Of a stretch of 64,000 nt of DNA, positions 1-64,000 are shown piece after piece. This stretch comes from Luteimonas sp. YGD11-2 (GTDB taxonomy: Bacteria > Pseudomonadota > Gammaproteobacteria > Xanthomonadales > Xanthomonadaceae): contig NZ_CP035376.1 in NCBI RefSeq assembly GCF_004118975.1, positions 682,001 through 746,000 on the forward strand, given 5' to 3'. The notes beneath the pieces are model-generated. The model saw nothing but the letters and a program-made list of their open reading frames with translations. It did no database searches and was not told the origin of the DNA. Position numbers and translations under genes: made by a program. Every line of letters starts with the position of its first letter. Position 1 is the stretch's first letter.

Positions 1-30
1 CGGTCGTCTTCTGACAACCGGCGCTAGATA

Positions 31-65
31 AGGCGGGGGGCGCAAGCCCCCCGCTTCTTTTGTTT
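31..65 (+). terminator. Rho-independent terminator
   Basis: A perfect 9-bp stem (33-41 with 46-54, six G:C pairs in a row) closes a GCAA tetraloop and is followed by a T-rich tail. It would end transcription of a plus-strand gene lying mostly left of the window. Stop codons at 25-27 (TAG, frame 1) and 29-31 (TAA, frame 2) could be the end of that gene, but too little is visible to name it. Confidence 0.85.
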
Positions 66-523
66 TCAGCGCGGCCTCAGGCGTGGGCCCAACCGCGCGG
101 ATCCGCGATGACCAGGTGCTCGGCCCTGCTCAAAGGGTCACCGCCGGGTCGATCAGGGTGTTTGTCACTGAGGTGTTACACGCGGGCATGGCTGCCCCCG
201 CTGCGACCGGCTGCAGCGAATGCAAAGGTTCATGCTTGGCCGGTAGCCCGTTCACATGGATCGGGCGTAGGTTCGGGTCGTCGGCTCTGGTGGTTTGGAG
301 CCAGTCGGGTGCACGCATCCGGCCTGCGGCGCCACGGGGATGTGGCGCTCCCACCAATGCCATCCCGCCTCAACGTGCTCAATGGCGCGCGAACGGCCAT
401 TGCGCGGTGGTTGCCCTTCGACTATCGCGTGTGCGGTGTTGCGGAACCAGACGAGTCGACCCGCTCACCCGTGGGCGGCGGCAGTCTGCCTCGGGCGGCC
501 GCCGGCACCGGGTCCTGCGTTAC
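66..523. other. Gene-free stretch
   Basis: About 460 bases between the terminator and the end of the minus-strand lipoprotein gene. Open frames exist on both strands, as expected at this GC content, but none has a protein-like composition, a convincing ribosome site or a recognisable motif. It may be decayed sequence at the edge of the variable locus. No repeat or RNA gene was recognised. Confidence 0.4.
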
Positions 524-1261
524 TTACGGCGCGCTGTCCGCGTCTTCGTCCACCGGCGGGGCGCCGAGCTTGTCGTCCATACCCGCAAGAACGACAGCAT
601 AGGCCTCGGCCTGTTTCACCCACACGTCGGCATACGCTGCAAACGCCGGGTCGTCCGGGAGGGTGGGGCAGGCGGTTGCGCGGCAACGCGTCGCCAGCAT
701 CTGCTGCGCCTCACGCTCGATCCCCGGGCGCACCTGCTGGATGGACGCGGCATAACGCGCTTCCAGCCCGTCTGATGCTTCCTGCAGTGCGGCACGCTGC
801 GCTTCCACACTGCTCAACCCGGACTGCCAGCTCGTCGCTCCGCTACGGTCGAGCAGGGCGTGCGCGCGCAGCGCCCAGGTCACCCGCATCTGCCAGCTAC
901 CGTATTCCACGGCGGTGCGAACTTCCTTGTTCGAGCAAGACGTATCGGCGGGCTGCGGAGCGGCCGGTTCGCCGTTCTGCCAGGCAAGCCACGCGCGACG
1001 CTCCTCCGCTGTCGCCGCAAGCGCAGCGCGCGCGGCAGGGTCGAGCCAATTGCAACGCGTGTCGAGCGCAAGCATGCGATCGAGTTCTTCGACCTGCCGC
1101 CCTGCCAGCTCACGCTGCTGCGCGGTGGCCGGAGCCGGAACCTCGAACGTCGGCAGGGCTTCCACGGGCACGTCCTCGACAACGGGGGTCGTCGGGGCGC
1201 AGGCGGCGACGCCCAGCGTGAGTGCGATGGCGGCGGCGAGACGGTGGGTCAGTCGGTTCAT
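524..1261 (-). CDS. Putative outer-membrane lipoprotein of unknown function
   Basis: The 245-residue product starts with a short basic n-region, a hydrophobic stretch and a lipobox ending V-A-A-C, with the lipidated cysteine at residue 21. It should be cleaved by signal peptidase II and anchored to a membrane facing the periplasm. The mature part is helical and rich in Ala, Glu and Arg, with a few scattered cysteines (for example TRCRATAC near residue 192) that could form disulfides. No enzymatic motif was recognised. It stands alone, and the next gene on the same strand starts well upstream. The family is unknown; only the lipoprotein call is firm. Confidence 0.7.
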   Translation of the reverse strand: MNRLTHRLAAAIALTLGVAACAPTTPVVEDVPVEALPTFEVPAPATAQQRELAGRQVEELDRMLALDTRCNWLDPAARAALAATAEERRAWLAWQNGEPAAPQPADTSCSNKEVRTAVEYGSWQMRVTWALRAHALLDRSGATSWQSGLSSVEAQRAALQEASDGLEARYAASIQQVRPGIEREAQQMLATRCRATACPTLPDDPAFAAYADVWVKQAEAYAVVLAGMDDKLGAPPVDEDADSAP

Positions 1262-1409
1262 GCTGTCGATATCCGGATGGTCGGTCGGTTGCGCCGCGGC
1301 GGTCGACGGCGGTAACGCCTTGCCGCAATGGCGATCGGGCGGCGGGCGTGAAGTATCGCAGCCTGCACCGTGGGCGGCAAAGCGACGTAATGTGGCTACG
1401 CGAGAGGCT

Positions 1410-2183
1410 CTAGGGGGCGAGCGTTATGCCATAACGCGCGCGGAGGGCCTCCAGCTCGCCCCGGTAAAGCAGCCCCAGCCAAGGTCGTAACGCGTTGGGC
1501 AGCCACCGCCCCTGCCACTCCCCCGCGAAGACGGTTCCGTGGGTCTGCGAGGTCCTCAACGGCGGCAGCTGCAGGAAGTCGACGACCTGCTCCACTGTCT
1601 GCTGCGGGAACTCGCGCAGATCGCGGCTACGCAGCAGCAGCACCTGGGATGGAGGGAATGCCGCGGTCAACACGTCCAACTGGGTGATATAGCGCCCCCG
1701 GGCCAGGTAACTATGGTGGCGCAGTGGCGAACCATGGCCGAAATCGTGTTCGTGTCCCTTGAGCCGCCAGCGCTCGGCCAGCAGCGCCAATGGCAACGGC
1801 AGCCATTCGTCGCCTCGACCCCGCTCCATGTAGTACTGCGAGATGGCCCGCTCCACCGGGTCGCGCAGCAGCACGATCCACCGCATGCCGGGGTTGTAGC
1901 GTGCGATCCTGCGCACGAATGCGGGGTGGAAGATGGAGATGGGGGTGGCATCGCCGTGCAGGATGCCCGAGTCGATGTCGAACCCGCCTGGAAACAATGG
2001 TTCGAAGCGCGCATCGATCGCATCCGCCGTCCATCGCTCATCGAAGTCAGGCGCGTCAAAGACGTGCGCTTCCTTGCAGGCTGGCAACCGCAATTGAGGG
2101 TGTCGTCCGAGATACTGGGCAAGCGCCGTGGTACCGCCCTTCTGCACCCCCCCGATCATGAAGCCGATCCTGGGCGCGCTCAT
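1410..2183 (-). CDS. Sulfotransferase, heparan-type (NDST-like) fold
   Basis: The 257-residue protein has both PAPS-binding signatures: a 5'-phosphosulfate loop GGVQKGGTT at residues 11-19, and a 3'-phosphate motif RDPVERAISQYY at 107-118. These are typical of sulfotransferases that move sulfate from PAPS to a sugar. The substrate is probably a sugar of the surface glycan, judging by the neighbours. The start at 2183 was chosen because ATGA overlaps the stop of the preceding gene; the open frame continues 22 codons upstream without protein-like sequence. It is the last gene of a four-gene minus-strand set (permease, glycosyltransferase, two sulfotransferases). The acceptor is unknown. Confidence 0.85.
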   Translation of the reverse strand: MSAPRIGFMIGGVQKGGTTALAQYLGRHPQLRLPACKEAHVFDAPDFDERWTADAIDARFEPLFPGGFDIDSGILHGDATPISIFHPAFVRRIARYNPGMRWIVLLRDPVERAISQYYMERGRGDEWLPLPLALLAERWRLKGHEHDFGHGSPLRHHSYLARGRYITQLDVLTAAFPPSQVLLLRSRDLREFPQQTVEQVVDFLQLPPLRTSQTHGTVFAGEWQGRWLPNALRPWLGLLYRGELEALRARYGITLAP

Positions 2184-3025
2184 GCAGGCGGCGTCTCGAG
2201 GGCAGCGGCAAGATCCGCGATCGCATTGCTGTCGTACCACCGGGTCCACGACGGGTCGGCCTGTCGCAGCAGGGCCTCAGCGAGGCGGTTGACCGGCGTG
2301 GCGCGGTAGATGGATCGCGTGTTGCGTGGCGTCAGGTCCTCCCGCGCCGCGCCGGTCAATGCCATGGCCTGGCGCAGCGACGCTCCGCCGGTCGCAACGA
2401 CGTCCTCGTAACGGAGAACACGGGTAGGCGGCAGATGCGCGCGAAACCGTGCGAAGAACCATTCCAGCACCATGACCTGGCGTGCGAGCCGCTCTGGCGT
2501 TTGATCGAGACGGAGACGCAGCGCAGCGTCGAAGTGTTCGCCCGCGGGCACCCGGCCCTGCGACACGGGCAGTTCCACGGTATTCCATGACGCCAGCACC
2601 GCCAGCGGATTGCGCACGATCGCAAAGCACTCCAGACGCGCCGCCAGGTCAGGCAGCAGCGCAGTGAACGCCGCATTGTGTTTGATGACCAGTGTGAAGC
2701 CCTGTGCCGGGCGGCCGACATGGATCGCACCATGTTCCACCACCAGGCGCCGCCGGCCGTCGGAGGCCGGTTCGTCGAACGGATTGTCGGGAACCGTTCC
2801 ATCCCGGTGTTTGCTCAGGGCCTGGCCCGACGCCAGGAGTTGATGGCGGGTGTCGGAGTAGAACTGGTCCACCTGGCCGATGGCCTTCGCGGGACTGGGG
2901 TCCAGCGCGTGGATGTCCATCGGTTCGAAAAGGGCCACCGTGTCGTCGCAGGCATCGAGCAGATGGCACGCCAGCGTGGTGCCGCCACGCGGCACACCGG
3001 TCACCGCGATATTGCGAGGGGTCAT
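2180..3025 (-). CDS. Sulfotransferase-family protein
   Basis: This 281-residue protein has a P-loop-like 5'-phosphosulfate motif PRGGTT at residues 12-17 and a second motif, VRNPLAVLASW, at 137-147 where 3'-phosphate binding is expected. It is only distantly like the adjacent sulfotransferase, so the two are probably not a recent duplication. The start at 3025 makes an ATGA overlap with the stop of the glycosyltransferase upstream, and its own stop overlaps the next start in the same way, so translation is probably coupled through the set. It probably sulfates the locus glycan. The fold is shared with some other nucleotide-binding enzymes, so the chemistry is less certain than the family. Confidence 0.75.
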   Translation of the reverse strand: MTPRNIAVTGVPRGGTTLACHLLDACDDTVALFEPMDIHALDPSPAKAIGQVDQFYSDTRHQLLASGQALSKHRDGTVPDNPFDEPASDGRRRLVVEHGAIHVGRPAQGFTLVIKHNAAFTALLPDLAARLECFAIVRNPLAVLASWNTVELPVSQGRVPAGEHFDAALRLRLDQTPERLARQVMVLEWFFARFRAHLPPTRVLRYEDVVATGGASLRQAMALTGAAREDLTPRNTRSIYRATPVNRLAEALLRQADPSWTRWYDSNAIADLAAALETPPA

Positions 3026-3960
3026 GCGTTGCTCCACAGCTCGTCCACGGCGTCGAGTACCCGATGGAAGGCCTTGCGTTCGCGCTCCAGTCCGAACGCG
3101 TTGGCGGTCTGGCGGGCGGCCTGCTCCAGTCGGGTGCGCAGATCCGGATCGGCCAGAAGCGTGCGCGCGGCTGTCGCGTAGCTTGCAGCATCATCGGCCA
3201 CCAGGGCATTGACGCCAGGCCGCAAATACGCCCGATTGCCAACGCAGTCGCCAACGACCACCGCGCATCCAAACGACATCGCCTCGAGGGCTGGCAGGTA
3301 GAAGCCTTCCGTATCGTGGGGAAGGGTGAGGACAACCTCCGCGCTTACCATGGCACCCAGGTATTCGGACCGCGGCAGCCTGCGATCGGACAGCAGCACA
3401 TCGCAGTGCGGGGACAGCAGGTCGGCGATCCGGCGGCCGAGTGAGGGTCGCTTGATCGCATCAATGAAGACCCCCGACCTGTGAGCAGGCAGAGCCACCG
3501 GAGGAAGGTTGAGGGCTGCGTCGATGACCACGACGGGCCCGCGCACGCGCCCGGTGCGCTGGATCGCATGCGCGACCGGCTCACTGACGCAGATACGGAT
3601 CGCGCGGCGGTCGAGGAACTGGAACAACGGCTCATCCGGATCCGCATGGCGCACGTGCTGGACCAGGTTGATCACCGGCTTGTCGTGGTGGTCGACCGGG
3701 TACTGCAACCAGTCCATGCCGCCGAGGAACAGCACATCGGCCGCCTCGGGGTCGAAACTCGGGCTCAGGGCGTCAGGATCATCCCGCCATGGGTTGTCGT
3801 CCCAGCTGCTGGCGGGGTCCATGTGGACCTGGGCCCACCAGCCGGGGTGGCTGCGGACGTGATTGAAGTAATCGTGCACCTTGCCATGACCCCCGGTATA
3901 CCCGCCGAAGAATCGATGGAAGAGGACCCGTTGGGGCCGTGGCCGCGCCTCGGGATGCAT
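3022..3960 (-). CDS. Glycosyltransferase, GT4-like (GT-B fold)
   Basis: The C-terminal half of this 312-residue protein has the GT4 nucleotide-sugar signature: EGFYLPALEAMSFG at 218-231, followed by CAVVVGDCVGNRAYL, where the first glutamate is the usual donor-phosphate/ribose contact. The N-terminal half is less conserved, with an early glycine-rich loop (GGYTGGHGK, 19-27). The start at 3960 has a GGGCGAG ribosome site just upstream and lies 11 bases after the permease stop; longer starts would overlap the permease deeply. It presumably adds a sugar to a lipid-linked glycan in the cytoplasm. Donor and linkage cannot be read from the sequence. Confidence 0.75.
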   Translation of the reverse strand: MHPEARPRPQRVLFHRFFGGYTGGHGKVHDYFNHVRSHPGWWAQVHMDPASSWDDNPWRDDPDALSPSFDPEAADVLFLGGMDWLQYPVDHHDKPVINLVQHVRHADPDEPLFQFLDRRAIRICVSEPVAHAIQRTGRVRGPVVVIDAALNLPPVALPAHRSGVFIDAIKRPSLGRRIADLLSPHCDVLLSDRRLPRSEYLGAMVSAEVVLTLPHDTEGFYLPALEAMSFGCAVVVGDCVGNRAYLRPGVNALVADDAASYATAARTLLADPDLRTRLEQAARQTANAFGLERERKAFHRVLDAVDELWSNA

Positions 3961-3971
3961 CTCGCCCAGCG

Positions 3972-4766
3972 TCAGAGCACGTCGGCGAAGCCCCGCCGGA
4001 GCCGGTCGAAGCACAGCCGTCCGAGGCCCAGCAGCAACAGCGCCACCAGCCAGTAGGTGACGTAATCCCGGGTCGGTACGGGCCATTCGCCGCGCAGGAC
4101 CGCATCCCGAATCGCCTGCACGGGCCAGCTGATGGGATTGAGGTCAACGACATGGGCCAATACCGGCGGCACCATTTCCCGCGGGAAAAACACGGTGGAC
4201 GTGAACAGCGCAATCGTGACCACGGCGCCGGTGATCTGCGAAAGATCCCGCAGGTAGACCCCCAATGCCGCGAGGCAGAGACAGATGCCGTGCAGCATGA
4301 CGAGGTAGGGCGCGAGGATGAAAGGTACCGCCAGCACGCTGGGATGCAGGCCGTTGCCCCAGATGGCATTGACGGCCACCAGGATCCCCAACCCGATGCC
4401 TGCGTGGAATGCCGCGCTTCCCAACGGCACGGCCACCAGGACCGGAAGGGGAAAGACGACCTTCCGGACGAAATTGCTGTGACGGATGAAGAGCCCGGCC
4501 GCCTGGCCCACCGACTCCGCCAACATCGCGTGGACGAGCAGGCCGGCGAACAGGTTGAGGGTGAACCCCAGATGGTCGTCTTCAGCGAGGCCGGGCCATC
4601 GCGCACGGAACACGACGCCGAACACGAACGCGTAGATCGTCAGCATCACGATGGGCAGCAGAACCGGCCACGCCCTTCCGAGCAATGAGCCGCGATATCG
4701 TGTCGCCAGGTCCTGGCCGACCAGTGTCCGCCAGAGGTGAAAAGACGCGTTCAGCGATGCGCTCAT
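3972..4766 (-). CDS. wzm: ABC-2 type polysaccharide exporter permease (Wzm-like)
   Basis: The 264-residue integral membrane protein has about six hydrophobic spans and an N-terminal cytoplasmic motif LATRYRGSLLGRAW, typical of the ABC-2 permeases that export O-antigen, teichoic acid and capsule. It should dimerise and pair with an ATPase; the matching Wzt-type ATPase starts 96 bases away on the opposite strand. Permease and ATPase genes of this class normally sit side by side in one operon, so the head-to-head arrangement is unusual. The start at 4766 (MSASLNASF) was chosen over a much longer open frame because that extension overlaps the ATPase gene and has no permease-like sequence. Confidence 0.88.
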   Translation of the reverse strand: MSASLNASFHLWRTLVGQDLATRYRGSLLGRAWPVLLPIVMLTIYAFVFGVVFRARWPGLAEDDHLGFTLNLFAGLLVHAMLAESVGQAAGLFIRHSNFVRKVVFPLPVLVAVPLGSAAFHAGIGLGILVAVNAIWGNGLHPSVLAVPFILAPYLVMLHGICLCLAALGVYLRDLSQITGAVVTIALFTSTVFFPREMVPPVLAHVVDLNPISWPVQAIRDAVLRGEWPVPTRDYVTYWLVALLLLGLGRLCFDRLRRGFADVL

Positions 4767-4862
4767 GCTATCCAGTGCCGACGGCGGGAATCGCGCCGTC
4801 GACCGGCGCGCGCCCTCACGCAATGGCGTAGCATAGGCGGCTTTCGTCGTTGCGGCAATGAA
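4767..4862. promoter_or_regulatory. Divergent promoter region between permease and ATPase genes
   Basis: Only 96 bases separate the two exporter starts, so both promoters must lie here or inside the coding ends. No clear -35/-10 pair stands out. A shared regulatory region could keep the two exporter halves in step although they lie on opposite strands. Confidence 0.5.
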
Positions 4863-6170
4863 ATGAACCCCACGCTCGCTCAAGAGGAACTTCCGTCCCG
4901 ACCAGAGCCTGCGATCGCTTCCGATACCGCCTTGCTGGTACGCGAGGTCAGCAAGACGTATCACCTGTGGAGCACGCCGGCGAGCCGCCTGTGGGTGCCG
5001 TTGCTGCTGAGGGTCGCGCACTCCATACCGTCGCGGCCATTGTCCAACTGGTTTGCGAGCCGCGCGCATGCGCGACTGCATCGCCACGAGGCGCTGCATT
5101 CGATCAGTTTCACGCTCAAGCGCGGCGAAGCGCTGGGAATCATCGGACATAACGGCAGCGGCAAAAGCACGCTGTTGCAGATCATCGCCGGCGTACTGCA
5201 ACCCACTCGCGGGACCGTATCGGTGAACGGTCGGGTGGCTGCGCTGCTGGAGCTCGGGTCCGGTTTCAATCCGGAACTTACCGGCCGCGAAAACGTGCGG
5301 GTCAACGCCGCCATCCTTGGTCTCGATCCCGCGCAGATCCGCGAGCGGATGGATGACATCCTCGCGTTTGCAGACATCGGTAGTTTCGTCGACGAACCCG
5401 TCAAGTCATACAGTTCGGGCATGGCTTTGCGGCTCGCATTCGCCGTCCAGGTCCATACCGATCCCGATATCCTCATCGTCGACGAGGCACTTGCCGTTGG
5501 CGACGCGGCTTTCCAGGCCAAAGCCATGGCACGGATCGACGAGATCCTGTCGGGTGGTACGACGCTTCTTTTCGTGGGGCATGACCTCAATGCCGTCAAG
5601 GCGTTCTGCCATCGCGCGATGCTTCTGGAGCGCGGTCGCATCATCCTGGAGGGATTGCCCGAGGAGGTTGTGACGGAGTACCTGCACCGCACGCATGCAG
5701 ATGCGCTTGCGAAGCAGGATGCTGGACGCGCAAAGGTGTCCGCGCTGCAGGGTGGGTATGGCCTTGGTACCGCCTGCGTCGTTGGTGCCGAGGTGAATGG
5801 CACCGAGCATATCGGTGTCCAGTATGGCGAGGCGATCCGGGTGGGTCTCCGGGTGCAGCTTGGCCAGGACATCCGCCATCCCGGGGTGATCGTAGACATT
5901 CTCGACAACCGGGGCTTGCAGCTGTCTGGCAAACGCATCCGGCTCGACCCGTATGACGGCATCGTCGAAGTCGGCCTCGAGTTCGCGGCCACCTTTCAGC
6001 AGGGCGTCTACCGGATCAGGACGCGCGTGATCGACGCGCCTTCGATCGAGCGGACCACGGTGCTTTCCAGGCAGGAGGGAATGCTCTCTTTCGAAGTCGT
6101 GGATGATCGGAGGGCGGACTTCACAGGCGTATTCCCGCTGCAGATGGACATCAGTGTGCGTCAGCTCTGA
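4863..6170 (+). CDS. wzt: Polysaccharide exporter ATPase with C-terminal substrate-recognition domain (Wzt-like)
   Basis: The first 280 or so residues of the 435-residue product are an ABC ATPase: Walker A GHNGSGKST (95-103), signature YSSGM (183-187), Walker B ILIVDEA (203-209) and the H-loop histidine at 240. About 150 more residues form a beta-rich C-terminal domain like the Wzt_C domain. In E. coli O8/O9a that domain binds the capped non-reducing end of the polymer and decides export. Its presence suggests the glycan carries a terminal modification that must be recognised. The start at 4863 was chosen because the in-frame upstream extension overlaps the permease gene. The sulfotransferase/coiled-coil gene follows after 35 bases. 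Confidence 0.9.
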   Translation: MNPTLAQEELPSRPEPAIASDTALLVREVSKTYHLWSTPASRLWVPLLLRVAHSIPSRPLSNWFASRAHARLHRHEALHSISFTLKRGEALGIIGHNGSGKSTLLQIIAGVLQPTRGTVSVNGRVAALLELGSGFNPELTGRENVRVNAAILGLDPAQIRERMDDILAFADIGSFVDEPVKSYSSGMALRLAFAVQVHTDPDILIVDEALAVGDAAFQAKAMARIDEILSGGTTLLFVGHDLNAVKAFCHRAMLLERGRIILEGLPEEVVTEYLHRTHADALAKQDAGRAKVSALQGGYGLGTACVVGAEVNGTEHIGVQYGEAIRVGLRVQLGQDIRHPGVIVDILDNRGLQLSGKRIRLDPYDGIVEVGLEFAATFQQGVYRIRTRVIDAPSIERTTVLSRQEGMLSFEVVDDRRADFTGVFPLQMDISVRQL

Positions 6171-6205
6171 TGGGCTCGGCGCGCAGACTGGATCAGGGGG
6201 TATAG

Positions 6206-8008
6206 ATGGCGAATATTCTGGGTGATTCCGACGGCACCGGCACGAGCGCGACTGTGAGCGAAGGCGGCAGCAAGTTGCTGCTGGTGCTTGGCATGCATCG
6301 CAGCGGCACATCAGCCTTGACGGGTGTGCTGCAGAAGCTTGGTGCCGAACTCGGCGAGGAACTCCTGGCTCCCACGCCGGACAATCCAAAAGGGTACTTC
6401 GAGAATAGCCGGATCGTTGACGTGCACGAGTCGCTGCTGCATGGCCTTGCCCGCGGATGGCAGGATCCGCGGGCCCTGTCCGCGCAATGGCGAGAGACCG
6501 CGGAGGCGGACAAGGCATTCGATGGGCTGTCGGCGCTGGTGCGTTCGATGGCGAAGCAGGCGCGCTTCGTTGCCGTCAAGGATCCCCGGGCGAGCCGTTT
6601 CGTTCCCTTGTGGCTGGATGTGGCGCGTGCGCTTCGACTCGATGTTGGCGCAGTCTTGATGGTGCGGCATCCGAATGAGGTGGCCGCATCGTTGCGCAAG
6701 CGCGATGGCCTGTCGCGGTCCAGGGCGCATCTCCTCTGGATGGTGTACCTGCTGGAGGCGGAGCGGGGTAGCAGGGGAGTGGCACGTGCGTTTCTGTCAT
6801 ACGAACACTTGCTGTCCAGCTGGCGGCAGGCATTGGCCGGCTTGCGCGATGCGCTGGGCGACATTGTTCCCGACACGCCGGATACAGCCATCGGTGAGAT
6901 CGACGGGTTCCTCGACGCGTCATTGCGACGCCAGAAGGTAGGGGAGCTGGACGAGGGTGTGTCTCCCTTCGAACCGCTGGCCCTGGAGTTGTTCGGGCTT
7001 GCACTGCGCGGGGCCGCCAACCCGGCCGACGATTTGTCCGCGGCCTTCGACAGTATCGCCCGCCGGCTGGAACCCCTGGCCGCGCATTACCATGAGGGTC
7101 CGCTGCCGCTGGAACAGGAGATCCAGCGACAGAGGGAGCATCAGGTCCAGGTGGATACGACGCTGCAGTTCGCGGCTGTGCGCGAACTCTGGCGACCATC
7201 GCTACCGGTGCTGGCACCAGGTGCGGCCCGACTCTACTTCCAGGCCGGAACCGAACCCTTCAGCGAGGACCGGGCGGTGTCTGCGGAGCCGGTTTGCGAT
7301 GGCAACCGCCGAGTCGTGGTCTTCGAAATTCCTGAAGGCCAGAAACTTGATACCTTGCGAATCGATCCCGACAGTCGGCCTGGCATTTACGCGCTGGAAT
7401 CGCTCTTGATCTGCGGTCGCGCAGTCGAGCCGCTGCACTCGCGCATCAGCGGGCTCAACGAGTTTCCGTTTCCTTCGATCCGCGCAAGTGATGCATGTCG
7501 TATCGGGGCGATAGGCGACGACCCTCATTTCGTCGTGGATGTGCAGGACCAAACGCAGACGTTCGAGCCGGGCACGATGATCCGTGTCGAGGTCCGCTAC
7601 CGTGTCGAGACGGTATTGTCCGAGGTCGGTGGACACATCGAAGACTATCGGGAGGCGTTGCAGGCTCACGGTCGCGAACTGGCCAACACGCAGCAGGGAC
7701 TCGACGCCGCGCTGAACGCTGCGCTGCAGGAGCTCGCAGGGATGCGCCAGGGTCTGGAGTCTGGACTCCGGGAGCTCGAGAGGCGCGAAGCGAGATTGCA
7801 GCCAGTTGTCGATGCGATCCCTGACGTAGTAGCGCGCCAGAAGCTGCTTGTTTCCCTGGTCGAGGCCACGACGCTAAAGGTGGACGAACTCAGGCGCTTG
7901 GACCTGGCACGCATGGAGCAACAGCAGGAAGTGCTATTGACATGGGTTCGTCGCCGTTCCTTCGGATACTGGTGGCGCAGACTCACGCGTCGCGGGCGTT
8001 CGGGTTAG
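6206..8008 (+). CDS. Sulfotransferase-like protein with beta domain, coiled coil and cationic tail
   Basis: The 600-residue product has four parts. Residues 22-290 are sulfotransferase-like: 5'-phosphosulfate loop GMHRSGTS (29-36) and 3'-phosphate motif VRHPNEVAASLRKR (153-166). Residues about 330-465 are beta-rich, resembling a carbohydrate-binding module. Residues about 470-575 are strongly helical with heptad-like Leu/Ala spacing, a probable coiled coil. The last 20 residues are rich in Arg and Trp and look membrane-associating. The order resembles WbdD, the E. coli O9a chain terminator, where a catalytic head, a coiled-coil ruler and a membrane-binding tail set polymer length. It directly follows the Wzt-like ATPase, as expected for a cap whose product the ATPase would recognise. 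That role is inference; the sulfotransferase motifs are seen. Confidence 0.75.
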   Translation: MANILGDSDGTGTSATVSEGGSKLLLVLGMHRSGTSALTGVLQKLGAELGEELLAPTPDNPKGYFENSRIVDVHESLLHGLARGWQDPRALSAQWRETAEADKAFDGLSALVRSMAKQARFVAVKDPRASRFVPLWLDVARALRLDVGAVLMVRHPNEVAASLRKRDGLSRSRAHLLWMVYLLEAERGSRGVARAFLSYEHLLSSWRQALAGLRDALGDIVPDTPDTAIGEIDGFLDASLRRQKVGELDEGVSPFEPLALELFGLALRGAANPADDLSAAFDSIARRLEPLAAHYHEGPLPLEQEIQRQREHQVQVDTTLQFAAVRELWRPSLPVLAPGAARLYFQAGTEPFSEDRAVSAEPVCDGNRRVVVFEIPEGQKLDTLRIDPDSRPGIYALESLLICGRAVEPLHSRISGLNEFPFPSIRASDACRIGAIGDDPHFVVDVQDQTQTFEPGTMIRVEVRYRVETVLSEVGGHIEDYREALQAHGRELANTQQGLDAALNAALQELAGMRQGLESGLRELERREARLQPVVDAIPDVVARQKLLVSLVEATTLKVDELRRLDLARMEQQQEVLLTWVRRRSFGYWWRRLTRRGRSG

Positions 8009-8164
8009 GCCATCGTTCGCCCCGAACACCTCCCTGTACAACTCGCGGCGACGTAGACCGACGTCGCCATGCATTTGAATCCCACCACCTTGACCGGGTG
8101 GTGCTCACGTCACACGGTCTCCGTCATTACCTGTCCGCCGAAGACTCATACCAGCCGAGGCTCT

Positions 8165-10432
8165 ATGAAATTGCATTCTTCCTTGCTTCCACTTCATCAG
8201 GTGGAGCGCGTCACAACGGCGGGACAGGAGGCCTTCTGGCGGGCATCAGGAAACGACCCTGCGTTGGACGTTCCGTTGCCGGCCGGTGGCATGGATGGCG
8301 GCTGGTACCGTCTTGACCTCGAGATCGAGGTGCTCAGGGGTACTGTACATGCGCCGGTCCTGTACCCGGACTACCGACGCGGCTTCGTGACGGAAGACGA
8401 CGCGCTGGCGCTTCCGCTGGGCAATGCCCGCAAAGGAATCCATCGTGTCCAATGGCTTGTGCGCTTCGTGGACACGCTGTCCGCGCTGCGATTCGATCCT
8501 TCTACGCTGCCTTCCGAGTTCCGGGTCACTGATTTCTCCCTTCGACGCCTCGGGAAGGTGGGTGCGGCAGCTTGCATGTTGCGTGCGCTATGGGGCACCC
8601 GAACGAGCGCCGGGCGCCTGCAGCTCATCACCGCGAGCGGGGCCGATCTGATGGCCGGTGGACCACGGCGGATGGCAGACAAGCTCTATCGTCTGTATTC
8701 GTCGCAGGGCTCGGTCGGCGGCTTTTCCGACTACGACGTCTGGCTCGAGTTCTACGACGATGTATCTGCCGATGGAATTGCGCTGACACTTGAGACGATG
8801 CCGCAGCTCTCGTCTTCGCCGGTCTTCTCTATCCTGGTGCCGACCTACAACACCGACCCGCGGTGGCTGAAAGCGTGTATTGACAGCGTGCTGGCGCAGA
8901 CCTACCCGCACTGGGAGTTGTGTATCGCGGACGACGCGTCGACATCTCCTCATGTGTGGGAAATCGTCCAGTCGTACGTCGCGGCCGACGAGCGCATCAA
9001 GGCGGTAAGGCGCTCGCACAACGGGCACATCGCGGCTGCTTCGAACAGCGCGTTGGCCTTGGCTTCCGGGAAATATGTTGCGCTGCTCGACCACGACGAC
9101 GCATTGCATCCGTTAGCACTGCAGTGGTGCGCGCTCGAGCTCGAAAAGAATTCACGCTGGCGGATGCTGTTTACCGATGAGGACAAGATTGATTCGGCAG
9201 GCAAGCGCAGCGACCCGTACTTCAAGTCGGACTGGAACCCGGACCTGTTCCTGTCACAGAATTGCGTCTGTCATTTGGGGGTGTACGAACGCGACCTCAT
9301 GTTGGAGGTGGGTGGGTTCCGCGAAGGTTACGACGGCGCACAGGACTGGGATCTGACGCTGCGAGTTACCGAAAAACTCGGTGCGGATGAGATCGGGCAT
9401 ATCCCGAAGGTGCTCTACCACTGGCGCATGATCGAAGGCTCGACCGCGCTGGCTCCCGGTGAGAAGAGCTACGCCCACCTTGCGGCTATGCGCGCAATCC
9501 AGGATCACTTCGACCGTACCGGCACACCTGCGCAGGTGGTGGAGATGCCCGGATTCAGCGGCTACTACCGGATCAGTCATGCGATTCCGGAGCCCGCTCC
9601 GAAGGTGAGCCTGCTGATCCCCACGCGTGACCGGGTCGATCTCCTGCGGCAGTGCGTGGATTCCATCCTGAAGTTGACGACATATCGGAATTACGAGATC
9701 GTAATTCTGGACAACGGTTCTGTCGAAACCGAAACGCTCAAGTATTTCGATTCACTTGCAACGATGTCGAACGTGCGGGTGTTGCCGTACGACGCGCCAT
9801 TCAACTATTCGAAGATCAATAATTTCGGTGTCGCACAGACCAGCGGTGAATTGATCGGTCTGCTCAACAACGATATCGAGGTGATCAGCACGGACTGGTT
9901 GACGGAGATGGTGTCGCACGCGATTCGCCCCGCAATCGGTGTGGTCGGCGCCATGTTGTATTACCCAAATGACACGATCCAGCACGCTGGAGTCGTCCTG
10001 GGAATCGGCGGTGTGGCCGGGCATTCCTATGTGGGGATGCCACGCGATTATCCGGGCGACAAGCATCGGGCAGGACTTGTGCAGAACCTCAGCGCCGTTA
10101 CTGCGGCTTGCGTCGTGTTACGCAGGGACGTGTTTGAGCAGGTCGGCGGCCTCGACGAGGATCTCGTCGTTGCATTCAACGATGTCGATTTCTGCATCCG
10201 CGTCAGGGAGGCGGGCTATCGCAACCTTTGGACACCCTTCGCGGAACTCTATCACCACGAATCCGCATCGCGCGGCTATGAGGATACGCCAGAGAAGATC
10301 GCCCGTTTCAAGCGGGAAGAGGCGCTTATGAAGGCGCGCTGGGGCCATTTGCTGAGCGCGGACCCTTATTACAACGTCAATTTCTCGCTGGTCAATGCGC
10401 CGTTCACCCTTGCCTATCCTCCACGGGGTTAA
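8165..10432 (+). CDS. Bifunctional glycosyltransferase with two GT2 domains
   Basis: The 755-residue protein has an N-terminal beta-rich region (about 1-215) followed by two GT2 (GT-A fold) catalytic domains. The first begins at FSILVPTYNTDP and has the metal-binding acidic motif LLDHDDALHP. The second begins at VSLLIPTRDRVDLL and has LLNNDIEVI plus a later NDVDFCIRVREAG acceptor segment. Two-domain GT2 proteins of this type polymerise or extend rhamnose-containing O-antigens with two linkages. The start at 8165 has GAGG four bases upstream; ATG 8069 in the same frame is possible but its extra residues are not protein-like. Its GC content is visibly lower than that of the flanking housekeeping genes, consistent with transfer. 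Confidence 0.85.
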   Translation: MKLHSSLLPLHQVERVTTAGQEAFWRASGNDPALDVPLPAGGMDGGWYRLDLEIEVLRGTVHAPVLYPDYRRGFVTEDDALALPLGNARKGIHRVQWLVRFVDTLSALRFDPSTLPSEFRVTDFSLRRLGKVGAAACMLRALWGTRTSAGRLQLITASGADLMAGGPRRMADKLYRLYSSQGSVGGFSDYDVWLEFYDDVSADGIALTLETMPQLSSSPVFSILVPTYNTDPRWLKACIDSVLAQTYPHWELCIADDASTSPHVWEIVQSYVAADERIKAVRRSHNGHIAAASNSALALASGKYVALLDHDDALHPLALQWCALELEKNSRWRMLFTDEDKIDSAGKRSDPYFKSDWNPDLFLSQNCVCHLGVYERDLMLEVGGFREGYDGAQDWDLTLRVTEKLGADEIGHIPKVLYHWRMIEGSTALAPGEKSYAHLAAMRAIQDHFDRTGTPAQVVEMPGFSGYYRISHAIPEPAPKVSLLIPTRDRVDLLRQCVDSILKLTTYRNYEIVILDNGSVETETLKYFDSLATMSNVRVLPYDAPFNYSKINNFGVAQTSGELIGLLNNDIEVISTDWLTEMVSHAIRPAIGVVGAMLYYPNDTIQHAGVVLGIGGVAGHSYVGMPRDYPGDKHRAGLVQNLSAVTAACVVLRRDVFEQVGGLDEDLVVAFNDVDFCIRVREAGYRNLWTPFAELYHHESASRGYEDTPEKIARFKREEALMKARWGHLLSADPYYNVNFSLVNAPFTLAYPPRG

Positions 10433-10440
10433 GTGATGCC

Positions 10441-10472
10441 CAGGCACAACCCGAGATGGGATGTGCCTGTTA
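10441..10472. terminator. Bidirectional terminator between convergent genes
   Basis: The arms CAGGCACA (10441-10448) and TGTGCCTG (10462-10469) form an 8-bp stem in the 37-base gap between the plus-strand glycosyltransferase and the minus-strand synthase gene. A short T-containing tail follows in the plus direction. It probably ends transcription from both sides. Confidence 0.55.
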
Positions 10473-11515
10473 TCCGGCCGAATCCCTGATACCCCCGTCC
10501 TTCAGGGCATTGGGCATGGGCACAGGTCGCCGGCGGATGACGGGGTGCATTGGGGTCCGAGGCGTGTTCGCGATGTCGTAGCTGACGAAGGCAAGCAGAA
10601 ACTGCAAGCCTGAAATGATTGCGATGGTCGCGATCATGATCGTGCCGACCGGCGTGCTGGTATCGGCAACGCTGGACTGGTACCAGTGGTATCCACCGAA
10701 GAGCACGCCGAACGTGAGTAGCAGCAGGCCTATCGCCAGTTCGATCGAAGCGACCGGCATGTCGCGGAGGAAGTAGCTGTATCCGATCCGTTTCAGTCCA
10801 TTGCGCACGTGTTTGACGGCGAACTCCCCGATCACTTTCGAAATCTTCAGGTGACTCGTCTCATCCGCGTAGTGCGCGGTCATAGGAATGTCCTTGACCG
10901 TTGCGCGGAGGGTATTGAGGCGGAACAGGATGTCGGTCTCGAAGAAGTACCGCTGGCTGATCGAGTCGAATGGCAGATAGCTTGCGACACTCGCGTGTAT
11001 CGCCGTATAGCCATTAGTGGGATCGAAAACGTCCCAGTAGCCTGATGAAGCCTTGGCCATGAACGAAAGGCCAAGGTTGCCAACCCGGCGAACTGGCGGC
11101 ATCCGACGGATCTCGCCGAGCTCCCAGAAGCGGTTGCCCTTGGTGTAATCGGCGTTGCCGCTCAGGATCGGGGCGACGAATTCAGGTAACAGCGCCGGAT
11201 CCATCTGCCCGTCGCCATCGATCTTGACGATGACGTCGCTGTCCGCGGCGATCGCTGCGGCATACCCCGTCATGACGGCGCCCCCAACGCCACGGTTCTG
11301 CGCATGCCTGATCACGTTCACGCGCGGATCCCGGCAGTGGGCCTCAATGAAATCGCCGCTCCCATCGGGACATCCGTCGTCAATACAGAAGATGCGGTTG
11401 ACCTCGGGGCCGATGCGGTCGATTACGCCCAGCACGTGGCGGGTCACCCTGTAACAGGGAATCACCACGGCGACGGAGGGGGGGGGGCGAACCCAGCTGG
11501 AGATGAATTGATCAT
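10470..11515 (-). CDS. Polyprenyl-phosphate sugar synthase (GtrB/DPM1-like GT2), frame broken by a G/C run
   Basis: Residues of the open part match GT2 polyprenyl-phosphate glycosyltransferases: VVIPCYRVT nucleotide-binding start, FCIDDGCPDGSGD, and the catalytic KIDGDGQMDP, with two hydrophobic spans near the C-terminus. Such enzymes charge undecaprenyl phosphate with one sugar on the inner face of the membrane. The natural start is ATG 11515, whose ATGA overlaps the upstream gene's stop. Nine codons later a run of ten C (plus strand G, 11478-11487) shifts the frame, and translation stops after 17 codons. Eleven or eight C would give an intact protein (348 residues with eleven). The open frame otherwise begins at GTG 11468, which cuts the first beta strand. 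It may be a phase-OFF allele or a sequencing length error. Confidence 0.75.
11478..11487. repeat. Homopolymer run of ten G (C on the coding strand)
   Basis: An uninterrupted run of ten identical bases lies inside the start of the polyprenyl-phosphate sugar synthase gene. Runs this long at the 5' end of surface-glycan genes are classic sites of slipped-strand mispairing. The present length puts the gene out of frame. Confidence 0.9.
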
Positions 11516-13767
11516 GGTGATTCCCCCTTATCTAGCATCCCGAGATGGGTGCAGGTGCGGGATCCGTCGGGAAAAACCATGGTGGTATCCACGGCACCCG
11601 ACGCTAATCCAACAACGCACAACTCGGTGTCAGCGCTCGGATCTTCGAGGAATCCTTCGACGATGAAGCCGGAGTGGGCGAGCGCCGTTGAAACGGCAGC
11701 GGCAACGTCTGGGCGAGGCACCCGTTTTACCAGCACGTCCTGCATCCCCGCATTCGACCACAGGCCGATCATGGATTGCGCGCCGGGGGGCGTTCGGGAC
11801 CAGCCAGCAAGGCGAAACCGGCCGTGCTGGTCAATGATCATGTCGTCTATGTGGCCATTGGCGAGATCGACTGCGACATCGGGTCGCTCGCTCATGAGGG
11901 CGACCTGCTCCGGCTCAGGCTTGGGCGTCAAAGCGCGCTCCATCCGGCCCGCCATGACGTCGAAGGGCACGCCCACGGAATCCGCAGCCATCAGCACCGG
12001 TTCGCTTCCTTCGATTACTGAAACGTGGGCGTACCTATTGAAGATTTCATTGAACCTTGCGGGCTCCATGTCTCCGAAGTATCCGCGGAAGAAATCGAGC
12101 TGGGGGGCATAAAGCACGTGATTGATGCTTGAAATCCCGGCGCCGGCGATCAGCGCCCCATAGTGGCCGGGCGCCACGAGCGTGCCGCGTTCGTCCAGCA
12201 CGGCTCCGCGCTCGAGCAGCGTCGAGCGCACTAGTTCCCGATCAAGGTTGAAGATGGGATGGGCGACCTGCACAGGATTGAACAGACCGAACATGGCCAG
12301 GTTCGCCCCCGCTGCTACCCAGCAAACCAGGACGGTGCGTGCGTTGGCGGAGTGCACGATTGCCATACCGCCGAGCACCACGACGACAGCTGCGAGTGGC
12401 ACCAAGTCGAGTCGGGAAAAGGTCCCGCTGATGGATCCATCGCCGAGAAGATATTTCACGGCGACAGCTCCTGCGGCCGCGCCAGCTAGAAGCAGGGCGC
12501 GAACGGTGGAGACGCGTACCCCCGCGATAGCCAGATAGGCGGCGGCGAGAATGTTCACCAGGAGCCCGAAACCGACAAGAGCGCGGGCGGGTGGTACGAG
12601 GTACAGCCCGGAGACGCGCGCAATCAGCGGGTTGACGCTCAAGAACATCCATGCCGCGAACACCCCCAGCCCGACCAGGATCGCGAAGATGCTCCAGCGG
12701 TGATCCTGCATCCAGGCGCGGAATCGGCGGTGATCCGCAAGGCACACCGCGAACAGCGGCAGAAGGGTGGATAGGACCGCGATCTCACAAGCGTTGGAAT
12801 TGGTGAAGCGTGGCAACGGCTCGTAACCATTGATCAGCGCAGTTGGGGCGAAGTGGCCGAGAAGACGCTCCAGGCCGACTCCTCCGCTGGCGGCGATGCG
12901 GCGCCCCGGATATACGGTCTGCTGCATCACATCGATCAGCTCGTGGAAGTATCCGATGAACAGCGCGAGAGCGATGCTGCCGGCAACCGTGGCGTCGAAG
13001 AGGGTCCCCACGCGGATTGCGTCACGCCTGAAGCCCAGGATGAGGAAACCGATCGCCAGGGCGATGGAATAGAGGAACGGCGGATACGCGCATGACAACA
13101 GCCAGACAAGGATGGCGTAGGCGGTCAAACCGATCCGCGCGAGACGGTTGCCTGAGTACATCCATGCGAGCGCTACCCATGGCGCAAGGGCGAACGCACC
13201 AGCGTTGGTCGTCCACCATGCCTGCACGTACTGGGAGAAGTAGAGGGCGACGGCGATTGGCACGGAGACCCAGACGGACAGTCCGAGCTTGCGTACGAAC
13301 AGCGCCCACCCCACGATGAACGCAGCTGCGAGGAAGAAGAAATAGAAGGAGTAGCCATAGGCTGGCGGCGCGACGATAAAGCCCCAGTGATAGGGCTTGA
13401 ACAACAATGCCCAGTCGCGCAAGGGTAGAGCCTGGAAGGTACGAAGACTTTCCTGGTACGGAGAGATCGAATTCGCTGTCGCGAAGTCGTTCTCCACCGC
13501 AATCTGCATGTACGGAGTCAACACCATCCATTCGTCGGAACGGATGCCGCGCGCAGAGCCGAGGATTGTCCCCGTCACCGGCTGTCCCAGCATCTCCAGT
13601 CCCGCAGCATAGGAAGACGGGCTGAGTGCAAATCCGACGTAGCACACGCATGCCAACGCGACGAGAAGGCACCAGCGCCAATCCCACCGCACGGCAGCTG
13701 AAAGATGCGACATCCGGCCAACGGGCTGTGGCAACCGCGCGAAGCTGCGCGATAATCGGTTATTCAC
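11512..13767 (-). CDS. Large polytopic membrane protein, possible GT-C type glycosyltransferase
   Basis: The product (751 residues from GTG 13767, or 733 from ATG 13713) has about 12-13 hydrophobic spans in its first two thirds and a soluble C-terminal domain of about 200 residues. After the first span comes a loop with GSARGIRSDEW; an acidic pair in the first periplasmic loop is the usual place for the catalytic residue of GT-C enzymes, which use polyprenyl-phosphate sugars. Its neighbour downstream would make such a donor and is coupled by an ATGA overlap. I infer a GtrC-like transferase acting in the periplasm, but sequence similarity to a characterised enzyme was not recognised. The start is uncertain: the longest frame, to 13875, runs into the divergent gene. 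Confidence 0.65.
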   Translation of the reverse strand: MNNRLSRSFARLPQPVGRMSHLSAAVRWDWRWCLLVALACVCYVGFALSPSSYAAGLEMLGQPVTGTILGSARGIRSDEWMVLTPYMQIAVENDFATANSISPYQESLRTFQALPLRDWALLFKPYHWGFIVAPPAYGYSFYFFFLAAAFIVGWALFVRKLGLSVWVSVPIAVALYFSQYVQAWWTTNAGAFALAPWVALAWMYSGNRLARIGLTAYAILVWLLSCAYPPFLYSIALAIGFLILGFRRDAIRVGTLFDATVAGSIALALFIGYFHELIDVMQQTVYPGRRIAASGGVGLERLLGHFAPTALINGYEPLPRFTNSNACEIAVLSTLLPLFAVCLADHRRFRAWMQDHRWSIFAILVGLGVFAAWMFLSVNPLIARVSGLYLVPPARALVGFGLLVNILAAAYLAIAGVRVSTVRALLLAGAAAGAVAVKYLLGDGSISGTFSRLDLVPLAAVVVVLGGMAIVHSANARTVLVCWVAAGANLAMFGLFNPVQVAHPIFNLDRELVRSTLLERGAVLDERGTLVAPGHYGALIAGAGISSINHVLYAPQLDFFRGYFGDMEPARFNEIFNRYAHVSVIEGSEPVLMAADSVGVPFDVMAGRMERALTPKPEPEQVALMSERPDVAVDLANGHIDDMIIDQHGRFRLAGWSRTPPGAQSMIGLWSNAGMQDVLVKRVPRPDVAAAVSTALAHSGFIVEGFLEDPSADTELCVVGLASGAVDTTMVFPDGSRTCTHLGMLDKGESP

Positions 13768-13874
13768 GGGTTGGATCTCGTTGGGTGATGGGGCGGGGAC
13801 GTCAGTCGCTTGTCCGGTGCCTGGGGGGCGGCATGAAGTCGGGAGTACGTTGCATGGCAAAAGAGGACGACACA

Positions 13875-14219
13875 ATGACGATCACTACGGTTGCGATGAT
13901 CCTCGTGACTCTGACCATGCTTGCGTGTGGACAGGTCCTTTTCAAACTTGCATCAGGGGGCATCTCGTTCACCCGCCCGGAGACGTTCCTGTCGTGGACG
14001 CTCTTGGTCGCGCTGGCCATTTATGGGCTCGCCACCGTGCTCTGGCTGGCTGTGCTCGCTCGCGTTCCCCTGTCACAAGCATTCCCGTTCTACGGACTTT
14101 CCTTCCTCCTGGTTCCGATGTTTGCCCGGCTGTTCCTAGGCGAAGCCATACCATCCAGGGTCTGGATTGGAGGCGCGGTGATAGGCATCGGAATCCTTAT
14201 TGCTTCTTGGGAGCGGTGA
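13875..14219 (+). CDS. Small four-span membrane protein, SMR/EamA (ArnE/ArnF-like)
   Basis: The 114-residue protein consists almost wholly of four hydrophobic helices, with motifs typical of the drug/metabolite transporter superfamily (GQVLFKLASGG after helix 1, PLSQAFPFYGLSFLLVP, then GEAIPSRVWIGGAVIGIGI). Relatives include the ArnE/ArnF flippase subunits that move aminoarabinose-phosphoundecaprenol to the periplasm. Together with the neighbouring synthase and membrane protein it could flip a polyprenyl-phosphate sugar, replacing GtrA in a Gtr-type system. The start at 13875 has AGAGGA upstream; ATG 13854, with GGGAG upstream, is an equally good alternative and adds seven residues. It is divergent from the membrane-protein gene. 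Confidence 0.75.
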   Translation: MTITTVAMILVTLTMLACGQVLFKLASGGISFTRPETFLSWTLLVALAIYGLATVLWLAVLARVPLSQAFPFYGLSFLLVPMFARLFLGEAIPSRVWIGGAVIGIGILIASWER

Positions 14220-14299
14220 GCGTGTTGCGCGTGACCTGGTAGACGTGCCTCGGAATTGATCGATCAGCGTCGACAGCCCCAAGCTTCGCTTGCTTGGCG

Positions 14300-15241
14300 T
14301 TATTGGAGATGCGCCGCCAGCTCCGGCAGGACCTGGAACAGATCTCCCACCAGCCCGATATCCGCAACCTCGAAGATCGCCGCGTCCGGGTCCTTGTTGA
14401 TCGCGACGATCGTGCCGGCGTCCTTGATGCCGGTCAGGTGCTGGATTGCGCCGCTGATGCCGATGGCGACGTAGAGTTCCGGCGCGATGATCTTGCCGGT
14501 CTGGCCGACCTGCATCTCGTTGGGCACATAACCCGCATCCACCGCCGCGCGCGAGGCACCGACGGCGGCGCCGAGCTTGTCGGCGAAGTCGAACACGATC
14601 TTGAAGTTCTCTTCCGAGCCGACGCCACGGCCACCGGCCACTACGCGCTTGGCGCTCTGCAGGTCAGGGCGGTCACTGCGACCGGCGGCGAGCTCGACGA
14701 AGCGCGTGTGCGAGGGCAAATCGGCTTCGACGGTGCTCGCTTCGACGGTGGCGTTGCCATCCATCGCGGCCTCCTTCCAGGACGCGGTGCGCACGGTGGC
14801 GACCACCGGGCGGTCGGCTGGGGCCTCGACGGTCACGATGGCATTGCCGGCATAGATCGGCCGCTTGAACGTGTGGCTGCCTTCCACCGCCATCACGTCG
14901 GAGACCTGCGCGGTCCCGAGCAGGGCGGCGACAACCGGCATCAGGTCCTTGCCGAAGGTGGTGGAGGGGCCGAACACATGCGAGTAGCTGGCGGCGAGCT
15001 TTGCCACCTGCGGGCCGAGCACCTGGGCGACCGGCGCGGCGTTCGCGGGGTTGCTGACCGCCAGCACCTTGCGCACGCCAGCGATGCGCGCGGCTTCGGC
15101 GGCGACCGCGCCAGCGTCTTCGGCCAGCACGACGATGTCGATGGCCTCGGCCTGCATGGCCTGGGCGGCCGACACGCACTTGGCGGTGGCGCCGTTGAGC
15201 TTGCCGTTGAGGTGTTCGGCGACGATGAGGATGTTGGACAT
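14300..15241 (-). CDS. etfA: Electron transfer flavoprotein, alpha subunit
   Basis: The 313-residue protein starts [16 protein letters not shown] and has the ETF-alpha domain order: an N-terminal Rossmann-like domain and a C-terminal FAD-binding domain ([14 protein letters not shown], then [24 protein letters not shown]). With EtfB it takes electrons from acyl-CoA and other dehydrogenases and passes them to ETF-quinone oxidoreductase, which is encoded at about 25 kb in this window. etfB lies upstream on the same strand with a 107-base gap holding a palindromic repeat. In Xanthomonas etfA marks the border of the LPS locus, and here the variable genes end 80 bases from it. Confidence 0.96.
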
Positions 15242-15255
15242 GCGATGTGCTCCTG

Positions 15256-15348
15256 GATCCGTCGTTCCCGCTGTGGCGGGAACCCGGTGTCTGGCGATGG
15301 GGGCGACAAAGGTCGCCGGATCCCCGCTTCCGCGGGGATGACGGGCGC
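15256..15348. repeat. Palindromic intergenic repeat between etfB and etfA
   Basis: Two hairpins (GTTCCCGCTGTGGCGGGAAC at about 15264, and ATCCCCGCTTCCGCGGGGAT at about 15320) are arranged so that the outer halves are roughly inverted copies of each other. The unit resembles the dispersed repeats common in Xanthomonadaceae intergenic DNA. Lying inside an operon, it could shape mRNA stability or the EtfB:EtfA ratio. Confidence 0.7.
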
Positions 15349-16095
15349 TTACAGCAGCCCCTTGTCCTTCAGGACGGCGACCAGTTCCGCCGCGTCCTTG
15401 ACCATCACCCCGCGGGTGCGGCCGGTCGGTGCGGCGTGGCTGGTGGTCTTGAGGAAATCACCGCTTTCCACGCCGAGGTCGGCGAACTGCAGCGTCTCCA
15501 GCGGCTTGCTCTTCGCCTTCATGATGTCGGGCAGCTTGATGAAGCGCGGCTCGTTGAGGCGCAGGTCGGTGGTCACCACGGCCGGCAGGTCCACTTCCAG
15601 CGTCTCGAGGCCGGCGTCGACCTCGCGGGTCACGGTGGCCTTGCCGCCGTCGACGACCAGCTTGCTGGCGAACGTGGCCTGCGGGCGGCCCCACAGCGTG
15701 GCCAGCATCTGCCCGGTCTGGTTGGCGTCGTCGTCGATGGCCTGCTTGCCGAGGATCACCAGGTCCGGCTGTTCCTTTTCCACCAGCTTCAGCAGCGTGC
15801 GGGCGGCGGTCAGCGGCTGGATCGGCTGATCGCAGACCACGTGGATGGCGCGGTTGGCGCCCATGGCCAGGCCATTGCGCAGGTGCGGCTGGGCGTCGGC
15901 TGGGGCGATGGTGGCCACGACCACCTCGGTCGCCTTGCCGGCATCGCGCAGGCGCAGCGCTTCTTCCAGCGCGATCTCGTCGAACGGATTGGGCGAGAGC
16001 TTCACGCCGTCGGTGACGACGCCGGAGCCGTCGGGCTTCACCTGGATGCGGACGTTGTAGTCCACCACGCGCTTGTAGGCGACGAGGATCTTCAT
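15349..16095 (-). CDS. etfB: Electron transfer flavoprotein, beta subunit
   Basis: The 248-residue protein begins [18 protein letters not shown] and has the ETF-beta signature in which [18 protein letters not shown] binds AMP and contacts the alpha subunit. It forms the cytoplasmic ETF heterodimer with EtfA. The start at 16095 is the only ATG that fits the family; the longer open frame upstream runs into the divergent rfbB gene. The gap to rfbB (16096-16284) must hold promoters for both directions. Confidence 0.96.
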
Positions 16096-16284
16096 CGGAG
16101 GTCTGGTTCCTTGGGATCGGGGGAGGCCCGGCCGACCGGGCGTGCAGCCTGTGGATTCTACCGGGGACGCCGGGCGGCGGCGACCGCCCCGGGTTGCCGC
16201 GGCAGTGAAACGGCTGACCGGGGCCGGTATCCTGTGCCACCCGCCATCGACGGCGGACTCCAGCCCCCCACCAGGAGAGTGTTC

Positions 16285-17340
16285 GTGGCCACATGGCTCG
16301 TGACCGGCGGCGCCGGCTTTATCGGCGGCAATTTCGTCCTTGAGGCGGTTCGTCTCGGACATCGCGTGATCAACCTCGACGCGCTGACCTATGCCGGCAA
16401 CCTGCAGACACTGGCGTCGATCGAGAACGATTCGAACCATGTGTTCGTGCACGGCGACATCGGTGATCGGGAACTGGTCGACCGCCTGCTGGCCGAACAC
16501 CAGCCCGATGCGGTGCTGAATTTCGCCGCTGAAAGCCACGTCGACCGCTCGATCGACGGGCCGGGCGCTTTCATCCAGACCAACGTGGTCGGCACGCTGG
16601 CCCTGCTGGAATCGGTCCGCGACTACTGGAAAGCGCTGCCGGACGCGACTCGCGATGCATTCCGCTTCCTGCATGTGTCGACCGACGAGGTCTACGGCAC
16701 GCTGGGCGAGACCGGAAAGTTCACCGAGACCACGCCGTATGCGCCAAATTCGCCGTATTCGGCATCCAAGGCGGCCTCGGACCATCTGGTGCGCGCGTTC
16801 CACCACACCTATGGCCTGCCGGTGCTGACCACCAACTGCTCGAACAATTACGGGCCGTATCACTTCCCCGAGAAGCTCATTCCGCTGGTGATCGCCAAGG
16901 CGCTGGCCGGAGAGCCGCTGCCGGTGTACGGCGACGGCCAGCAGGTACGCGACTGGCTGTTCGTCACCGACCACTGCGAGGCGATCCGCACGGTGCTTGA
17001 GAAGGGCCGGGTGGGCGAGACCTACAACGTCGGTGGCGATGCCGAGCGTCGCAACCTGGAAGTTGTCGAGACCATCTGCGGCCTGCTCGACGAGCGCCGT
17101 CCGCGCGAGGATGGCAAGCCGCGCAGCAGCCAGATCACCTTCGTGGCCGACCGCCCTGGCCATGACCGCCGCTACGCGATCGATGCATCCAAGCTGCAGA
17201 ATGAGCTCGGCTGGCGCCCGCGACACAGCTTTGAGGACGGCATCGCGACCACGGTCGACTGGTACCTCGAAAACCAGACGTGGGTGCAGCACATCCTGGA
17301 TGGCAGCTACCGGCTCGAGCGCATGGGAGCCGTGGCATGA
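16285..17340 (+). CDS. rfbB: dTDP-glucose 4,6-dehydratase
   Basis: The 351-residue enzyme makes dTDP-4-keto-6-deoxyglucose, the second step of dTDP-L-rhamnose synthesis. The NAD-binding motif [11 protein letters not shown] is at residues 7-17, STDEVYG supplies catalytic Thr/Asp/Glu, and [10 protein letters not shown] holds the Tyr-x-x-x-Lys pair. The start is GTG 16285, preceded by AGGAGAG; an ATG in this frame is not available near the family start. It is the first gene of a four-gene operon whose genes all overlap by four bases, suggesting coupled translation. Confidence 0.96.
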
Positions 17341-18224
17341 CGGCGCGCAAGGGCATTATCCTGGCTGGCGGCTCAGGCACGCGGCTGTATCCGATCACCA
17401 AAGGCGTCAGCAAGCAGCTGCTGCCGGTGTATGACAAGCCGATGATCTATTACCCGCTCAGCGTGCTGATGCTGGCGGGGATCCGCGAGGTGCTGATCAT
17501 CAACACGCCGCACGAGCAGGTGCTGTTCCAGCAGCTGCTGGGCGACGGGTCGCAGTGGGGCATGGAAATCCAGTACGCCGTGCAGCCGAGCCCCGATGGC
17601 CTGGCGCAGGCCTATCTGATCGGCCGCGATTTCGTGGGTGGCAAGCCGAGCTGCCTGGTGCTGGGCGACAACATCTTCCATGGGCACGGGCTCACGGCGA
17701 CGCTCAAGCGTGCCGATGCGCGCACCGACGGGGCGACCGTGTTCGGCTACTGGGTCAACGACCCGGAGCGCTACGGCGTGGCGGAGTTCGATGCCGAGGG
17801 CAGGGTGATCGACATCGCGGAGAAGCCGGAGAACCCTCGCTCGCACTACGCGGTGACGGGCCTCTATTTCTACGACGGCAACGCCAGCGACTACGCCGCC
17901 GAACTGAAGCCATCGCCGCGCGGCGAGTTGGAAATCACTGACCTCAATCGCCGCTACCTCGATGAAGGCGCGCTGTACCTCGAGCAGCTCGGCCGCGGTT
18001 ACGCCTGGCTCGACACCGGCACCCACCAGTCGCTGCATGAGGCGTCCAACTTCATCCAGACCATGCAGGACCGGCAGGGTCTGCAGGTCTGTTGCCCGGA
18101 AGAAATCGCGCTGGGCAATGGCTGGATCGACGACGCGCAGCTGGAAGCGCTTGCCAAGCCCCTGGCCAAGAACGGCTACGGCCAATACCTGCTGTCGCTG
18201 ATCCATCGTGGAGTCGTGCGTTGA
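17337..18224 (+). CDS. rfbA: Glucose-1-phosphate thymidylyltransferase
   Basis: The 295-residue enzyme joins dTTP and glucose-1-phosphate to dTDP-glucose, the first step of the rhamnose pathway. The nucleotidyltransferase motif [13 protein letters not shown] is near the N-terminus, followed by [17 protein letters not shown] and the metal-binding VLGDNIF. Length and motifs match RmlA closely. Its ATG 17337 overlaps the rfbB stop (ATGA). The reference order rfbBACD is kept here. Confidence 0.96.
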
Positions 18225-18781
18225 AGATCATTGAAACAAAGTTGCCGGGTTGCGTGGTTCTCGAGCCCGCGGTCTTCGGTGATGCGCGCGGCTTCTTTTT
18301 CGAGACATGGAACGCAGAACGGTTCGGCCAGCACGGGCTGCCGACGACGTTCGTGCAGAGCAACGTGTCGTCGTCGTCGAAAGGCGTGCTGCGCGGGTTG
18401 CATTACCAATGGCCACGCCCGCAGGGGAAGCTCGTCAGCGTGCTGGAGGGTGAGGTGTTCGACGTGGCGGTGGATATCCGCCGTGGTTCGCCCACGTTCG
18501 GTGCATGGGAAGGCGTCCTGCTGAGTGCCGAAAACAAGCGGCAATTCTGGATTCCGGAAGGATTTGCTCACGGTTTCCTCGTGCTGTCCGACACCGCCCT
18601 CTTCAGCTATCTCTGCACCGAGGTCTACGTCAAGGAAGCCGATGCCGGCATCCGCTGGGATGACCCCGCGGTCGGCATCGACTGGCCTGTGGACGTCGCA
18701 CCGCTGCTTTCGGAGAAAGATGCGAACGCGCCCTTGCTGGCGGACGTGGCCACGGAGCGGCTTCCGGTGTTCGCCGCATGA
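18221..18781 (+). CDS. rfbC: dTDP-4-dehydrorhamnose 3,5-epimerase
   Basis: The 186-residue cupin-fold enzyme epimerises the keto sugar at C3 and C5. VLRGLHYQ contains the catalytic His, and [16 protein letters not shown] and the downstream Tyr region fit the family. The start is TTG 18221, which gives KIIETKLPG as the usual beginning and overlaps the rfbA stop as TTGA; no ATG lies nearby in this frame. A TTG start with a 4-base overlap suggests lower expression through coupling. Confidence 0.94.
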
Positions 18782-19683
18782 CAGTTCTGGTCTTCGGCGC
18801 GAATGGCCAGGTCGGCACCGAGCTGTTGCGGGCCCTGCAGGTGTCCGGACCCGTGCTGGCGACCACGCGCAGTGGCGCGCTTGAGGATGGGCGTGAGTGC
18901 ATCCGGGCGGACTTCAGCGAGCCCGATGCTGTGGTCGAGGTGCTCCACGACGTCAAGCCGCGCATCGTGGTCAACGCAGCCGCGTATACCGCGGTCGATC
19001 GTGCCGAAAACGAGCCGGAAGCTGCGCAGGTCGCCAACGCCACGACACCCGGCGCCATCGCGACCTGGTGTGCTGGGAACGACGTCCCGCTGGTTCACTA
19101 CTCCACCGACTACGTCTTCGACGGCACGGGCACCGGGCCGTATCACCCCGGGGATGCCACCGCACCCCTAGGCGTCTACGGCGCCACCAAGCTGGCCGGC
19201 GAGAACGCGATCCGCTCAGCGGGCGGGCGCCACCTGATCTTCCGCACCGCCTGGGTCTACGCCGCGCACGGGCAGAATTTCCTGCGCACGATGCTGCGCG
19301 TGGGTGCGGAACGCGATGTGCTGCGCGTGGTGGCCGACCAGGTCGGCACGCCGACGCCGGCGGCGCTGATCGCGGATGTCACGGCCCGCGCGCTCGCCCA
19401 TCCGGATGCAAGCGGAACCTGGCACCTCACCGCCGAGGGCGAGACCAGCTGGCACGGGTTTGCCGAGGCGATTTTCGCCGGCGCGGTCGAACGTGGCCTG
19501 CTGCCGCGCGCACCACACATTGAACGCATCACCACGGCGGACTACCCGACGCCTGCAAAGCGCCCGGCGTATTCGCGTCTGGACACCTCGACCCTGCAGC
19601 GCGATTTCGGCGTGGAGCTGCCGCACTGGACGCAGGGACTTTCCCGCGTGCTCGACCAGCTGGCAGCCCGGCACGCGAATTGA
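18778..19683 (+). CDS. rfbD: dTDP-4-dehydrorhamnose reductase
   Basis: The 301-residue short-chain reductase makes dTDP-L-rhamnose, the final step. VFGANGQVGTEL is the NADPH-binding loop, STDYVFDGTG carries the catalytic Thr/Asp region and YGATKLAGE the Tyr-x-x-x-Lys. Its ATG overlaps the rfbC stop. With the other three genes it supplies L-rhamnose for the O-antigen or other surface glycans. Confidence 0.95.
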   Translation: MTVLVFGANGQVGTELLRALQVSGPVLATTRSGALEDGRECIRADFSEPDAVVEVLHDVKPRIVVNAAAYTAVDRAENEPEAAQVANATTPGAIATWCAGNDVPLVHYSTDYVFDGTGTGPYHPGDATAPLGVYGATKLAGENAIRSAGGRHLIFRTAWVYAAHGQNFLRTMLRVGAERDVLRVVADQVGTPTPAALIADVTARALAHPDASGTWHLTAEGETSWHGFAEAIFAGAVERGLLPRAPHIERITTADYPTPAKRPAYSRLDTSTLQRDFGVELPHWTQGLSRVLDQLAARHAN

Positions 19684-19753
19684 CCGAAGGTCCAAGGCCA
19701 TCGTGTGGGCGCGCGGCTAGAATGGTGGCTTCCCTCCCGCGTGAGTCCGCCCG

Positions 19754-20497
19754 ATGAGTGAAGCGATTTCCACCGAGCGCCCGGCCCGCGCCGGCAAGGT
19801 CTGGCCCGATGCGCAGTCCGCGCTGGCCGACATCGTCGCCGACAACCAGACCCTCGCGGTGGGTGGGTTCGGCCTGTGTGGCATTCCCGAGGCATTGATC
19901 ACTGCGCTACGCGATTCCGGCGTCAAGGGTCTGACGGCGATTTCCAACAACGCGGGCGTCGACGGCTTCGGCCTCGGCCTGCTGCTGGAGACGCGGCAGA
20001 TCCGCAGGATGATTTCGTCGTACGTGGGCGAGAACAAGGAGTTCGAGCGGCAGTTCCTGTCCGGTGAGCTCGAGCTCGAGTTCAACCCGCAGGGCACGCT
20101 GGCCGAGCGCCTGCGTGCTGGCGGCGCCGGCATCCCGGCCTTCTTCACCGCCACGGGTTACGGGACGGTCGTCGCCGAGGGCAAGGAAACCCGCGAGTTC
20201 AACGGCAAGCACTACGTCCTCGAGACGGCGCTCACCGCCGACGTGGCCCTGGTGAAGGCGTGGAAGGCCGATACCGCCGGCAACCTCGTGTTCCGCAAGA
20301 CCGCGCGCAACTTCAACCCCGCCTGCGCGATGGCCGGCAAGATCTGCGTCGCCGAGGTCGAGGAGGTGGTGGAGGTCGGCACGATCGATCCCGACCACGT
20401 GCATCTGCCGGGCATCTACGTCGATCGCATCGTCCACAACCCGACGCCCGAGAAGCGCATCGAGCAGCGTACCGTCCGCAGCAAGGAGTCGAACTGA
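19754..20497 (+). CDS. scoA: 3-oxoacid CoA-transferase, subunit A
   Basis: The 247-residue protein is the alpha subunit of a class I CoA-transferase that moves CoA between succinyl-CoA and acetoacetate or a similar acid. [14 protein letters not shown] near residue 36 is the subunit A oxyanion/CoA motif, and [15 protein letters not shown] fits too. It overlaps the start of subunit B by one base (TGATG), so the two are translated together. The exact acid substrate (acetoacetate is most likely) cannot be read from sequence. It is a metabolic pair inserted between rhamnose and ugd genes. Confidence 0.92.
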
Positions 20498-21123
20498 TGG
20501 CCTGGACCCGTGACCAGATGGCGCAACGCGCCGCGCGCGAGCTCACCGACGGCGCTTACGTGAACCTCGGCATCGGCCTGCCAACCCTGGTGGCCAACCA
20601 CATCCCGGATGGCGTCGATGTCTGGCTGCAGTCGGAGAACGGCCTGCTCGGCATCGGCCCGTTCCCGACTGATGACGAGGTCGACGCCGACCTGATCAAC
20701 GCCGGCAAGCAGACCGTCACTGCCCGCCAGGGCGCGAGCTATTTCGGCAGCCACGATTCGTTCGCGATGATCCGCGGCGGCCACATCGACCTCGCCATCC
20801 TTGGCGCGATGCAGGTCACCGCTACCGGCGACCTCGCCAACTGGATGGTGCCCGGCAAGATGGTCAAGGGCATGGGCGGCGCGATGGACCTGGTCGCCGG
20901 CGTCAAGCGCGTGGTCGTGTTGATGGAACACGTCGCGAAGGACGGCAGCCACAAGATCCTGCCTGAATGCACGCTGCCGCTGACCGGCGTGGGCGTGGTG
21001 AGCCGCATCATCACCGACCTTGCGGTGTTCGACGTGACGCCGGGGGGGCTGGTGCTGGTCGAAGCCGCGGATGGCGTCGAAGTGGACGAACTGCGCACGA
21101 AGACCGGCGTGCCGTTCGCCTGA
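20497..21123 (+). CDS. scoB: 3-oxoacid CoA-transferase, subunit B
   Basis: The 208-residue beta subunit contains the catalytic glutamate in SENGLLG (Glu about residue 47), which forms the glutamyl-CoA thioester, after the [12 protein letters not shown]oA-binding stretch. Length and motif match SCOT-type beta subunits. It directly follows subunit A with a one-base overlap. Both belong to ketone-body or branched-chain degradation in the cytoplasm. Confidence 0.93.
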
Positions 21124-21175
21124 TTGACATGTCCGTCGGCTATCGTCGGCGCTTCGACCCATGCGTGCGCAACGG

Positions 21176-22513
21176 ATGAAAGTGGCGATGTTCGGGACCG
21201 GCTACGTCGGTCTCGTGACCGGAACCTGCCTGGCGGAGATCGGCCATGACGTCACCTGCGTCGATGTCGACGCAGGGCGCATCGCTCGCCTAGAGCGTGG
21301 CGAAATCCCCATCTACGAGCCCGGGCTGGCGTCGCTGGTGCAGGCCAATGCAGGCGCCGGGCGCCTGCGGTTCACCACCGATCCGTCCGCGGCACTCCAC
21401 GACGTGGCGATCGTGTTCATCGCGGTCGGAACGCCTCCCACGCAGGATGGCGGCGCCGACCTGACCCAGGTGTTCGACGCTGCGCGAACCATCGGCACAT
21501 ACCTGAGTGGCGATGCGATCGTGGTCAGCAAGTCCACCGTGCCGGTCGGTACAGCAGAGCGGGTGGCGTCCATCATCGACGAGGTGCTGGCTCGTCGTGG
21601 CGTGGCGTTCGATGTCGATGTCGCATCCAATCCGGAGTTCCTCAAGGAAGGCGCGGCGGTCAAGGACTGCATGCATCCGGATCGCATCGTGATAGGTGCG
21701 TCGCGCGCGTCCACCATCCAGAGTCTGCGTCGGCTGTATGCCCCGTTCGTTCGCAACCACGACCGCTTCGTTGAGATGGATGCGCGCTCGGCGGAGCTGA
21801 CGAAGTACGCCGCGAATGCGCTGCTGGCCACCAAGATCAGTTTCATGAACGAGATGTCGCGCATCGCCGAGCAGGTCGGCGCCGATATCGAACAGGTGCG
21901 CCTGGGCATCGGCCCGGATCCGCGCATCGGATGGCACTTCATCTACGCCGGCGCCGGCTACGGAGGCGCATGTTTCCCCAAGGACGTGCTCGCCCTGGCG
22001 CACGCCGCACGCGACGCGCAGGTGCCTGCCGACCTGCTGGCCGCCGTGCATGCTGTCAACGATGCACAGAAGCGACACCTCTATGCGCTCATGGCGCGCC
22101 ACTACGGCGGCGCGCCGACCGGCAAGGTCGTGGCCATCTGGGGCGCCGCTTTCAAGCCGAATACCGACGACATCCGCGGTGCTCCGGCACTTACGCTCAT
22201 CGAACAGCTGTGGGCAGTCGGGGCGTGGGTCCGGGTATACGATCCGAAGGCCCTGAAGGAACTGCAGCGCTTCTACGGCACGCGTGACGACCTCACGTTG
22301 TGCGACAGCGCTGCGGAGGCGCTCGAGGACTGCGACGCCCTCGCAGTGCTGACGGAATGGCGCGAGTTCCGCAGTCCGGATCTGGCACTGATGCGGGAGC
22401 GCATCCGCGACCGCGTCATGTTCGACGGACGCAACATCTATGACCCCGCGGAGATCGAGGACGCCGGTATCGCGTATTTCGGTGTCGGGCGGGGGCGCTC
22501 GCTGGTGCCCTAG
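21176..22513 (+). CDS. ugd: UDP-glucose 6-dehydrogenase
   Basis: The 445-residue enzyme oxidises UDP-glucose to UDP-glucuronate with two NAD. MFGTGYVGLVTGTCLA is the Rossmann loop, the catalytic Cys is residue 266 in GGACFPKD, and Lys220 with the following Asn fit the family. The start at 21176 (MKVAMFG) is the family start; ATG 21161 adds five residues. UDP-glucuronate feeds exopolysaccharide or LPS core. Its stop overlaps that of the convergent WbsX-RgpF gene. Confidence 0.94.
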   Translation: MKVAMFGTGYVGLVTGTCLAEIGHDVTCVDVDAGRIARLERGEIPIYEPGLASLVQANAGAGRLRFTTDPSAALHDVAIVFIAVGTPPTQDGGADLTQVFDAARTIGTYLSGDAIVVSKSTVPVGTAERVASIIDEVLARRGVAFDVDVASNPEFLKEGAAVKDCMHPDRIVIGASRASTIQSLRRLYAPFVRNHDRFVEMDARSAELTKYAANALLATKISFMNEMSRIAEQVGADIEQVRLGIGPDPRIGWHFIYAGAGYGGACFPKDVLALAHAARDAQVPADLLAAVHAVNDAQKRHLYALMARHYGGAPTGKVVAIWGAAFKPNTDDIRGAPALTLIEQLWAVGAWVRVYDPKALKELQRFYGTRDDLTLCDSAAEALEDCDALAVLTEWREFRSPDLALMRERIRDRVMFDGRNIYDPAEIEDAGIAYFGVGRGRSLVP

Positions 22514-24564
22514 CGACTCCGGGTGCGGCCGGCGAACCGGTACCCTGTGCTTTCCGGTTGGGGGGGCAGCCCGGCGCACTCCGCGGCGGCCATCACGCGA
22601 AAGCCTGCATCTTTCGTGATCAGCAAAAAAACGCGCTCGATGGCATGTGCGAGCGTCCCATCGAGTTGCCCCTCCTCATCCTCGAACTCATCGACCTGTA
22701 GATGCGCATCGAGCAGCGGCCTGAGGCTGGCCAGCCGGAACCAGGCCATGCTGCCCGCGATGAACTGGTCGGCATCGGTGGCCGGCACCGAAATTCCAGT
22801 CCGCCGGCAGAGATAGTGACAGCGCCTTTCGTTTGCGCTCCAGTGGTAGTGGAGCGGCTGCATATGACCTTCAGGGCCGACCACACCCAGGGCAGGATCT
22901 TCCGCAAATGCCGCCAGCACTGCGCGGAACCGGTCCGGCGCGGCGAGACGCTGCAGCAGTTCGTGGCGCCACGTATCGCCATCCTCCCGGTGTGTGGAAC
23001 GCTTGGTGTGGAGCTTCAGGACAACGTCCACCCCCTCATCCAGCAAGCGGCCAGCGACCTGCAGGAAGGGCAGGATGTCGCGACCACGGTTCTCGACCTC
23101 GACGATCTCGGCATGCGTGTCCTGTTGCAGCAACACCGTTTCGACCGCCAGACGCCGCTCCGCTGGCACCGTGATGACGAGCCGGTACTCGTGCGCCGCA
23201 TCTCCCAGGATCCCGAGGATCTCGGGGAGAACGTCCGGATACCACGCATGTACGACGATCGCGACATTGTCCGGGGGCGGGCGGCGCGCGGCGACGGTAC
23301 GGCACGGGGTCGCTCCGGCGAATAACGCCTCCCGGGTCGCGTCAAGCCACGCATGCCCCAGCCTCAGGTCCGGTTCCAGCACGGCGCCTTCGGCCCATTC
23401 GTTCCATGCGTTGATGAATACGAGATCGGAGCCGCTGCGCGGTAGACGATTCCGTAGGGTGGCCTCCAGCCAGTCGCGATAACCACGGGGAGACGCATGC
23501 AGGTAGGTGCGTCCGCGACCAGGGCGGCGCGGCTCGTTGTCCCAGCCGCAGTTCACCGCTGGATGCATCGGGTAGGCGGGGACTCCGCGTTGCGCCCAGT
23601 TGCCTGCCAGTTCGCGCCAGTCCAGCACTTCCCCTTCGTAGCCCGGATTCAACAGCCGCTGCTCGGCTGTCAACGACGCTGGCGAGGAGAGATTGGGGGG
23701 GAACTCCACCGCCGCATCGAAGCCGATCGACCGCGGATCATCGCGCTCGAAGGAATGCACGCATGCGAGGTGGATCTCACCGACGCCGTTTTCCCGGCAC
23801 CACCCACGCCAACGCTCGGCCGTTGCGCGGGGATCGGGCAACAGACCGGTGCGATAGACCAGCAGCACGGGCCTGCCATCGACCCGCAGGTAGCGCGGGT
23901 CGCGAAGGTACGCCGCGATGTGGGCAATGAATGCCAGATCGTCTTCCGGGCTGTGGGATTGCCCGATCAGGATGTCCTGCTCGCGCCCGTCCCAGCGGCG
24001 AGACCAGTTCTCGTTGGCCCAGCACAGGCAGATCGGGAAGTCGATCGAAGTGTCGCCGAGCCACTGCCGCAGCGGGGTGTCCAGCAACGTCTTGCCGCCG
24101 AACCAGTAGAAGTAGCTGCAGAACGCCGAAATACCGTACGCCCGTGCAAGTTCGGTCTGCGCGCGCAGCGTGTCCGGAAGGCGCAGGTCATAGAAGCCGA
24201 GGTCACCCGGCAGCCTTGGCTGCACATGGCCTTCGAACTGCGGCAGTGCCCGGGTGACGTTGCGCCATTCGGTGAAGCCGGGGCCCCACCAGGCATCGTT
24301 CTCGGGGATCGGGTGGAACTGCGGCAGGTAGAACGCCACCAGGCGCGCGGGGAGCGGATCAGGCAACGGAGCGTCCGTACGCTCGCGATAATCGATCGCG
24401 CGACCGCCCGCGTGGCGGCGGGGGCGCTGTGGCGAATCGTCGCCGTGCCATTGCCCGGCCTCGGGTGGAGGAATGAGCGCAGGTGCGGCGTTCAAGACGC
24501 GCTGACGGACCCGGTCGCGCATGGCCTCGGGCATCGGCATTGCACGAAAGACCCAACGCAGCAT
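22510..24564 (-). CDS. WbsX (GH99-like) and RgpF fusion, rhamnan/O-antigen protein
   Basis: The 684-residue protein fuses two glycan-locus domains. Residues about 74-415 are WbsX/GH99-like, with VAFYLPQFHPIPENDAWWG, GFTEW and NAWNEWAEGAVLEPD. Residues about 430-660 are RgpF-like (rhamnan synthesis protein F), with VENRGRDILPFLQVA, VVLKLHTKRSTH and FIAGSMAWFR. Such proteins occur with rhamnose-rich O-antigens; the enzymatic step is debated, and either a glycosyltransferase or a hydrolase fold has been proposed. ATG 24564 is the chosen start. GTG 24618 is in frame and overlaps the ETF-QO stop as GTGA but lacks a ribosome site. It is separated from the main locus by about 10 kb of mixed genes. 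Confidence 0.8.
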   Translation of the reverse strand: MLRWVFRAMPMPEAMRDRVRQRVLNAAPALIPPPEAGQWHGDDSPQRPRRHAGGRAIDYRERTDAPLPDPLPARLVAFYLPQFHPIPENDAWWGPGFTEWRNVTRALPQFEGHVQPRLPGDLGFYDLRLPDTLRAQTELARAYGISAFCSYFYWFGGKTLLDTPLRQWLGDTSIDFPICLCWANENWSRRWDGREQDILIGQSHSPEDDLAFIAHIAAYLRDPRYLRVDGRPVLLVYRTGLLPDPRATAERWRGWCRENGVGEIHLACVHSFERDDPRSIGFDAAVEFPPNLSSPASLTAEQRLLNPGYEGEVLDWRELAGNWAQRGVPAYPMHPAVNCGWDNEPRRPGRGRTYLHASPRGYRDWLEATLRNRLPRSGSDLVFINAWNEWAEGAVLEPDLRLGHAWLDATREALFAGATPCRTVAARRPPPDNVAIVVHAWYPDVLPEILGILGDAAHEYRLVITVPAERRLAVETVLLQQDTHAEIVEVENRGRDILPFLQVAGRLLDEGVDVVLKLHTKRSTHREDGDTWRHELLQRLAAPDRFRAVLAAFAEDPALGVVGPEGHMQPLHYHWSANERRCHYLCRRTGISVPATDADQFIAGSMAWFRLASLRPLLDAHLQVDEFEDEEGQLDGTLAHAIERVFLLITKDAGFRVMAAAECAGLPPQPESTGYRFAGRTRSR

Positions 24565-24614
24565 CGCGAACGCGCCCCGGTGGGCACGGTCGCGGAGCGT
24601 CTGACTGCCTGTGC

Positions 24615-26246
24615 TCACAGATTCTGGTAATTCGGCCCCGAGCCACCCTCGGGCGTGACCCAGGTGATGATCTCGTACGGGTCCTTGATGTCGCAGGTCT
24701 TGCAGTGCACGCAGTTGGCGGCATTGATCTGCAGGCGCTTGCCGTGTTCGGCCTGCGTGTCCTCGACGATCTCGTAGACCGATGCCGGGCAGAAACGGGT
24801 GCAGGGGTTGTTGTATTCCTCGACGCAGCGGGTCACGCAGATCGAGGTGTCGTGCACGTGCAGGTGCACGGGCTGGTCCTCGTCGTGCTCGGTGGCGGCG
24901 AAGTACACGCCGGCGAGGCGGTCGCGTGGGGCAAGGTCGCGCTGCACGTAGTCGCGGTTCGGCCGCTCGTGCTCGCCGACCTTGTCGAGTGAACACCAGT
25001 CGGCGTTGACCTTCAGGGTCCACGGCGAATGCCCGCTGGTCACGGTCTCCCATGCACCGTTGGCGAGGCCGAACCACATGCCCCTCTTGAAGCCCGGCTT
25101 GATATTGCGCACCTTGCGCAGCTCGGCGACCGCATCGGATGCGCGCAGCCTGGCGTCGAAACCTTCAGGAGCGAGTGCGCTGGCGACCAGGTGCTCGGCG
25201 GCGAGCATGCCGCTGCGGATCGCCTGGTGGGTGCCCTTGATCTTGGGAACGTTGAGCAGGCCCGCGGTGTCGCCGATCAGCAGTGCGCCGGGCATCTCCA
25301 CCTTCGGCAGCGACTGCCAGCCGCCGGTCACGATCGCGCGCGCGCCGGCCGAAAGGATGGTGCCGCCTTCGAGCAGCGGCCTGATCATCGGATGGTGCTT
25401 CCACTGCTGGAACGCCTCGTAGGGCGCGTAGTTCGGGTCCTGGTAGTCGAGGCCGCTGACATAGCCGATGGCGACCTGGTCGTTCTCCAGGTGGTACAGG
25501 AAGCTGCCGCCATAGGTGCTGGTGTCGGCCGGCCAGCCCAGCGTGTGCACGATCTTGCCGGGCGTCCCGCGCCCCGCGGGCAGCTGCCAGAGCTCCTTGA
25601 TGCCGATCGAATAGGCCTGCGGATCGCTGTCGCCATCGAGGTTGAAGCGGCGCACCAGGCGCTTGGTGAGGTGCCCGCGCGCACCCTCGGCCAGCACGGT
25701 CACCTTCGCGCGGATATCGATGCCCGGCGTATAGCCCGGCTTGTGCGAACCGTCCTTGGCGATGCCCATGTCACCGATGCGCACGCCGAGCACGGTGCCG
25801 TCGTCGGCATGCAGGGTCTCGGCGGCGGCGAAGCCGGGGTAGATCTCGACCCCGAGCGCCTCGGCCTGCGGTGCCAGCCATGCGCACATCGCGCCGAGGC
25901 TGACGATGAAGTTGCCATGGTTGCGCATGCCCGGCGGCACGATCGGCGCCTTGCGGCCGCCATCCTTCGTCAGCAGCCAGAACTCGTCTTCGCCCGCGGG
26001 CACGCACACCGGCGGCGGGTTGTCCCGCCAGCCGGGCAGCAGCGCATCCAGCGGGCCGGGTTCGATCACCGCACCCGAGAGGATGTGTGCGCCGATGGTG
26101 CTGGACTTCTCGATCACGCAGACCGAGATCTCCGGGTTGAGCTGCTTCAGGCGGATCGCGAACGACAGGCCCGCCGGGCCGGCGCCCACGGTGACGACGT
26201 CGTACTCCATCACGTCGCGTTCGATGGCGTCGGCTGGCTGGTTCAT
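24615..26246 (-). CDS. Electron transfer flavoprotein-ubiquinone oxidoreductase
   Basis: The 543-residue enzyme takes electrons from reduced ETF and passes them to ubiquinone at the inner membrane. GAGPAG at residues 21-26 begins the FAD domain. The C-terminal part has the 4Fe-4S cysteines in CVEEYNNPCTRFCP and INAANCVHCKTCDIKDP, in the usual order. The start at 26246 (MNQPADAIERDVMEYDVV) is the closest match to the family; a longer open frame overlaps the divergent alkB-like gene. It completes the EtfAB chain encoded 9 kb away. Confidence 0.95.
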   Translation of the reverse strand: MNQPADAIERDVMEYDVVTVGAGPAGLSFAIRLKQLNPEISVCVIEKSSTIGAHILSGAVIEPGPLDALLPGWRDNPPPVCVPAGEDEFWLLTKDGGRKAPIVPPGMRNHGNFIVSLGAMCAWLAPQAEALGVEIYPGFAAAETLHADDGTVLGVRIGDMGIAKDGSHKPGYTPGIDIRAKVTVLAEGARGHLTKRLVRRFNLDGDSDPQAYSIGIKELWQLPAGRGTPGKIVHTLGWPADTSTYGGSFLYHLENDQVAIGYVSGLDYQDPNYAPYEAFQQWKHHPMIRPLLEGGTILSAGARAIVTGGWQSLPKVEMPGALLIGDTAGLLNVPKIKGTHQAIRSGMLAAEHLVASALAPEGFDARLRASDAVAELRKVRNIKPGFKRGMWFGLANGAWETVTSGHSPWTLKVNADWCSLDKVGEHERPNRDYVQRDLAPRDRLAGVYFAATEHDEDQPVHLHVHDTSICVTRCVEEYNNPCTRFCPASVYEIVEDTQAEHGKRLQINAANCVHCKTCDIKDPYEIITWVTPEGGSGPNYQNL

Positions 26247-26341
26247 GCTGGCTCGTACTCCCGGGTCACAGGATGCGATTGTCGCGTTTTCGCGGTGAAC
26301 GCGGCAAATTGCCATACCGCTGACCCATTCCCGCGTGCCGA

Positions 26342-26929
26342 ATGCTGGAACCGCTCGACCTTCCTGGCGCCGATATCCGTTTCGATCCGGCGTGGCTGTC
26401 GCGGCCGGAGGCCGATGCGCTGTTCGATGTCCTGCACGAAGGGCTTGCATGGGAGACCCACCGGGTGCGGCTGTTCGGGCGCGAGATCGACAGCCCGCGG
26501 CGCAGCGTGTGGATCGGGGAAGCGGAGGCGGTCTACCGCTATTCGGGAACCCGGTTCGTGCCGAGACCATGGACGCCGGAACTGAGCGCGCTGGCCTCCC
26601 GGCTCGGGACCGCCACCAGCGCACGATTCAACAGCGTGCTGGCCAACCTCTATCGTGACGGCCGCGATGGCATGAGCTGGCACAGCGACGACGAGCCGGA
26701 ACTGGGCCCACATCCGGTGATCGCCTCGCTGAGCCTGGGCGCCCCGCGGCGCTTCGTGTTCAAGGCGCGCACGGGAGATGCGCGGCTCGCACTGACGCTG
26801 CCGCACGGCAGCCTGCTGCTGATGGCTGGCGAGACGCAACGGGTGTACCGCCACGCGCTGCCGAAGACCGCGCGGCCGGTGGGCCCGCGGATCAACCTGA
26901 CCTTCCGGTGGGTGCAGGCGCGTGGGTGA
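26342..26929 (+). CDS. AlkB-like 2-oxoglutarate/Fe(II) dioxygenase
   Basis: The 195-residue protein has all expected AlkB-family residues: iron ligands His114 and Asp116 in WHSDDE, His171 in YRHALPK, and the 2-oxoglutarate arginine and substrate arginine in RINLTFR (183-189). NLYRDGRDGMSWHSDDE is close to the ALKBH2/3-like bacterial group that removes methyl groups from 1-methyladenine and 3-methylcytosine in DNA or RNA. The gene is divergent from ETF-QO, and no partner was recognised. Repair is the likeliest role; a substrate cannot be assigned. Confidence 0.88.
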   Translation: MLEPLDLPGADIRFDPAWLSRPEADALFDVLHEGLAWETHRVRLFGREIDSPRRSVWIGEAEAVYRYSGTRFVPRPWTPELSALASRLGTATSARFNSVLANLYRDGRDGMSWHSDDEPELGPHPVIASLSLGAPRRFVFKARTGDARLALTLPHGSLLLMAGETQRVYRHALPKTARPVGPRINLTFRWVQARG

Positions 26930-26953
26930 GGGCGCCGGCGTGCTGTGGTGCTT

Positions 26954-27142
26954 GCCCTCATCCGCCCTGTGGGCACCTTCTCGCGCAGGCGGGGGAAGGG
27001 AAGCGGGAAAGCCTGAAATCCGCAGATTGGGAAGGCGCGAAAGGACGAAGGCTGGAAAGGCTCGCAATCGGGTGACACACGCGGATGGAATCCTTCTCCC
27101 GCTTGCGGGAGAAGGTGGCGCGAAGCGCCGGATGAAGGGCGC
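26954..27142. repeat. Inverted intergenic repeat pair (MITE/REP-like)
   Basis: The left end (26954-26999) and right end (27092-27142) are imperfect inverted copies of about 45 bases, with matching GCCCTCATCCG...CACCTTCTC and GAGAAGGTG...CGGATGAAGGGC. Each end also contains a small hairpin, for example CTTCTCCCGCTTGCGGGAGAAG at the right. The unit lies between the convergent alkB-like and ilvE genes, so it may also act as a terminator. No transposase is inside. Confidence 0.55.
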
Positions 27143-27156
27143 CTTGCGCGCAGGCG

Positions 27157-28068
27157 TTACAACCGGTCCAGCCACCCGTAGCAGTCCGGCGTGCTGCCGT
27201 CGAACAGGCCGAAATAGAGCCCCTGCAGCTGCCGCGTCACCGGCCCGACCCGGCCATCGCCGACGGCACGCCCATCGACCGAGCGGATCGGGGTGATCTC
27301 CGCGGCCGTGCCGCACATGAAGAGTTCGTCGCACAGGTACAGGTATTCGCGCGGCAGGTCGCGCTCGACGATCTCCAGCCCGGCGTCGCGGGCCAGCGTG
27401 ATCAGCGTATGGCGGGTGATGCCGTTGAGCAGCGCGGCGCTGACCGGCGGCGTATGCAGCACGCCGTCGAAGACCAGGAACAGGTTCTCGCCGGCGCCTT
27501 CCGACAGCAGCCCGGTGGATGCCAGCGCGATACCCTCGCCAAAGCCCAGCCGGCGCGCCTCGCGCGCGACCAGCTGCCCGGAAAGATAGTTGCCGCCCGC
27601 CTTGGCACCGGCCGGAATGGTGTTGGGCGCGAAGCGCTGCCAGCTCGACACGCAGGCATCGATGCCGGTCTCCAGCACGCCTTCGCCGAGGTACGCGCCC
27701 CAGGGCCACGCACCGATGGCCATGTCCACCGGCGTCTCCGCCGACAGGCCGAAGCCGCCCAGCCCGCGGAATGCCACCGGGCGGATGTATGCACTATCCA
27801 GACGGTTGCGCCGCAGCACCTCGCGGGTCGCCTCGTTGAGCGTGTCGAGGTCGTAGGGAATGTCGATCTCGTGGATCTTCGCCGAGGCGTACAGGCGCCG
27901 GTTGTGGTCGGCGAGGCGGAAGATCGCGGTGCCGCCGGGCGTGCGGTAGGCGCGGATGCCCTCGAACACCGACGAGCCGTAATGCAGCGCATGCGCCATC
28001 ACATGGGTGGTGGCCTCGGCCCACGGCTTGATCGTGCCGTTGTGCCAGATCCATTCGGGATACTGCAT
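27157..28068 (-). CDS. ilvE: Branched-chain amino acid aminotransferase
   Basis: This 303-residue class IV PLP enzyme makes or degrades Leu, Ile and Val by transamination with 2-oxoglutarate. ALHYGSSVFEGIRAY, the PLP-lysine region NTIPAGAKAGGNYL and ELFMCGTAAEITPI match IlvE. The start at 28068 (MQYPEWIWHNG) has GAGG nine bases upstream; ATG 28098 is in frame but has no ribosome site. Length agrees with Xanthomonas homologues as I remember them. Confidence 0.93.
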   Translation of the reverse strand: MQYPEWIWHNGTIKPWAEATTHVMAHALHYGSSVFEGIRAYRTPGGTAIFRLADHNRRLYASAKIHEIDIPYDLDTLNEATREVLRRNRLDSAYIRPVAFRGLGGFGLSAETPVDMAIGAWPWGAYLGEGVLETGIDACVSSWQRFAPNTIPAGAKAGGNYLSGQLVAREARRLGFGEGIALASTGLLSEGAGENLFLVFDGVLHTPPVSAALLNGITRHTLITLARDAGLEIVERDLPREYLYLCDELFMCGTAAEITPIRSVDGRAVGDGRVGPVTRQLQGLYFGLFDGSTPDCYGWLDRL

Positions 28069-28141
28069 GCGCGCGACCTCGGCGGGGCGGAAAGTCATTC
28101 TGGCAGACCGTCGGGACGCGCGCCTGGGCAGCCCCGGTGAT

Positions 28142-28744
28142 CTACAGGCTCACCCACCAGCAGCCCATATGCCGGCGCAGGCCGAGCACGGTGCTGCGCG
28201 GGGTGATGCGATCCCCCACGGTCTGTTCCAACCGCAACCCCACCGGACGCCGCCGCGCCGCAGCTGCGGTCGCCAGCGGCGGGGTCGCCCGGGATGGAAA
28301 CGTGGACCCGCTGTATTCGGCCGAGGGAGCGGATGCGGGCGCCGTGGCCTGCGCCTGCACCGGCACGATCTGCACCAGCGGCCGCTGCACGATCACCTCG
28401 AGGCGATCCATCACGTTGTGGCCGTTGCGATGCGATACGCCCGCGAAGTGGTAGACGCCGGCCAGCCGGTTGACGTCGCGGCTGTCGATGGCGGTGCCGA
28501 CCTCGTGCATCAGGTCCTGCACGTTGCGAGGGCAGCCGCGATACGCACGCGGGGCCGGGCCGGGCGCGGCACCGCGCTGCGGCGTGGAGACCGCGCCGAC
28601 GTCGCTGCAGCGGCGGTCGGTATAGATGGTGGTGCCATCCGCGCCGGTGCAGCGGTTGATCGACTGCGCGTACGCCGGCGCGATGGCCGGGGCCCCCGTC
28701 AGGGTGGCGGCCAGAAACGCAAGGAGGGCGGAAGGACGGCGCAT
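28142..28744 (-). CDS. Secreted DUF4124-like protein of unknown function
   Basis: The 200-residue product begins with a signal peptide (MRRPSALLAFLAATL, then AYAQS as a likely cleavage site). The mature protein opens with INRCTGADGTTIYTDRRC, a small two-cysteine domain of the DUF4124 type seen in many periplasmic proteins. The rest is proline/alanine-rich with a basic C-terminal part. The start at 28744 is the only one that leaves a proper signal peptide. No catalytic motif was seen. It lies between ilvE and metF, all on the minus strand, but is probably transcribed alone. Confidence 0.65.
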   Translation of the reverse strand: MRRPSALLAFLAATLTGAPAIAPAYAQSINRCTGADGTTIYTDRRCSDVGAVSTPQRGAAPGPAPRAYRGCPRNVQDLMHEVGTAIDSRDVNRLAGVYHFAGVSHRNGHNVMDRLEVIVQRPLVQIVPVQAQATAPASAPSAEYSGSTFPSRATPPLATAAAARRRPVGLRLEQTVGDRITPRSTVLGLRRHMGCWWVSL

Positions 28745-28869
28745 CCGCGGGAAGCGTAACGCGGGGAGGGGAGTGCGGCCATGCGCCTGGCGACGTGAGC
28801 GCGCGCGGCCCGGGCACACCCCCTGGCGGGTACTCGCTTCCCGCGTATGGACGGTGGCCACAGGCCGGG

Positions 28870-29694
28870 TCAGCACAGGCGCGCGAGTACCGCCTGCGTC
28901 GGGCGCGCCAGGTTGAGTGCATAGAAATGCAGCCCCGGCGCGCCACCGTCGACCAGGCGCTGACACAGGCGAGCCACCAGGTCGGCGCCGAACTCGCGGA
29001 TGGCGTCGGCGTCGTCACCGTAGCCCTGCATGCGGCGGGTGATCCAGCGCGGGATCTCCGCACCGCAGGACTCCGAGAACCGCCGAAGCTGCGAGAAGTT
29101 CGCGATCGGCATCACCCCGGGCACGATCGGCACGTCCACGCCCAGCCTGCGGGCATCGTCGACGAACTGGAAGTAGGCGTCGGCGTTGTAGAAGTACTGC
29201 GTGATCGCGCCGTTGGCGCCGGCATCGACCTTGGCCTTGAAGTTGCGCAGGTCGAGGTGCGCGTCGTCCGCCTGCGGGTGGGTCTCGGGGTAGCAGGCCA
29301 CCTCGATATGGAAGTGGTCGCCGGTTTCATCGCGGATGAACGCCACCAGGTCAGCGGCATAGCGCAGTTCGCCCGCATGGCCCATGCCCGACGGCATGTC
29401 GCCACGCAGTGCCACCAGCCGGCGGCAGCCGATCGCGCGGTAGAGCTTCAGGAGCTCGCGGATCTCCTCGCGCGTGCCGCCCACGCACGACAGGTGCGGA
29501 GCGGCCTCGAAGCCATGCTCCTGGCGCAGCCTGCGCACGGTTTCGGGGGTGTAGCTCAGGGTCGAGCCGCCGGCGCCGAAGGTGCACGACACGTACTCCG
29601 GTCCGTGCGCCTTCAGCCTGCGCGCGGTGCGGTCGAGCTGCTCGCGCTGTTCGTCGGTCTTGGGCGGGTAGAACTCGAAGCTGAGCGGGATCAT
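28870..29694 (-). CDS. metF: 5,10-methylenetetrahydrofolate reductase
   Basis: The 274-residue flavoprotein reduces methylene-THF to methyl-THF for methionine synthesis. SFEFYPPKTD has the catalytic Glu, and CTFGAGGSTL, ALRGDMPSGM and QYFYNADAYFQFVDD are family motifs. It is part of the methyl cycle with ahcY and metK elsewhere in the window, though not in one operon. No SAH or SAM riboswitch was recognised in the short region upstream of this gene. Confidence 0.95.
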   Translation of the reverse strand: MIPLSFEFYPPKTDEQREQLDRTARRLKAHGPEYVSCTFGAGGSTLSYTPETVRRLRQEHGFEAAPHLSCVGGTREEIRELLKLYRAIGCRRLVALRGDMPSGMGHAGELRYAADLVAFIRDETGDHFHIEVACYPETHPQADDAHLDLRNFKAKVDAGANGAITQYFYNADAYFQFVDDARRLGVDVPIVPGVMPIANFSQLRRFSESCGAEIPRWITRRMQGYGDDADAIREFGADLVARLCQRLVDGGAPGLHFYALNLARPTQAVLARLC

Positions 29695-29757
29695 CGCGGC
29701 GACTGTCGTGGCGTCGCCGCAGTCTATCTCTTTATCGCGATGAATGTGGTGAGCCGC

Positions 29758-30081
29758 TCAGCCGGCGTGCCCCGCGTCGTGGCGGCTGCCGCCGCGGCAA
29801 TGCGGCGAGTCCGGCACCGCGCCTTCGCGCGCGTCCCACTCCTGTGGCGTCCATGCATGCAGGGCGAGCGCATGGATCTCCTGCATCAGCCCGCCCAGGA
29901 CGCCGTAGACCTTCTGGTGGCGCTGCACCGCGCGCAGGCCGGCGAACGCGTCGCTGACGATGACGGCCTTGTAGTGCGTCTGCGTGCCGCGACTGTGCAT
30001 GTGGCTTTCGTCGAGCAGCTCGAGATGGCGGGGCTCCAGCACCTGCAGCGCGGTGCGCAGGCGGTCGATGGTGAGTGTCAT
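29758..30081 (-). CDS. bolA: BolA-family protein
   Basis: The 107-residue protein has the BolA fold signature LELLDESHMHSRGTQTHYKAVIVSD followed (in shorter pieces) by FAGLRAVQRHQKVYGVLGGL and IHALALHAWTPQEW. BolA proteins bind monothiol glutaredoxin through Fe-S clusters and affect cell shape and stress response. The C-terminus is extended by about 15 His/Gly-rich residues. The start at 30081 (MTLTIDRLRTA) is the family start. Divergent from the DUF3228 gene, with a 94-base gap. Confidence 0.88.
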   Translation of the reverse strand: MTLTIDRLRTALQVLEPRHLELLDESHMHSRGTQTHYKAVIVSDAFAGLRAVQRHQKVYGVLGGLMQEIHALALHAWTPQEWDAREGAVPDSPHCRGGSRHDAGHAG

Positions 30082-30175
30082 GGCGATGGCACGATGCGGG
30101 GTGCCCGATGATGCCATGGCGGTCGCGGGGGCCACGATGCAGCGGCTACCCTCCGGGTTTTCGCCGAGCATCCGC

Positions 30176-30733
30176 ATGTCCATCGTCCTTACCCCGTTCG
30201 CCCGCGCGCGGCTGTTCCCGTCGCCGGTGCGTGCCAACACCATCCAGGATTGCAGCGCCGGGGAATTCGAGCGCCGCCTCAACAGCGAAACACCCGAGCG
30301 CGTGCTGCCGGGCTATGCGCCGTTCTGCCAGCTGCATGTGCACGCGAACTGGACGTCCACGCGCTGCCTCACCGTGCCGATCACCGATGCCAACCGCCAC
30401 CGGCTGCGCTCGGCCTACGAGGCGCGCACGCGCGAGGAACTGCCGGTGCTGGTGCGCTGGTTCGAGGGCGTGGAGGCGCCGGTTGCGCGCTGGCTCATCC
30501 CCATCCTCTACAGCCGCGAGCAGCTGGCCAGGGAAGGCGCGGCGATCGACGCCGACTGGGGCGTCGTCGGCTGCCTGTACACGATGGAGCCGGAAGAGAT
30601 CCCGATGGCGCCGATCACGATGATGCGCAACGCGCTCGGCGTGGAGGAGGGCGGTTCGGGCATTGCGCTGGATCGCGACGCCTATCGCCGTGCAGTGGAT
30701 TTCTGGGAGCGAAACGCCAACTGGCGTCCCTGA
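30176..30733 (+). CDS. DUF3228 family protein
   Basis: The 185-residue soluble protein fits the DUF3228 family as I recall it: VLPGYAPFCQLHVHAN, TVPITDANRHRLRSAYEAR, LPVLVRWFEGVEAPVA and CLYTMEPEEIPMAPITMMRNALG. No function is known for this family and no catalytic triad is evident. The start at 30176 is the first ATG after the overlapping in-frame leader. It is followed, about 120 bases later, by the alcohol dehydrogenase gene. Confidence 0.75.
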   Translation: MSIVLTPFARARLFPSPVRANTIQDCSAGEFERRLNSETPERVLPGYAPFCQLHVHANWTSTRCLTVPITDANRHRLRSAYEARTREELPVLVRWFEGVEAPVARWLIPILYSREQLAREGAAIDADWGVVGCLYTMEPEEIPMAPITMMRNALGVEEGGSGIALDRDAYRRAVDFWERNANWRP

Positions 30734-30852
30734 ACGCGCCGCCTCCACGCAATCACGACATCCTCCACGCGCTGCGTTCACGGCTCTCGCGAGAAGGTCG
30801 GAAACCACGCCGGATCCGTCCGGCGCTTCCGACCCCCACCGGAGACCTGTCC

Positions 30853-32013
30853 ATGCTGGCCACCACCTACCGGCGCCCGCGCACGATGCGCATTGCCCAC
30901 GTCGCCGAGCCCGAGATCGAACATCCCAACGACGCGATCATCCGCGTCACCCGCAGCTGCATCTGCGGTTCCGACATCCACATCTACAACGGCCTGGTGC
31001 CCGATACACGGGTCGGCCAGATCATCGGCCACGAGTTCACCGGCGTGGTGGAAGAAGTCGGCCCGTCGGTACAGAACCTCAAGGTGGGTGATCGCGTGCT
31101 GGTGCCATTCAACATCTTCTGCGGCAGCTGCTATTTCTGCCAGAAGGAGCTGTACGGCAACTGCCACAACGTCAACTCGCAGGCCAGCGCGATGGGTGGC
31201 TTCTATGGCTATACCCACACGGCCGGCGGCTACGACGGTGGCCAGGCCGAGTACGTGCGCGTGCCGTTCGCCGATGTCGGGCCGACGGTGATCCCCGACG
31301 ACATCCACATCGAGGACGCGGTGCTGCTGACCGATGCCTTCCCCACCGGCTACCAGGCCGCGGAGATGGGCAGCATCCGCGAGGGCGACACCGTGGTCGT
31401 GTTCGGTGCCGGCCCGGTCGGCCTGTTCGCGGCCAAGAGCGCGTGGTTCTTCGGCGCCGGCCGGGTGATCGTGGTCGACTGCGAGGACTACCGCCTGGAG
31501 TTCGCCAAGAAGTTCGCCCACTGCGAGACGGTGAACTTCCGCGAGGTCGACGACATGGCCACGCATCTGAAGAAGATGACCGACTGGCTGGGCGCCGACG
31601 TGTGCATCGACGCGGTCGGTTGCGACGCCACCGGCAGCGCGTTCCACAGCGTCACCGGCAAGGTGATGATGCTGCAGGGCGGCTCGCCCATCGCCTTGCA
31701 CTGGGCCATCAACAGCGCACGCAAGGGCGGGCGCATCTCGATCGTCGGCGTGTACGGGCCGACCTTCAACATGATTCCGATCGGCAATGCGATGAACAAG
31801 GGCCTGACCCTGCGCATGAACCAGGCCAGCGTGAAGCGTCATCTGCCGCGGCTGATCGAGCACATCCGCGCCGGGCACATCTCCCCGCGCGAGATCATCA
31901 CCCACCGCATTCCGCTCGAGGACGTGGCCGATGGCTACGACATTTTCGTCAACAAGCGCGACAACTGCATCAAGCCGGTGCTGATCCCGCCGTCCGCGCG
32001 CGGGGCGGCGTGA
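30853..32013 (+). CDS. Zinc-dependent alcohol dehydrogenase (MDR family)
   Basis: The 386-residue medium-chain dehydrogenase has catalytic-zinc ligands Cys/His in CICGSDIHIYNG and IIGHEFTG, the structural-zinc cysteines in CGSCYFCQKELYGNC, and the NAD-binding GAGPVGLFAAKSA. It resembles glutathione-independent formaldehyde dehydrogenase-like enzymes. The start at 30853 has GGAG upstream. The next gene starts within its stop (TGATG), so the two are probably co-translated. Confidence 0.88.
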   Translation: MLATTYRRPRTMRIAHVAEPEIEHPNDAIIRVTRSCICGSDIHIYNGLVPDTRVGQIIGHEFTGVVEEVGPSVQNLKVGDRVLVPFNIFCGSCYFCQKELYGNCHNVNSQASAMGGFYGYTHTAGGYDGGQAEYVRVPFADVGPTVIPDDIHIEDAVLLTDAFPTGYQAAEMGSIREGDTVVVFGAGPVGLFAAKSAWFFGAGRVIVVDCEDYRLEFAKKFAHCETVNFREVDDMATHLKKMTDWLGADVCIDAVGCDATGSAFHSVTGKVMMLQGGSPIALHWAINSARKGGRISIVGVYGPTFNMIPIGNAMNKGLTLRMNQASVKRHLPRLIEHIRAGHISPREIITHRIPLEDVADGYDIFVNKRDNCIKPVLIPPSARGAA

Positions 32014-32450
32014 TGGCCGGCAACGAACGGGAGACGACCATGGATAACGCAAGCAAGTTCGCCCATATCCCCGGCTGGGGTGCAGACCTGGCGCGTGAGA
32101 ACCGTCCTGCGGTACCGATGGAGCGCACGCCGCCGCGGCTCGACGTGCCGTGGAGCGATCCGCCGCCGCAGCAACCGCGGACGGTCGAGATCCTGAAGTC
32201 GGTGGAGCGGCCGGAGCATTCGCGCACGTTCGGCACCCGTCTGCCGCCGAAGGGTCTGAGCGGCGTGATCCGACGTGCCGCCTTCAAGCGCAGTGAGAAC
32301 GACATCGGCCACTGGCTGATGCTGATGGCCGCCGACCGCGTCAACGTGGTCGAGGGACTTTGCGAGGACGTGCGCCACAACCCGGGCAAGGCGCTGGCCG
32401 TGGGCGCGGGCGCTGCGCTGGTCGCGTGGTGGCTGTTGCGCGACGACTGA
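32013..32450 (+). CDS. Small hypothetical protein with a C-terminal membrane segment
   Basis: The 145-residue protein has a proline-rich N-terminal half (PWSDPPPQQPRT) and ends in a hydrophobic stretch ALAVGAGAALVAWWLL followed by charged residues. It looks like a tail-anchored or single-span inner-membrane protein. I recognise no family. The start overlaps the dehydrogenase stop; ATG 32040 (MDNASK) is an alternative. Coupling to the dehydrogenase suggests a related role, unknown at present. Confidence 0.65.
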   Translation: MAGNERETTMDNASKFAHIPGWGADLARENRPAVPMERTPPRLDVPWSDPPPQQPRTVEILKSVERPEHSRTFGTRLPPKGLSGVIRRAAFKRSENDIGHWLMLMAADRVNVVEGLCEDVRHNPGKALAVGAGAALVAWWLLRDD

Positions 32451-32472
32451 GGCTGTCTACGCGATGCCACCC

Positions 32473-32510
32473 CTGGACGTCCCGCCCGCGAAGGCGGGAG
32501 TCCATGGACG
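32473..32510. repeat. Palindromic intergenic repeat
   Basis: TGGACGTCCCGCC and GGCGGGAGTCCATG face each other around a CGCGAA loop, giving a hairpin between the hypothetical gene and ahcY. It resembles the hairpin in the etfB-etfA gap and is probably the same class of dispersed repeat. Confidence 0.55.
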
Positions 32511-32586
32511 TAAACGCGGACCGGAAGGTAGCGTCCTCCTGCGCTCAAGCGGATGACCGGAGCAGGAACAACTGTTGGACTGGAAC

Positions 32587-32617
32587 GAAAACGGGCGCCG
32601 CGAGGCGCCCGTTTCCG
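32587..32617. terminator. Bidirectional terminator between the hypothetical gene and ahcY
   Basis: ACGGGCGCC (32591-32599) pairs with GGCGCCCGT (32604-32612) around a short loop. On the minus strand the stem is followed by TTTTCG, so it fits the end of ahcY best; it may serve the plus-strand gene as well. Confidence 0.85.
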
Positions 32618-32637
32618 TATCCACCGTAGCGGGCAGA

Positions 32638-34095
32638 TCAGTAGCGGTAATGATCCGGCTTGAACGGACCTTCCACCGGCACGCCGATGTAGTCGGCCTG
32701 TTCCTTGCTCAGCCTGGTCAGCTTCACGCCGATCTTCTCGAGGTGCAGGCGCGCCACTTCCTCGTCGAGGTGCTTGGGTAGCAGGTAGACCTTCTTCTCG
32801 TACGTGTCGCGGTTGGCCCACAGGTCGATCTGCGCCAGCGTCTGGTTGGCGAACGAGTTCGACATCACGAAGCTCGGGTGGCCGGTGGCGCAACCGAGGT
32901 TCACCAGGCGACCCTCGGCAAGCAGGAAGATGCTGTTGCCATTGGCGAAGGTGAACTTGTCCACCTGCGGCTTGATGTTGGTGCGCGTGGCGCCCGAGTT
33001 GTACAGCGCGTCGACCTGGATCTCGTTGTCGAAGTGGCCGATGTTGCAGACGATCGCCTGGTCCTTCATCGCCTGCATGTGCTCGAGGCGGATGATGTCC
33101 TTGTTGCCGGTGGTGGTGACATAGATGTCGCCGCGGCCGAGGGTGTCCTCGATCGTGGTGACCTCGTAGCCTTCCATCGCCGCCTGCAGGGCGCAGATCG
33201 GGTCGATCTCGGTGACGATCACGCGGGCGCCGTAGGCGCGCAGCGAGGCCGCCGAACCCTTGCCCACGTCGCCGTAGCCGCAGACCACCGCGACCTTGCC
33301 GGCCAGCATCACGTCCATTGCGCGCTTCAGGCCATCGGCTAGCGACTCGCGGCAGCCGTAGAGGTTGTCGAACTTCGACTTGGTGACCGAGTCGTTGACG
33401 TTGATCGCCGGGATCAGCAGCTTCTGCTCTTGGGCGAGCTGGTACAGGCGGTGCACGCCGGTAGTGGTCTCCTCGGAGACGCCCTTCCACTCGGCGACGG
33501 TACGGGTCCAGAAGTCGGGACGCTCGCTGCGCACGCGCTTGAGCAGGTTCTTGATCACCTGTTCCTCGTGGCTGCCCGCCGGGGCGTTGACCCAGCTCTC
33601 GTCACCCTGCTCGAGCTCGTAGCCCTTGTGGATGAGCAGGGTCACGTCGCCGCCATCGTCGACGACCAGTTCCGGGCCGATCAGGCCGCCCTTGCCGTCG
33701 GGGAACGAGAGCGCCTCGAGCGTGCAGTCCCAGTATTCCTCCAGCGTCTCGCCCTTCCAGGCGAACACCGGGGTGCCGGTGGCGGCGATCGCCGCGGCGG
33801 CATGGTCCTGGGTCGAGAAGATGTTGCACGAGGCCCAGCGCACGTCGGCGCCGATATCCTTCAGCGTCTCGATCAGCACCGCGGTCTGGATGGTCATGTG
33901 CAGCGAGCCGGTCACGCGCACGCCCTTGAGCGGCGCCTCGGCGGCATGCTTGCGGCGGATCGACATCAGGCCCGGCATCTCGTGCTCGGCGATATCGATC
34001 TCCTTGCGGCCCCAGTCGGCCAGGGAGATGTCGGCGACCTTGTAGTCACCCTCGGTGGAGAACCGGCGCGCGTCCGGCTTGATCTGTGCGTTCAT
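32638..34095 (-). CDS. ahcY: Adenosylhomocysteinase
   Basis: The 485-residue enzyme hydrolyses S-adenosylhomocysteine to adenosine and homocysteine, relieving inhibition of methyltransferases. Seen in order are [29 protein letters not shown], the NAD-binding [12 protein letters not shown], and the C-terminal KPDHYRY that closes the NAD site of the partner subunit. Length matches bacterial SAHH with the extra inserted loop. It is preceded by an SAH riboswitch at about 34165-34248, so expression should rise when its substrate accumulates. Confidence 0.97.
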
Positions 34096-34162
34096 GGTGT
34101 GGCTCCGTCGTTAGGCATCGCAGTGCGATGCGCAATCGTCGGGCGCGGTTGTCGGGAAGCAT

Positions 34163-34250
34163 GTGGCGAGCCTGGCCGGATGCGCCGCATCGTCGATGCG
34201 GCCTCGCGGAGCAACCCGCGGATCCGGTCGCAGCGCCCCTCGCCACGGCC
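34163..34250 (-). promoter_or_regulatory. S-adenosylhomocysteine riboswitch (ahcY motif)
   Basis: Read on the minus strand, the leader holds GCGAGGGGCGCTGCGACC (from about 34248) and, about 65 bases later, GCCAGGCTCGCC (ending at 34165). These are the two conserved halves of the SAH riboswitch: the G-rich segment with CGCTGCGAC, and the GCCAGGCTCG strand that pairs back. The variable hairpin lies between them. The class turns on ahcY when SAH builds up, and the gene downstream is ahcY, which supports the call. A likely -10 TACAAT is at 34256-34261. Confidence 0.9.
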
Positions 34251-34419
34251 CGGGCATTGTAAACGCGCAGCGCACCGCTGCAGTCGTGCCGTGTCGGGTG
34301 CCGTACGGCCTGCGGTCATTTGCAGCGCGGAGTGCGCTCGCCGATCCGGGAGGCTGGCACGGCCCTGGAATCTCCCAGTGCGCCCAGAGCGGAGCCATGC
34401 GAAGCGTAGTGGGCCGCCA

Positions 34420-34509
34420 CGGTGCCCGATGCCGGGACACGCCGTGAATCCGTCCCTGGAGGCTTGTCGGCGCCATCCATGGCGCCGACAGTCCCGGCAT
34501 CGGGCACCG
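34420..34509. repeat. Palindromic repeat element, copy A
   Basis: Outer arms of 19 bases (34420-34438 and 34491-34509) are perfect inverted copies. They enclose a core of about 55 bases with a second, inner palindrome, TGTCGGCGCCATCCATGGCG, at its right side. The core is nearly identical, in opposite orientation, to that of copy B, while the arm sequences differ. Confidence 0.8.
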
Positions 34510-34707
34510 CGCCGTCCCTCCTTCACGACGCTGCGGCTGGCCGTAGAGCGGTTCGTCAGGGGCCCAAGCGGTGCTGCGACCTCGCGCAGCGAGGCGCGCA
34601 AGCCGGTCCAGGTTATCGCCACAGCCTGACAGCGGGACCCACAGTTAGTGGCAGCCATGGCCGCCGCACACGCTCTTTTTCCAGTTCGCCCTGACTTCGG
34701 CAGGGCG

Positions 34708-34803
34708 ATGCGGCGTTCCGCAGCGGGACTGTCGGCGCCATGGATGGCGCCGACAAGCCTCCATGGACGGATTCACGGCGTGTCCCGCTGTGGAATGCCG
34801 CGT
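34708..34803. repeat. Palindromic repeat element, copy B (inverted relative to A)
   Basis: The core matches copy A in inverted orientation with one clear substitution (CCATGG for CCCTGG). The arms (34708-34729 and about 34782-34803) differ from those of A but still pair with each other along about 23 positions. Three mismatches as DNA would be G-U pairs in a plus-strand transcript. Preserved pairing with changed sequence points to selection on structure. Confidence 0.75.
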
Positions 34804-34990
34804 CGACCCACCGCGCCGGCAGATCAACGCAGATCGGCTTAACCGCGATATCACTGCCGGCAGCGGAGGGCGCGCCCACGAACGCGATACGGAAGACGGA
34901 AGCCCGGCCTCCGCAATCCCATGACCAACCTCACGGGCCAGCGCCATTGGCCACCGGCTATCCTCGACGGTCGCCATTCCGGGACCCGAC

Positions 34991-37498
34991 ATGACCTCTC
35001 GCCTGCATCGCCTCGCCGGCCCCCTGCTTCTCGTCGCACTGCTGGCGGTGCCGCCACATGCGCCTGCGCGCACACCGGCCGCCGACGCCGCGACTGCCTC
35101 CGATGCGGGTGGCTATCGCCTGCCACCGCCCGAGCTGCAGGTGCTGGTCGATGCACCGCGCGCACCGCGACTGTCGCTGTCGCCGCGCCGCGACCTTGCC
35201 GCCTACCTGCGCAGCCCGGCACTGCCGGGCATCGACGTGGTCGCCCAGCCGGAACTCAAGCTCGGCGGCCTGCGTATCCATCCGCGCACCTATGCCGCCA
35301 GCCGCTTCTCGTTCGTCGACGACCTCTGGCTGCAGACCGTCGATGGTGGCGAGGAACGCCGCATCGCCGGCCTTCCGCAGCCGCTGTCGCTGGACACCAT
35401 GAGCTGGTCGCCCGACCAGCGCCATATCGCCTTCACCCGGGTGGACGCGCGTGCCGGTCGCGTCGAGCTGTGGATTGTGGACGTCGCCGCCGCGCGCGCA
35501 CGCCGCCTGATCGAGCAGCCGCTCAATACCGTGGTCGGCAGCGGCTTCGAGTGGTTGCCCGACAGCCAGGGCCTGCTGGTGCAGCTGCGCCCCGAGGGTC
35601 AGGGCGAGCCGCCGGCCGATGCCGGCATCCCCGCCGGTCCCAATATCCAGGAAACCGCCGGCGGCGGCGTGGTGCAGAGCCTGCGCACCTTCCAGGACCT
35701 GCTGCGCAATCCGCATGACGAGGCGGTGTTTGCACACTTTCTTACCACCCAGATCGCGCGTGTCGACCTGCGCGGTGGGGTGACGCCGGTCGGTGCGCCC
35801 GACCTGCATGTGGGCATGGCGGTTTCGCCCGATGGCCGGCACATCCTGCGCCAGCGCCTCGAGCGCCCGTTCTCCTACCTGGTGCCGTATTCGCGCTTCC
35901 CGCGGGTGATCGACGTGGTCGCGCTCGACGGCCGCGTCGTGCACACCGTGGCCAGGCTGCCGCTGGTGGAAGGCCTGCCAACCGGTAATGACGCCGTGGC
36001 CACGGGCGTGCGCCGCATCGCCTGGCGCGCGGATGCACCGGCCACCCTGGTGTGGGCGGAAGCACAGGATGGCGGCGATCCGTCTGTACAGACCGACGTG
36101 CGCGATCGCGTGTACATGCATGCCGCGCCGTTCCGCGGTGAGCCTCGGGTACTGGCCGAGCTGTCGATGCGCTATGCCGGTGCCGCGTGGGGCAATGGCG
36201 AACTGGCACTGCTCAACGAGTATTGGTGGCGCACCCGGCAGATCCGCGAATGGCGGCTGGCACCGGATGGCGACCGCGCGCCGCAGCTGATCCGCGAAGG
36301 CTCCTACGAGGACCGCTACGCGGATCCGGGCTCGCCGGTGATGGTGCCCGATGCCAACGGCTTCTCACGTCTGCTGGTCGGCGCCGATGGCAACAGCATC
36401 TACCGCATCGGCGAGGGTGCATCGCCCGAGGGCGACCGCCCGTTCCTGGACCGCCAGAGCCTTGCCGACGGCCGCAGCGAGCGTCTGTTCCACTCCAGCG
36501 CACCGTGGTACGAGATGCCGCGCGCGCTGCTCGACGACAACGCCACCCGCATCCTCACCACCCGCGAATCGCCCACCGAACCGGCGAACTTCTTCGTGCG
36601 CACGCTGGCCGGTGCCAGCGCGGAGCCGGTCGCGTTGACCGCGTTCGAGCATCCCACGCCGCAGCTGCGCGATGTGGTCAAGGAGCAGATCCGCTACCGC
36701 CGCAACGATGGCGTCGAACTTACCGGCACCCTGTACCTGCCGCCGGGCTACGACCCGCAGCGCGACGGCCCGCGGCCGCTGCTGATGTGGGCCTACCCGC
36801 AGGAGTTCAAATCCGCCGACGCGGCAAGCCAGGTCACCGATTCGCCATACCGCTTCAATACGGTCAGCTACTGGGGCCCGCTGGCGTATCTGGCCACCGG
36901 CTACGTGGTGCTCGACGACCCGGCGATGCCGATCGTCGGCGAAGGCGACGCCGAGCCCAACGACACCTATGTCGAGCAGCTGGTCGCCAGCGCGCAGGCC
37001 GCGGTGGACGAGGTGGTGCGCCGTGGCGTGGCCGACCGGGACCGCATCGCCGTGGGCGGGCATTCCTATGGCGCGTTCATGACCGCCAACCTGCTGGCGC
37101 ATTCGGACCTGTTCCGTGCCGGCATCGCGCGCAGCGGCGCCTACAACCGCTCGCTCACGCCGTTCGGCTTCCAGGCCGAGGAGCGCAACTACTGGCAGGC
37201 GCAGGGCACCTACCAGCAGATGTCGCCGTTCAACCATGCGGAGAAGATCCGCGAGCCGATCCTGCTCATCCACGGCGAGGAGGACAACAACTCCGGCACC
37301 TTCCCGATGCAGAGCGAGCGCATGTACGCGGCCATCAAGGGCCTGGGCGGCACCACGCGGCTGGTGATGCTGCCGCGCGAGTCGCACGGCTACCGCGCGC
37401 GTGAATCGATCCTGCACATGCTGCACGAGAGCCACCAGTGGCTGGAAACCCATGTGCGCAACGCGCCGCCGCGCGAGCAGAAGGCCGCCGCGCGCTGA
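34991..37498 (+). CDS. S9 family serine peptidase, glutamyl-endopeptidase-like
   Basis: The 835-residue protein has an N-terminal signal peptide (MTSRLHRLAGPLLLVALLAV, cleavage near residue 26), a beta-propeller-like region to about residue 560, and a C-terminal alpha/beta hydrolase domain. The triad is Ser692 in GGHSYGAF, Asp765 in HGEEDNNSG and His799 in RESHGY. Ending and length resemble plant-type glutamyl endopeptidases of family S9, and YPQEFKSADAASQV fits that group. It should act in the periplasm or outside the cell. A GC-rich hairpin about 110 bases downstream can end transcription. Confidence 0.88.
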   Translation: MTSRLHRLAGPLLLVALLAVPPHAPARTPAADAATASDAGGYRLPPPELQVLVDAPRAPRLSLSPRRDLAAYLRSPALPGIDVVAQPELKLGGLRIHPRTYAASRFSFVDDLWLQTVDGGEERRIAGLPQPLSLDTMSWSPDQRHIAFTRVDARAGRVELWIVDVAAARARRLIEQPLNTVVGSGFEWLPDSQGLLVQLRPEGQGEPPADAGIPAGPNIQETAGGGVVQSLRTFQDLLRNPHDEAVFAHFLTTQIARVDLRGGVTPVGAPDLHVGMAVSPDGRHILRQRLERPFSYLVPYSRFPRVIDVVALDGRVVHTVARLPLVEGLPTGNDAVATGVRRIAWRADAPATLVWAEAQDGGDPSVQTDVRDRVYMHAAPFRGEPRVLAELSMRYAGAAWGNGELALLNEYWWRTRQIREWRLAPDGDRAPQLIREGSYEDRYADPGSPVMVPDANGFSRLLVGADGNSIYRIGEGASPEGDRPFLDRQSLADGRSERLFHSSAPWYEMPRALLDDNATRILTTRESPTEPANFFVRTLAGASAEPVALTAFEHPTPQLRDVVKEQIRYRRNDGVELTGTLYLPPGYDPQRDGPRPLLMWAYPQEFKSADAASQVTDSPYRFNTVSYWGPLAYLATGYVVLDDPAMPIVGEGDAEPNDTYVEQLVASAQAAVDEVVRRGVADRDRIAVGGHSYGAFMTANLLAHSDLFRAGIARSGAYNRSLTPFGFQAEERNYWQAQGTYQQMSPFNHAEKIREPILLIHGEEDNNSGTFPMQSERMYAAIKGLGGTTRLVMLPRESHGYRARESILHMLHESHQWLETHVRNAPPREQKAAAR

Positions 37499-37609
37499 GG
37501 GGGCAGCCACGCTCGGCGCTCGTGATCGCCGTGCGGGCGGCGCTCAGCAGCCGGAAAGCTGCTCGGCGATCGAGGTGCGTGAGCACGACGTGGAATTCGC
37601 GACGACATC

Positions 37610-37640
37610 CCGGGGCGGCCTCGGTGCCGCCCCGGTTTCC
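37610..37640 (+). terminator. Rho-independent terminator
   Basis: CCGGGGCGGC pairs with GCCGCCCCGG around a CTCGGT loop, followed by TTTCCT. It lies 112 bases after the peptidase stop and before the LysM gene, separating the two units. Confidence 0.7.
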
Positions 37641-37718
37641 TAGGGTCATCCCCAGCTGCCTCGCGGGACCCCGCATCGGACACTTGCCACCATCCATTCC
37701 GATCGCCGGAGTTCCAAG

Positions 37719-39437
37719 ATGGTGCACATGATCCACGACGGTGGGCGCGCCTATGTCCCACCGCCGCCGCCGCCGCCACCGGCGGAACGCACGCAGCCGG
37801 TACAGCACCGCGTCGCCGGCGGCGACACCGTGCAGTCGCTGGCCGAGCAGTACGCAGTGAGCCCGGAGGCGATCCGCGCCGCCAATCCGCAGCTGGGGCA
37901 GGGCGGCAATATCGCCCGCGGCGATGTACTCGAGATCCCGCCGCCGCCGCAGAGCGTCACCGGCGACATCGACGCCGGTAGCGCCACCCACTCGACCACC
38001 GACGTCAAGGTCACCCTCAAGAACGACGACGGCTCCATCACATGGAAGCCGGACAGCCTGTCGGTGAAGCTCACCGACAAGCAGAAGACCGAACTCGACA
38101 ACAGCCGCCCCGAAGGCAGCAACCGCCGCGACACCGCCGGTTTCTCGGTGAGCGTCTCCGAAGAGTCCTCGGTCACGGTCACCGAAAGCCACAGCAACAC
38201 CCATTCCAGCTTCACCATCGCCACGCAGATGCAGGTCGGCGTGTCCGGCGAGGTGAGCGCCGGTGGCGGCAAGGGCGGCCTGGACATCAGCGGCGGGGTC
38301 ACTACCGGCGTCGAGGCCAAATACAAGGTCTCGCTGCCGGGCGAGGCGACGGTCGAGCAGGCCGCGCAGGTCAATCCCTTCGACCCGACGACCCTCCCGG
38401 TCGGCGGCAGCGTGACGTTGAACGGCAGCGATTACGTCAACACCTCGTTCGATGCCTCGTTCCGCTACATCGGCACGCAGACCAGGGTGAACAGCTCCGA
38501 GGGCACCAGCTACGTCATGGAGCGCGTGGACGAGAACACCGTGCGCGTAACCGCCGGCCCCACCGAGACCATCAATGCCTTCAACGGCGTCGGCGTGTCG
38601 GTCGGCGACGTCAAGGTCATGGCCGGGCGCGAGGACCAGCTGCACGGCGCCACGCTGCAGACCGCGGAGTTCGACATCACCACGCCGGAAGGCCAGGCCG
38701 CGCTGCAGCACTTCAATGCCACCGGCCAGGTCCCCCACGAAACCGCCGGCGTGTCCGACGTGGCCACGATCGAGCGCGTGGACTTCTCCTCGCAGACCCA
38801 GCTGCGCGCGGAGTTCGGCAAGCACGCCGACATCACCCTCGGCGGGGAGGCGAACACCGGCAGTTCGGTGAAGATCACCTATCCCGACGGGTCGTATTCG
38901 CTTACCACCGACCTCGGCTACGGCGGCAACGTGCCGCTGACGATCGAGCAGCGTTTCGATGCCGAGGGCCACGAGCTGCCGGGCGAGCGCAGCTATACCT
39001 TCGAGGTGAACACCGACCGCCCGGCCTACGGCTGGTTCGATCGTTTCATGGGCGCCAACGAGGCATCCGAGGAGCAGTCGATGGCCAACCTCCTCAATGC
39101 CGCGCTGACCGGGTCGGTCGATGGCAGCGGGCCGGTGCAGGCAGCCGACACGGTCACCCTGACCTTCAGCGAGTCGCAGATGCAGGCGCTGATGGAGCAG
39201 ACGCAGGCCACCGTCGATGCATCCGACGTCGGCGGCGGCGATGCGGACCTGCGGGTCATGCTGGGCGACGGGAACTATTCGCCGACGCCGACCGATTTCG
39301 CCATCTCGCTGGCGCGCAACCTCAACAGCGAACCCTACGGCTTCATCGACAAGCTATGGCGCATCTCGTCGGGTGCGGACGGTGACTCCGCCAACAACCG
39401 CTACGACCGCATCGACGTCGAAGCCAGTACGTCCTGA
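37719..39437 (+). CDS. LysM-domain protein with a long beta-rich C-terminus, function unknown
   Basis: The 572-residue protein starts MVHMIHDGGRAYV, then has a run of eight prolines and a single LysM domain (about 29-75: HRVAGGDTVQSLAEQYAVSP, AIRAANPQL, GDVLEIPPP). No signal peptide is seen. The remaining 490 residues are Ser/Thr/Gly/Val-rich and look like repeated beta strands, with segments such as FDITTPEGQAALQHF and a final YGWFDRFMG region. I recall Lysobacter proteins with similar proline/LysM openings but know of no function. LysM would bind peptidoglycan; the lack of a signal suggests export by a one-step secretion system or a cytoplasmic role. A toxin or contact factor is possible but not supported by any catalytic motif. 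Confidence 0.7.
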   Translation: MVHMIHDGGRAYVPPPPPPPPAERTQPVQHRVAGGDTVQSLAEQYAVSPEAIRAANPQLGQGGNIARGDVLEIPPPPQSVTGDIDAGSATHSTTDVKVTLKNDDGSITWKPDSLSVKLTDKQKTELDNSRPEGSNRRDTAGFSVSVSEESSVTVTESHSNTHSSFTIATQMQVGVSGEVSAGGGKGGLDISGGVTTGVEAKYKVSLPGEATVEQAAQVNPFDPTTLPVGGSVTLNGSDYVNTSFDASFRYIGTQTRVNSSEGTSYVMERVDENTVRVTAGPTETINAFNGVGVSVGDVKVMAGREDQLHGATLQTAEFDITTPEGQAALQHFNATGQVPHETAGVSDVATIERVDFSSQTQLRAEFGKHADITLGGEANTGSSVKITYPDGSYSLTTDLGYGGNVPLTIEQRFDAEGHELPGERSYTFEVNTDRPAYGWFDRFMGANEASEEQSMANLLNAALTGSVDGSGPVQAADTVTLTFSESQMQALMEQTQATVDASDVGGGDADLRVMLGDGNYSPTPTDFAISLARNLNSEPYGFIDKLWRISSGADGDSANNRYDRIDVEASTS

Positions 39438-39467
39438 CCTCCGTACCCATGCACGAACTGCAGTAAC

Positions 39468-39495
39468 GAAAAGGGCCGCTTGCGCGGCCCTCTTC
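39468..39495. terminator. Bidirectional terminator between the LysM gene and metK
   Basis: AGGGCCGC (39472-39479) and GCGGCCCT (39484-39491) enclose a TTGC loop. On the minus strand the stem is followed by TTTTCG, and the plus side has CTTC, so it suits metK best. Confidence 0.85.
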
Positions 39496-39515
39496 ATGTG
39501 CAGCGGTCTACCGGT

Positions 39516-40742
<1,227 letters not shown>

Positions 40743-40869
40743 CGGCAATATCCTTGTATTCGGATGAAAAGATGGCCGCGGATGATACAGCTCCACGCGC
40801 CCGCACGCATGTTCGCCGGTGCGGCGTTGCGCCTTGGTTAAACTGGCTGGCCGCTGCTGGAGAAACGCC

Positions 40870-41613
40870 ATGATCCCCACCCCCGAAACGTCGCCGTTCG
40901 ACGACGACGACCTCGCCAGGCTCGAAGCGCTGCTCTACGACCACGCCGGCGAGGGCGATGGCATGCCTCTGGAGGCCGTGGACGGGTTGTTCTCCGCACT
41001 GATCGTCGGCCCGGAACCGGTGCTGCCCGACGAGGCGTTGCCGCAGGTGCTGGGCGACGGCGAAGCGGCGCCGGAACTGGTCGAACTGCTGCGCAAGCTG
41101 TGGGAGCACATCACCTGGCGCGTGCGCCAGCCGTTGCCCGTGGATGACGATGCCGATGCCGCCTACGAGCTGATGCCGTTCGTCGGCCTGCCGGAGCTGG
41201 AGGACGGCGAAGACGACGACATCGACGCGATCCCGCGCGACTTCCCGGTGGGTGCGCTGTGGGCGGCCGGATTCCTGCAGGGCATGTCGCTGCGCGCCGA
41301 CGCGTGGACGAAGTGGATGGACGCCGATGGCGACCTCGCGCTCGACATCCAGGACCTGATGCGGATGTCGGTGGCGACGCCGGAGCACGCCGCGGAAATG
41401 GAACTCGACGCCGACGACCTGCTCGACTTCGACGACCGCTGGGGGCTGCTCGCCTCGGTGCCGGCGCTGCTGCAGGATCTTGACCTGATGCGCTTCGAGG
41501 CACAGCGCCCGCGCGAACCGATCCGCCGCGACGCGCTGCCGGGCCGCAACGATCCCTGCCCCTGCGGCAGTGGCCAGAAATGGAAGAAGTGCTGCGGCAG
41601 CACGGTGCACTGA
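40870..41613 (+). CDS. UPF0149/YecA-like protein with SEC-C zinc motif
   Basis: The 247-residue acidic protein has an N-terminal UPF0149 (YgfB/YecA-like) helical domain, with [20 protein letters not shown] and [14 protein letters not shown]. It ends in a SEC-C motif, [19 protein letters not shown], whose three cysteines (the SEC-C pattern C-x-C-x8-C) plus a His or fourth Cys bind zinc. SEC-C motifs mediate binding to ribosomes or SecB-like partners. Biological role is not settled. The next gene begins seven bases after its stop. Confidence 0.88.
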
Positions 41614-41619
41614 CCGCGC

Positions 41620-42675
41620 ATGGATTCGCTGACCCAGATCCTGCTTGGCGCCTCGGTGGCTGCGGCCGTGGTGCCGGCGCGGCACCGGCGCGCCGCCATG
41701 GGGGCAGGCGCGGTGCTCGGCACGCTGCCGGACCTCGACTCGCTGCCGCTGTGGCTGCTGACCGACGACCCGGTCGCGCAGATGACCCTGCACCGCGGGT
41801 TGTCGCACTCGCTGTTCGTCCTGCCGCTGGTGGCGTGGGCGCTGTGGGCGTGGTTCCGGCGCCGCGGCGGACGCGTGGCCGACGCGCCGCGGGCGTGGTT
41901 CTGGGCGTTCCAGCTGGCGTTGGTGACCCACCCGCTGCTCGATGCGTTCACCGTCTACGGCACCCAGCTGCTGTGGCCGCTGCCGGCACCGCCGGTGATG
42001 TTGTCGAGCCTGTTCATCATCGATCCGGCCTATACGGTATGGCTGCTCGGTGGGGTGCTGGTGGCCTTGTGGGCCGGCGCGAAACCGGTGGCGCGCACCG
42101 CGCTGGTCGCCGGGCTGGTGCTGAGCAGCGGCTACATCGGCTGGTCGCTGGCGGCCAAGGCGATGGTCGAGCGCGAGGCGACGCGCACGCTGGCGACGAT
42201 GGGGCTCGCCGATGCGCCGCGCTTCTCGGTGCCGATGCCACTCAACACGCTGCTGTGGCGGGTGGTGGTGATGACGCCCGACGGCTACCTGGAAGGCGAG
42301 CGTTCGGTCGTGGCCGATCGTGGACCGATCCATTTCCGCGCACATGATTCCGATGTGCAGGCGCTGGCCGCGGCCGGCGACCTGCCGGCGGTGCAGCGCC
42401 TGCAGTGGTTCAACCATGGCTTCATGCGCGCGCAGGTGCGTGACGGCACCCTGGTGCTCAGCGACCTGCGCATGGGCCTGGAGCCGGGCTACTTCTTCAA
42501 CTTCGCCGTGGCCCGGCGCGCTGGCGATGGCAACTGGCAGGCACTGGCGCCGCCGCGACAGCTGCCCGGCGACGCCGGCCGGGGCGAACAGCTCGCCGGG
42601 CTGTGGCAGCGCATCTGGCAGCAGCCTGCGGCGGGCGTGCCGGCCGCCACGCAGCCCGCGGCCGGCGCTCAGTAG
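41620..42675 (+). CDS. Membrane-bound metal-dependent hydrolase, DUF457/YdjM family
   Basis: The 351-residue protein starts MDSLTQILLGASVAAAV and has the His/Asp pattern of the YdjM family: GTLPDLDSLP, LHRGLSHSLFV and THPLLDAFTVYGTQ, all near the first spans. About four to five hydrophobic segments precede a soluble C-terminal half. The family is predicted to be an inner-membrane metal hydrolase, possibly acting on lipids, but no reaction is proven. It is probably co-transcribed with the SEC-C gene (six-base gap). Its stop overlaps that of the convergent methyltransferase gene. Confidence 0.82.
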   Translation: MDSLTQILLGASVAAAVVPARHRRAAMGAGAVLGTLPDLDSLPLWLLTDDPVAQMTLHRGLSHSLFVLPLVAWALWAWFRRRGGRVADAPRAWFWAFQLALVTHPLLDAFTVYGTQLLWPLPAPPVMLSSLFIIDPAYTVWLLGGVLVALWAGAKPVARTALVAGLVLSSGYIGWSLAAKAMVEREATRTLATMGLADAPRFSVPMPLNTLLWRVVVMTPDGYLEGERSVVADRGPIHFRAHDSDVQALAAAGDLPAVQRLQWFNHGFMRAQVRDGTLVLSDLRMGLEPGYFFNFAVARRAGDGNWQALAPPRQLPGDAGRGEQLAGLWQRIWQQPAAGVPAATQPAAGAQ

Positions 42676-43502
42676 ACCGTCGCGCGTGCCTGCATGAAGG
42701 CGTAGAAGAACACCGCGTCCGGGTCGTTCTGCACCTGGGCGATCTCGCGGCGCATGCCCTCGACGACCTCCGAGGTGACGCAACCGGCGGCGATCAGCTG
42801 GTCGGCCGCCGACAGCAGCAGTTCCTCCCAGAAGGCGATCATGGTCTTGCGCAGCGCCGGCTCGCGGTTGTCGAAGTGGAAGGTCTTGACCTCGGTCGAG
42901 ACGTCGCGGAAGCCACCGGCCAGCAGCAGGTTGCCGAGCTTGGCGCCGATGAACGGATCGCCGCCGCTGTCGTACTGGAAGTCGTTGAACGCCATCCAGT
43001 AGCGCCAGACGTTGGGCGAGTACGGGTCGAGCACGAACGACGCGTTCATGACCTCGGTGACGTAGACCGGCGCACCCGGCGCCAGCACCCGTCGCACTTC
43101 GCTGAGCACGCGCGCAGGCTTCGGCACGTGTTCGAGTACCCAGCACAGGTAGGCGGCATCGAAGCTGCGCGGCTCGAAGGGCAGGTCGGTGGCGTCGGCC
43201 TGGCGGAAGTCGTAGCGGCCATCGAGCCATGGCTGTTGCGCGAGTCGTGCGCGGGCGGCGTCGACCTGCGCCGTGCTGAGGTCGACCCCGGTCACGTGCA
43301 GGTCGGGGAAACGTCGCAGCAGGATCTCGGTCTGCGCGCCGACTCCGCTGCCGACCTCGAGCAGCCGTTTCGCGCCGGGATAATCGATGTTGCGGAAGAT
43401 CGTCGACTCGGCGAGCCGCGCCTGGCGCACCAGGCGTGCCTGCTCGGTGGGCGAGAAGCCGTGCAGGTAGGGGAAGTCGACGCAGGCGGGAAGGTCGCTC
43501 AT
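42669..43502 (-). CDS. Class I SAM-dependent methyltransferase
   Basis: The 277-residue protein has motif I LLEVGSGVGAQTEILL, an acidic residue at the end of strand 2 (VTGVDLS), and DATDLPFEPRSFDAAYLC as motif IV. The fold is that of UbiE/Coq5-type small-molecule methyltransferases; the substrate is unknown. The start at 43502 (MSDLPACVDFPYL) was preferred to a start ten codons upstream, which lies in GC-rich sequence without a ribosome site. It is separated from dusB by about 130 bases, so probably has its own promoter. Confidence 0.82.
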   Translation of the reverse strand: MSDLPACVDFPYLHGFSPTEQARLVRQARLAESTIFRNIDYPGAKRLLEVGSGVGAQTEILLRRFPDLHVTGVDLSTAQVDAARARLAQQPWLDGRYDFRQADATDLPFEPRSFDAAYLCWVLEHVPKPARVLSEVRRVLAPGAPVYVTEVMNASFVLDPYSPNVWRYWMAFNDFQYDSGGDPFIGAKLGNLLLAGGFRDVSTEVKTFHFDNREPALRKTMIAFWEELLLSAADQLIAAGCVTSEVVEGMRREIAQVQNDPDAVFFYAFMQARATVY

Positions 43503-43631
43503 GGGCGTGGCGCGTTGAGGGGCAGGGCCCATTCTAGGAATCCCGGCGTCTGCGCGCTGCGGCGCGTTTGCAACAGCGTGTGTGCCGGTACCGGGCCCGG
43601 GCGTGCCATCACCGTGGGCCCACGACGGGGC

Positions 43632-44645
43632 TCAGGCCGCGTCGGCCCACTCCGGGGCGACGCCCGCGATCAGCGCGTCGAAATAGTCGCGGGTCAGCGC
43701 CAGCTGGGCCTGCGCGGTCTCGGCGCGGTTGACCACGGCGCGGAACGCCGCGCGCTGTTCGGCCGAATGCTCCGGGCGGTCCTTCGCATACCAGCCCAGG
43801 TGCTTGCGCGCGATGCGCACGCCGCTCTGCTCGCCATAGAAGGCGTGCAGGGCCTCGAGATGGCCGAGCAGCACGTCGCGGACCTCGGCCAGGGTCGGCG
43901 GTGGCAGGCGTTCGCCGGTCGCCAGGAAGTGCGCGATCTCGCGGAAGATCCACGGCCGGCCCTGCGCGGCGCGCCCCACCATCACCGCGTCGGCACCGGT
44001 ATGGCGCAGCACCATGGCCGCCCTGTCGGGCGAATCGATATCACCGTTGGCGATGACCGGGATCGTCAGCTGCGCCCTGATCGCGGCGATGGTGTCGTAC
44101 TCGGCCTGGCCGCTGTACTGCTGGTCGCGGGTACGGCCGTGGATGGTCAGCGCGGTGATGCCGGCGGCCTCGGCGATGCGCGCGATCACCGGCGCGTTGC
44201 GGTTGTCCGCGTCCCAGCCGGTGCGGATCTTCAGGGTGACGGGAACGTCCACCGCGCCGACCACGGCCTCGAGGATGCGGCCGACCAGCGCCTCGTCGCG
44301 CATCAGCGCCGAACCCGCCCAGGCGTTGCACACCTTCTTGGCGGGGCAGCCCATGTTGATGTCGATGATCTGCGCGCCGTGCCCGACATTGTGGCGCGCG
44401 GCCTCGGCCATCACCGCCGGCTCGGTGCCGGCGATCTGCACCGACACCGGGTCGGGCTCGCCGACGTGGTCCATGCGGTGCAGCGACTTGCGCGTATTCC
44501 AGAAGCGCGGATCGCTGGTGGTCATCTCCGACACCGCCAGCCCGGCGCCCAGCCGCTTGCACAGCTGGCGGAACGGCTTGTCGGTGACCCCGGCCATCGG
44601 GGCCAGGACCACGCGGGGTTCGATGCGGTGCGGGCCGATCTGCAT
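43632..44645 (-). CDS. dusB: tRNA-dihydrouridine synthase B
   Basis: The 337-residue FMN enzyme reduces uridines in the tRNA D-loop. VVLAPMAGVTDKPFR begins the TIM barrel, and NMGCPAKKVCNAWAGSALM contains the catalytic cysteine and the DusB-type signature; HGRTRDQQYSG and GDIDSPDRAAMV follow. The start at 44645 (MQIGPHRIEPRVV) is the family start. In E. coli dusB precedes fis; here no fis gene is next to it, and ribokinase lies upstream. Confidence 0.92.
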   Translation of the reverse strand: MQIGPHRIEPRVVLAPMAGVTDKPFRQLCKRLGAGLAVSEMTTSDPRFWNTRKSLHRMDHVGEPDPVSVQIAGTEPAVMAEAARHNVGHGAQIIDINMGCPAKKVCNAWAGSALMRDEALVGRILEAVVGAVDVPVTLKIRTGWDADNRNAPVIARIAEAAGITALTIHGRTRDQQYSGQAEYDTIAAIRAQLTIPVIANGDIDSPDRAAMVLRHTGADAVMVGRAAQGRPWIFREIAHFLATGERLPPPTLAEVRDVLLGHLEALHAFYGEQSGVRIARKHLGWYAKDRPEHSAEQRAAFRAVVNRAETAQAQLALTRDYFDALIAGVAPEWADAA

Positions 44646-44691
44646 GGCGGCATTGTAGGCGCTGGTGCCGGCGGGCCGGCCGCCACGGTCG

Positions 44692-45654
44692 TCAGTCGTC
44701 GGCGCGCAGCAGTGGCATCGCCACCGCGGCGCCGGCGCGTTCGGTGGAGGCGGCCGCGTAACGGCTGGCGAAGCGCAGCTGCGCGCTGAAGGCGCGCTGC
44801 GGGTGCAGGGCGAGCGCCGCGGCGAGTGCGCCGTTGAAGGCATCGCCCGCGCCGGTGGTGTCGACCACCCGCGCCGGATGTGCCGGCAGCCGCGCATATG
44901 GCCGGGCATCGCCGAAGCGCGCCGGGTCGGCATGGGAGACGAAGCAGCCGGCGCCGCCAAGGGTCACCACCACCGTGCCCTGCGGCAGCAGCGCGCGACA
45001 CAGCGCGTGCAATGCGCCATCGTCGAGGGCCGCCACCGCGTCGTCGTCGATGCGGCCATGGCCATGCGCCGCCAGCAGCGCGGCGAATTCACTCTCGTTG
45101 GGCGTCAGCAGGTCGCAGCAGGCCAGCAGTTCCGCGTCCACGACGGCATCCGCCGGCGCCGGATTGAGCATTGCCAGCGCGCCACCGCGGCGCGCCTGTG
45201 CGAGCGCGGCGGCGATCGCGTCGCGGGGTGATTCCAGCTGCGCCAGTACCACGGCCGCAGCCGCCAACGCCCCGGCATGGCCTTCGGCAAACGCCGCATC
45301 CAGGGTGGCGTTCGCGCCCGGCCCGATCACGATCGAATTGCGGCCGGCGTCATCGGTGTAGATGCCGGCGGTGCCGGTGGGTGCATCGCTTGCGCGTGCC
45401 TGCAGGTCGATGCCGTCGGCAGCTGCGAGATCACGGGCGAGGGCACCACCGGCGTCATCACCGAGCGCGCAGACGAAGCGTACGTCCGCACCGGCGCGGC
45501 GCGCGGCGACCGCCTGGTTGAAGCCCTTGCCGCCGGGGCCGGTGCTGTAGGCACCGGCCAGCGTCTCACCGGGCCGCGGCAGGCGCGTCGCGCGCCACAC
45601 ATGGTCGACATTGAACGAGCCGACGACGATGACGCCTGCGCGTGCCCCTGCCAT
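44692..45654 (-). CDS. rbsK: Ribokinase-family sugar kinase
   Basis: The 320-residue PfkB-family kinase has VIVVGSFNVDHVWRATRLP, the GGKGFNQAVAAAR-like substrate loop (here GGKGFNQAVAARRAG) and the C-terminal ATP/anion-hole motif DTTGAGDAFNGALAAA with the catalytic Asp. It most likely phosphorylates ribose from nucleosides. It starts seven bases after the stop of the nucleoside transporter, so the two form an uptake-and-use operon. Substrate preference (ribose or another pentose) is inferred from context. Confidence 0.88.
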   Translation of the reverse strand: MAGARAGVIVVGSFNVDHVWRATRLPRPGETLAGAYSTGPGGKGFNQAVAARRAGADVRFVCALGDDAGGALARDLAAADGIDLQARASDAPTGTAGIYTDDAGRNSIVIGPGANATLDAAFAEGHAGALAAAAVVLAQLESPRDAIAAALAQARRGGALAMLNPAPADAVVDAELLACCDLLTPNESEFAALLAAHGHGRIDDDAVAALDDGALHALCRALLPQGTVVVTLGGAGCFVSHADPARFGDARPYARLPAHPARVVDTTGAGDAFNGALAAALALHPQRAFSAQLRFASRYAAASTERAGAAVAMPLLRADD

Positions 45655-45661
45655 GCCGGAC

Positions 45662-46957
45662 TCAGGCGAAGGTGGTCAGCACGCCGGCGATGGTGGCGGT
45701 CATCATCGTGGCGATGGTGCCGCCCAGCACCGCGCGCAGTCCGAAGCGGGCGAGGTCCTGGCGACGGTCGGGCGCCAGCCCGCCGATGCCGCCAATCTGG
45801 ATCGCGATCGAGCTGAAGTTGGCGAAGCCGCACAGCGCATAGGTGGCGATGAGCCGGCCCTGTTCGCTCAGCACCACGCCTTCCACGCGTCCGTTGACGA
45901 TGTCGGCCAGCTGCAGGTAGGCCACGAACTCATTGATCACCACCTTCTGGCCGATCAGCGAGCCGACCACGCCGGCATCCGCCCACGGCACGCCGATCAC
46001 CCAGGCGATCGGCGCCAGCACGAAGCCGAAGATGGTGGCGAGGTCGAGCGGGCGGCCCAGCGTGTCCTGCAGGCCGGTGATCTCGCCCAGCCAGGTCAGC
46101 GGCGCGTTGATCATCGCGATCAGCGCGATGAAGGCCAGCAGCATCGCGCCGATGTTGAGCGCCAGCCGCAGGCCGTCGCCGGCGCCGGCCGCGGCGGCGT
46201 CGATGATGTTGCTGGTGGTCTTCTCCACTTCCATCTTCACGGTGCCGCGGGTCAGCGGCTCGCCGGTTTCCGGGATCAGGATCTTGGCGATCACCAGCGT
46301 GGCCGGCGCGGCCATGATCGACGCGGCTAGCAGGTGCTTGGCGTAGAACGCCTGCTCGACCGGGTCACCGCCGCCGAGCATGCCGACATAGGCCGCCAGC
46401 ACGCCGCCGGCGATATGCGCCATGCCGCCGATCATCATCGTGATCAGTTCGGACTCGGTCATCCGCGAGATGTACGGGCGCACCGTCAGCGGCGCCTCGG
46501 TCTGGCCGATGAAGACGCTGGCGCAGACGCTGGTGGTCTCGGCGCCTGACACACGCATCACCTTGGTGATGGCGAGCGCCATCACCCGCACCACCGCCTG
46601 CATCACACCGAGGTGGTAGAGCACCGCCATCAGCGAGGCGAAGAAGATGATCGTCGGCAGCACCTGGAAGGCAAAGATGAAGCCGTAGGTGTCGACATCC
46701 ATCAGGTTGCCGAAGATGAAGCTCGAGCCGGCGTTGACGAAGCCCAGGATCTTCACGAAGCCGTGGCCGAGCCAGTCGAACACCTCGCGACCGCCCGGCA
46801 CCAGCAGCACCAGCGCGGCAAATGCGATCTGCAGGGCGACACCGGTGCCGACCAGCACCCAGTCGACGCGCCGCTTGTTGTTGGAGAACAGCCAGACGAT
46901 GCCGAGGAGCACCACCAGTCCGAACAGGCCGAATCCGACCCGTGCCAGTACTTCCAT
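45662..46957 (-). CDS. nupC: Concentrative nucleoside transporter (NupC/CNT family)
   Basis: The 431-residue protein has about ten hydrophobic spans and CNT motifs: GQTEAPLTVRPYI, the pseudo-symmetric GEITGLQD segment, and the C-terminal ALCGFANFSSIAIQIGGIGG. CNT proteins couple nucleoside entry to a sodium or proton gradient at the inner membrane. The start at 46957 (MEVLARVGFGLFGL) fits the family. The gap of about 100 bases to the GGDEF-like gene upstream (same strand) leaves room for a promoter. Confidence 0.93.
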   Translation of the reverse strand: MEVLARVGFGLFGLVVLLGIVWLFSNNKRRVDWVLVGTGVALQIAFAALVLLVPGGREVFDWLGHGFVKILGFVNAGSSFIFGNLMDVDTYGFIFAFQVLPTIIFFASLMAVLYHLGVMQAVVRVMALAITKVMRVSGAETTSVCASVFIGQTEAPLTVRPYISRMTESELITMMIGGMAHIAGGVLAAYVGMLGGGDPVEQAFYAKHLLAASIMAAPATLVIAKILIPETGEPLTRGTVKMEVEKTTSNIIDAAAAGAGDGLRLALNIGAMLLAFIALIAMINAPLTWLGEITGLQDTLGRPLDLATIFGFVLAPIAWVIGVPWADAGVVGSLIGQKVVINEFVAYLQLADIVNGRVEGVVLSEQGRLIATYALCGFANFSSIAIQIGGIGGLAPDRRQDLARFGLRAVLGGTIATMMTATIAGVLTTFA

Positions 46958-47056
46958 CGAGTGCCCCAGGGCGCCAGCAGACCGCGCAGGTTAGGGGAGG
47001 CGGGCGGTCGGGGCAATATCACGGAATCTTCACATTCTCCTGAAGGGCGTATTCAT

Positions 47057-48184
47057 TCAGCAGTCGCGGGCCCACACCCGATCGCCGCCATCGCGCTTGG
47101 CCTGCTTGAGGCGCCGGTCGGCGGTGCCGAGCAGGGCCGAGGTGTCGGCGCCGTCCTGTGGCCAGGCCGCCAGCCCGGCGCTGAAGCGCAGGACGACCCC
47201 GTCACGGCCGCGGCCGGGCTGGAACGCCTGTTCGGCGAGGGCGCGGCGATGCCCGTCCAGGCGCTCCCAGGCACTGCCGATCGGGCTGCGCAGCAGCAGC
47301 ACGAATTCCTGCCCGCCGATGCGCGCGGCGTGCTCGCCGTCCTCGAGCAGGGCGGTCAGCCCCGCCGCGAAGTGGCGCAGCGCGCGGTCACCGGCCGGAT
47401 GCCCGGCCGCTTCGTTGATGCGGCGGAAGCGGTCGAGGTCCAGCAGCGCCACGCTCAGGCTGCGGCCGCTGGCCCGTGCGTCGGCGGCATCGCGCGGCAG
47501 GTGCTGCAGCAGCCAGGCCCGGTTGGGCAGACCGGTGAGTGCATCGTGTCCGGCGGCGGTGATCAGCCGCTGGATGCGCCGCACCACCACGGCAGTGATT
47601 GCGGTGACGATCGCCAGCAGCACCAGCCGCTGGGCCAGGGTGCCCGGCGACACCACGCCATACGCGTAGGACGCCGGCAACGCATCGCCGGGCGCCATCG
47701 CGGTGACCAGCCACCACAGCAGCGCGTACTGGGCGATCGCCAGCGCGCCCGTGTACAGCGCCAGCCGCACGTCGTTGCGCAGCGCGGTCAGCACGATCGC
47801 CACCGCGTAGAAGCACCACACCACCATGCTGTTGAGGCCCGCGGCCGGATCGTCGCGCGCGAGCAGCAACAGCACCAGCGAGGTCACGCTGACATCGTGG
47901 GTCGCGGTGGCCAGCGGCAGCCAGCGCACCCGGCGTCGCGCAAGCGCCAGCCACAGCTGCGCGCTCGCGTTGATCACCACCGCCGCACCCAGCCCGATCG
48001 CCACTTCGCGGCCGTCGCCATCCAGCGCGGCCAGCAGCGGCAGCGACAGCACCAGCAGCGACAGCAGCGCACGCACGCGTGCGGTCAGCAGCTCGCCATC
48101 CGCGCCGGTGTCGAGCAGCAGTGCGTCCGGGCGGGCGAACAACCCCGGCGCCCGTCGTCGCCCGGCTTTCGATGCGTCGCCCAT
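47057..48184 (-). CDS. Membrane GGDEF-like protein with altered active-site motif
   Basis: The 375-residue protein has about five or six hydrophobic spans (41-205) and a C-terminal GGDEF domain (about 210-375). DALTGLPNRAWL and LLDLDRFRRINEAAGHPAGD are normal, but the signature is GGQEF (290-294) in place of GG[D/E]EF, so the metal-binding acidic residue is Gln. The codon is CAG at 47309-47311. An RxxD inhibitory site is absent before it. Most GGQEF-type proteins should be poorly active or inactive cyclases, perhaps acting as c-di-GMP or GTP sensors. Divergent from the aldo/keto reductase gene. Confidence 0.85.
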   Translation of the reverse strand: MGDASKAGRRRAPGLFARPDALLLDTGADGELLTARVRALLSLLVLSLPLLAALDGDGREVAIGLGAAVVINASAQLWLALARRRVRWLPLATATHDVSVTSLVLLLLARDDPAAGLNSMVVWCFYAVAIVLTALRNDVRLALYTGALAIAQYALLWWLVTAMAPGDALPASYAYGVVSPGTLAQRLVLLAIVTAITAVVVRRIQRLITAAGHDALTGLPNRAWLLQHLPRDAADARASGRSLSVALLDLDRFRRINEAAGHPAGDRALRHFAAGLTALLEDGEHAARIGGQEFVLLLRSPIGSAWERLDGHRRALAEQAFQPGRGRDGVVLRFSAGLAAWPQDGADTSALLGTADRRLKQAKRDGGDRVWARDC

Positions 48185-48274
48185 GGCCTCCCCGCGCGCT
48201 GCCCCGCGCCGAGCATAGCGCCGGGCCGGGGCCGCGGCTCGCTACACTGGAGCACCATCCCCGGAGCGCCCGCG

Positions 48275-49246
48275 ATGCAGTACCGCCGACTCGGCCAGTC
48301 AGGCCTGCAGCTGTCCGCGCTGTCGTTCGGTGCCTGGGCCACCTTCGGCAGCCGCATCGGCCGCGGCGAGGCCCGCGAGCTGGTCGCCGCGGCGTGGGAC
48401 CACGGCATCAACTTCTTCGACAACGCCGAAGGGTATGCCCATGGCGACGCCGAGCGGATCATGGGCGACGTCATTGCCGACCTGCGCCTGCCGCGTGATG
48501 GCTACTGCGTCTCCAGCAAGGTGTATTTCGGTTCCGCCGCCGATCCGCGCCCGACCCAGCGCGGGCTGTCGCGCAAGCACGTGCACGACGCCTGCCATGC
48601 TGCGCTGCGGCGGCTGCGCGTCGACTATCTCGATCTTTTCTTCTGCCACCGCCCGGACCCGGACACCCCCGTGGCCGAGACCGTGTGGGCGATGGATACG
48701 CTGATCCGCCAGGGCAAGGTGCTGTACTGGGGCACTTCGGAATGGCCGGCCGAGCGGGTGATGGAGGCCGCAGATCTCGCGCGCAGGCACCGGCTGCACC
48801 CGCCGACGATGGAGCAACCCGAGTACAACCTGCTGCACCGCCGGCGCGTGGAGCTGGAATACGCACCGCTCTACGGCGAACTGGGCCTCGGTGCCACGGT
48901 GTGGTCGCCGCTGGGCTCCGGGCTTCTGACCGGCAAGTACAACGACGGTATCGGTGACGACAGCCGCCTCGGCCAGCCCGGCTACGCGTGGCTGCGCGAA
49001 CTGCTGCTGCAGGACCCGTCGCGGCTGGAGCGTGCGCGCGCCTTCACCGCGCTGGCGGCGGAGCTGGGCGTTGCACCGGCGCCGCTGGCGATCGCCTGGT
49101 GCCTGCGCAACCCGCATGTGTCGACCGTGCTGACCGGTGCCAGCCGGGTGTCGCAGCTGCTGGAAAATCTGCAGGCGCTGGATCTGCTCGAGCGCCTCGA
49201 GCCGTCGGTGTGGCGGCGGATCGAGGCGGTGACGCAGGAGCGCTGA
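48275..49246 (+). CDS. Aldo/keto reductase (potassium-channel beta/YghZ-like)
   Basis: The 323-residue TIM-barrel oxidoreductase has the catalytic Asp/Tyr pair in FFDNAEGYAHG, the Lys in VSSKVYF, and the His in FFCHRPDP. NADPH contacts WSPLGSGLLTGKY and the GASRVSQLLENL end match the AKR14/Kv-beta group. It reduces aldehydes or ketones in the cytoplasm; a specific substrate cannot be named. It is divergent from the GGDEF-like gene (90-base gap) and followed by the hemP promoter. Confidence 0.9.
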   Translation: MQYRRLGQSGLQLSALSFGAWATFGSRIGRGEARELVAAAWDHGINFFDNAEGYAHGDAERIMGDVIADLRLPRDGYCVSSKVYFGSAADPRPTQRGLSRKHVHDACHAALRRLRVDYLDLFFCHRPDPDTPVAETVWAMDTLIRQGKVLYWGTSEWPAERVMEAADLARRHRLHPPTMEQPEYNLLHRRRVELEYAPLYGELGLGATVWSPLGSGLLTGKYNDGIGDDSRLGQPGYAWLRELLLQDPSRLERARAFTALAAELGVAPAPLAIAWCLRNPHVSTVLTGASRVSQLLENLQALDLLERLEPSVWRRIEAVTQER

Positions 49247-49290
49247 CACCTGCGGGTCCGCCGCTGCTCGCCGGGACGACGCCACACACC

Positions 49291-49318
49291 TTGACTGGTT
49301 AATGAGAATCATTACTGT
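49291..49318 (+). promoter_or_regulatory. Fur-controlled promoter of hemP
   Basis: A -35 TTGACT (49291-49296) and a -10-like TACTGT (49313-49318) are 16 bases apart. The stretch between them holds TTAATGAGAATCATTAC (49299-49315), a near-perfect Fur box built on AATGAGAATCATT. Iron-bound Fur sitting there would block RNA polymerase, so the gene should be on when iron is scarce. Confidence 0.85.
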
Positions 49319-49346
49319 TGCGGCGTCCCCGCCCCGAGGCAGCAGA

Positions 49347-49556
49347 ATGTCGCTCGATCACTCGCACGACCCTCTCCACGCCGATCCGTCCGCAACCCGC
49401 CCGACCTCCTGCACCGCGACGCAGGCAGCGCCGGCACAGGTGCTGGTCGACAGCGCGGGCCTGCTGGCCGGCCAGCGCGAGATCTGCATCCGCCATGGCA
49501 ACGAGCTCTACCGGCTGCGCCATACCCGCAACGACAAGCTGATCCTGACCAAGTAG
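49347..49556 (+). CDS. hemP: Hemin uptake protein HemP
   Basis: The 69-residue protein ends in the HemP signature LLAGQREICIRHGNELYRLR followed by HTRNDKLILTK. The N-terminal 35 residues are variable and His/Pro-rich. The start at 49347 is chosen because ATG 49302 lies inside the Fur box and would put the operator in the coding region. HemP proteins act with heme/TonB uptake genes, often as small regulators; in this window no receptor or hmu gene is adjacent. Iron control through the upstream Fur box fits the family. Confidence 0.92.
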   Translation: MSLDHSHDPLHADPSATRPTSCTATQAAPAQVLVDSAGLLAGQREICIRHGNELYRLRHTRNDKLILTK

Positions 49557-49558
49557 CC

Positions 49559-50593
49559 TCAGGTCGCCTCCGGCGGAGCGGCCGGCGCATTCGGTGGCGC
49601 GGGTGGCCGTGGCGGTGCCGGAGGTGCCGGCGGCGCCACCAGCCGCAGCGAGCGCTGCGCTGGGACCGTCACCTGGGCAGTGCCGCTCCTGCGGTCGCGC
49701 AGGTAGGTGATCGTCACCCGTTCGCCTTCGTCGCGGTCGCGCAGGCGCTGCATCACGTCGCGCGGGGTGGCGACCGCCTGGTCATCCACGCGCTGGATCA
49801 CGTCGCCGGCACGCAGGCCGTCGATATTGCCGGTCGACAGCACCAGCACGCCGCGGTCGGTGCCGAAGTAGCGGCCGAGGTCGCCATCCAGCGCCGCGAG
49901 GTTGAGTCCGCTCCAGCGCATCGCGGACAGCAGCCGCGGGGTGCCGCAGGCCGTGCCTTCGCAGTCGGCATCGAGCCCGGCCGCTGCCAGCGCACGTTCG
50001 ACCTCGGCGCCGATCCCGCTGGTGGCGATGCGCACCTGCTCGCCGATGCGCTGCATGTCCACGCCATCGATCCCTTCGCGTACGTTTTCCAGCGTGCGTG
50101 CCAGATCGGCGCCCGACAGCACCGCAACCCCGGTTCCCGGGCGCGGGGTGATGTCCACCGACGTGCGGCGCCCGCCGCGCTCGTAGTCCACCCGCACCGG
50201 CGTGCCGCCGGCCATCCCGCGCAGCAGTCCGCGTGCGTTGTCCAGGCGCAGCTCGCCATCGCGGCCGAGGATCGAGGTGCCGCCAATGGCGACGATGCGG
50301 TCGCCGCTGCGCAGCCCGGCATCGTCGGCCGCGCTGCCGGGGGTGACCGCGGCGATGCGCACGCCCGCATCGGCATCGGGTGCCAGCACCACGCCCAGCA
50401 CCGGCCGCGTGCGCCGGTGCACGACATGCGCGGCGCTGTCGGTGGACAGCTCCGCGACCCGCGCGGCGGCGCGTTGCAGGTCGGCACGCGCCTGCTCGAG
50501 GCTGCGGTTGTCGGTGCCCTGGGCACTGGCGGTACCGGTGGCCAGCGCAACGGCGAGCGCAAGCATGGCGAGGGCGGGGGGGCGGCGGATCAT
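49559..50593 (-). CDS. Periplasmic protein with two PDZ domains
   Basis: The 344-residue protein has a signal peptide (MIRRPPALAMLALAVALATG, cleavage after ASA near residue 24). PDZ 1 lies at about 65-150 (PVLGVVLAP, DDAGLRSGDRIVAIGG) and PDZ 2 at about 240-330 (GVLVLSTGNIDGLRAGDVIQ). A proline-rich tail ends it. No protease triad is present, so it resembles a PDZ-only accessory of DegQ/HtrA-type systems, perhaps a sensor of unfolded outer-membrane proteins. It is the third gene of an operon with the ECF sigma and anti-sigma genes (32-base gap upstream). Confidence 0.82.
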   Translation of the reverse strand: MIRRPPALAMLALAVALATGTASAQGTDNRSLEQARADLQRAAARVAELSTDSAAHVVHRRTRPVLGVVLAPDADAGVRIAAVTPGSAADDAGLRSGDRIVAIGGTSILGRDGELRLDNARGLLRGMAGGTPVRVDYERGGRRTSVDITPRPGTGVAVLSGADLARTLENVREGIDGVDMQRIGEQVRIATSGIGAEVERALAAAGLDADCEGTACGTPRLLSAMRWSGLNLAALDGDLGRYFGTDRGVLVLSTGNIDGLRAGDVIQRVDDQAVATPRDVMQRLRDRDEGERVTITYLRDRRSGTAQVTVPAQRSLRLVAPPAPPAPPRPPAPPNAPAAPPEAT

Positions 50594-50625
50594 GGTGGTT
50601 CTCCAGCAGGCGGTTGGTTGGGAGG

Positions 50626-51156
50626 TCAGTCGATCTGGACCAGTGCGGTGTCGAAGCGCGAGCCCTGTGCGGCAAGCCACGAGCGTTCGCCTTCGAACTG
50701 CACCAGCGCGAGCAGGGTGTCCACGCGCGAGCGCCACAGTTCCTCGCGGGCGCGTGCATCGAGCGTCGGGTCGCGCAGACGGGCGTCGATCGCGGCCAGC
50801 CGCAACTCGAGCTCACCGGACATCAGTGCCGCGCTGCCGCTCGCCACGCGGTCGTCGGCCAGCAGCGGCAGCAGCGCCTCGAGGCGGGCGGATTCGTCCT
50901 GCAAGGCGGCGACCGCGCTGTCGTCCGCTGGCGCGGTGCCGACAGGTGTATCGGGTGCCAGCCAGCGCAGCGGCAGCGCGACCACCAGCAGCAGCGAGGC
51001 CGCGAGCGCGGTCCACACCGGCCAGCGGCGCGGTCGTGATGGCTGCGGCAGGCGTGCGGCGATCGCGTCCCAGCCCTGCGCCGGCGGGCTGGCCAGCGGC
51101 AGGCGCGAAAACGCCTCCTGCCAGGTCGCGGGCGGGGGCGTGCGGGGGTCGGTCAT
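50626..51156 (-). CDS. Putative anti-sigma factor, single-span membrane protein
   Basis: The 176-residue protein has a cytoplasmic N-terminal part (about 45 residues), one membrane span (WTALAASLLLVVALPLRWLA, about 48-67), and a helical periplasmic C-terminus. No zinc-binding His/Cys motif is seen. The topology and position directly after an ECF sigma gene, with overlapping ATGA, fit an RseA-like anti-sigma factor. Sequence similarity to a known anti-sigma was not recognised; the role is inferred from context. Confidence 0.75.
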   Translation of the reverse strand: MTDPRTPPPATWQEAFSRLPLASPPAQGWDAIAARLPQPSRPRRWPVWTALAASLLLVVALPLRWLAPDTPVGTAPADDSAVAALQDESARLEALLPLLADDRVASGSAALMSGELELRLAAIDARLRDPTLDARAREELWRSRVDTLLALVQFEGERSWLAAQGSRFDTALVQID

Positions 51157-51782
51157 GGCGACGCTCCGGTGAGGGTGGGATTGGGGGTATCGAGCAGTTC
51201 ACGCAGGCGACGGGTGCCGCGCGAGACCTGTGATTTGGAGAAGCTCGGCGTGCGTTCCATCAGCGTGCCGATCTCCTCATGGGTGAAGCCTTCGGCGTGG
51301 TACAGCCACAGCACGCTGCGGGTGATCACCGGAAGCCCGGCCAGCGCACGCTGCAGTGCCGCGGCGTCGGCAGCGGCGCTCGGGGGCGGTGTGTCGCCGG
51401 CGAGTTCGTGCTCGTCGACATCCAGATGCCCCTCGAAGCGACGCCCGCGGCGCAGGCGCATCAGTGCCTCGTTGACCGCGATCTGCCGCAGCCAGCCCCA
51501 GAACGGACTGGCGCCGCGGAAGTCGCCGATGCGGTCGATCATCTTCAGCATGGTGTCCTGCAGCACATCCGCGGCGGTGTCGCGGTCGCCGCAGATGCGC
51601 AGCGCCAGCGTGAACGTGGGACGTTCGAACCAGCGATACAGCTGCTCGAACGCCGCCCGTTCGCCGGCTCGCGCGCGCTGCAGCAACGTGCCGGGCACCT
51701 CGATCGCGAAGCCGGACGCCGAGGTCGGCGCGGCCGGCGGCGGCCCGGGTGCGGGTGCGGGCGTGGCCTGCAGTGAGTGCAT
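51153..51782 (-). CDS. ECF-family RNA polymerase sigma factor
   Basis: The 209-residue protein has sigma region 2 (FEQLYRWFERPTFTLALRIC and DRDTAADVLQDTMLKMID) and region 4 (LPVITRSVLWLYHAEGFTHE, then TLMERTPSFSKSQVSRGTRR as the helix-turn-helix). The N-terminal 40 residues are Pro/Ala-rich and not conserved. The start at 51782 (MHSLQATP) is chosen; ATG 51794 is four codons upstream. It probably activates its own operon and envelope-stress genes. The start of qmcA lies 122 bases away on the other strand, so promoters face apart. Confidence 0.88.
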   Translation of the reverse strand: MHSLQATPAPAPGPPPAAPTSASGFAIEVPGTLLQRARAGERAAFEQLYRWFERPTFTLALRICGDRDTAADVLQDTMLKMIDRIGDFRGASPFWGWLRQIAVNEALMRLRRGRRFEGHLDVDEHELAGDTPPPSAAADAAALQRALAGLPVITRSVLWLYHAEGFTHEEIGTLMERTPSFSKSQVSRGTRRLRELLDTPNPTLTGASP

Positions 51783-51903
51783 GGTCAGTGGCATCGAAGG
51801 GTTAGATGCGGCAGCTGGAGAAAGCGTCGCAACCGCGGACGCCGGGGTCACACCCGACCCCTATACTCCGTCCCCGGGGAACAATCACAGCGAGGAGATA
51901 CAC

Positions 51904-52866
51904 ATGGGAGCGACCGGTTTTCTCACCGCGGTCCTGTTGCTGGCCGGCATCATCGTGCTGTTCAAGACCGTGCGCATGGTGCCGCAGGGCTACGAGTGGA
52001 CCGTCGAGCGCTTCGGCAAGTACACCCACACGCTCGATCCGGGCCTGCACTTCCTCATCCCGGTGGTCTACGGCGTGGGTCGCAAGGTCAACATGATGGA
52101 GCAGGTGCTCGACGTGCCCAGCCAGGACGTCATCACCCGTGACAACGCGGTGGTGCGCGTGGACGGGGTGGTGTTCTTCCAGGTGCTCGATGCGGCCAAG
52201 GCCGCCTACGAGGTCGCCAACCTCGAGATCGCCACCATCGCGCTGGTGCAGACCAACATCCGTACCGTGATCGGCTCGATGGACCTGGACGAATCGCTGT
52301 CCAACCGCGAGACCATCAACGCGCAGCTGCTCAACGTGGTCGACCAGGCCACCAACCCGTGGGGCATCAAGGTCACCCGCATCGAGATCCGCGACATCCA
52401 GCCGCCGCGTGACCTGGTCGACTCGATGGCCCGGCAGATGAAGGCCGAGCGCGAGCGCCGCGCGGTGATCCTGGAGGCGGAGGGCCATCGGCAGTCGGAG
52501 ATCCTGCGCGCCGAGGGCGACAAGCAGGCGGCGATCCTGCAGGCCGAAGGCCAGAAGGAATCCGCGTTCCGCGAAGCCGAGGCGCGTGAGCGCCTTGCCG
52601 AGGCGGAAGCCAAGGCCACGCAGATGGTGTCGGATGCCATCGCCAACGGCGACGTGCAGGCGATCAACTACTTCATCGCTCAGAAGTACGTCGAGGCATT
52701 CCGCGAGCTCGCCACCGCGCCCAACCAGAAGTTCGTGCTGATGCCGATGGAAGCCAGTGGCGTGATCGGCTCGATCGGCGGCATTGCCGAGCTCGCGCGC
52801 GAAGCGCTCGGCAAGCAGCAGGCCGGTGCGGTGGCGCGCGGCGTGCAGACGCCGCGCGGAGGCTGA
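51904..52866 (+). CDS. qmcA: SPFH/stomatin-like membrane protein QmcA
   Basis: The 320-residue protein has one N-terminal membrane anchor (FLTAVLLLAGIIVLF), the SPFH domain starting VPQGYEWTVERFGKYTHTL and the oligomerisation-type helix with EAEARERLAEAEAKA. It forms large rings in the inner membrane with proteases or as a lipid-domain scaffold. Followed four bases later by an NfeD-like gene, a pair conserved in many bacteria. The start at 51904 follows AGGAGA. Confidence 0.92.
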   Translation: MGATGFLTAVLLLAGIIVLFKTVRMVPQGYEWTVERFGKYTHTLDPGLHFLIPVVYGVGRKVNMMEQVLDVPSQDVITRDNAVVRVDGVVFFQVLDAAKAAYEVANLEIATIALVQTNIRTVIGSMDLDESLSNRETINAQLLNVVDQATNPWGIKVTRIEIRDIQPPRDLVDSMARQMKAERERRAVILEAEGHRQSEILRAEGDKQAAILQAEGQKESAFREAEARERLAEAEAKATQMVSDAIANGDVQAINYFIAQKYVEAFRELATAPNQKFVLMPMEASGVIGSIGGIAELAREALGKQQAGAVARGVQTPRGG

Positions 52867-52870
52867 GCCC

Positions 52871-53320
52871 ATGCGCTGGGAAGTGGTGGCATGGGCGGCG
52901 GTGGCGCTGCTGCTGTTCGCGGCGGAGACACTCGCGCCGGGTGCCTTCATGCTGTGGATGGGCTTCGCCGCGGCCGCGGTGTTCCTCGGCGTGCTGCTGG
53001 TGCCGGGCATCGACCTGCTGTGGCAGGTCGTGGCCTTCGTCGTCCTGTGCTTCGTGTCGATCCAGGTCTATCGCACCTGGTTCCGCGGCCGCGGGCGCGT
53101 CAGCGACCACCCCACGCTCAACCGCCGTGCGGCCCATCACCTCGGGCGCGTGGTGCCGGTGGAAACCGCGATCGTCGATGGGCGCGGACGCGTCAAGATC
53201 GGCGATGCGTTCTGGGTGGTTGCCGGGCCGGACCTGCCCGTCGGCACGCCGGTGCGGGTGACCGGCGCCGACGGGCTGGTGCTGCTGGTCGAGTACGCGG
53301 GCCCGGAACACGCCGGGTAA
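52871..53320 (+). CDS. NfeD-like membrane protein
   Basis: The 149-residue protein has about three membrane spans (residues 5-75), then a soluble OB-fold domain with VVPVETAIVDGRGRVKIGDA and GTPVRVTGADGLVLLVEYA, the NfeD C-terminal signature. This short form (without the ClpP-like protease part) is paired with QmcA/SPFH proteins. It begins right after qmcA, so the two form an operon. Function is linked to membrane domain organisation by analogy. Confidence 0.88.
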   Translation: MRWEVVAWAAVALLLFAAETLAPGAFMLWMGFAAAAVFLGVLLVPGIDLLWQVVAFVVLCFVSIQVYRTWFRGRGRVSDHPTLNRRAAHHLGRVVPVETAIVDGRGRVKIGDAFWVVAGPDLPVGTPVRVTGADGLVLLVEYAGPEHAG

Positions 53321-53415
53321 ACGACGACGGCGTGCCCCGGGGTCGACCAACGGCCCGGGGCACGGCCGCGACCGGTCTGGGATAATCGGGCTCTTTCGCA
53401 GCGAAGGCGCCCCCC

Positions 53416-54522
53416 ATGACCCGCAAGACCATCCTCAACGACAGCCATCGCGCCCTTGGTGCGCGCATGGTGGATTTCGGCGGCTGGGACATGCCGCTCA
53501 ACTACGGTTCGCAGATCGAGGAGCACCACCAGGTGCGCCGCGATGCCGGCATGTTCGACGTCAGCCACATGACCGTGGTCGACCTGCGCGGCGAGCGCGT
53601 GCGCGACTTCCTGCGCCGCCTGCTGGCCAACTCGGTCGACAAGCTGAAGAAGAAGGGCAAGGCGATCTACAGCTGCATGCTCGACGACAACGGCGGCGTG
53701 ATCGACGACCTCATCGTCTATTACATGGACGACGGCTGGTACCGGCTGGTGGTCAATGCCGGCACCCGCGACAAGGACCTGGCGTGGATCGGCCGCCATG
53801 CCGAAGCCTTCGGCGTCGAGGTGGCCGAACGCTCCGAACTTGCGATCATCGCCGTGCAGGGCCCGAACGCCCGCGAGCGCGTGCTCGGTCTCGTCGATAC
53901 CGCCGACCGCGATGCGCTGGCCGGCCTTGGCCGCTTCGCCGCGATCGACGTGCGCTCCGCGCAGGGCACCGCACTGTTCGTCGCGCGCACCGGGTACACC
54001 GGTGAGGACGGATTCGAGATCGTGCTGGAGCAGGGTGGCGCCGTCGCGCTGTGGGATGCATTGCTGGGCGCAGGAGTGAAGCCCGCCGGGCTGGGTGCGC
54101 GCGACACGCTGCGCCTGGAAGCCGGGCTGGCGCTGTACGGCCAGGACATGGACGAATCGGTCACCCCGTACGAGGTCGCACTCGGCTGGACGGTCTCGCT
54201 CGACGACGGCCGTGACTTCATCGGCCGCGAGCGCCTGGAGCGTCAGAAGGCCGATGGCGATGCGCGTCAGCTGATCGGTCTGGTGATGGACGAGAAGGGC
54301 GTGCTGCGCCATGGCCAGCGCGTGCTCAGCGATGCCGGTGACGGCGAGATCCTGTCCGGCACGTTCTCGCCGACCCTGGGCAAGGCGATCGCCTTTGCGC
54401 GCGTCCCCGCTGGAGACGCCGGCCAGGTGCGCGTGGACATCCGCGGCCGCGAGGTGGCAGTGCGCACGGTGAAGTTCCCGTTCGTGCGCGATGGCCAGCC
54501 GCAGCCGGGCATCCTCAACTGA
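53416..54522 (+). CDS. gcvT: Aminomethyltransferase, glycine cleavage T protein
   Basis: The 368-residue T protein transfers the methylene group from the lipoyl arm of H protein to tetrahydrofolate, releasing ammonia. [33 protein letters not shown] and [16 protein letters not shown] are family motifs, and [17 protein letters not shown] is intact. A -10-like GATAAT at about 53381 and a strong hairpin (53332-53363) lie upstream, but no glycine riboswitch was recognised. The H protein gene follows after 106 bases; the P protein is not in the window. Confidence 0.95.
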
Positions 54523-54628
54523 CGCGCGGCTCCTGCACACCCTGGCGTACGACGCGAACGGCCTGCGCGTCGCGCGCCTCCCCGGCTACACTTGGCCGCA
54601 CTCACCACCCCCTGATTCGGAGCCCGAC

Positions 54629-55021
54629 ATGAGCGAGATTCCCGGCGACCTGAAGTTCCTCAAATCCCACGAATGGGCCCGCGTCGAGGGCGACGGCAGG
54701 GTCACGGTCGGCATCTCCGACCATGCCCAGGGCCTGCTGGGTGACCTCGTCTATGTGGACCTTCCCAGCGTCGGCGATCGCGTCGAAGCCGGCACCGGTG
54801 CCGCCGTGGTCGAGTCGGTCAAGGCCGCCTCCGATGTCTATTCGCCGGTCACCGGCACCGTGGTCGCGGTGAACTCCGATCTCGCCGACAAGCCGGAGAC
54901 GATCAACGAGGATGCGTTCGGCGAAGGCTGGATCTTCGCGGTGGAAATCGAGGACAGCGAGCAGCTCAACGAACTGCTCGATCCCGACGACTACGCGTCG
55001 TTGCTCGATGACGCCGACTGA
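54629..55021 (+). CDS. gcvH: Glycine cleavage system H protein
   Basis: The 130-residue protein carries the lipoyl-lysine in VESVKAAS (residue 64 or so) after [19 protein letters not shown] protein shuttles the aminomethyl group between the P and T proteins. [20 protein letters not shown] is the expected start region. A rho-independent terminator follows 30 bases after the stop. It is spaced 106 bases from gcvT, so the two may be one transcript. Confidence 0.96.
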
Positions 55022-55047
55022 TCGGCGAAAGCACTGGACGCTGCATC

Positions 55048-55076
55048 GAAACGCCGCCCACGAGGCGGCGTTTTCG
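55048..55076 (+). terminator. Rho-independent terminator after gcvH
   Basis: CGCCGCC (55052-55058) pairs with GGCGGCG (55064-55070) and is followed by TTTTCGTT. It ends the gcvT-gcvH unit. Confidence 0.88.
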
Positions 55077-55811
55077 TTGCCGCGTTCGACGTGCGTGCGG
55101 GCATGCATGACCGCGCAAGCGCGGTTTCTGTTCGCGCAGTTCCGCGCAAAGGTGTCGCTGCAGCGCGCAAGATGCATCCTTTCGCTGAGTTGTTCCGCAA
55201 TGGCATGACCGGCTGCACGACGACGTTGCCGTTGCCGATCACCGGCATGACGCGCGATGGGCGATGTACGCATGCAATGCGGCGTGCATCCGAAAAGCAC
55301 TTGAAAACAGCATCGGCCGACAACGTGTCGCGCTCGACGTGCGCTGCGCGCACGCATGTCGGGGACCCGCCGCGCCGGCAGCGTGATGCCCGATGTCGAG
55401 AACGCGTGCAGACGTGCGCGGACACATGCAGCGACAGGTGTTGACAGTTAAAAAAAGCGTGATTAGGTTTCGCCGAAACCACGCAACCGCAGGGACGAGT
55501 GATCAAGGCCGGGACGACATCGCACGCGACAACGCAGCCTTCCGCCCAGAAACACGACAAGGTGGAACCGGTCCTCGTCTCCCATGCAAAAACAGCACCC
55601 CGTTTCGGACACGCCCGCGCCATCCAGGCACGGGCGTTTTCCTGCGGGTGCGTCGGACATCGAATCGGCAGTGCGTGCCGGCCGGGTCGCGACGCAGGTA
55701 TCCGTTCCGATGCGCGTCGCGCGTCGGCGGTTGGTCGCGGGTCCGATCCCCGCGGCGTTCGCGAACTGGGCACGTAGTACCCGAAGTTCCATTGACGAGG
55801 AGAGCCATCCC
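55077..55811. other. Gene-free region, long leader of the histone-like gene
   Basis: About 735 bases between the gcvH terminator and the histone-like gene. A small perfect hairpin (ACCGCGCAAGCGCGGT, about 55110-55125) and the promoter at 55441 are the recognisable parts. An open frame from 55584 runs in frame into the histone gene but has no protein-like conservation pattern and lacks a ribosome site. If the promoter is used, the leader is about 335 bases. Confidence 0.6.
55441..55480 (+). promoter_or_regulatory. Promoter and overlapping palindrome upstream of the histone-like gene
   Basis: TTGACA (55441-55446) is a perfect -35, with TAGGTT (55464-55469) 17 bases downstream as a weak -10. 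The -10 overlaps the palindrome GGTTTCGCCGAAACC (55466-55480), an arrangement suited to a repressor. An A-rich stretch (AAAAAAA) lies between the two elements. Confidence 0.65.
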
Positions 55812-56345
55812 ATGGCCACGAAGAAAGCCACCAAGAAATCGGCAACCAAGAAGACTGCCAAGAAAGCCGCGGCCACCAAGCGCGTGAGCAAGGTTGCCAA
55901 GAAGGCAACCGCCCGCAAGGCGGCGGCGAAGAAGACCACCGCGCGCAAGGCTGCAGCCAAGAAGACCACCGCACGCAAGGCCGCAACCAAGAAGACCACG
56001 GCCCGCAAGTCGGCAGCCAAGAAGACCACCGCGCGCAAGGCGGCAGCGAAGAAGTCGACGGCCCGCAAGGCCGCGACCGGCCGCAAGTCGACCGCGAAGA
56101 AGGCGGCGACCCGCAAGACCGCGAAGAAGGCCGTTGCCAAGCGTCCGGCGGCAAAGAAGGCGACTGCGCGCAAGTCGACGGCGAAGAAGGCCGCGACCCG
56201 CAAGACGCCTGCGAAGAAGACCGCGCGCAAGGCAACCGCCAAGAAGGCGGCGCCGCGCAAGGCCGTTGCCAAGAAGATGCCGCGTCGTGCGGCCAAGAAG
56301 CCTGCGCCGGTTGCCATCCCGGCAGCACCGGCTCCGCTGATGTAA
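55812..56345 (+). CDS. Histone H1-like, lysine/alanine-rich DNA-binding protein
   Basis: The 177-residue protein is made almost wholly of Lys, Ala, Thr and Arg, in imperfect repeats of KKTTARKAAA type, ending in a Pro/Ala tail. Such proteins resemble the C-terminal domain of eukaryotic H1 and bacterial HctB/AlgP proteins, and bind DNA without sequence preference. The ribosome site GAGGAGAG lies ten bases before ATG 55812, which decides the start. The repeated codons make length change by slippage or unequal recombination likely. A terminator follows at 56376. Confidence 0.9.
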   Translation: MATKKATKKSATKKTAKKAAATKRVSKVAKKATARKAAAKKTTARKAAAKKTTARKAATKKTTARKSAAKKTTARKAAAKKSTARKAATGRKSTAKKAATRKTAKKAVAKRPAAKKATARKSTAKKAATRKTPAKKTARKATAKKAAPRKAVAKKMPRRAAKKPAPVAIPAAPAPLM

Positions 56346-56375
56346 GCCGCACCCAGAAGGCGGCGTCATCCCGGA

Positions 56376-56411
56376 CCCCTTCCGCTGCCCAGGCGGAGGG
56401 GGTTCTTGTTT
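56376..56411 (+). terminator. Rho-independent terminator after the histone-like gene
   Basis: CCCCTTCCGC pairs with GCGGAGGGGG (one G-T wobble) and is followed by TTCTTGTTT. It sits just before the end of the convergent serine hydrolase gene. Confidence 0.82.
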
Positions 56412-56418
56412 ATGCGGG

Positions 56419-57807
56419 TCAGTGCGGCCGGGCGTGTGCGCTGGACGCTGCGGCACCTGGTGCGGTGCTGTCGCCGGCGCGGTCGGCGTAGAGCAGGTCG
56501 TCGATATCGATATCCAGCCAGCGGTGGTGCTGCAGGCCGAGCGCGCGGTCGATGATGGTGGGCATCAGGCCGGACGGCAGGCTGCTCTCGCTGTTCCACA
56601 GCACCACCATGCCGAAGTCGCTCTCCGGCACCATCGCCATCACGCCGCGGTAGCCCTGCACCGCACCGCCATGGAAGACCACGCGATGGCCGGCGTAATC
56701 GTAGACGCGCCAGCCGAGCCCGTAGCCGGCGGCATTGAGGCGTTCGCTGCGCCACGATCCCGCGCGGCTGCGCATTTCGCCGGGCGTGCCGACGATCGGC
56801 GAATGCAGCGTTGCCAGCAGCGGTGCAGGCAGCACGTCCGGGCGATGGCCGGTATGCGCGATGAGCCACTGCGCCATGTCGCTGATGCTGGCGTTGACGC
56901 CTGCGGCGGGCGCCACCCGGTAGTAGGTGGGCTTGGGCATCAGCGATGTCCAGCCGCGGTTGGCGCGCACGTGCGGCTTGGCCCAGCGCGGGCTTGCCTG
57001 GATGCCGTCGAGGCCATAGCTGGCATCGTTCATGCCGAGCGGCTTGAACAGGCGCCGTGATACCGCTTCGCTGAAGAACTGCCCGGAGGTCGCGAACACC
57101 ACGTCGCCGACCAGGCTGAAGGCGACGTTCTGGTAGCCGTAACAGTCGCCCGGCGCGCAGGCCATGTTGGCCGACGACAGCCGCTGCACGAGGGTGGTGT
57201 AGTCGGTGCCGGCCTCGATGTCGCGGTCGTAGGTATGGCGCGGCAGGCCGACGCGGTGGCTCAGCACGTCGGCAACGGTGACCTGCTGGGCCGCATTGGG
57301 GTCGGCCAAGCGCAGGCCCGGCATGTAGTCGACCACCTTGCTGTCCCAGCGCAGCGCGCCTTCGGACACGAGCACGCCGGCAATGGTGCCGGCGAACGAC
57401 TTCGACAGCGATGCCAGCCGGAACACGGTGTGTGCATCCACCGGCTCGGCGGCGCGCACGTCGGTGATGCCGTAACCGCGCGCGCTGAGCACGCGGCCGT
57501 TGTGGACGATGGCCATGGCCAGCCCGGGCACGCGCTGGTCGGCCACCAGTGCCTGCGCCATCGCCTCGAATTCACGCACATTGAAGGACGCTGGCAGCGG
57601 CTTCGCATCCACCGGCGGTGGCCGCTGTTCGGGACGGCCGTCGGTCGGACGCGGGAATACCGGCATCGGCTCCGCCGCGGAAGGCGCAACCTGCGCATGC
57701 GTGGGAAGGTCCTGCGCGGTGGTGCCGAGGGCCAGTGGCATCAGCATGCCGACCAGTCCAAGTTGCCATGCGCGTCCCCACCGACGGCGAAGCACCTTGT
57801 CTTTCAT
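56419..57807 (-). CDS. Serine hydrolase of the beta-lactamase/PBP4-like family
   Basis: The 462-residue protein has a signal peptide (residues about 13-31) and a beta-lactamase class C-like fold. The catalytic SLSK (Ser133, Lys136), CYGYQN (the Tyr-x-Asn motif, near residue 224) and FHGGAVQGY (the KTG-equivalent HGG, near residue 400) are all present. Such enzymes can be D-aminopeptidases, esterases or peptidoglycan hydrolases; a true beta-lactamase is unlikely in this subgroup. It should act in the periplasm. The start at 57807 leaves a good signal peptide. Confidence 0.88.
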   Translation of the reverse strand: MKDKVLRRRWGRAWQLGLVGMLMPLALGTTAQDLPTHAQVAPSAAEPMPVFPRPTDGRPEQRPPPVDAKPLPASFNVREFEAMAQALVADQRVPGLAMAIVHNGRVLSARGYGITDVRAAEPVDAHTVFRLASLSKSFAGTIAGVLVSEGALRWDSKVVDYMPGLRLADPNAAQQVTVADVLSHRVGLPRHTYDRDIEAGTDYTTLVQRLSSANMACAPGDCYGYQNVAFSLVGDVVFATSGQFFSEAVSRRLFKPLGMNDASYGLDGIQASPRWAKPHVRANRGWTSLMPKPTYYRVAPAAGVNASISDMAQWLIAHTGHRPDVLPAPLLATLHSPIVGTPGEMRSRAGSWRSERLNAAGYGLGWRVYDYAGHRVVFHGGAVQGYRGVMAMVPESDFGMVVLWNSESSLPSGLMPTIIDRALGLQHHRWLDIDIDDLLYADRAGDSTAPGAAASSAHARPH

Positions 57808-57888
57808 CGGGTCTGTCCCCTGCGTATGCTTGCTTGCGGGCCGATCATAACGCCTGATTCCTGTCTTGCATGAATAAGGGGAGCTTTG

Positions 57889-58491
57889 ATGGGTAGCATG
57901 CTGATCCTGCTGGTAATTGTCGGCCTGGCAATCGTCGTCGCGATGTGGGGCGTGGGCATCTACAACGGCCTCGTCACCGCCCGCAACGCATTCAAGAACG
58001 CCTTCGCCCAGATCGACGTGCAGCTGCAGCGTCGCTTCGACCTGATTCCCAACCTCGTCGAGACCGCGAAGGGTTACCTCTCGCACGAGCGGCAGACGCT
58101 CGAGGCGGTGGTGGCCGCGCGCGGTGCGGCGATCAATGGCCTGCAGGCGGCGGCGGCCAATCCGGGCGACCCGGCGGCGATGGCCGAACTTGCGCAGACG
58201 CAGGGCGCGCTCAATGGGGCGCTCGGGCGGCTGCTTGCGGTGGTGGAGGCCTATCCGGACCTCAAGGCCAGCCAGAACATGATGCAGCTCACCGAGGAGC
58301 TGACCAGCACGGAGAACCGCGTCGCCTTCGCACGCCAGGCCTACAACGATGCGGCGATGGCCTACAACAACAGGCGCGAGGTGTTCCCGTCGAGCATCGT
58401 CGCCGGCATGTTCCGTTTCGAACCGGCCGCGCTGCTGGAGATCGCCGCCGACCGCGCCGAAGTGCGCGAGGCGCCGAAGGTGCAGTTCTGA
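57889..58491 (+). CDS. lemA: LemA-family membrane protein
   Basis: The 200-residue protein has one N-terminal membrane helix (about 4-22) and the LemA helical domain: YNGLVTARNAFKNAFAQIDV, QLQRRFDLIPNLVETAKGYL, and AYNDAAMAYNNRREVFPSSI. The function is unsettled; it is often paired with a protease. The M48 peptidase gene follows after 26 bases, and the pair occurs together in many genomes. The start at 57889 follows AGGGGAG. Confidence 0.93.
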   Translation: MGSMLILLVIVGLAIVVAMWGVGIYNGLVTARNAFKNAFAQIDVQLQRRFDLIPNLVETAKGYLSHERQTLEAVVAARGAAINGLQAAAANPGDPAAMAELAQTQGALNGALGRLLAVVEAYPDLKASQNMMQLTEELTSTENRVAFARQAYNDAAMAYNNRREVFPSSIVAGMFRFEPAALLEIAADRAEVREAPKVQF

Positions 58492-58517
58492 CCCGCGGGC
58501 GCTGACGCAGCGAGCCG

Positions 58518-60401
58518 ATGAACTTCTTCGAGCGGCAGGCGCAGGCACGGCGCAACACCACCCGGCTGGTCGTGCTGTTCGCGCTGGCGGTGCTGTGCAT
58601 CGTGGTGCTGGTGGACGTGGCGGTGCTGCTGTTCTTCGGCGGCAGTGTAGGCACCCTGGTGGGTGCCAGCATCGTCACCGTGATGATCATCGGCCTGGGC
58701 TCGCTGTACCGCATGGCGAGCCTGCGTGCAGGCGGCGAACGCGTGGCCACCCAGCTCGGCGGCGTGGCGGTGCCGGAGGACACCACCGATCCGCAGCTGC
58801 GCCGCCTGCGCAACGTGGTCGAGGAAATGGCGATCGCCTCCGGGGTGCCGGTACCGGCCCTGTTCGTGCTCGAGCACGAACAGGGCATCAACGCGTTCGC
58901 GGCCGGCTACGCGCCGACCGACGCCGCGGTGGCGGTGACCCGCGGCGCCCTTGAACGCCTCAACCGCGACGAGTTGCAGGGCGTGATCGCCCATGAGTTC
59001 AGCCATGTGCTCAATGGCGACATGCGCATCAACATCCGGCTCATGGGCGTGTTGTTCGGCATCCTGATGCTTGGCCTGATCGGCCGCAGGATCCTCATCC
59101 ATGGCGCCGCCTCGCGCAGCCGCGATGGTGCGTTCGTGCTGGTGATGGCGCTGATCTGCCTGGTCATCGGCTACGCCGGCGTGTTCTTCGGGCGTATGAT
59201 CAAGGCCGGCGTGAGCCGGTCGCGCGAAGTCCTCGCCGATGCGTCCGCGGTGCAGTTCACCCGCCAGACGCAGGGGCTTGCCGGCGCGTTGAAGAAGATC
59301 GGCGGCGTGCAGGAAGGCTCGAAGCTGCAGGAGCGCGCCGATGCCGAGGAGATCAGCCACATGCTGTTCGGCGATGGCGTGGGCTTCGCCGGTCTGTTGG
59401 CCACCCATCCTCCGCTGATCAGGCGCATCCAGGCACTGGAGCCCGGCTTCAGCGGCGAACAGCTGGCCGGGCTGCAGGCACGCTGGCTGCGCTCACCGCC
59501 CAACGGTCTCGAGGAGGACGTGCAGCTCGGCCTGGCCGCACGCGATGACGGCCCGCTGCCATCTGCCGCGGCCCGGATCGCGGTGACGCCGCCGATGATC
59601 GCGGCCCACGTGGCCGAGCCCGCGGACGACGACTGGACACGTGCCGGCGCCATCGTGGCGGCGATCCCCGCTGCCCTGCAGCAGGCCGCGCGACGGCGCG
59701 ACGAGGTGATGGCGGTGCTGTTCGCGCTGCTGCTGGATGGCGACGAGGCCATCCGCGGGCGCCAGCACGCCGAGATCGCCGCGCGCATGGGCATGCCTGT
59801 GGCCGACCTGGCCACCCATCTGCGCGACGGCATGCAGGAACTGCATCCGATGCAGCGGCTGCCGCTGGCGCAGCTGGCCTTCCCGGTGCTGCGCATGCGC
59901 CCGCGTCCGGAACTCGCGGTATTCCTCGACGTGGTCGAGGCGATGGTGCACGCCGATCGCCGGGTCTCGCTGTTCGAATACTGCCTCGGGCGGCTGCTGC
60001 AGGTGCAGGTCACCGAATCGCTCGACCCGGGCCGCCATGCGCGCTTCGGGCGGCAGCGCGCCGTCAACGTGCGGCAGGAGTTCGCCACCCTGCTGGCGGT
60101 GGTGGCGCAGGCCGGGCACCCCGATGACGCCGACGGCGCACGCCGCGCGTATCTCGCCGGCCTGCAGCGCGTGCTGCCGCGCGACCACATGCCCTATGTG
60201 CCGCCGGACGACCCGGTGCAGGCACTGGATGCGGTGTGGGATCCCCTCGATCGGCTGGAGCCGGTCGCCAAGCAGATGCTGGTGGAGGCGATCACCGACG
60301 CCATCCTGCACGACGGCCGCATCTCGGTGCAGGAGGCCGAGCTGCTGCGCATGGTCTGCGCGGTGCTGCACTGCCCGCTGCCGCCGGTGCTGGATCACTA
60401 G
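58518..60401 (+). CDS. M48 family metallopeptidase (HtpX-like) with extended C-terminus
   Basis: The 627-residue protein has two N-terminal spans, the zinc motif HEFSH (159-163) and a downstream Glu ligand in SREVLADASAV (about 237), with two more spans between. The C-terminal 280 residues are a soluble, helical part not usual in HtpX itself. It lies in an operon with lemA and probably handles damaged membrane proteins. Its length is about twice that of E. coli HtpX. Confidence 0.9.
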   Translation: MNFFERQAQARRNTTRLVVLFALAVLCIVVLVDVAVLLFFGGSVGTLVGASIVTVMIIGLGSLYRMASLRAGGERVATQLGGVAVPEDTTDPQLRRLRNVVEEMAIASGVPVPALFVLEHEQGINAFAAGYAPTDAAVAVTRGALERLNRDELQGVIAHEFSHVLNGDMRINIRLMGVLFGILMLGLIGRRILIHGAASRSRDGAFVLVMALICLVIGYAGVFFGRMIKAGVSRSREVLADASAVQFTRQTQGLAGALKKIGGVQEGSKLQERADAEEISHMLFGDGVGFAGLLATHPPLIRRIQALEPGFSGEQLAGLQARWLRSPPNGLEEDVQLGLAARDDGPLPSAAARIAVTPPMIAAHVAEPADDDWTRAGAIVAAIPAALQQAARRRDEVMAVLFALLLDGDEAIRGRQHAEIAARMGMPVADLATHLRDGMQELHPMQRLPLAQLAFPVLRMRPRPELAVFLDVVEAMVHADRRVSLFEYCLGRLLQVQVTESLDPGRHARFGRQRAVNVRQEFATLLAVVAQAGHPDDADGARRAYLAGLQRVLPRDHMPYVPPDDPVQALDAVWDPLDRLEPVAKQMLVEAITDAILHDGRISVQEAELLRMVCAVLHCPLPPVLDH

Positions 60402-60496
60402 CAATCGCCGGGATCACAGCCGTGTGCAGGTGCCGCGTAGGCGCATGTTTCGCAGGCTGCGCCGATTGATCTGTTCGGCGCGCATGGACGCGCGGC

Positions 60497-61750
60497 CTAC
60501 GGCTCCCAGTCCGGCAGCTTCTTCGCCACCGGCATGTTCTTCAGCGATACATATGCCGGCAGGCCGTCGCGGTAGGGTGGCCACGCTTCGCCGCGCACCA
60601 GCGGTTGCAGGTAACGGCGCGCGGCCGCGGTGATGCCGTAGCCGTCGCGACGCAGGAACGCCCCCGGCATCTTCTTCTCGCGATTGGCCACCCGCGTCAG
60701 CGGTGCCGGCTCGATGGTCCAGCGGTACGGGCTCGCGGACACGCGGCGTACCGCCGGCATCGTCGCGTTGCGGCCTTCGAGTGCATAACGCACCGCGGCA
60801 CGACCGACGGCGATGGCCTGGTCGAGGTCGGTCTTGGAGGCGATATGCCGCGCCGAACGCTGCAGGTAGTCGGGCACCGCCCAGTGCACCTTGAGCCCGA
60901 GGGCATCCTTCACCCGGCCCGCGAGGTAGGGCGCGACGCCGCCGAGCTGGGCATGGCCGAACGCATCGCTGCCGCCGCCGGACTCCGCAACGAACCTGCC
61001 GTCGGCGGTGCGGATGCCTTCGCTTGCAACCACCACGCACCAGCCGACGCGATCGACCACCGCCTGCACGCGGGCGAGGAAGTCGGCCTCGTCATAGGCG
61101 CGCTCGGGAAACAGGATCAGGTGCGGTGCGTCGTCCGGGCCGTCGCCGGCAAGCCCGGCCGCCGCCGCGAGCCAGCCGGCGTGGCGGCCCATCGCCTCGT
61201 ACACGAACACGCGGGTCGACGAGCCCGCCATCGAGGCCACGTCCAGCGCCGCCTCGCGCACCGACACCGCGGTGTATTTCGCGGCCGAGCCGAAGCCGGG
61301 CGAAGAGTCGGTGACCGCGAGATCGTTGTCGATGGTCTTGGGGACGCCGATGCAGGTCAGCGGGTAGTCCGAAGCTTCCGCCAGCTGCGACACCTTGAGC
61401 GCGGTGTCGGCGGAATCGTTGCCGCCGTTGTAGAGGAACCAGCGCACGTCGTGCGCGCGGAACACGTCGAGCAGGCGCTGGTATTTCGCGCGGTCCTCGT
61501 CGAGCGACTTCAGCTTGAAGCGGCACGAGCCGAAGGCACCGCCCGGCGTGTGTGCCAGTGCGCGGATATCGGCGATGCGCTCGCGACCGGTATCGACGAG
61601 GTCCTCGCGCAATGCACCGAGGATGCCCTCGCGCGCGGCGAGCACGCGGATGCGTCGCGCGCGCGCCTCGGTGATGACCCCGGATGCGGTGGCGTTGATG
61701 ACGGCGGTGACGCCGCCGGACTGGGCGTAGAGCAGGTTTCCTGTGGCCAT
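60497..61750 (-). CDS. pfp: 6-phosphofructokinase, pyrophosphate-dependent type
   Basis: The 417-residue enzyme phosphorylates fructose-6-phosphate, with pyrophosphate as the likely donor. LLYAQSGGVTAVINATASGV is the donor-binding start, YNGGNDSADTALKVS replaces the Gly-Gly-Asp-Gly of ATP enzymes by GGND, and PKTIDNDLAVTD holds the catalytic Asp. The pattern fits the PPi-type enzyme known from Xanthomonas. The start at 61750 (MATGNLLYAQ) is the family start. Divergent from adk, with a gap of 161 bases. Confidence 0.9.
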   Translation of the reverse strand: MATGNLLYAQSGGVTAVINATASGVITEARARRIRVLAAREGILGALREDLVDTGRERIADIRALAHTPGGAFGSCRFKLKSLDEDRAKYQRLLDVFRAHDVRWFLYNGGNDSADTALKVSQLAEASDYPLTCIGVPKTIDNDLAVTDSSPGFGSAAKYTAVSVREAALDVASMAGSSTRVFVYEAMGRHAGWLAAAAGLAGDGPDDAPHLILFPERAYDEADFLARVQAVVDRVGWCVVVASEGIRTADGRFVAESGGGSDAFGHAQLGGVAPYLAGRVKDALGLKVHWAVPDYLQRSARHIASKTDLDQAIAVGRAAVRYALEGRNATMPAVRRVSASPYRWTIEPAPLTRVANREKKMPGAFLRRDGYGITAAARRYLQPLVRGEAWPPYRDGLPAYVSLKNMPVAKKLPDWEP

Positions 61751-61911
61751 CGTGGTGGTTCGCGGCAGTGGAAAGGGGGAGGGCGGCCGTGCCGGATTTC
61801 TCTCGTGGCGGCCGGGGTGGATACGGTACAGTGCGCCCTGTCTATGCGCGGCGGATGGTCCAGACGAGCCTGGCTGCGGCGAATTCCCGTTTGTAAGGAG
61901 TGGAGTCTTCG

Positions 61912-62490
61912 ATGCGACTGGTTCTTTTGGGTGCGCCCGGTTCGGGCAAGGGCACGCAGGCGGCACGGCTGAGGGAATACCTGCAGGTCCCGCACATCTC
62001 CACCGGCGACCTGCTGCGCGCGGAAGTCGCGGCGCAGTCGCCGCTGGGGCTGCAGGCGAAGGAAGTGATGGCGCGCGGCGACCTGGTCTCCGACGACATA
62101 CTGCTCGGCATGCTGCGTGACCGCTTCTCGCGCGACGACACCCGCGCCGGATTCATCCTCGACGGCTACCCGCGCAACCTCGCCCAGGCCGCCGCGCTCG
62201 GGGAGCTGCTGGCCGACCTCGGCCAGTCCTTCGATGCCGCGGTCCAGCTCGAGGTCGACAACGAGCTGCTGGTCGAGCGCCTCGCCGGGCGTGCGCAGGC
62301 AGAAGGCCGCGCCGACGACAACCCCGAATCGGTGCGCAAGCGCCTGCAGGTCTACGACCAGCAGACCGCGCCGGTGATCGAGTACTACCGCCAGCAGGGC
62401 CAGCTGACCGTCATCGACGGCGTTGGCAGCCTCGACGAGGTATTCAACCGCATCCTCGGCGCGATCCAGGTCGAGAAGCCGGTCGGCTGA
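61912..62490 (+). CDS. adk: Adenylate kinase
   Basis: The 192-residue enzyme interconverts 2 ADP with ATP and AMP. GAPGSGKGT (7-15), DGYPRNLAQA and the short LID region (without the zinc-finger insert) are seen. The start at 61912 follows AAGGAGTGGAG. It is followed by a small membrane protein and mpl; the spacing allows one transcript for all three. Confidence 0.96.
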   Translation: MRLVLLGAPGSGKGTQAARLREYLQVPHISTGDLLRAEVAAQSPLGLQAKEVMARGDLVSDDILLGMLRDRFSRDDTRAGFILDGYPRNLAQAAALGELLADLGQSFDAAVQLEVDNELLVERLAGRAQAEGRADDNPESVRKRLQVYDQQTAPVIEYYRQQGQLTVIDGVGSLDEVFNRILGAIQVEKPVG

Positions 62491-62504
62491 CCATCCTGCA
62501 GGCG

Positions 62505-63011
62505 GTGCGCCGCTGCTGGCACTGGATGGGTGGCACCGCGCCGCTCGGCGTGCTGCCCGGCGGGGTGACGCCTGTGCTTGCCGCGTGGCTGTTCGCACTG
62601 CTGGTGACTGCCGCGGTGGATGCTGCGGCGCCGATCCCATCCTCTCTGACACGTGCCGCGCTGGTGCTTGCCGCCGAGGTGGCGCTGGGCTGGGCAATCC
62701 TCGCGCTGGCCGGACGCACCCCGCTGCGCACGCAGGTACTGCTGGCGCAGGGTCTGCTGGCGGCATTGCGCAATGCGGTGCTGGCGCCGGTGTCGCTGCT
62801 GCTGGTGGCCGATGCCGGCGGCCTTGCCCCCGCGGCGGTACTCGCGGTCGCGGTGGCCGTGGGGCTTGCGACCGTCGCGGTGATGGCGGTGCTGGTGCGT
62901 CGCTATCTCGATCTCTGGCAGCAGGCTCTTGGCCGCTCGCGCCGCATGGCCGGCGCGGTGCTGCTGGTGACGGCGGTGCTGCTGCTGGGCCTGGAGGCAA
63001 TACCGCACTGA
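62505..63011 (+). CDS. Small multi-span membrane protein of unknown function
   Basis: The product is mostly hydrophobic, with about four spans (for example VLAAWLFALLVTAAVDAAA and AAVLAVAVAVGLATVAVMAV). No motif is recognised. The start may be GTG 62505 (168 residues) or ATG 62526. It lies between adk and mpl, in the same direction. No function is suggested beyond an inner-membrane location. Confidence 0.6.
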   Translation: MRRCWHWMGGTAPLGVLPGGVTPVLAAWLFALLVTAAVDAAAPIPSSLTRAALVLAAEVALGWAILALAGRTPLRTQVLLAQGLLAALRNAVLAPVSLLLVADAGGLAPAAVLAVAVAVGLATVAVMAVLVRRYLDLWQQALGRSRRMAGAVLLVTAVLLLGLEAIPH

Positions 63012-63068
63012 AGCCGCGCGCCATCGGTGCCACCATCGATGGTCTCGGCTAGAGTGCGCGCTCGTTCC

Positions 63069-64000
63069 ATGGAATTGCACGACTTGAAGATCCATATCCT
63101 CGGCATCGCCGGCACCTTCATGGGCGGCGTCGCCGCGCTGGCGCGCGAGGCCGGCGTCGAGGTCGAAGGCAGCGACCAGGCGGTCTATCCGCCGATGTCC
63201 ACCCAGCTCGAGCGCCTCGGCATCGGTCTGCACCAGGGCTACCAGCCCGCACACATTGCCGGCGACGCCGACCTCGTGGTGATCGGCAACGCGCTGTCGC
63301 GCGGCAATGCCGCGGTGGAGGCGGTGCTCGATGCCGGCCGAGCCTATTCCTCCGGTGCGCAGTGGCTGGCCGAGCACGTGCTGCCCGGCCGCACCACGCT
63401 GGCGGTCGCCGGCACCCACGGCAAGACCACCACCTCGACCATCCTTGCCTGGCTGCTGCAGACGGCCGGGCGCGACTGCGGCTTCCTGATCGGCGGCGTG
63501 GCCGAGGACTTCGGTGTCTCCGCGCGGCTGGGCAGTGACCCGCTGTTCGTGGTCGAGGCCGACGAATACGACACCGCGTTCTTCGACAAGCGCAGCAAGT
63601 TCGTGCACTACCGGCCGCGGGTGGCGATCCTCAACAACCTCGAGTACGACCACGCCGACATCTTCCCGGACCTCGCCTCGATCCAGCGCCAGTTCCACCA
63701 TCTGGTGCGCACGGTTCCCGGCGGCGGGCGGCTGGTGGTCAACGGCGAGGACCCGCACCTGGCCGAGGTGCTGGCGATGGGCTGCTGGACCCCGGTCGAC
63801 CGTTTCGGCATCGACGGCGAGTTCGAATGGAACGCGCGGCTGATCGAGGCCGATGGCCGCGCGTTCGAGGTCGTGCACCGTGGCCGGTCGCTGGGCGAAG
63901 TGCGCTGGCCGCTGCTCGGCCGCCACAACGTGATGAACGCGCTGGCCGCGATCGCCGCCTGCCATGCCGCGGGCGTCGATCCGCAACCGCTGCTGCCGGC
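63069..64000 (+). CDS. mpl: UDP-N-acetylmuramate:L-alanyl-gamma-D-glutamyl-meso-DAP ligase, cut by window end
   Basis: The first 310 residues are visible. IHILGIAGTFMGGVAALARE is the Mur-ligase N-domain, GTHGKT (115-120) is the ATP loop, VVEADEYDTAFFDKRSKFVH and LNNLEYDHADIFPDL follow, and LLGRHNVMNALAAIAA marks the central domain. Mpl reattaches murein tripeptide to UDP-MurNAc in cell-wall recycling. The start at 63069 (MELHDLKIHI) is the family start. The C-terminal third lies beyond base 64000. Confidence 0.95.
   Translation, partial: MELHDLKIHILGIAGTFMGGVAALAREAGVEVEGSDQAVYPPMSTQLERLGIGLHQGYQPAHIAGDADLVVIGNALSRGNAAVEAVLDAGRAYSSGAQWLAEHVLPGRTTLAVAGTHGKTTTSTILAWLLQTAGRDCGFLIGGVAEDFGVSARLGSDPLFVVEADEYDTAFFDKRSKFVHYRPRVAILNNLEYDHADIFPDLASIQRQFHHLVRTVPGGGRLVVNGEDPHLAEVLAMGCWTPVDRFGIDGEFEWNARLIEADGRAFEVVHRGRSLGEVRWPLLGRHNVMNALAAIAACHAAGVDPQPLLP

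Follow-up and report, generated by a model that had tools for sequence, protein, structure and literature searches.

Does a run of ten cytosines near the start of a probable surface-sugar gene in Luteimonas sp. YGD11-2 turn that gene on and off, or does the interrupted frame have a more ordinary origin? Poly-G/C contingency loci in surface-glycan genes are known from Campylobacter, Neisseria and Helicobacter, and Luteimonas is an environmental genus. We analysed a stretch of 64,000 nucleotides (the window, genome positions 682001-746000) within the chromosome of the strain, a single contig of 3,216,429 bases with a completeness of 100, and compared the locus with the rest of the genome and with its relatives.

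The run, the reading frame and the start site

The run lies on the minus strand at window positions 11478-11487 (G10 on the plus strand), and it is the longest run in the window, equalled elsewhere in the genome by a single further run of ten. Read on the minus strand, the order is ...GATAAGGGGGAATCACC-ATG-ATCAATTCATCTCCAGCTGGGTTCG-C10-TCCGTCGCC... The ATG (11515-11513) overlaps the TGA (11514-11512) of the upstream gene in an ATGA (11512-11515), and 7 nt 5' of it stands a GGGGG (11523-11527) that resembles a Shine-Dalgarno sequence and would serve as the ribosome site. The run occupies nucleotides 29-38, in codons 10-13, of the leader frame that opens at this ATG. At the recorded length the frame contains 17 codons and then a TGA (11464-11462; whole ORF 11462-11515, minus strand). 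Just after the leader, the GT2 coding frame (10470-11468, minus strand) is uninterrupted and encodes 332 aa from its first in-frame GTG (VVIPCYRV...); the frame is recognisable by the motif SVAVVIPCYRV. Thus C10 is a long mononucleotide run within a coding sequence near its 5' end, and as the frames read its length decides between a full-length product and an early stop. An earlier sequence-only reading had fixed the start at 11515 by the stop-start overlap, placed ten identical bases nine codons in and a stop at codon 18, and argued that a change in length would restore the GT2 start; all of this is borne out by the letters of the locus, with an exact offset of nine codons plus one base. The database entry for the protein (P0002) starts the GT2 frame at an ATC at 11504, which reflects only how the annotation program coped.

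Two further features surround the start. At the leader stop, a GTGA (11462-11465, minus strand) joins the TGA to a GTG in the frame of the GT2 gene, a possible point of reinitiation. In addition, an inverted repeat of GGGAATCACCA, with arms at 11457-11467 and 11515-11525, could pair the ribosome site and the ATG with GT2 codons; one arm takes in the ribosome site and the beginning of the ATG, the other the codons for VVIP. The hairpin (11457-11525, minus strand) has an ordinary folding energy (z -0.72), and similar repeats occur elsewhere in the window, where we counted 25 overlapping pairs of inverted 11-mers and 20 simulations averaged 7; it was set aside as evidence.

A probable glycosylation system and the integrity of the gene

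The GT2 protein matches Pfam PF00535 (E 2.2e-19) and PDB 5mlz, a dolichol monophosphate mannose synthase (E 3.1e-11), and by sequence similarity it is a GtrB/DPMS-like polyprenyl-phosphate sugar synthase. All six of the NCBIfam equivalogs matched (AglJ, PpgS, ArnC and others) score far under their curated cut-offs. The upstream gene encodes a DUF7657 membrane protein of 733 aa (11512-13713, minus strand; PF24677, E 3.4e-60) that belongs to a protein cluster of 15 member sequences, whose 100% entry is assigned to one contig of 5,304 bases and not to the chromosome; its ORF spans 11512-13875, with the protein (P0122) beginning at 13713. The structural model of this protein (pLDDT 92.4) has a GT-C-like fold and its top fold matches are GT-C enzymes, suggesting that it is probably a periplasmic transferase. 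DUF7657 is a family without an assigned function, and the GT-C-like fold offers a lead toward naming it a GT-C family. On the opposite strand lies an EamA/SMR protein like ArnE (13875-14219, plus strand; PF00892; NCBIfam ArnE E 4.4e-13, under the cut-off of that model), which its sequence marks as probably a lipid-sugar flippase.

A donor synthase, a flippase and a GT-C-like protein adjoin one another, and we propose that the set is probably a side-chain glycosylation system. Around it are a second, two-domain GT2 glycosyltransferase (8069-10432, plus strand; PF00535, PF13641), a Wzt-like ABC-transporter ATPase for polysaccharide export (4737-6170, plus strand; PF00005, PF14524), a Wzm-like permease whose true start is later than that of its ORF (3972-5201, minus strand; PF01061), a GT4-type transferase, sulfotransferase-like proteins, and rmlB, rmlA, rmlC and rmlD. 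The gene order is conserved in Luteimonas deserti (the Wzt row of this comparison being unusable). Two adjoining sulfotransferase-like genes at 1410-3037, the second of them under the Pfam cut-off, raise the possibility that the glycan is sulfated.

GtrA-GtrB-Gtr* and related systems (PMC11127046) likewise combine a GT2-type polyprenyl-phosphate sugar synthase, a small flippase and a GT-C transferase; unlike them, the GT-C partner here is DUF7657 and the flippase is ArnE-like and encoded on the opposite strand. Salmonella gtr operons are systems of the same type and are phase-variable, although their control is epigenetic, through Dam and OxyR (PMC11868660), whereas here a homopolymer lies within the coding sequence.

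Apart from the frameshift at C10, no lesion is visible in the GT2 gene. Its closest named relative among the 80 best of 462 loci is that of L. deserti (78%; 79% in the comparison across 52 genus genomes), and against this species GT2 has a dN/dS of 0.10 over 323 codons. This value falls within the range of 0.04-0.20 given by five neighbours (DUF7657 0.20, two-domain GT2 0.12, EtfA 0.17, rmlB 0.09, EamA 0.04; the misaligned Wzm row was left out), all of these ratios being rough as dS is 0.8-2.5 and near saturation. By this measure the gene is otherwise intact and constrained, unlike a decayed gene, though a very recent loss would look alike.

Long G/C runs and the fidelity of the assembly

Runs of G or C become rarer with length. 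In 464 kb of the genome we counted 1832, 341, 50 and 12 runs of lengths 4 to 7, a fall to 0.15-0.24 per extra base. Genome-wide there are 53 runs of exactly 7, 4 of 8, 2 of 9 and 2 of 10, with none longer, giving 8 runs of at least eight. The two runs of ten or more compare with about 0.2-1 expected genome-wide, by hand arithmetic from the 53 runs of seven, which makes no firm excess, and runs of nine or more occur in every one of the 52 genus genomes. It is the position of the two runs of ten that stands out: each begins a coding sequence, within its first 60 nt, and each of these genes is envelope-related. The genome contains MutS and MutL domains, so slippage would not be aided by missing mismatch repair. 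The second C10 (genome positions 1985736-1985745) stands right behind the lipobox cysteine of a 195-aa lipoprotein, for which no Pfam family was matched; it is in frame, and a run at this site is missing in both of the two genus homologues. A C9 at genome positions 1450431-1450439 lies 18 bases 5' of the ATG of a small gene, where variation in leader length is conceivable.

Elsewhere in the genus, L. deserti has 5 runs of at least eight in 400 kb, which is denser per base than the study genome. Sampling one locus from each of 30 of the 52 genomes yielded 31 runs of nine or more, 4 of them at contig ends. Codon-usage scoring of the other 27 placed 1 in frame, 1 at a shift or boundary, and 25 in sequence that appeared non-coding on at least one side; those 25 include the C10 studied here and a run in the L. 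deserti flippase gene that is coding on inspection, so this scoring misses real cases. Poly-G positions number in the hundreds to thousands in three genus drafts (G012, G013 and G023), where they may be artefacts of reads at the ends of contigs.

The recorded length of the run depends on the assembly, and runs of ten are difficult for long reads. As an indel control, homologous ORFs from 464 kb of the study genome and 400 kb of the L. deserti draft (G009) were scanned for changes of frame. No real break was found in 160 homologous ORFs covering 55,250 aligned residues, in a comparison that cannot detect a break closer than about 25 residues to either end of a gene and that offers only one other run of ten. 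Four ORFs were flagged and then rejected as frameshifts: three reflected L. deserti ORFs extended upstream into non-gene sequence, and one reflected a pair of genes fused in L. deserti. The reverse comparison produced raw flags in 4 of 168 L. deserti ORFs. Codon usage gave a single coding frame on either side of 16 G/C runs of seven, and all 16 are open through. Another five, flagged as shifts (568641, 19101, 1420960, 2296658 and 2330601), proved to be gene boundaries. The other 32 of the 53 runs of seven, and all 8 longer runs, gave no score on both sides; for the C10 the reason is the low score of the DUF7657 gene at its 3' end. A run of eight at 1388531 sits inside an open frame of 590 codons. 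The study assembly looks good, and error grows with run length.

Relatives give a less reassuring picture of this gene. It is frameshifted in 3 of 6 single-contig genus genomes versus 0 of 9 drafts (15 genomes with the gene), the pattern expected from long-read errors. Besides the study genome, the broken copies are in two single-contig Luteimonas genomes, G015 and G007, the latter with its break in a stretch of eight G. In 100 kb of G007 the indel test flagged 6 of 46 genes, of which 2 were real breaks (a GST and a YegS-like kinase), 1 was the boundary between two CoA-transferase-type genes, 2 arose where the reference ORF had been extended upstream and 1 lacked a Pfam family; the break in GT2 was missed. 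In 100 kb of G015 it flagged 3 of 59, of which 2 were real (EtfA and GT2) and 1 was an upstream extension. The two real breaks in each genome indicate that the test can see errors, as a small positive control. Because both assemblies are broken in other conserved genes, we set aside the GT2 breaks of G007 and G015 as independent OFF states; they are probably long-read errors, and some may be biological.

Homologues and the weighing of explanations

A run of at least eight at the C10 site was present in 0 of 93 homologues (the 80 best of 462 loci plus 13 genus loci, with L. deserti counted once), scanned from 60 nt upstream to 9 nt inside the motif, or from only 22 nt upstream for locus L025. 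The longest run at the site is seven, an A run, and C or G runs reach at most six. Nothing here thus points to selection having maintained the tract over long periods, making a conserved switch less likely and leaving a lineage-specific one unaffected. The linker ahead of the motif varies in both length and sequence, from 2 to 38 residues in 119 homologous proteins (12-16 in 75 of them), so codon-sized changes should be tolerable. Luteimonas sp. S4-F44 has just one proline ahead of SVAV, from which we infer that the C10 probably grew by slippage out of a short proline stretch.

We arrive at an explanation to which we assign about an even chance: C10 would be a young, slippage-prone contingency tract, OFF in the sequenced clone, with phase variation deduced from a single sequence. 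Under this model the tract is a recent growth of this lineage within the variable linker that opens the GtrB-like glycosyltransferase, and strand slippage during replication would alter its length often enough to give mixed populations. At ten bases, ribosomes starting at the ATG would stop after 17 codons and no lipid-linked sugar donor would be made, so that the surface polysaccharide would lose one side-chain sugar. Other tract lengths would connect the ATG to the catalytic frame, and gains or losses of whole codons would then affect nothing but the proline count. Reversal would regain the side chain, and the benefit might be escape from phages or predators. In favour of this model, the flippase gene of the corresponding L. 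deserti system has an in-frame G9. The sequence-only reading had proposed such a switch, and it survives in part: the anatomy fits an ON/OFF tract and the test for assembly error is mildly favourable, but the lack of a run among homologues, which that reading had named as counting against it, was found for runs of at least eight in 93 of 93.

The pathogen analogy behind that proposal holds for the mechanism but not for the organism, which is a relative within an environmental genus. C. jejuni tracts are chiefly G9 and G10 (PMC8355987), and poly-G/C loci resemble the present one in that some ten G or C interrupt a coding sequence and one length is out of frame. The differences from the Campylobacter, Neisseria and Helicobacter loci are the environmental genus, the few long runs, the absence of the tract from 93 relatives and the single sequence on which the comparison here draws. 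Homopolymeric tracts at the 5' end were described as reversible gene inactivators by Orsi et al. 2010 (PMC2831843), and they share with C10 a position near the 5' end and a very short truncated product; the same survey reports that poly-A/T was over-represented in most genomes surveyed and poly-C/G was not, whereas our tract is poly-C in a GC-rich genome. Within the open-licence literature, we found none naming both Luteimonas and phase variation, none joining the terms phase variable, homopolymeric tract, undecaprenyl phosphate and glycosyltransferase, and, among the matches listed, no title on such a locus for Xanthomonas, Stenotrophomonas or the family. If length mixtures exist, the locus would represent a homopolymer switch of three-component glycosylation in a free-living genus, which would suggest that phage or predator pressure selects for such switches alongside host immunity.

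Three other accounts of the recorded frame compete with a contingency tract. The true run length may differ from the consensus, in which case GT2 would be ON in the strain and the OFF state an artefact, the tract itself perhaps still being slippery. We regard this as unlikely, though the difficulty of runs of ten for long reads and the company of G007 and G015, with their broken GT2 and other broken conserved genes, speak for it; the study genome itself argues the other way, given the 160 homologous ORFs free of real breaks, the 16 scored runs of seven in frame, the run of eight inside its long open frame and the other run of ten, which is in frame. Less likely again is a plain loss of function, that is, a single fixed frameshift that culture or phage may have selected and that does not switch. 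Surface-sugar genes are often lost in culture and the run is private to this lineage, yet the gene is otherwise intact and under constraint, and the genome has no G/C run longer than the one at which the break falls, a place where reversal is easy.

A shade less probable than plain loss is that GT2 is expressed despite its frame, whether through reinitiation at the GTGA, slippage on the C run during translation or transcription, or use of a rare start codon, making the locus a dimmer and not a switch. The overlap of the leader stop with an in-frame GTG and the P0002 entry, read from the ATC at 11504, are compatible with this, and transcriptional slippage can rescue broken poly-A genes in Buchnera (PMC2831843). 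The GTGA overlap together with the pairing of the inverted repeat may allow weak reinitiation in the OFF state. However, a product from either GTG would lack the residues ahead of the motif, which are present in 119 of 119 homologues (the shortest having 2), and by eye no Shine-Dalgarno-like sequence precedes the GTG or the ATC. The site also carries no conserved run in the 93 homologues, and no C-run counterpart of the poly-A rescue was found in the literature consulted.

A broader proposal extends the contingency tract to the whole three-gene system, which would gain tracts independently across genes and species, the donor-synthase gene with its C10 here and the L. deserti flippase gene with a G9; the study genome adds a second C10 in the lipoprotein. 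Here OFF would mean dimmed, as the leader ends at the GTGA within a hairpin that holds the ribosome site, and translation of the upstream GT-C gene together with tract length would set the dose. We consider this the least probable of the explanations discussed. The G9 is in frame within a glycine stretch, VGGGV, near the end of the L. deserti flippase gene (G009 contig C13, 90343-90351), and the study genome has no run at this position of its flippase gene. It is one of only two runs of at least nine in 400 kb, where about 0.02 would be expected in the 4-kb system by hand arithmetic made after the fact. It fits the idea of a system that gains tracts, and may merely reflect glycine codons. Runs of at least eight within 3 kb either side of GT2 were found in 4 of the 80 best loci (of 462), including the L. 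deserti flippase run and one inside the GT2 gene of Stenotrophomonas sp. ATCM1_4, at +182.
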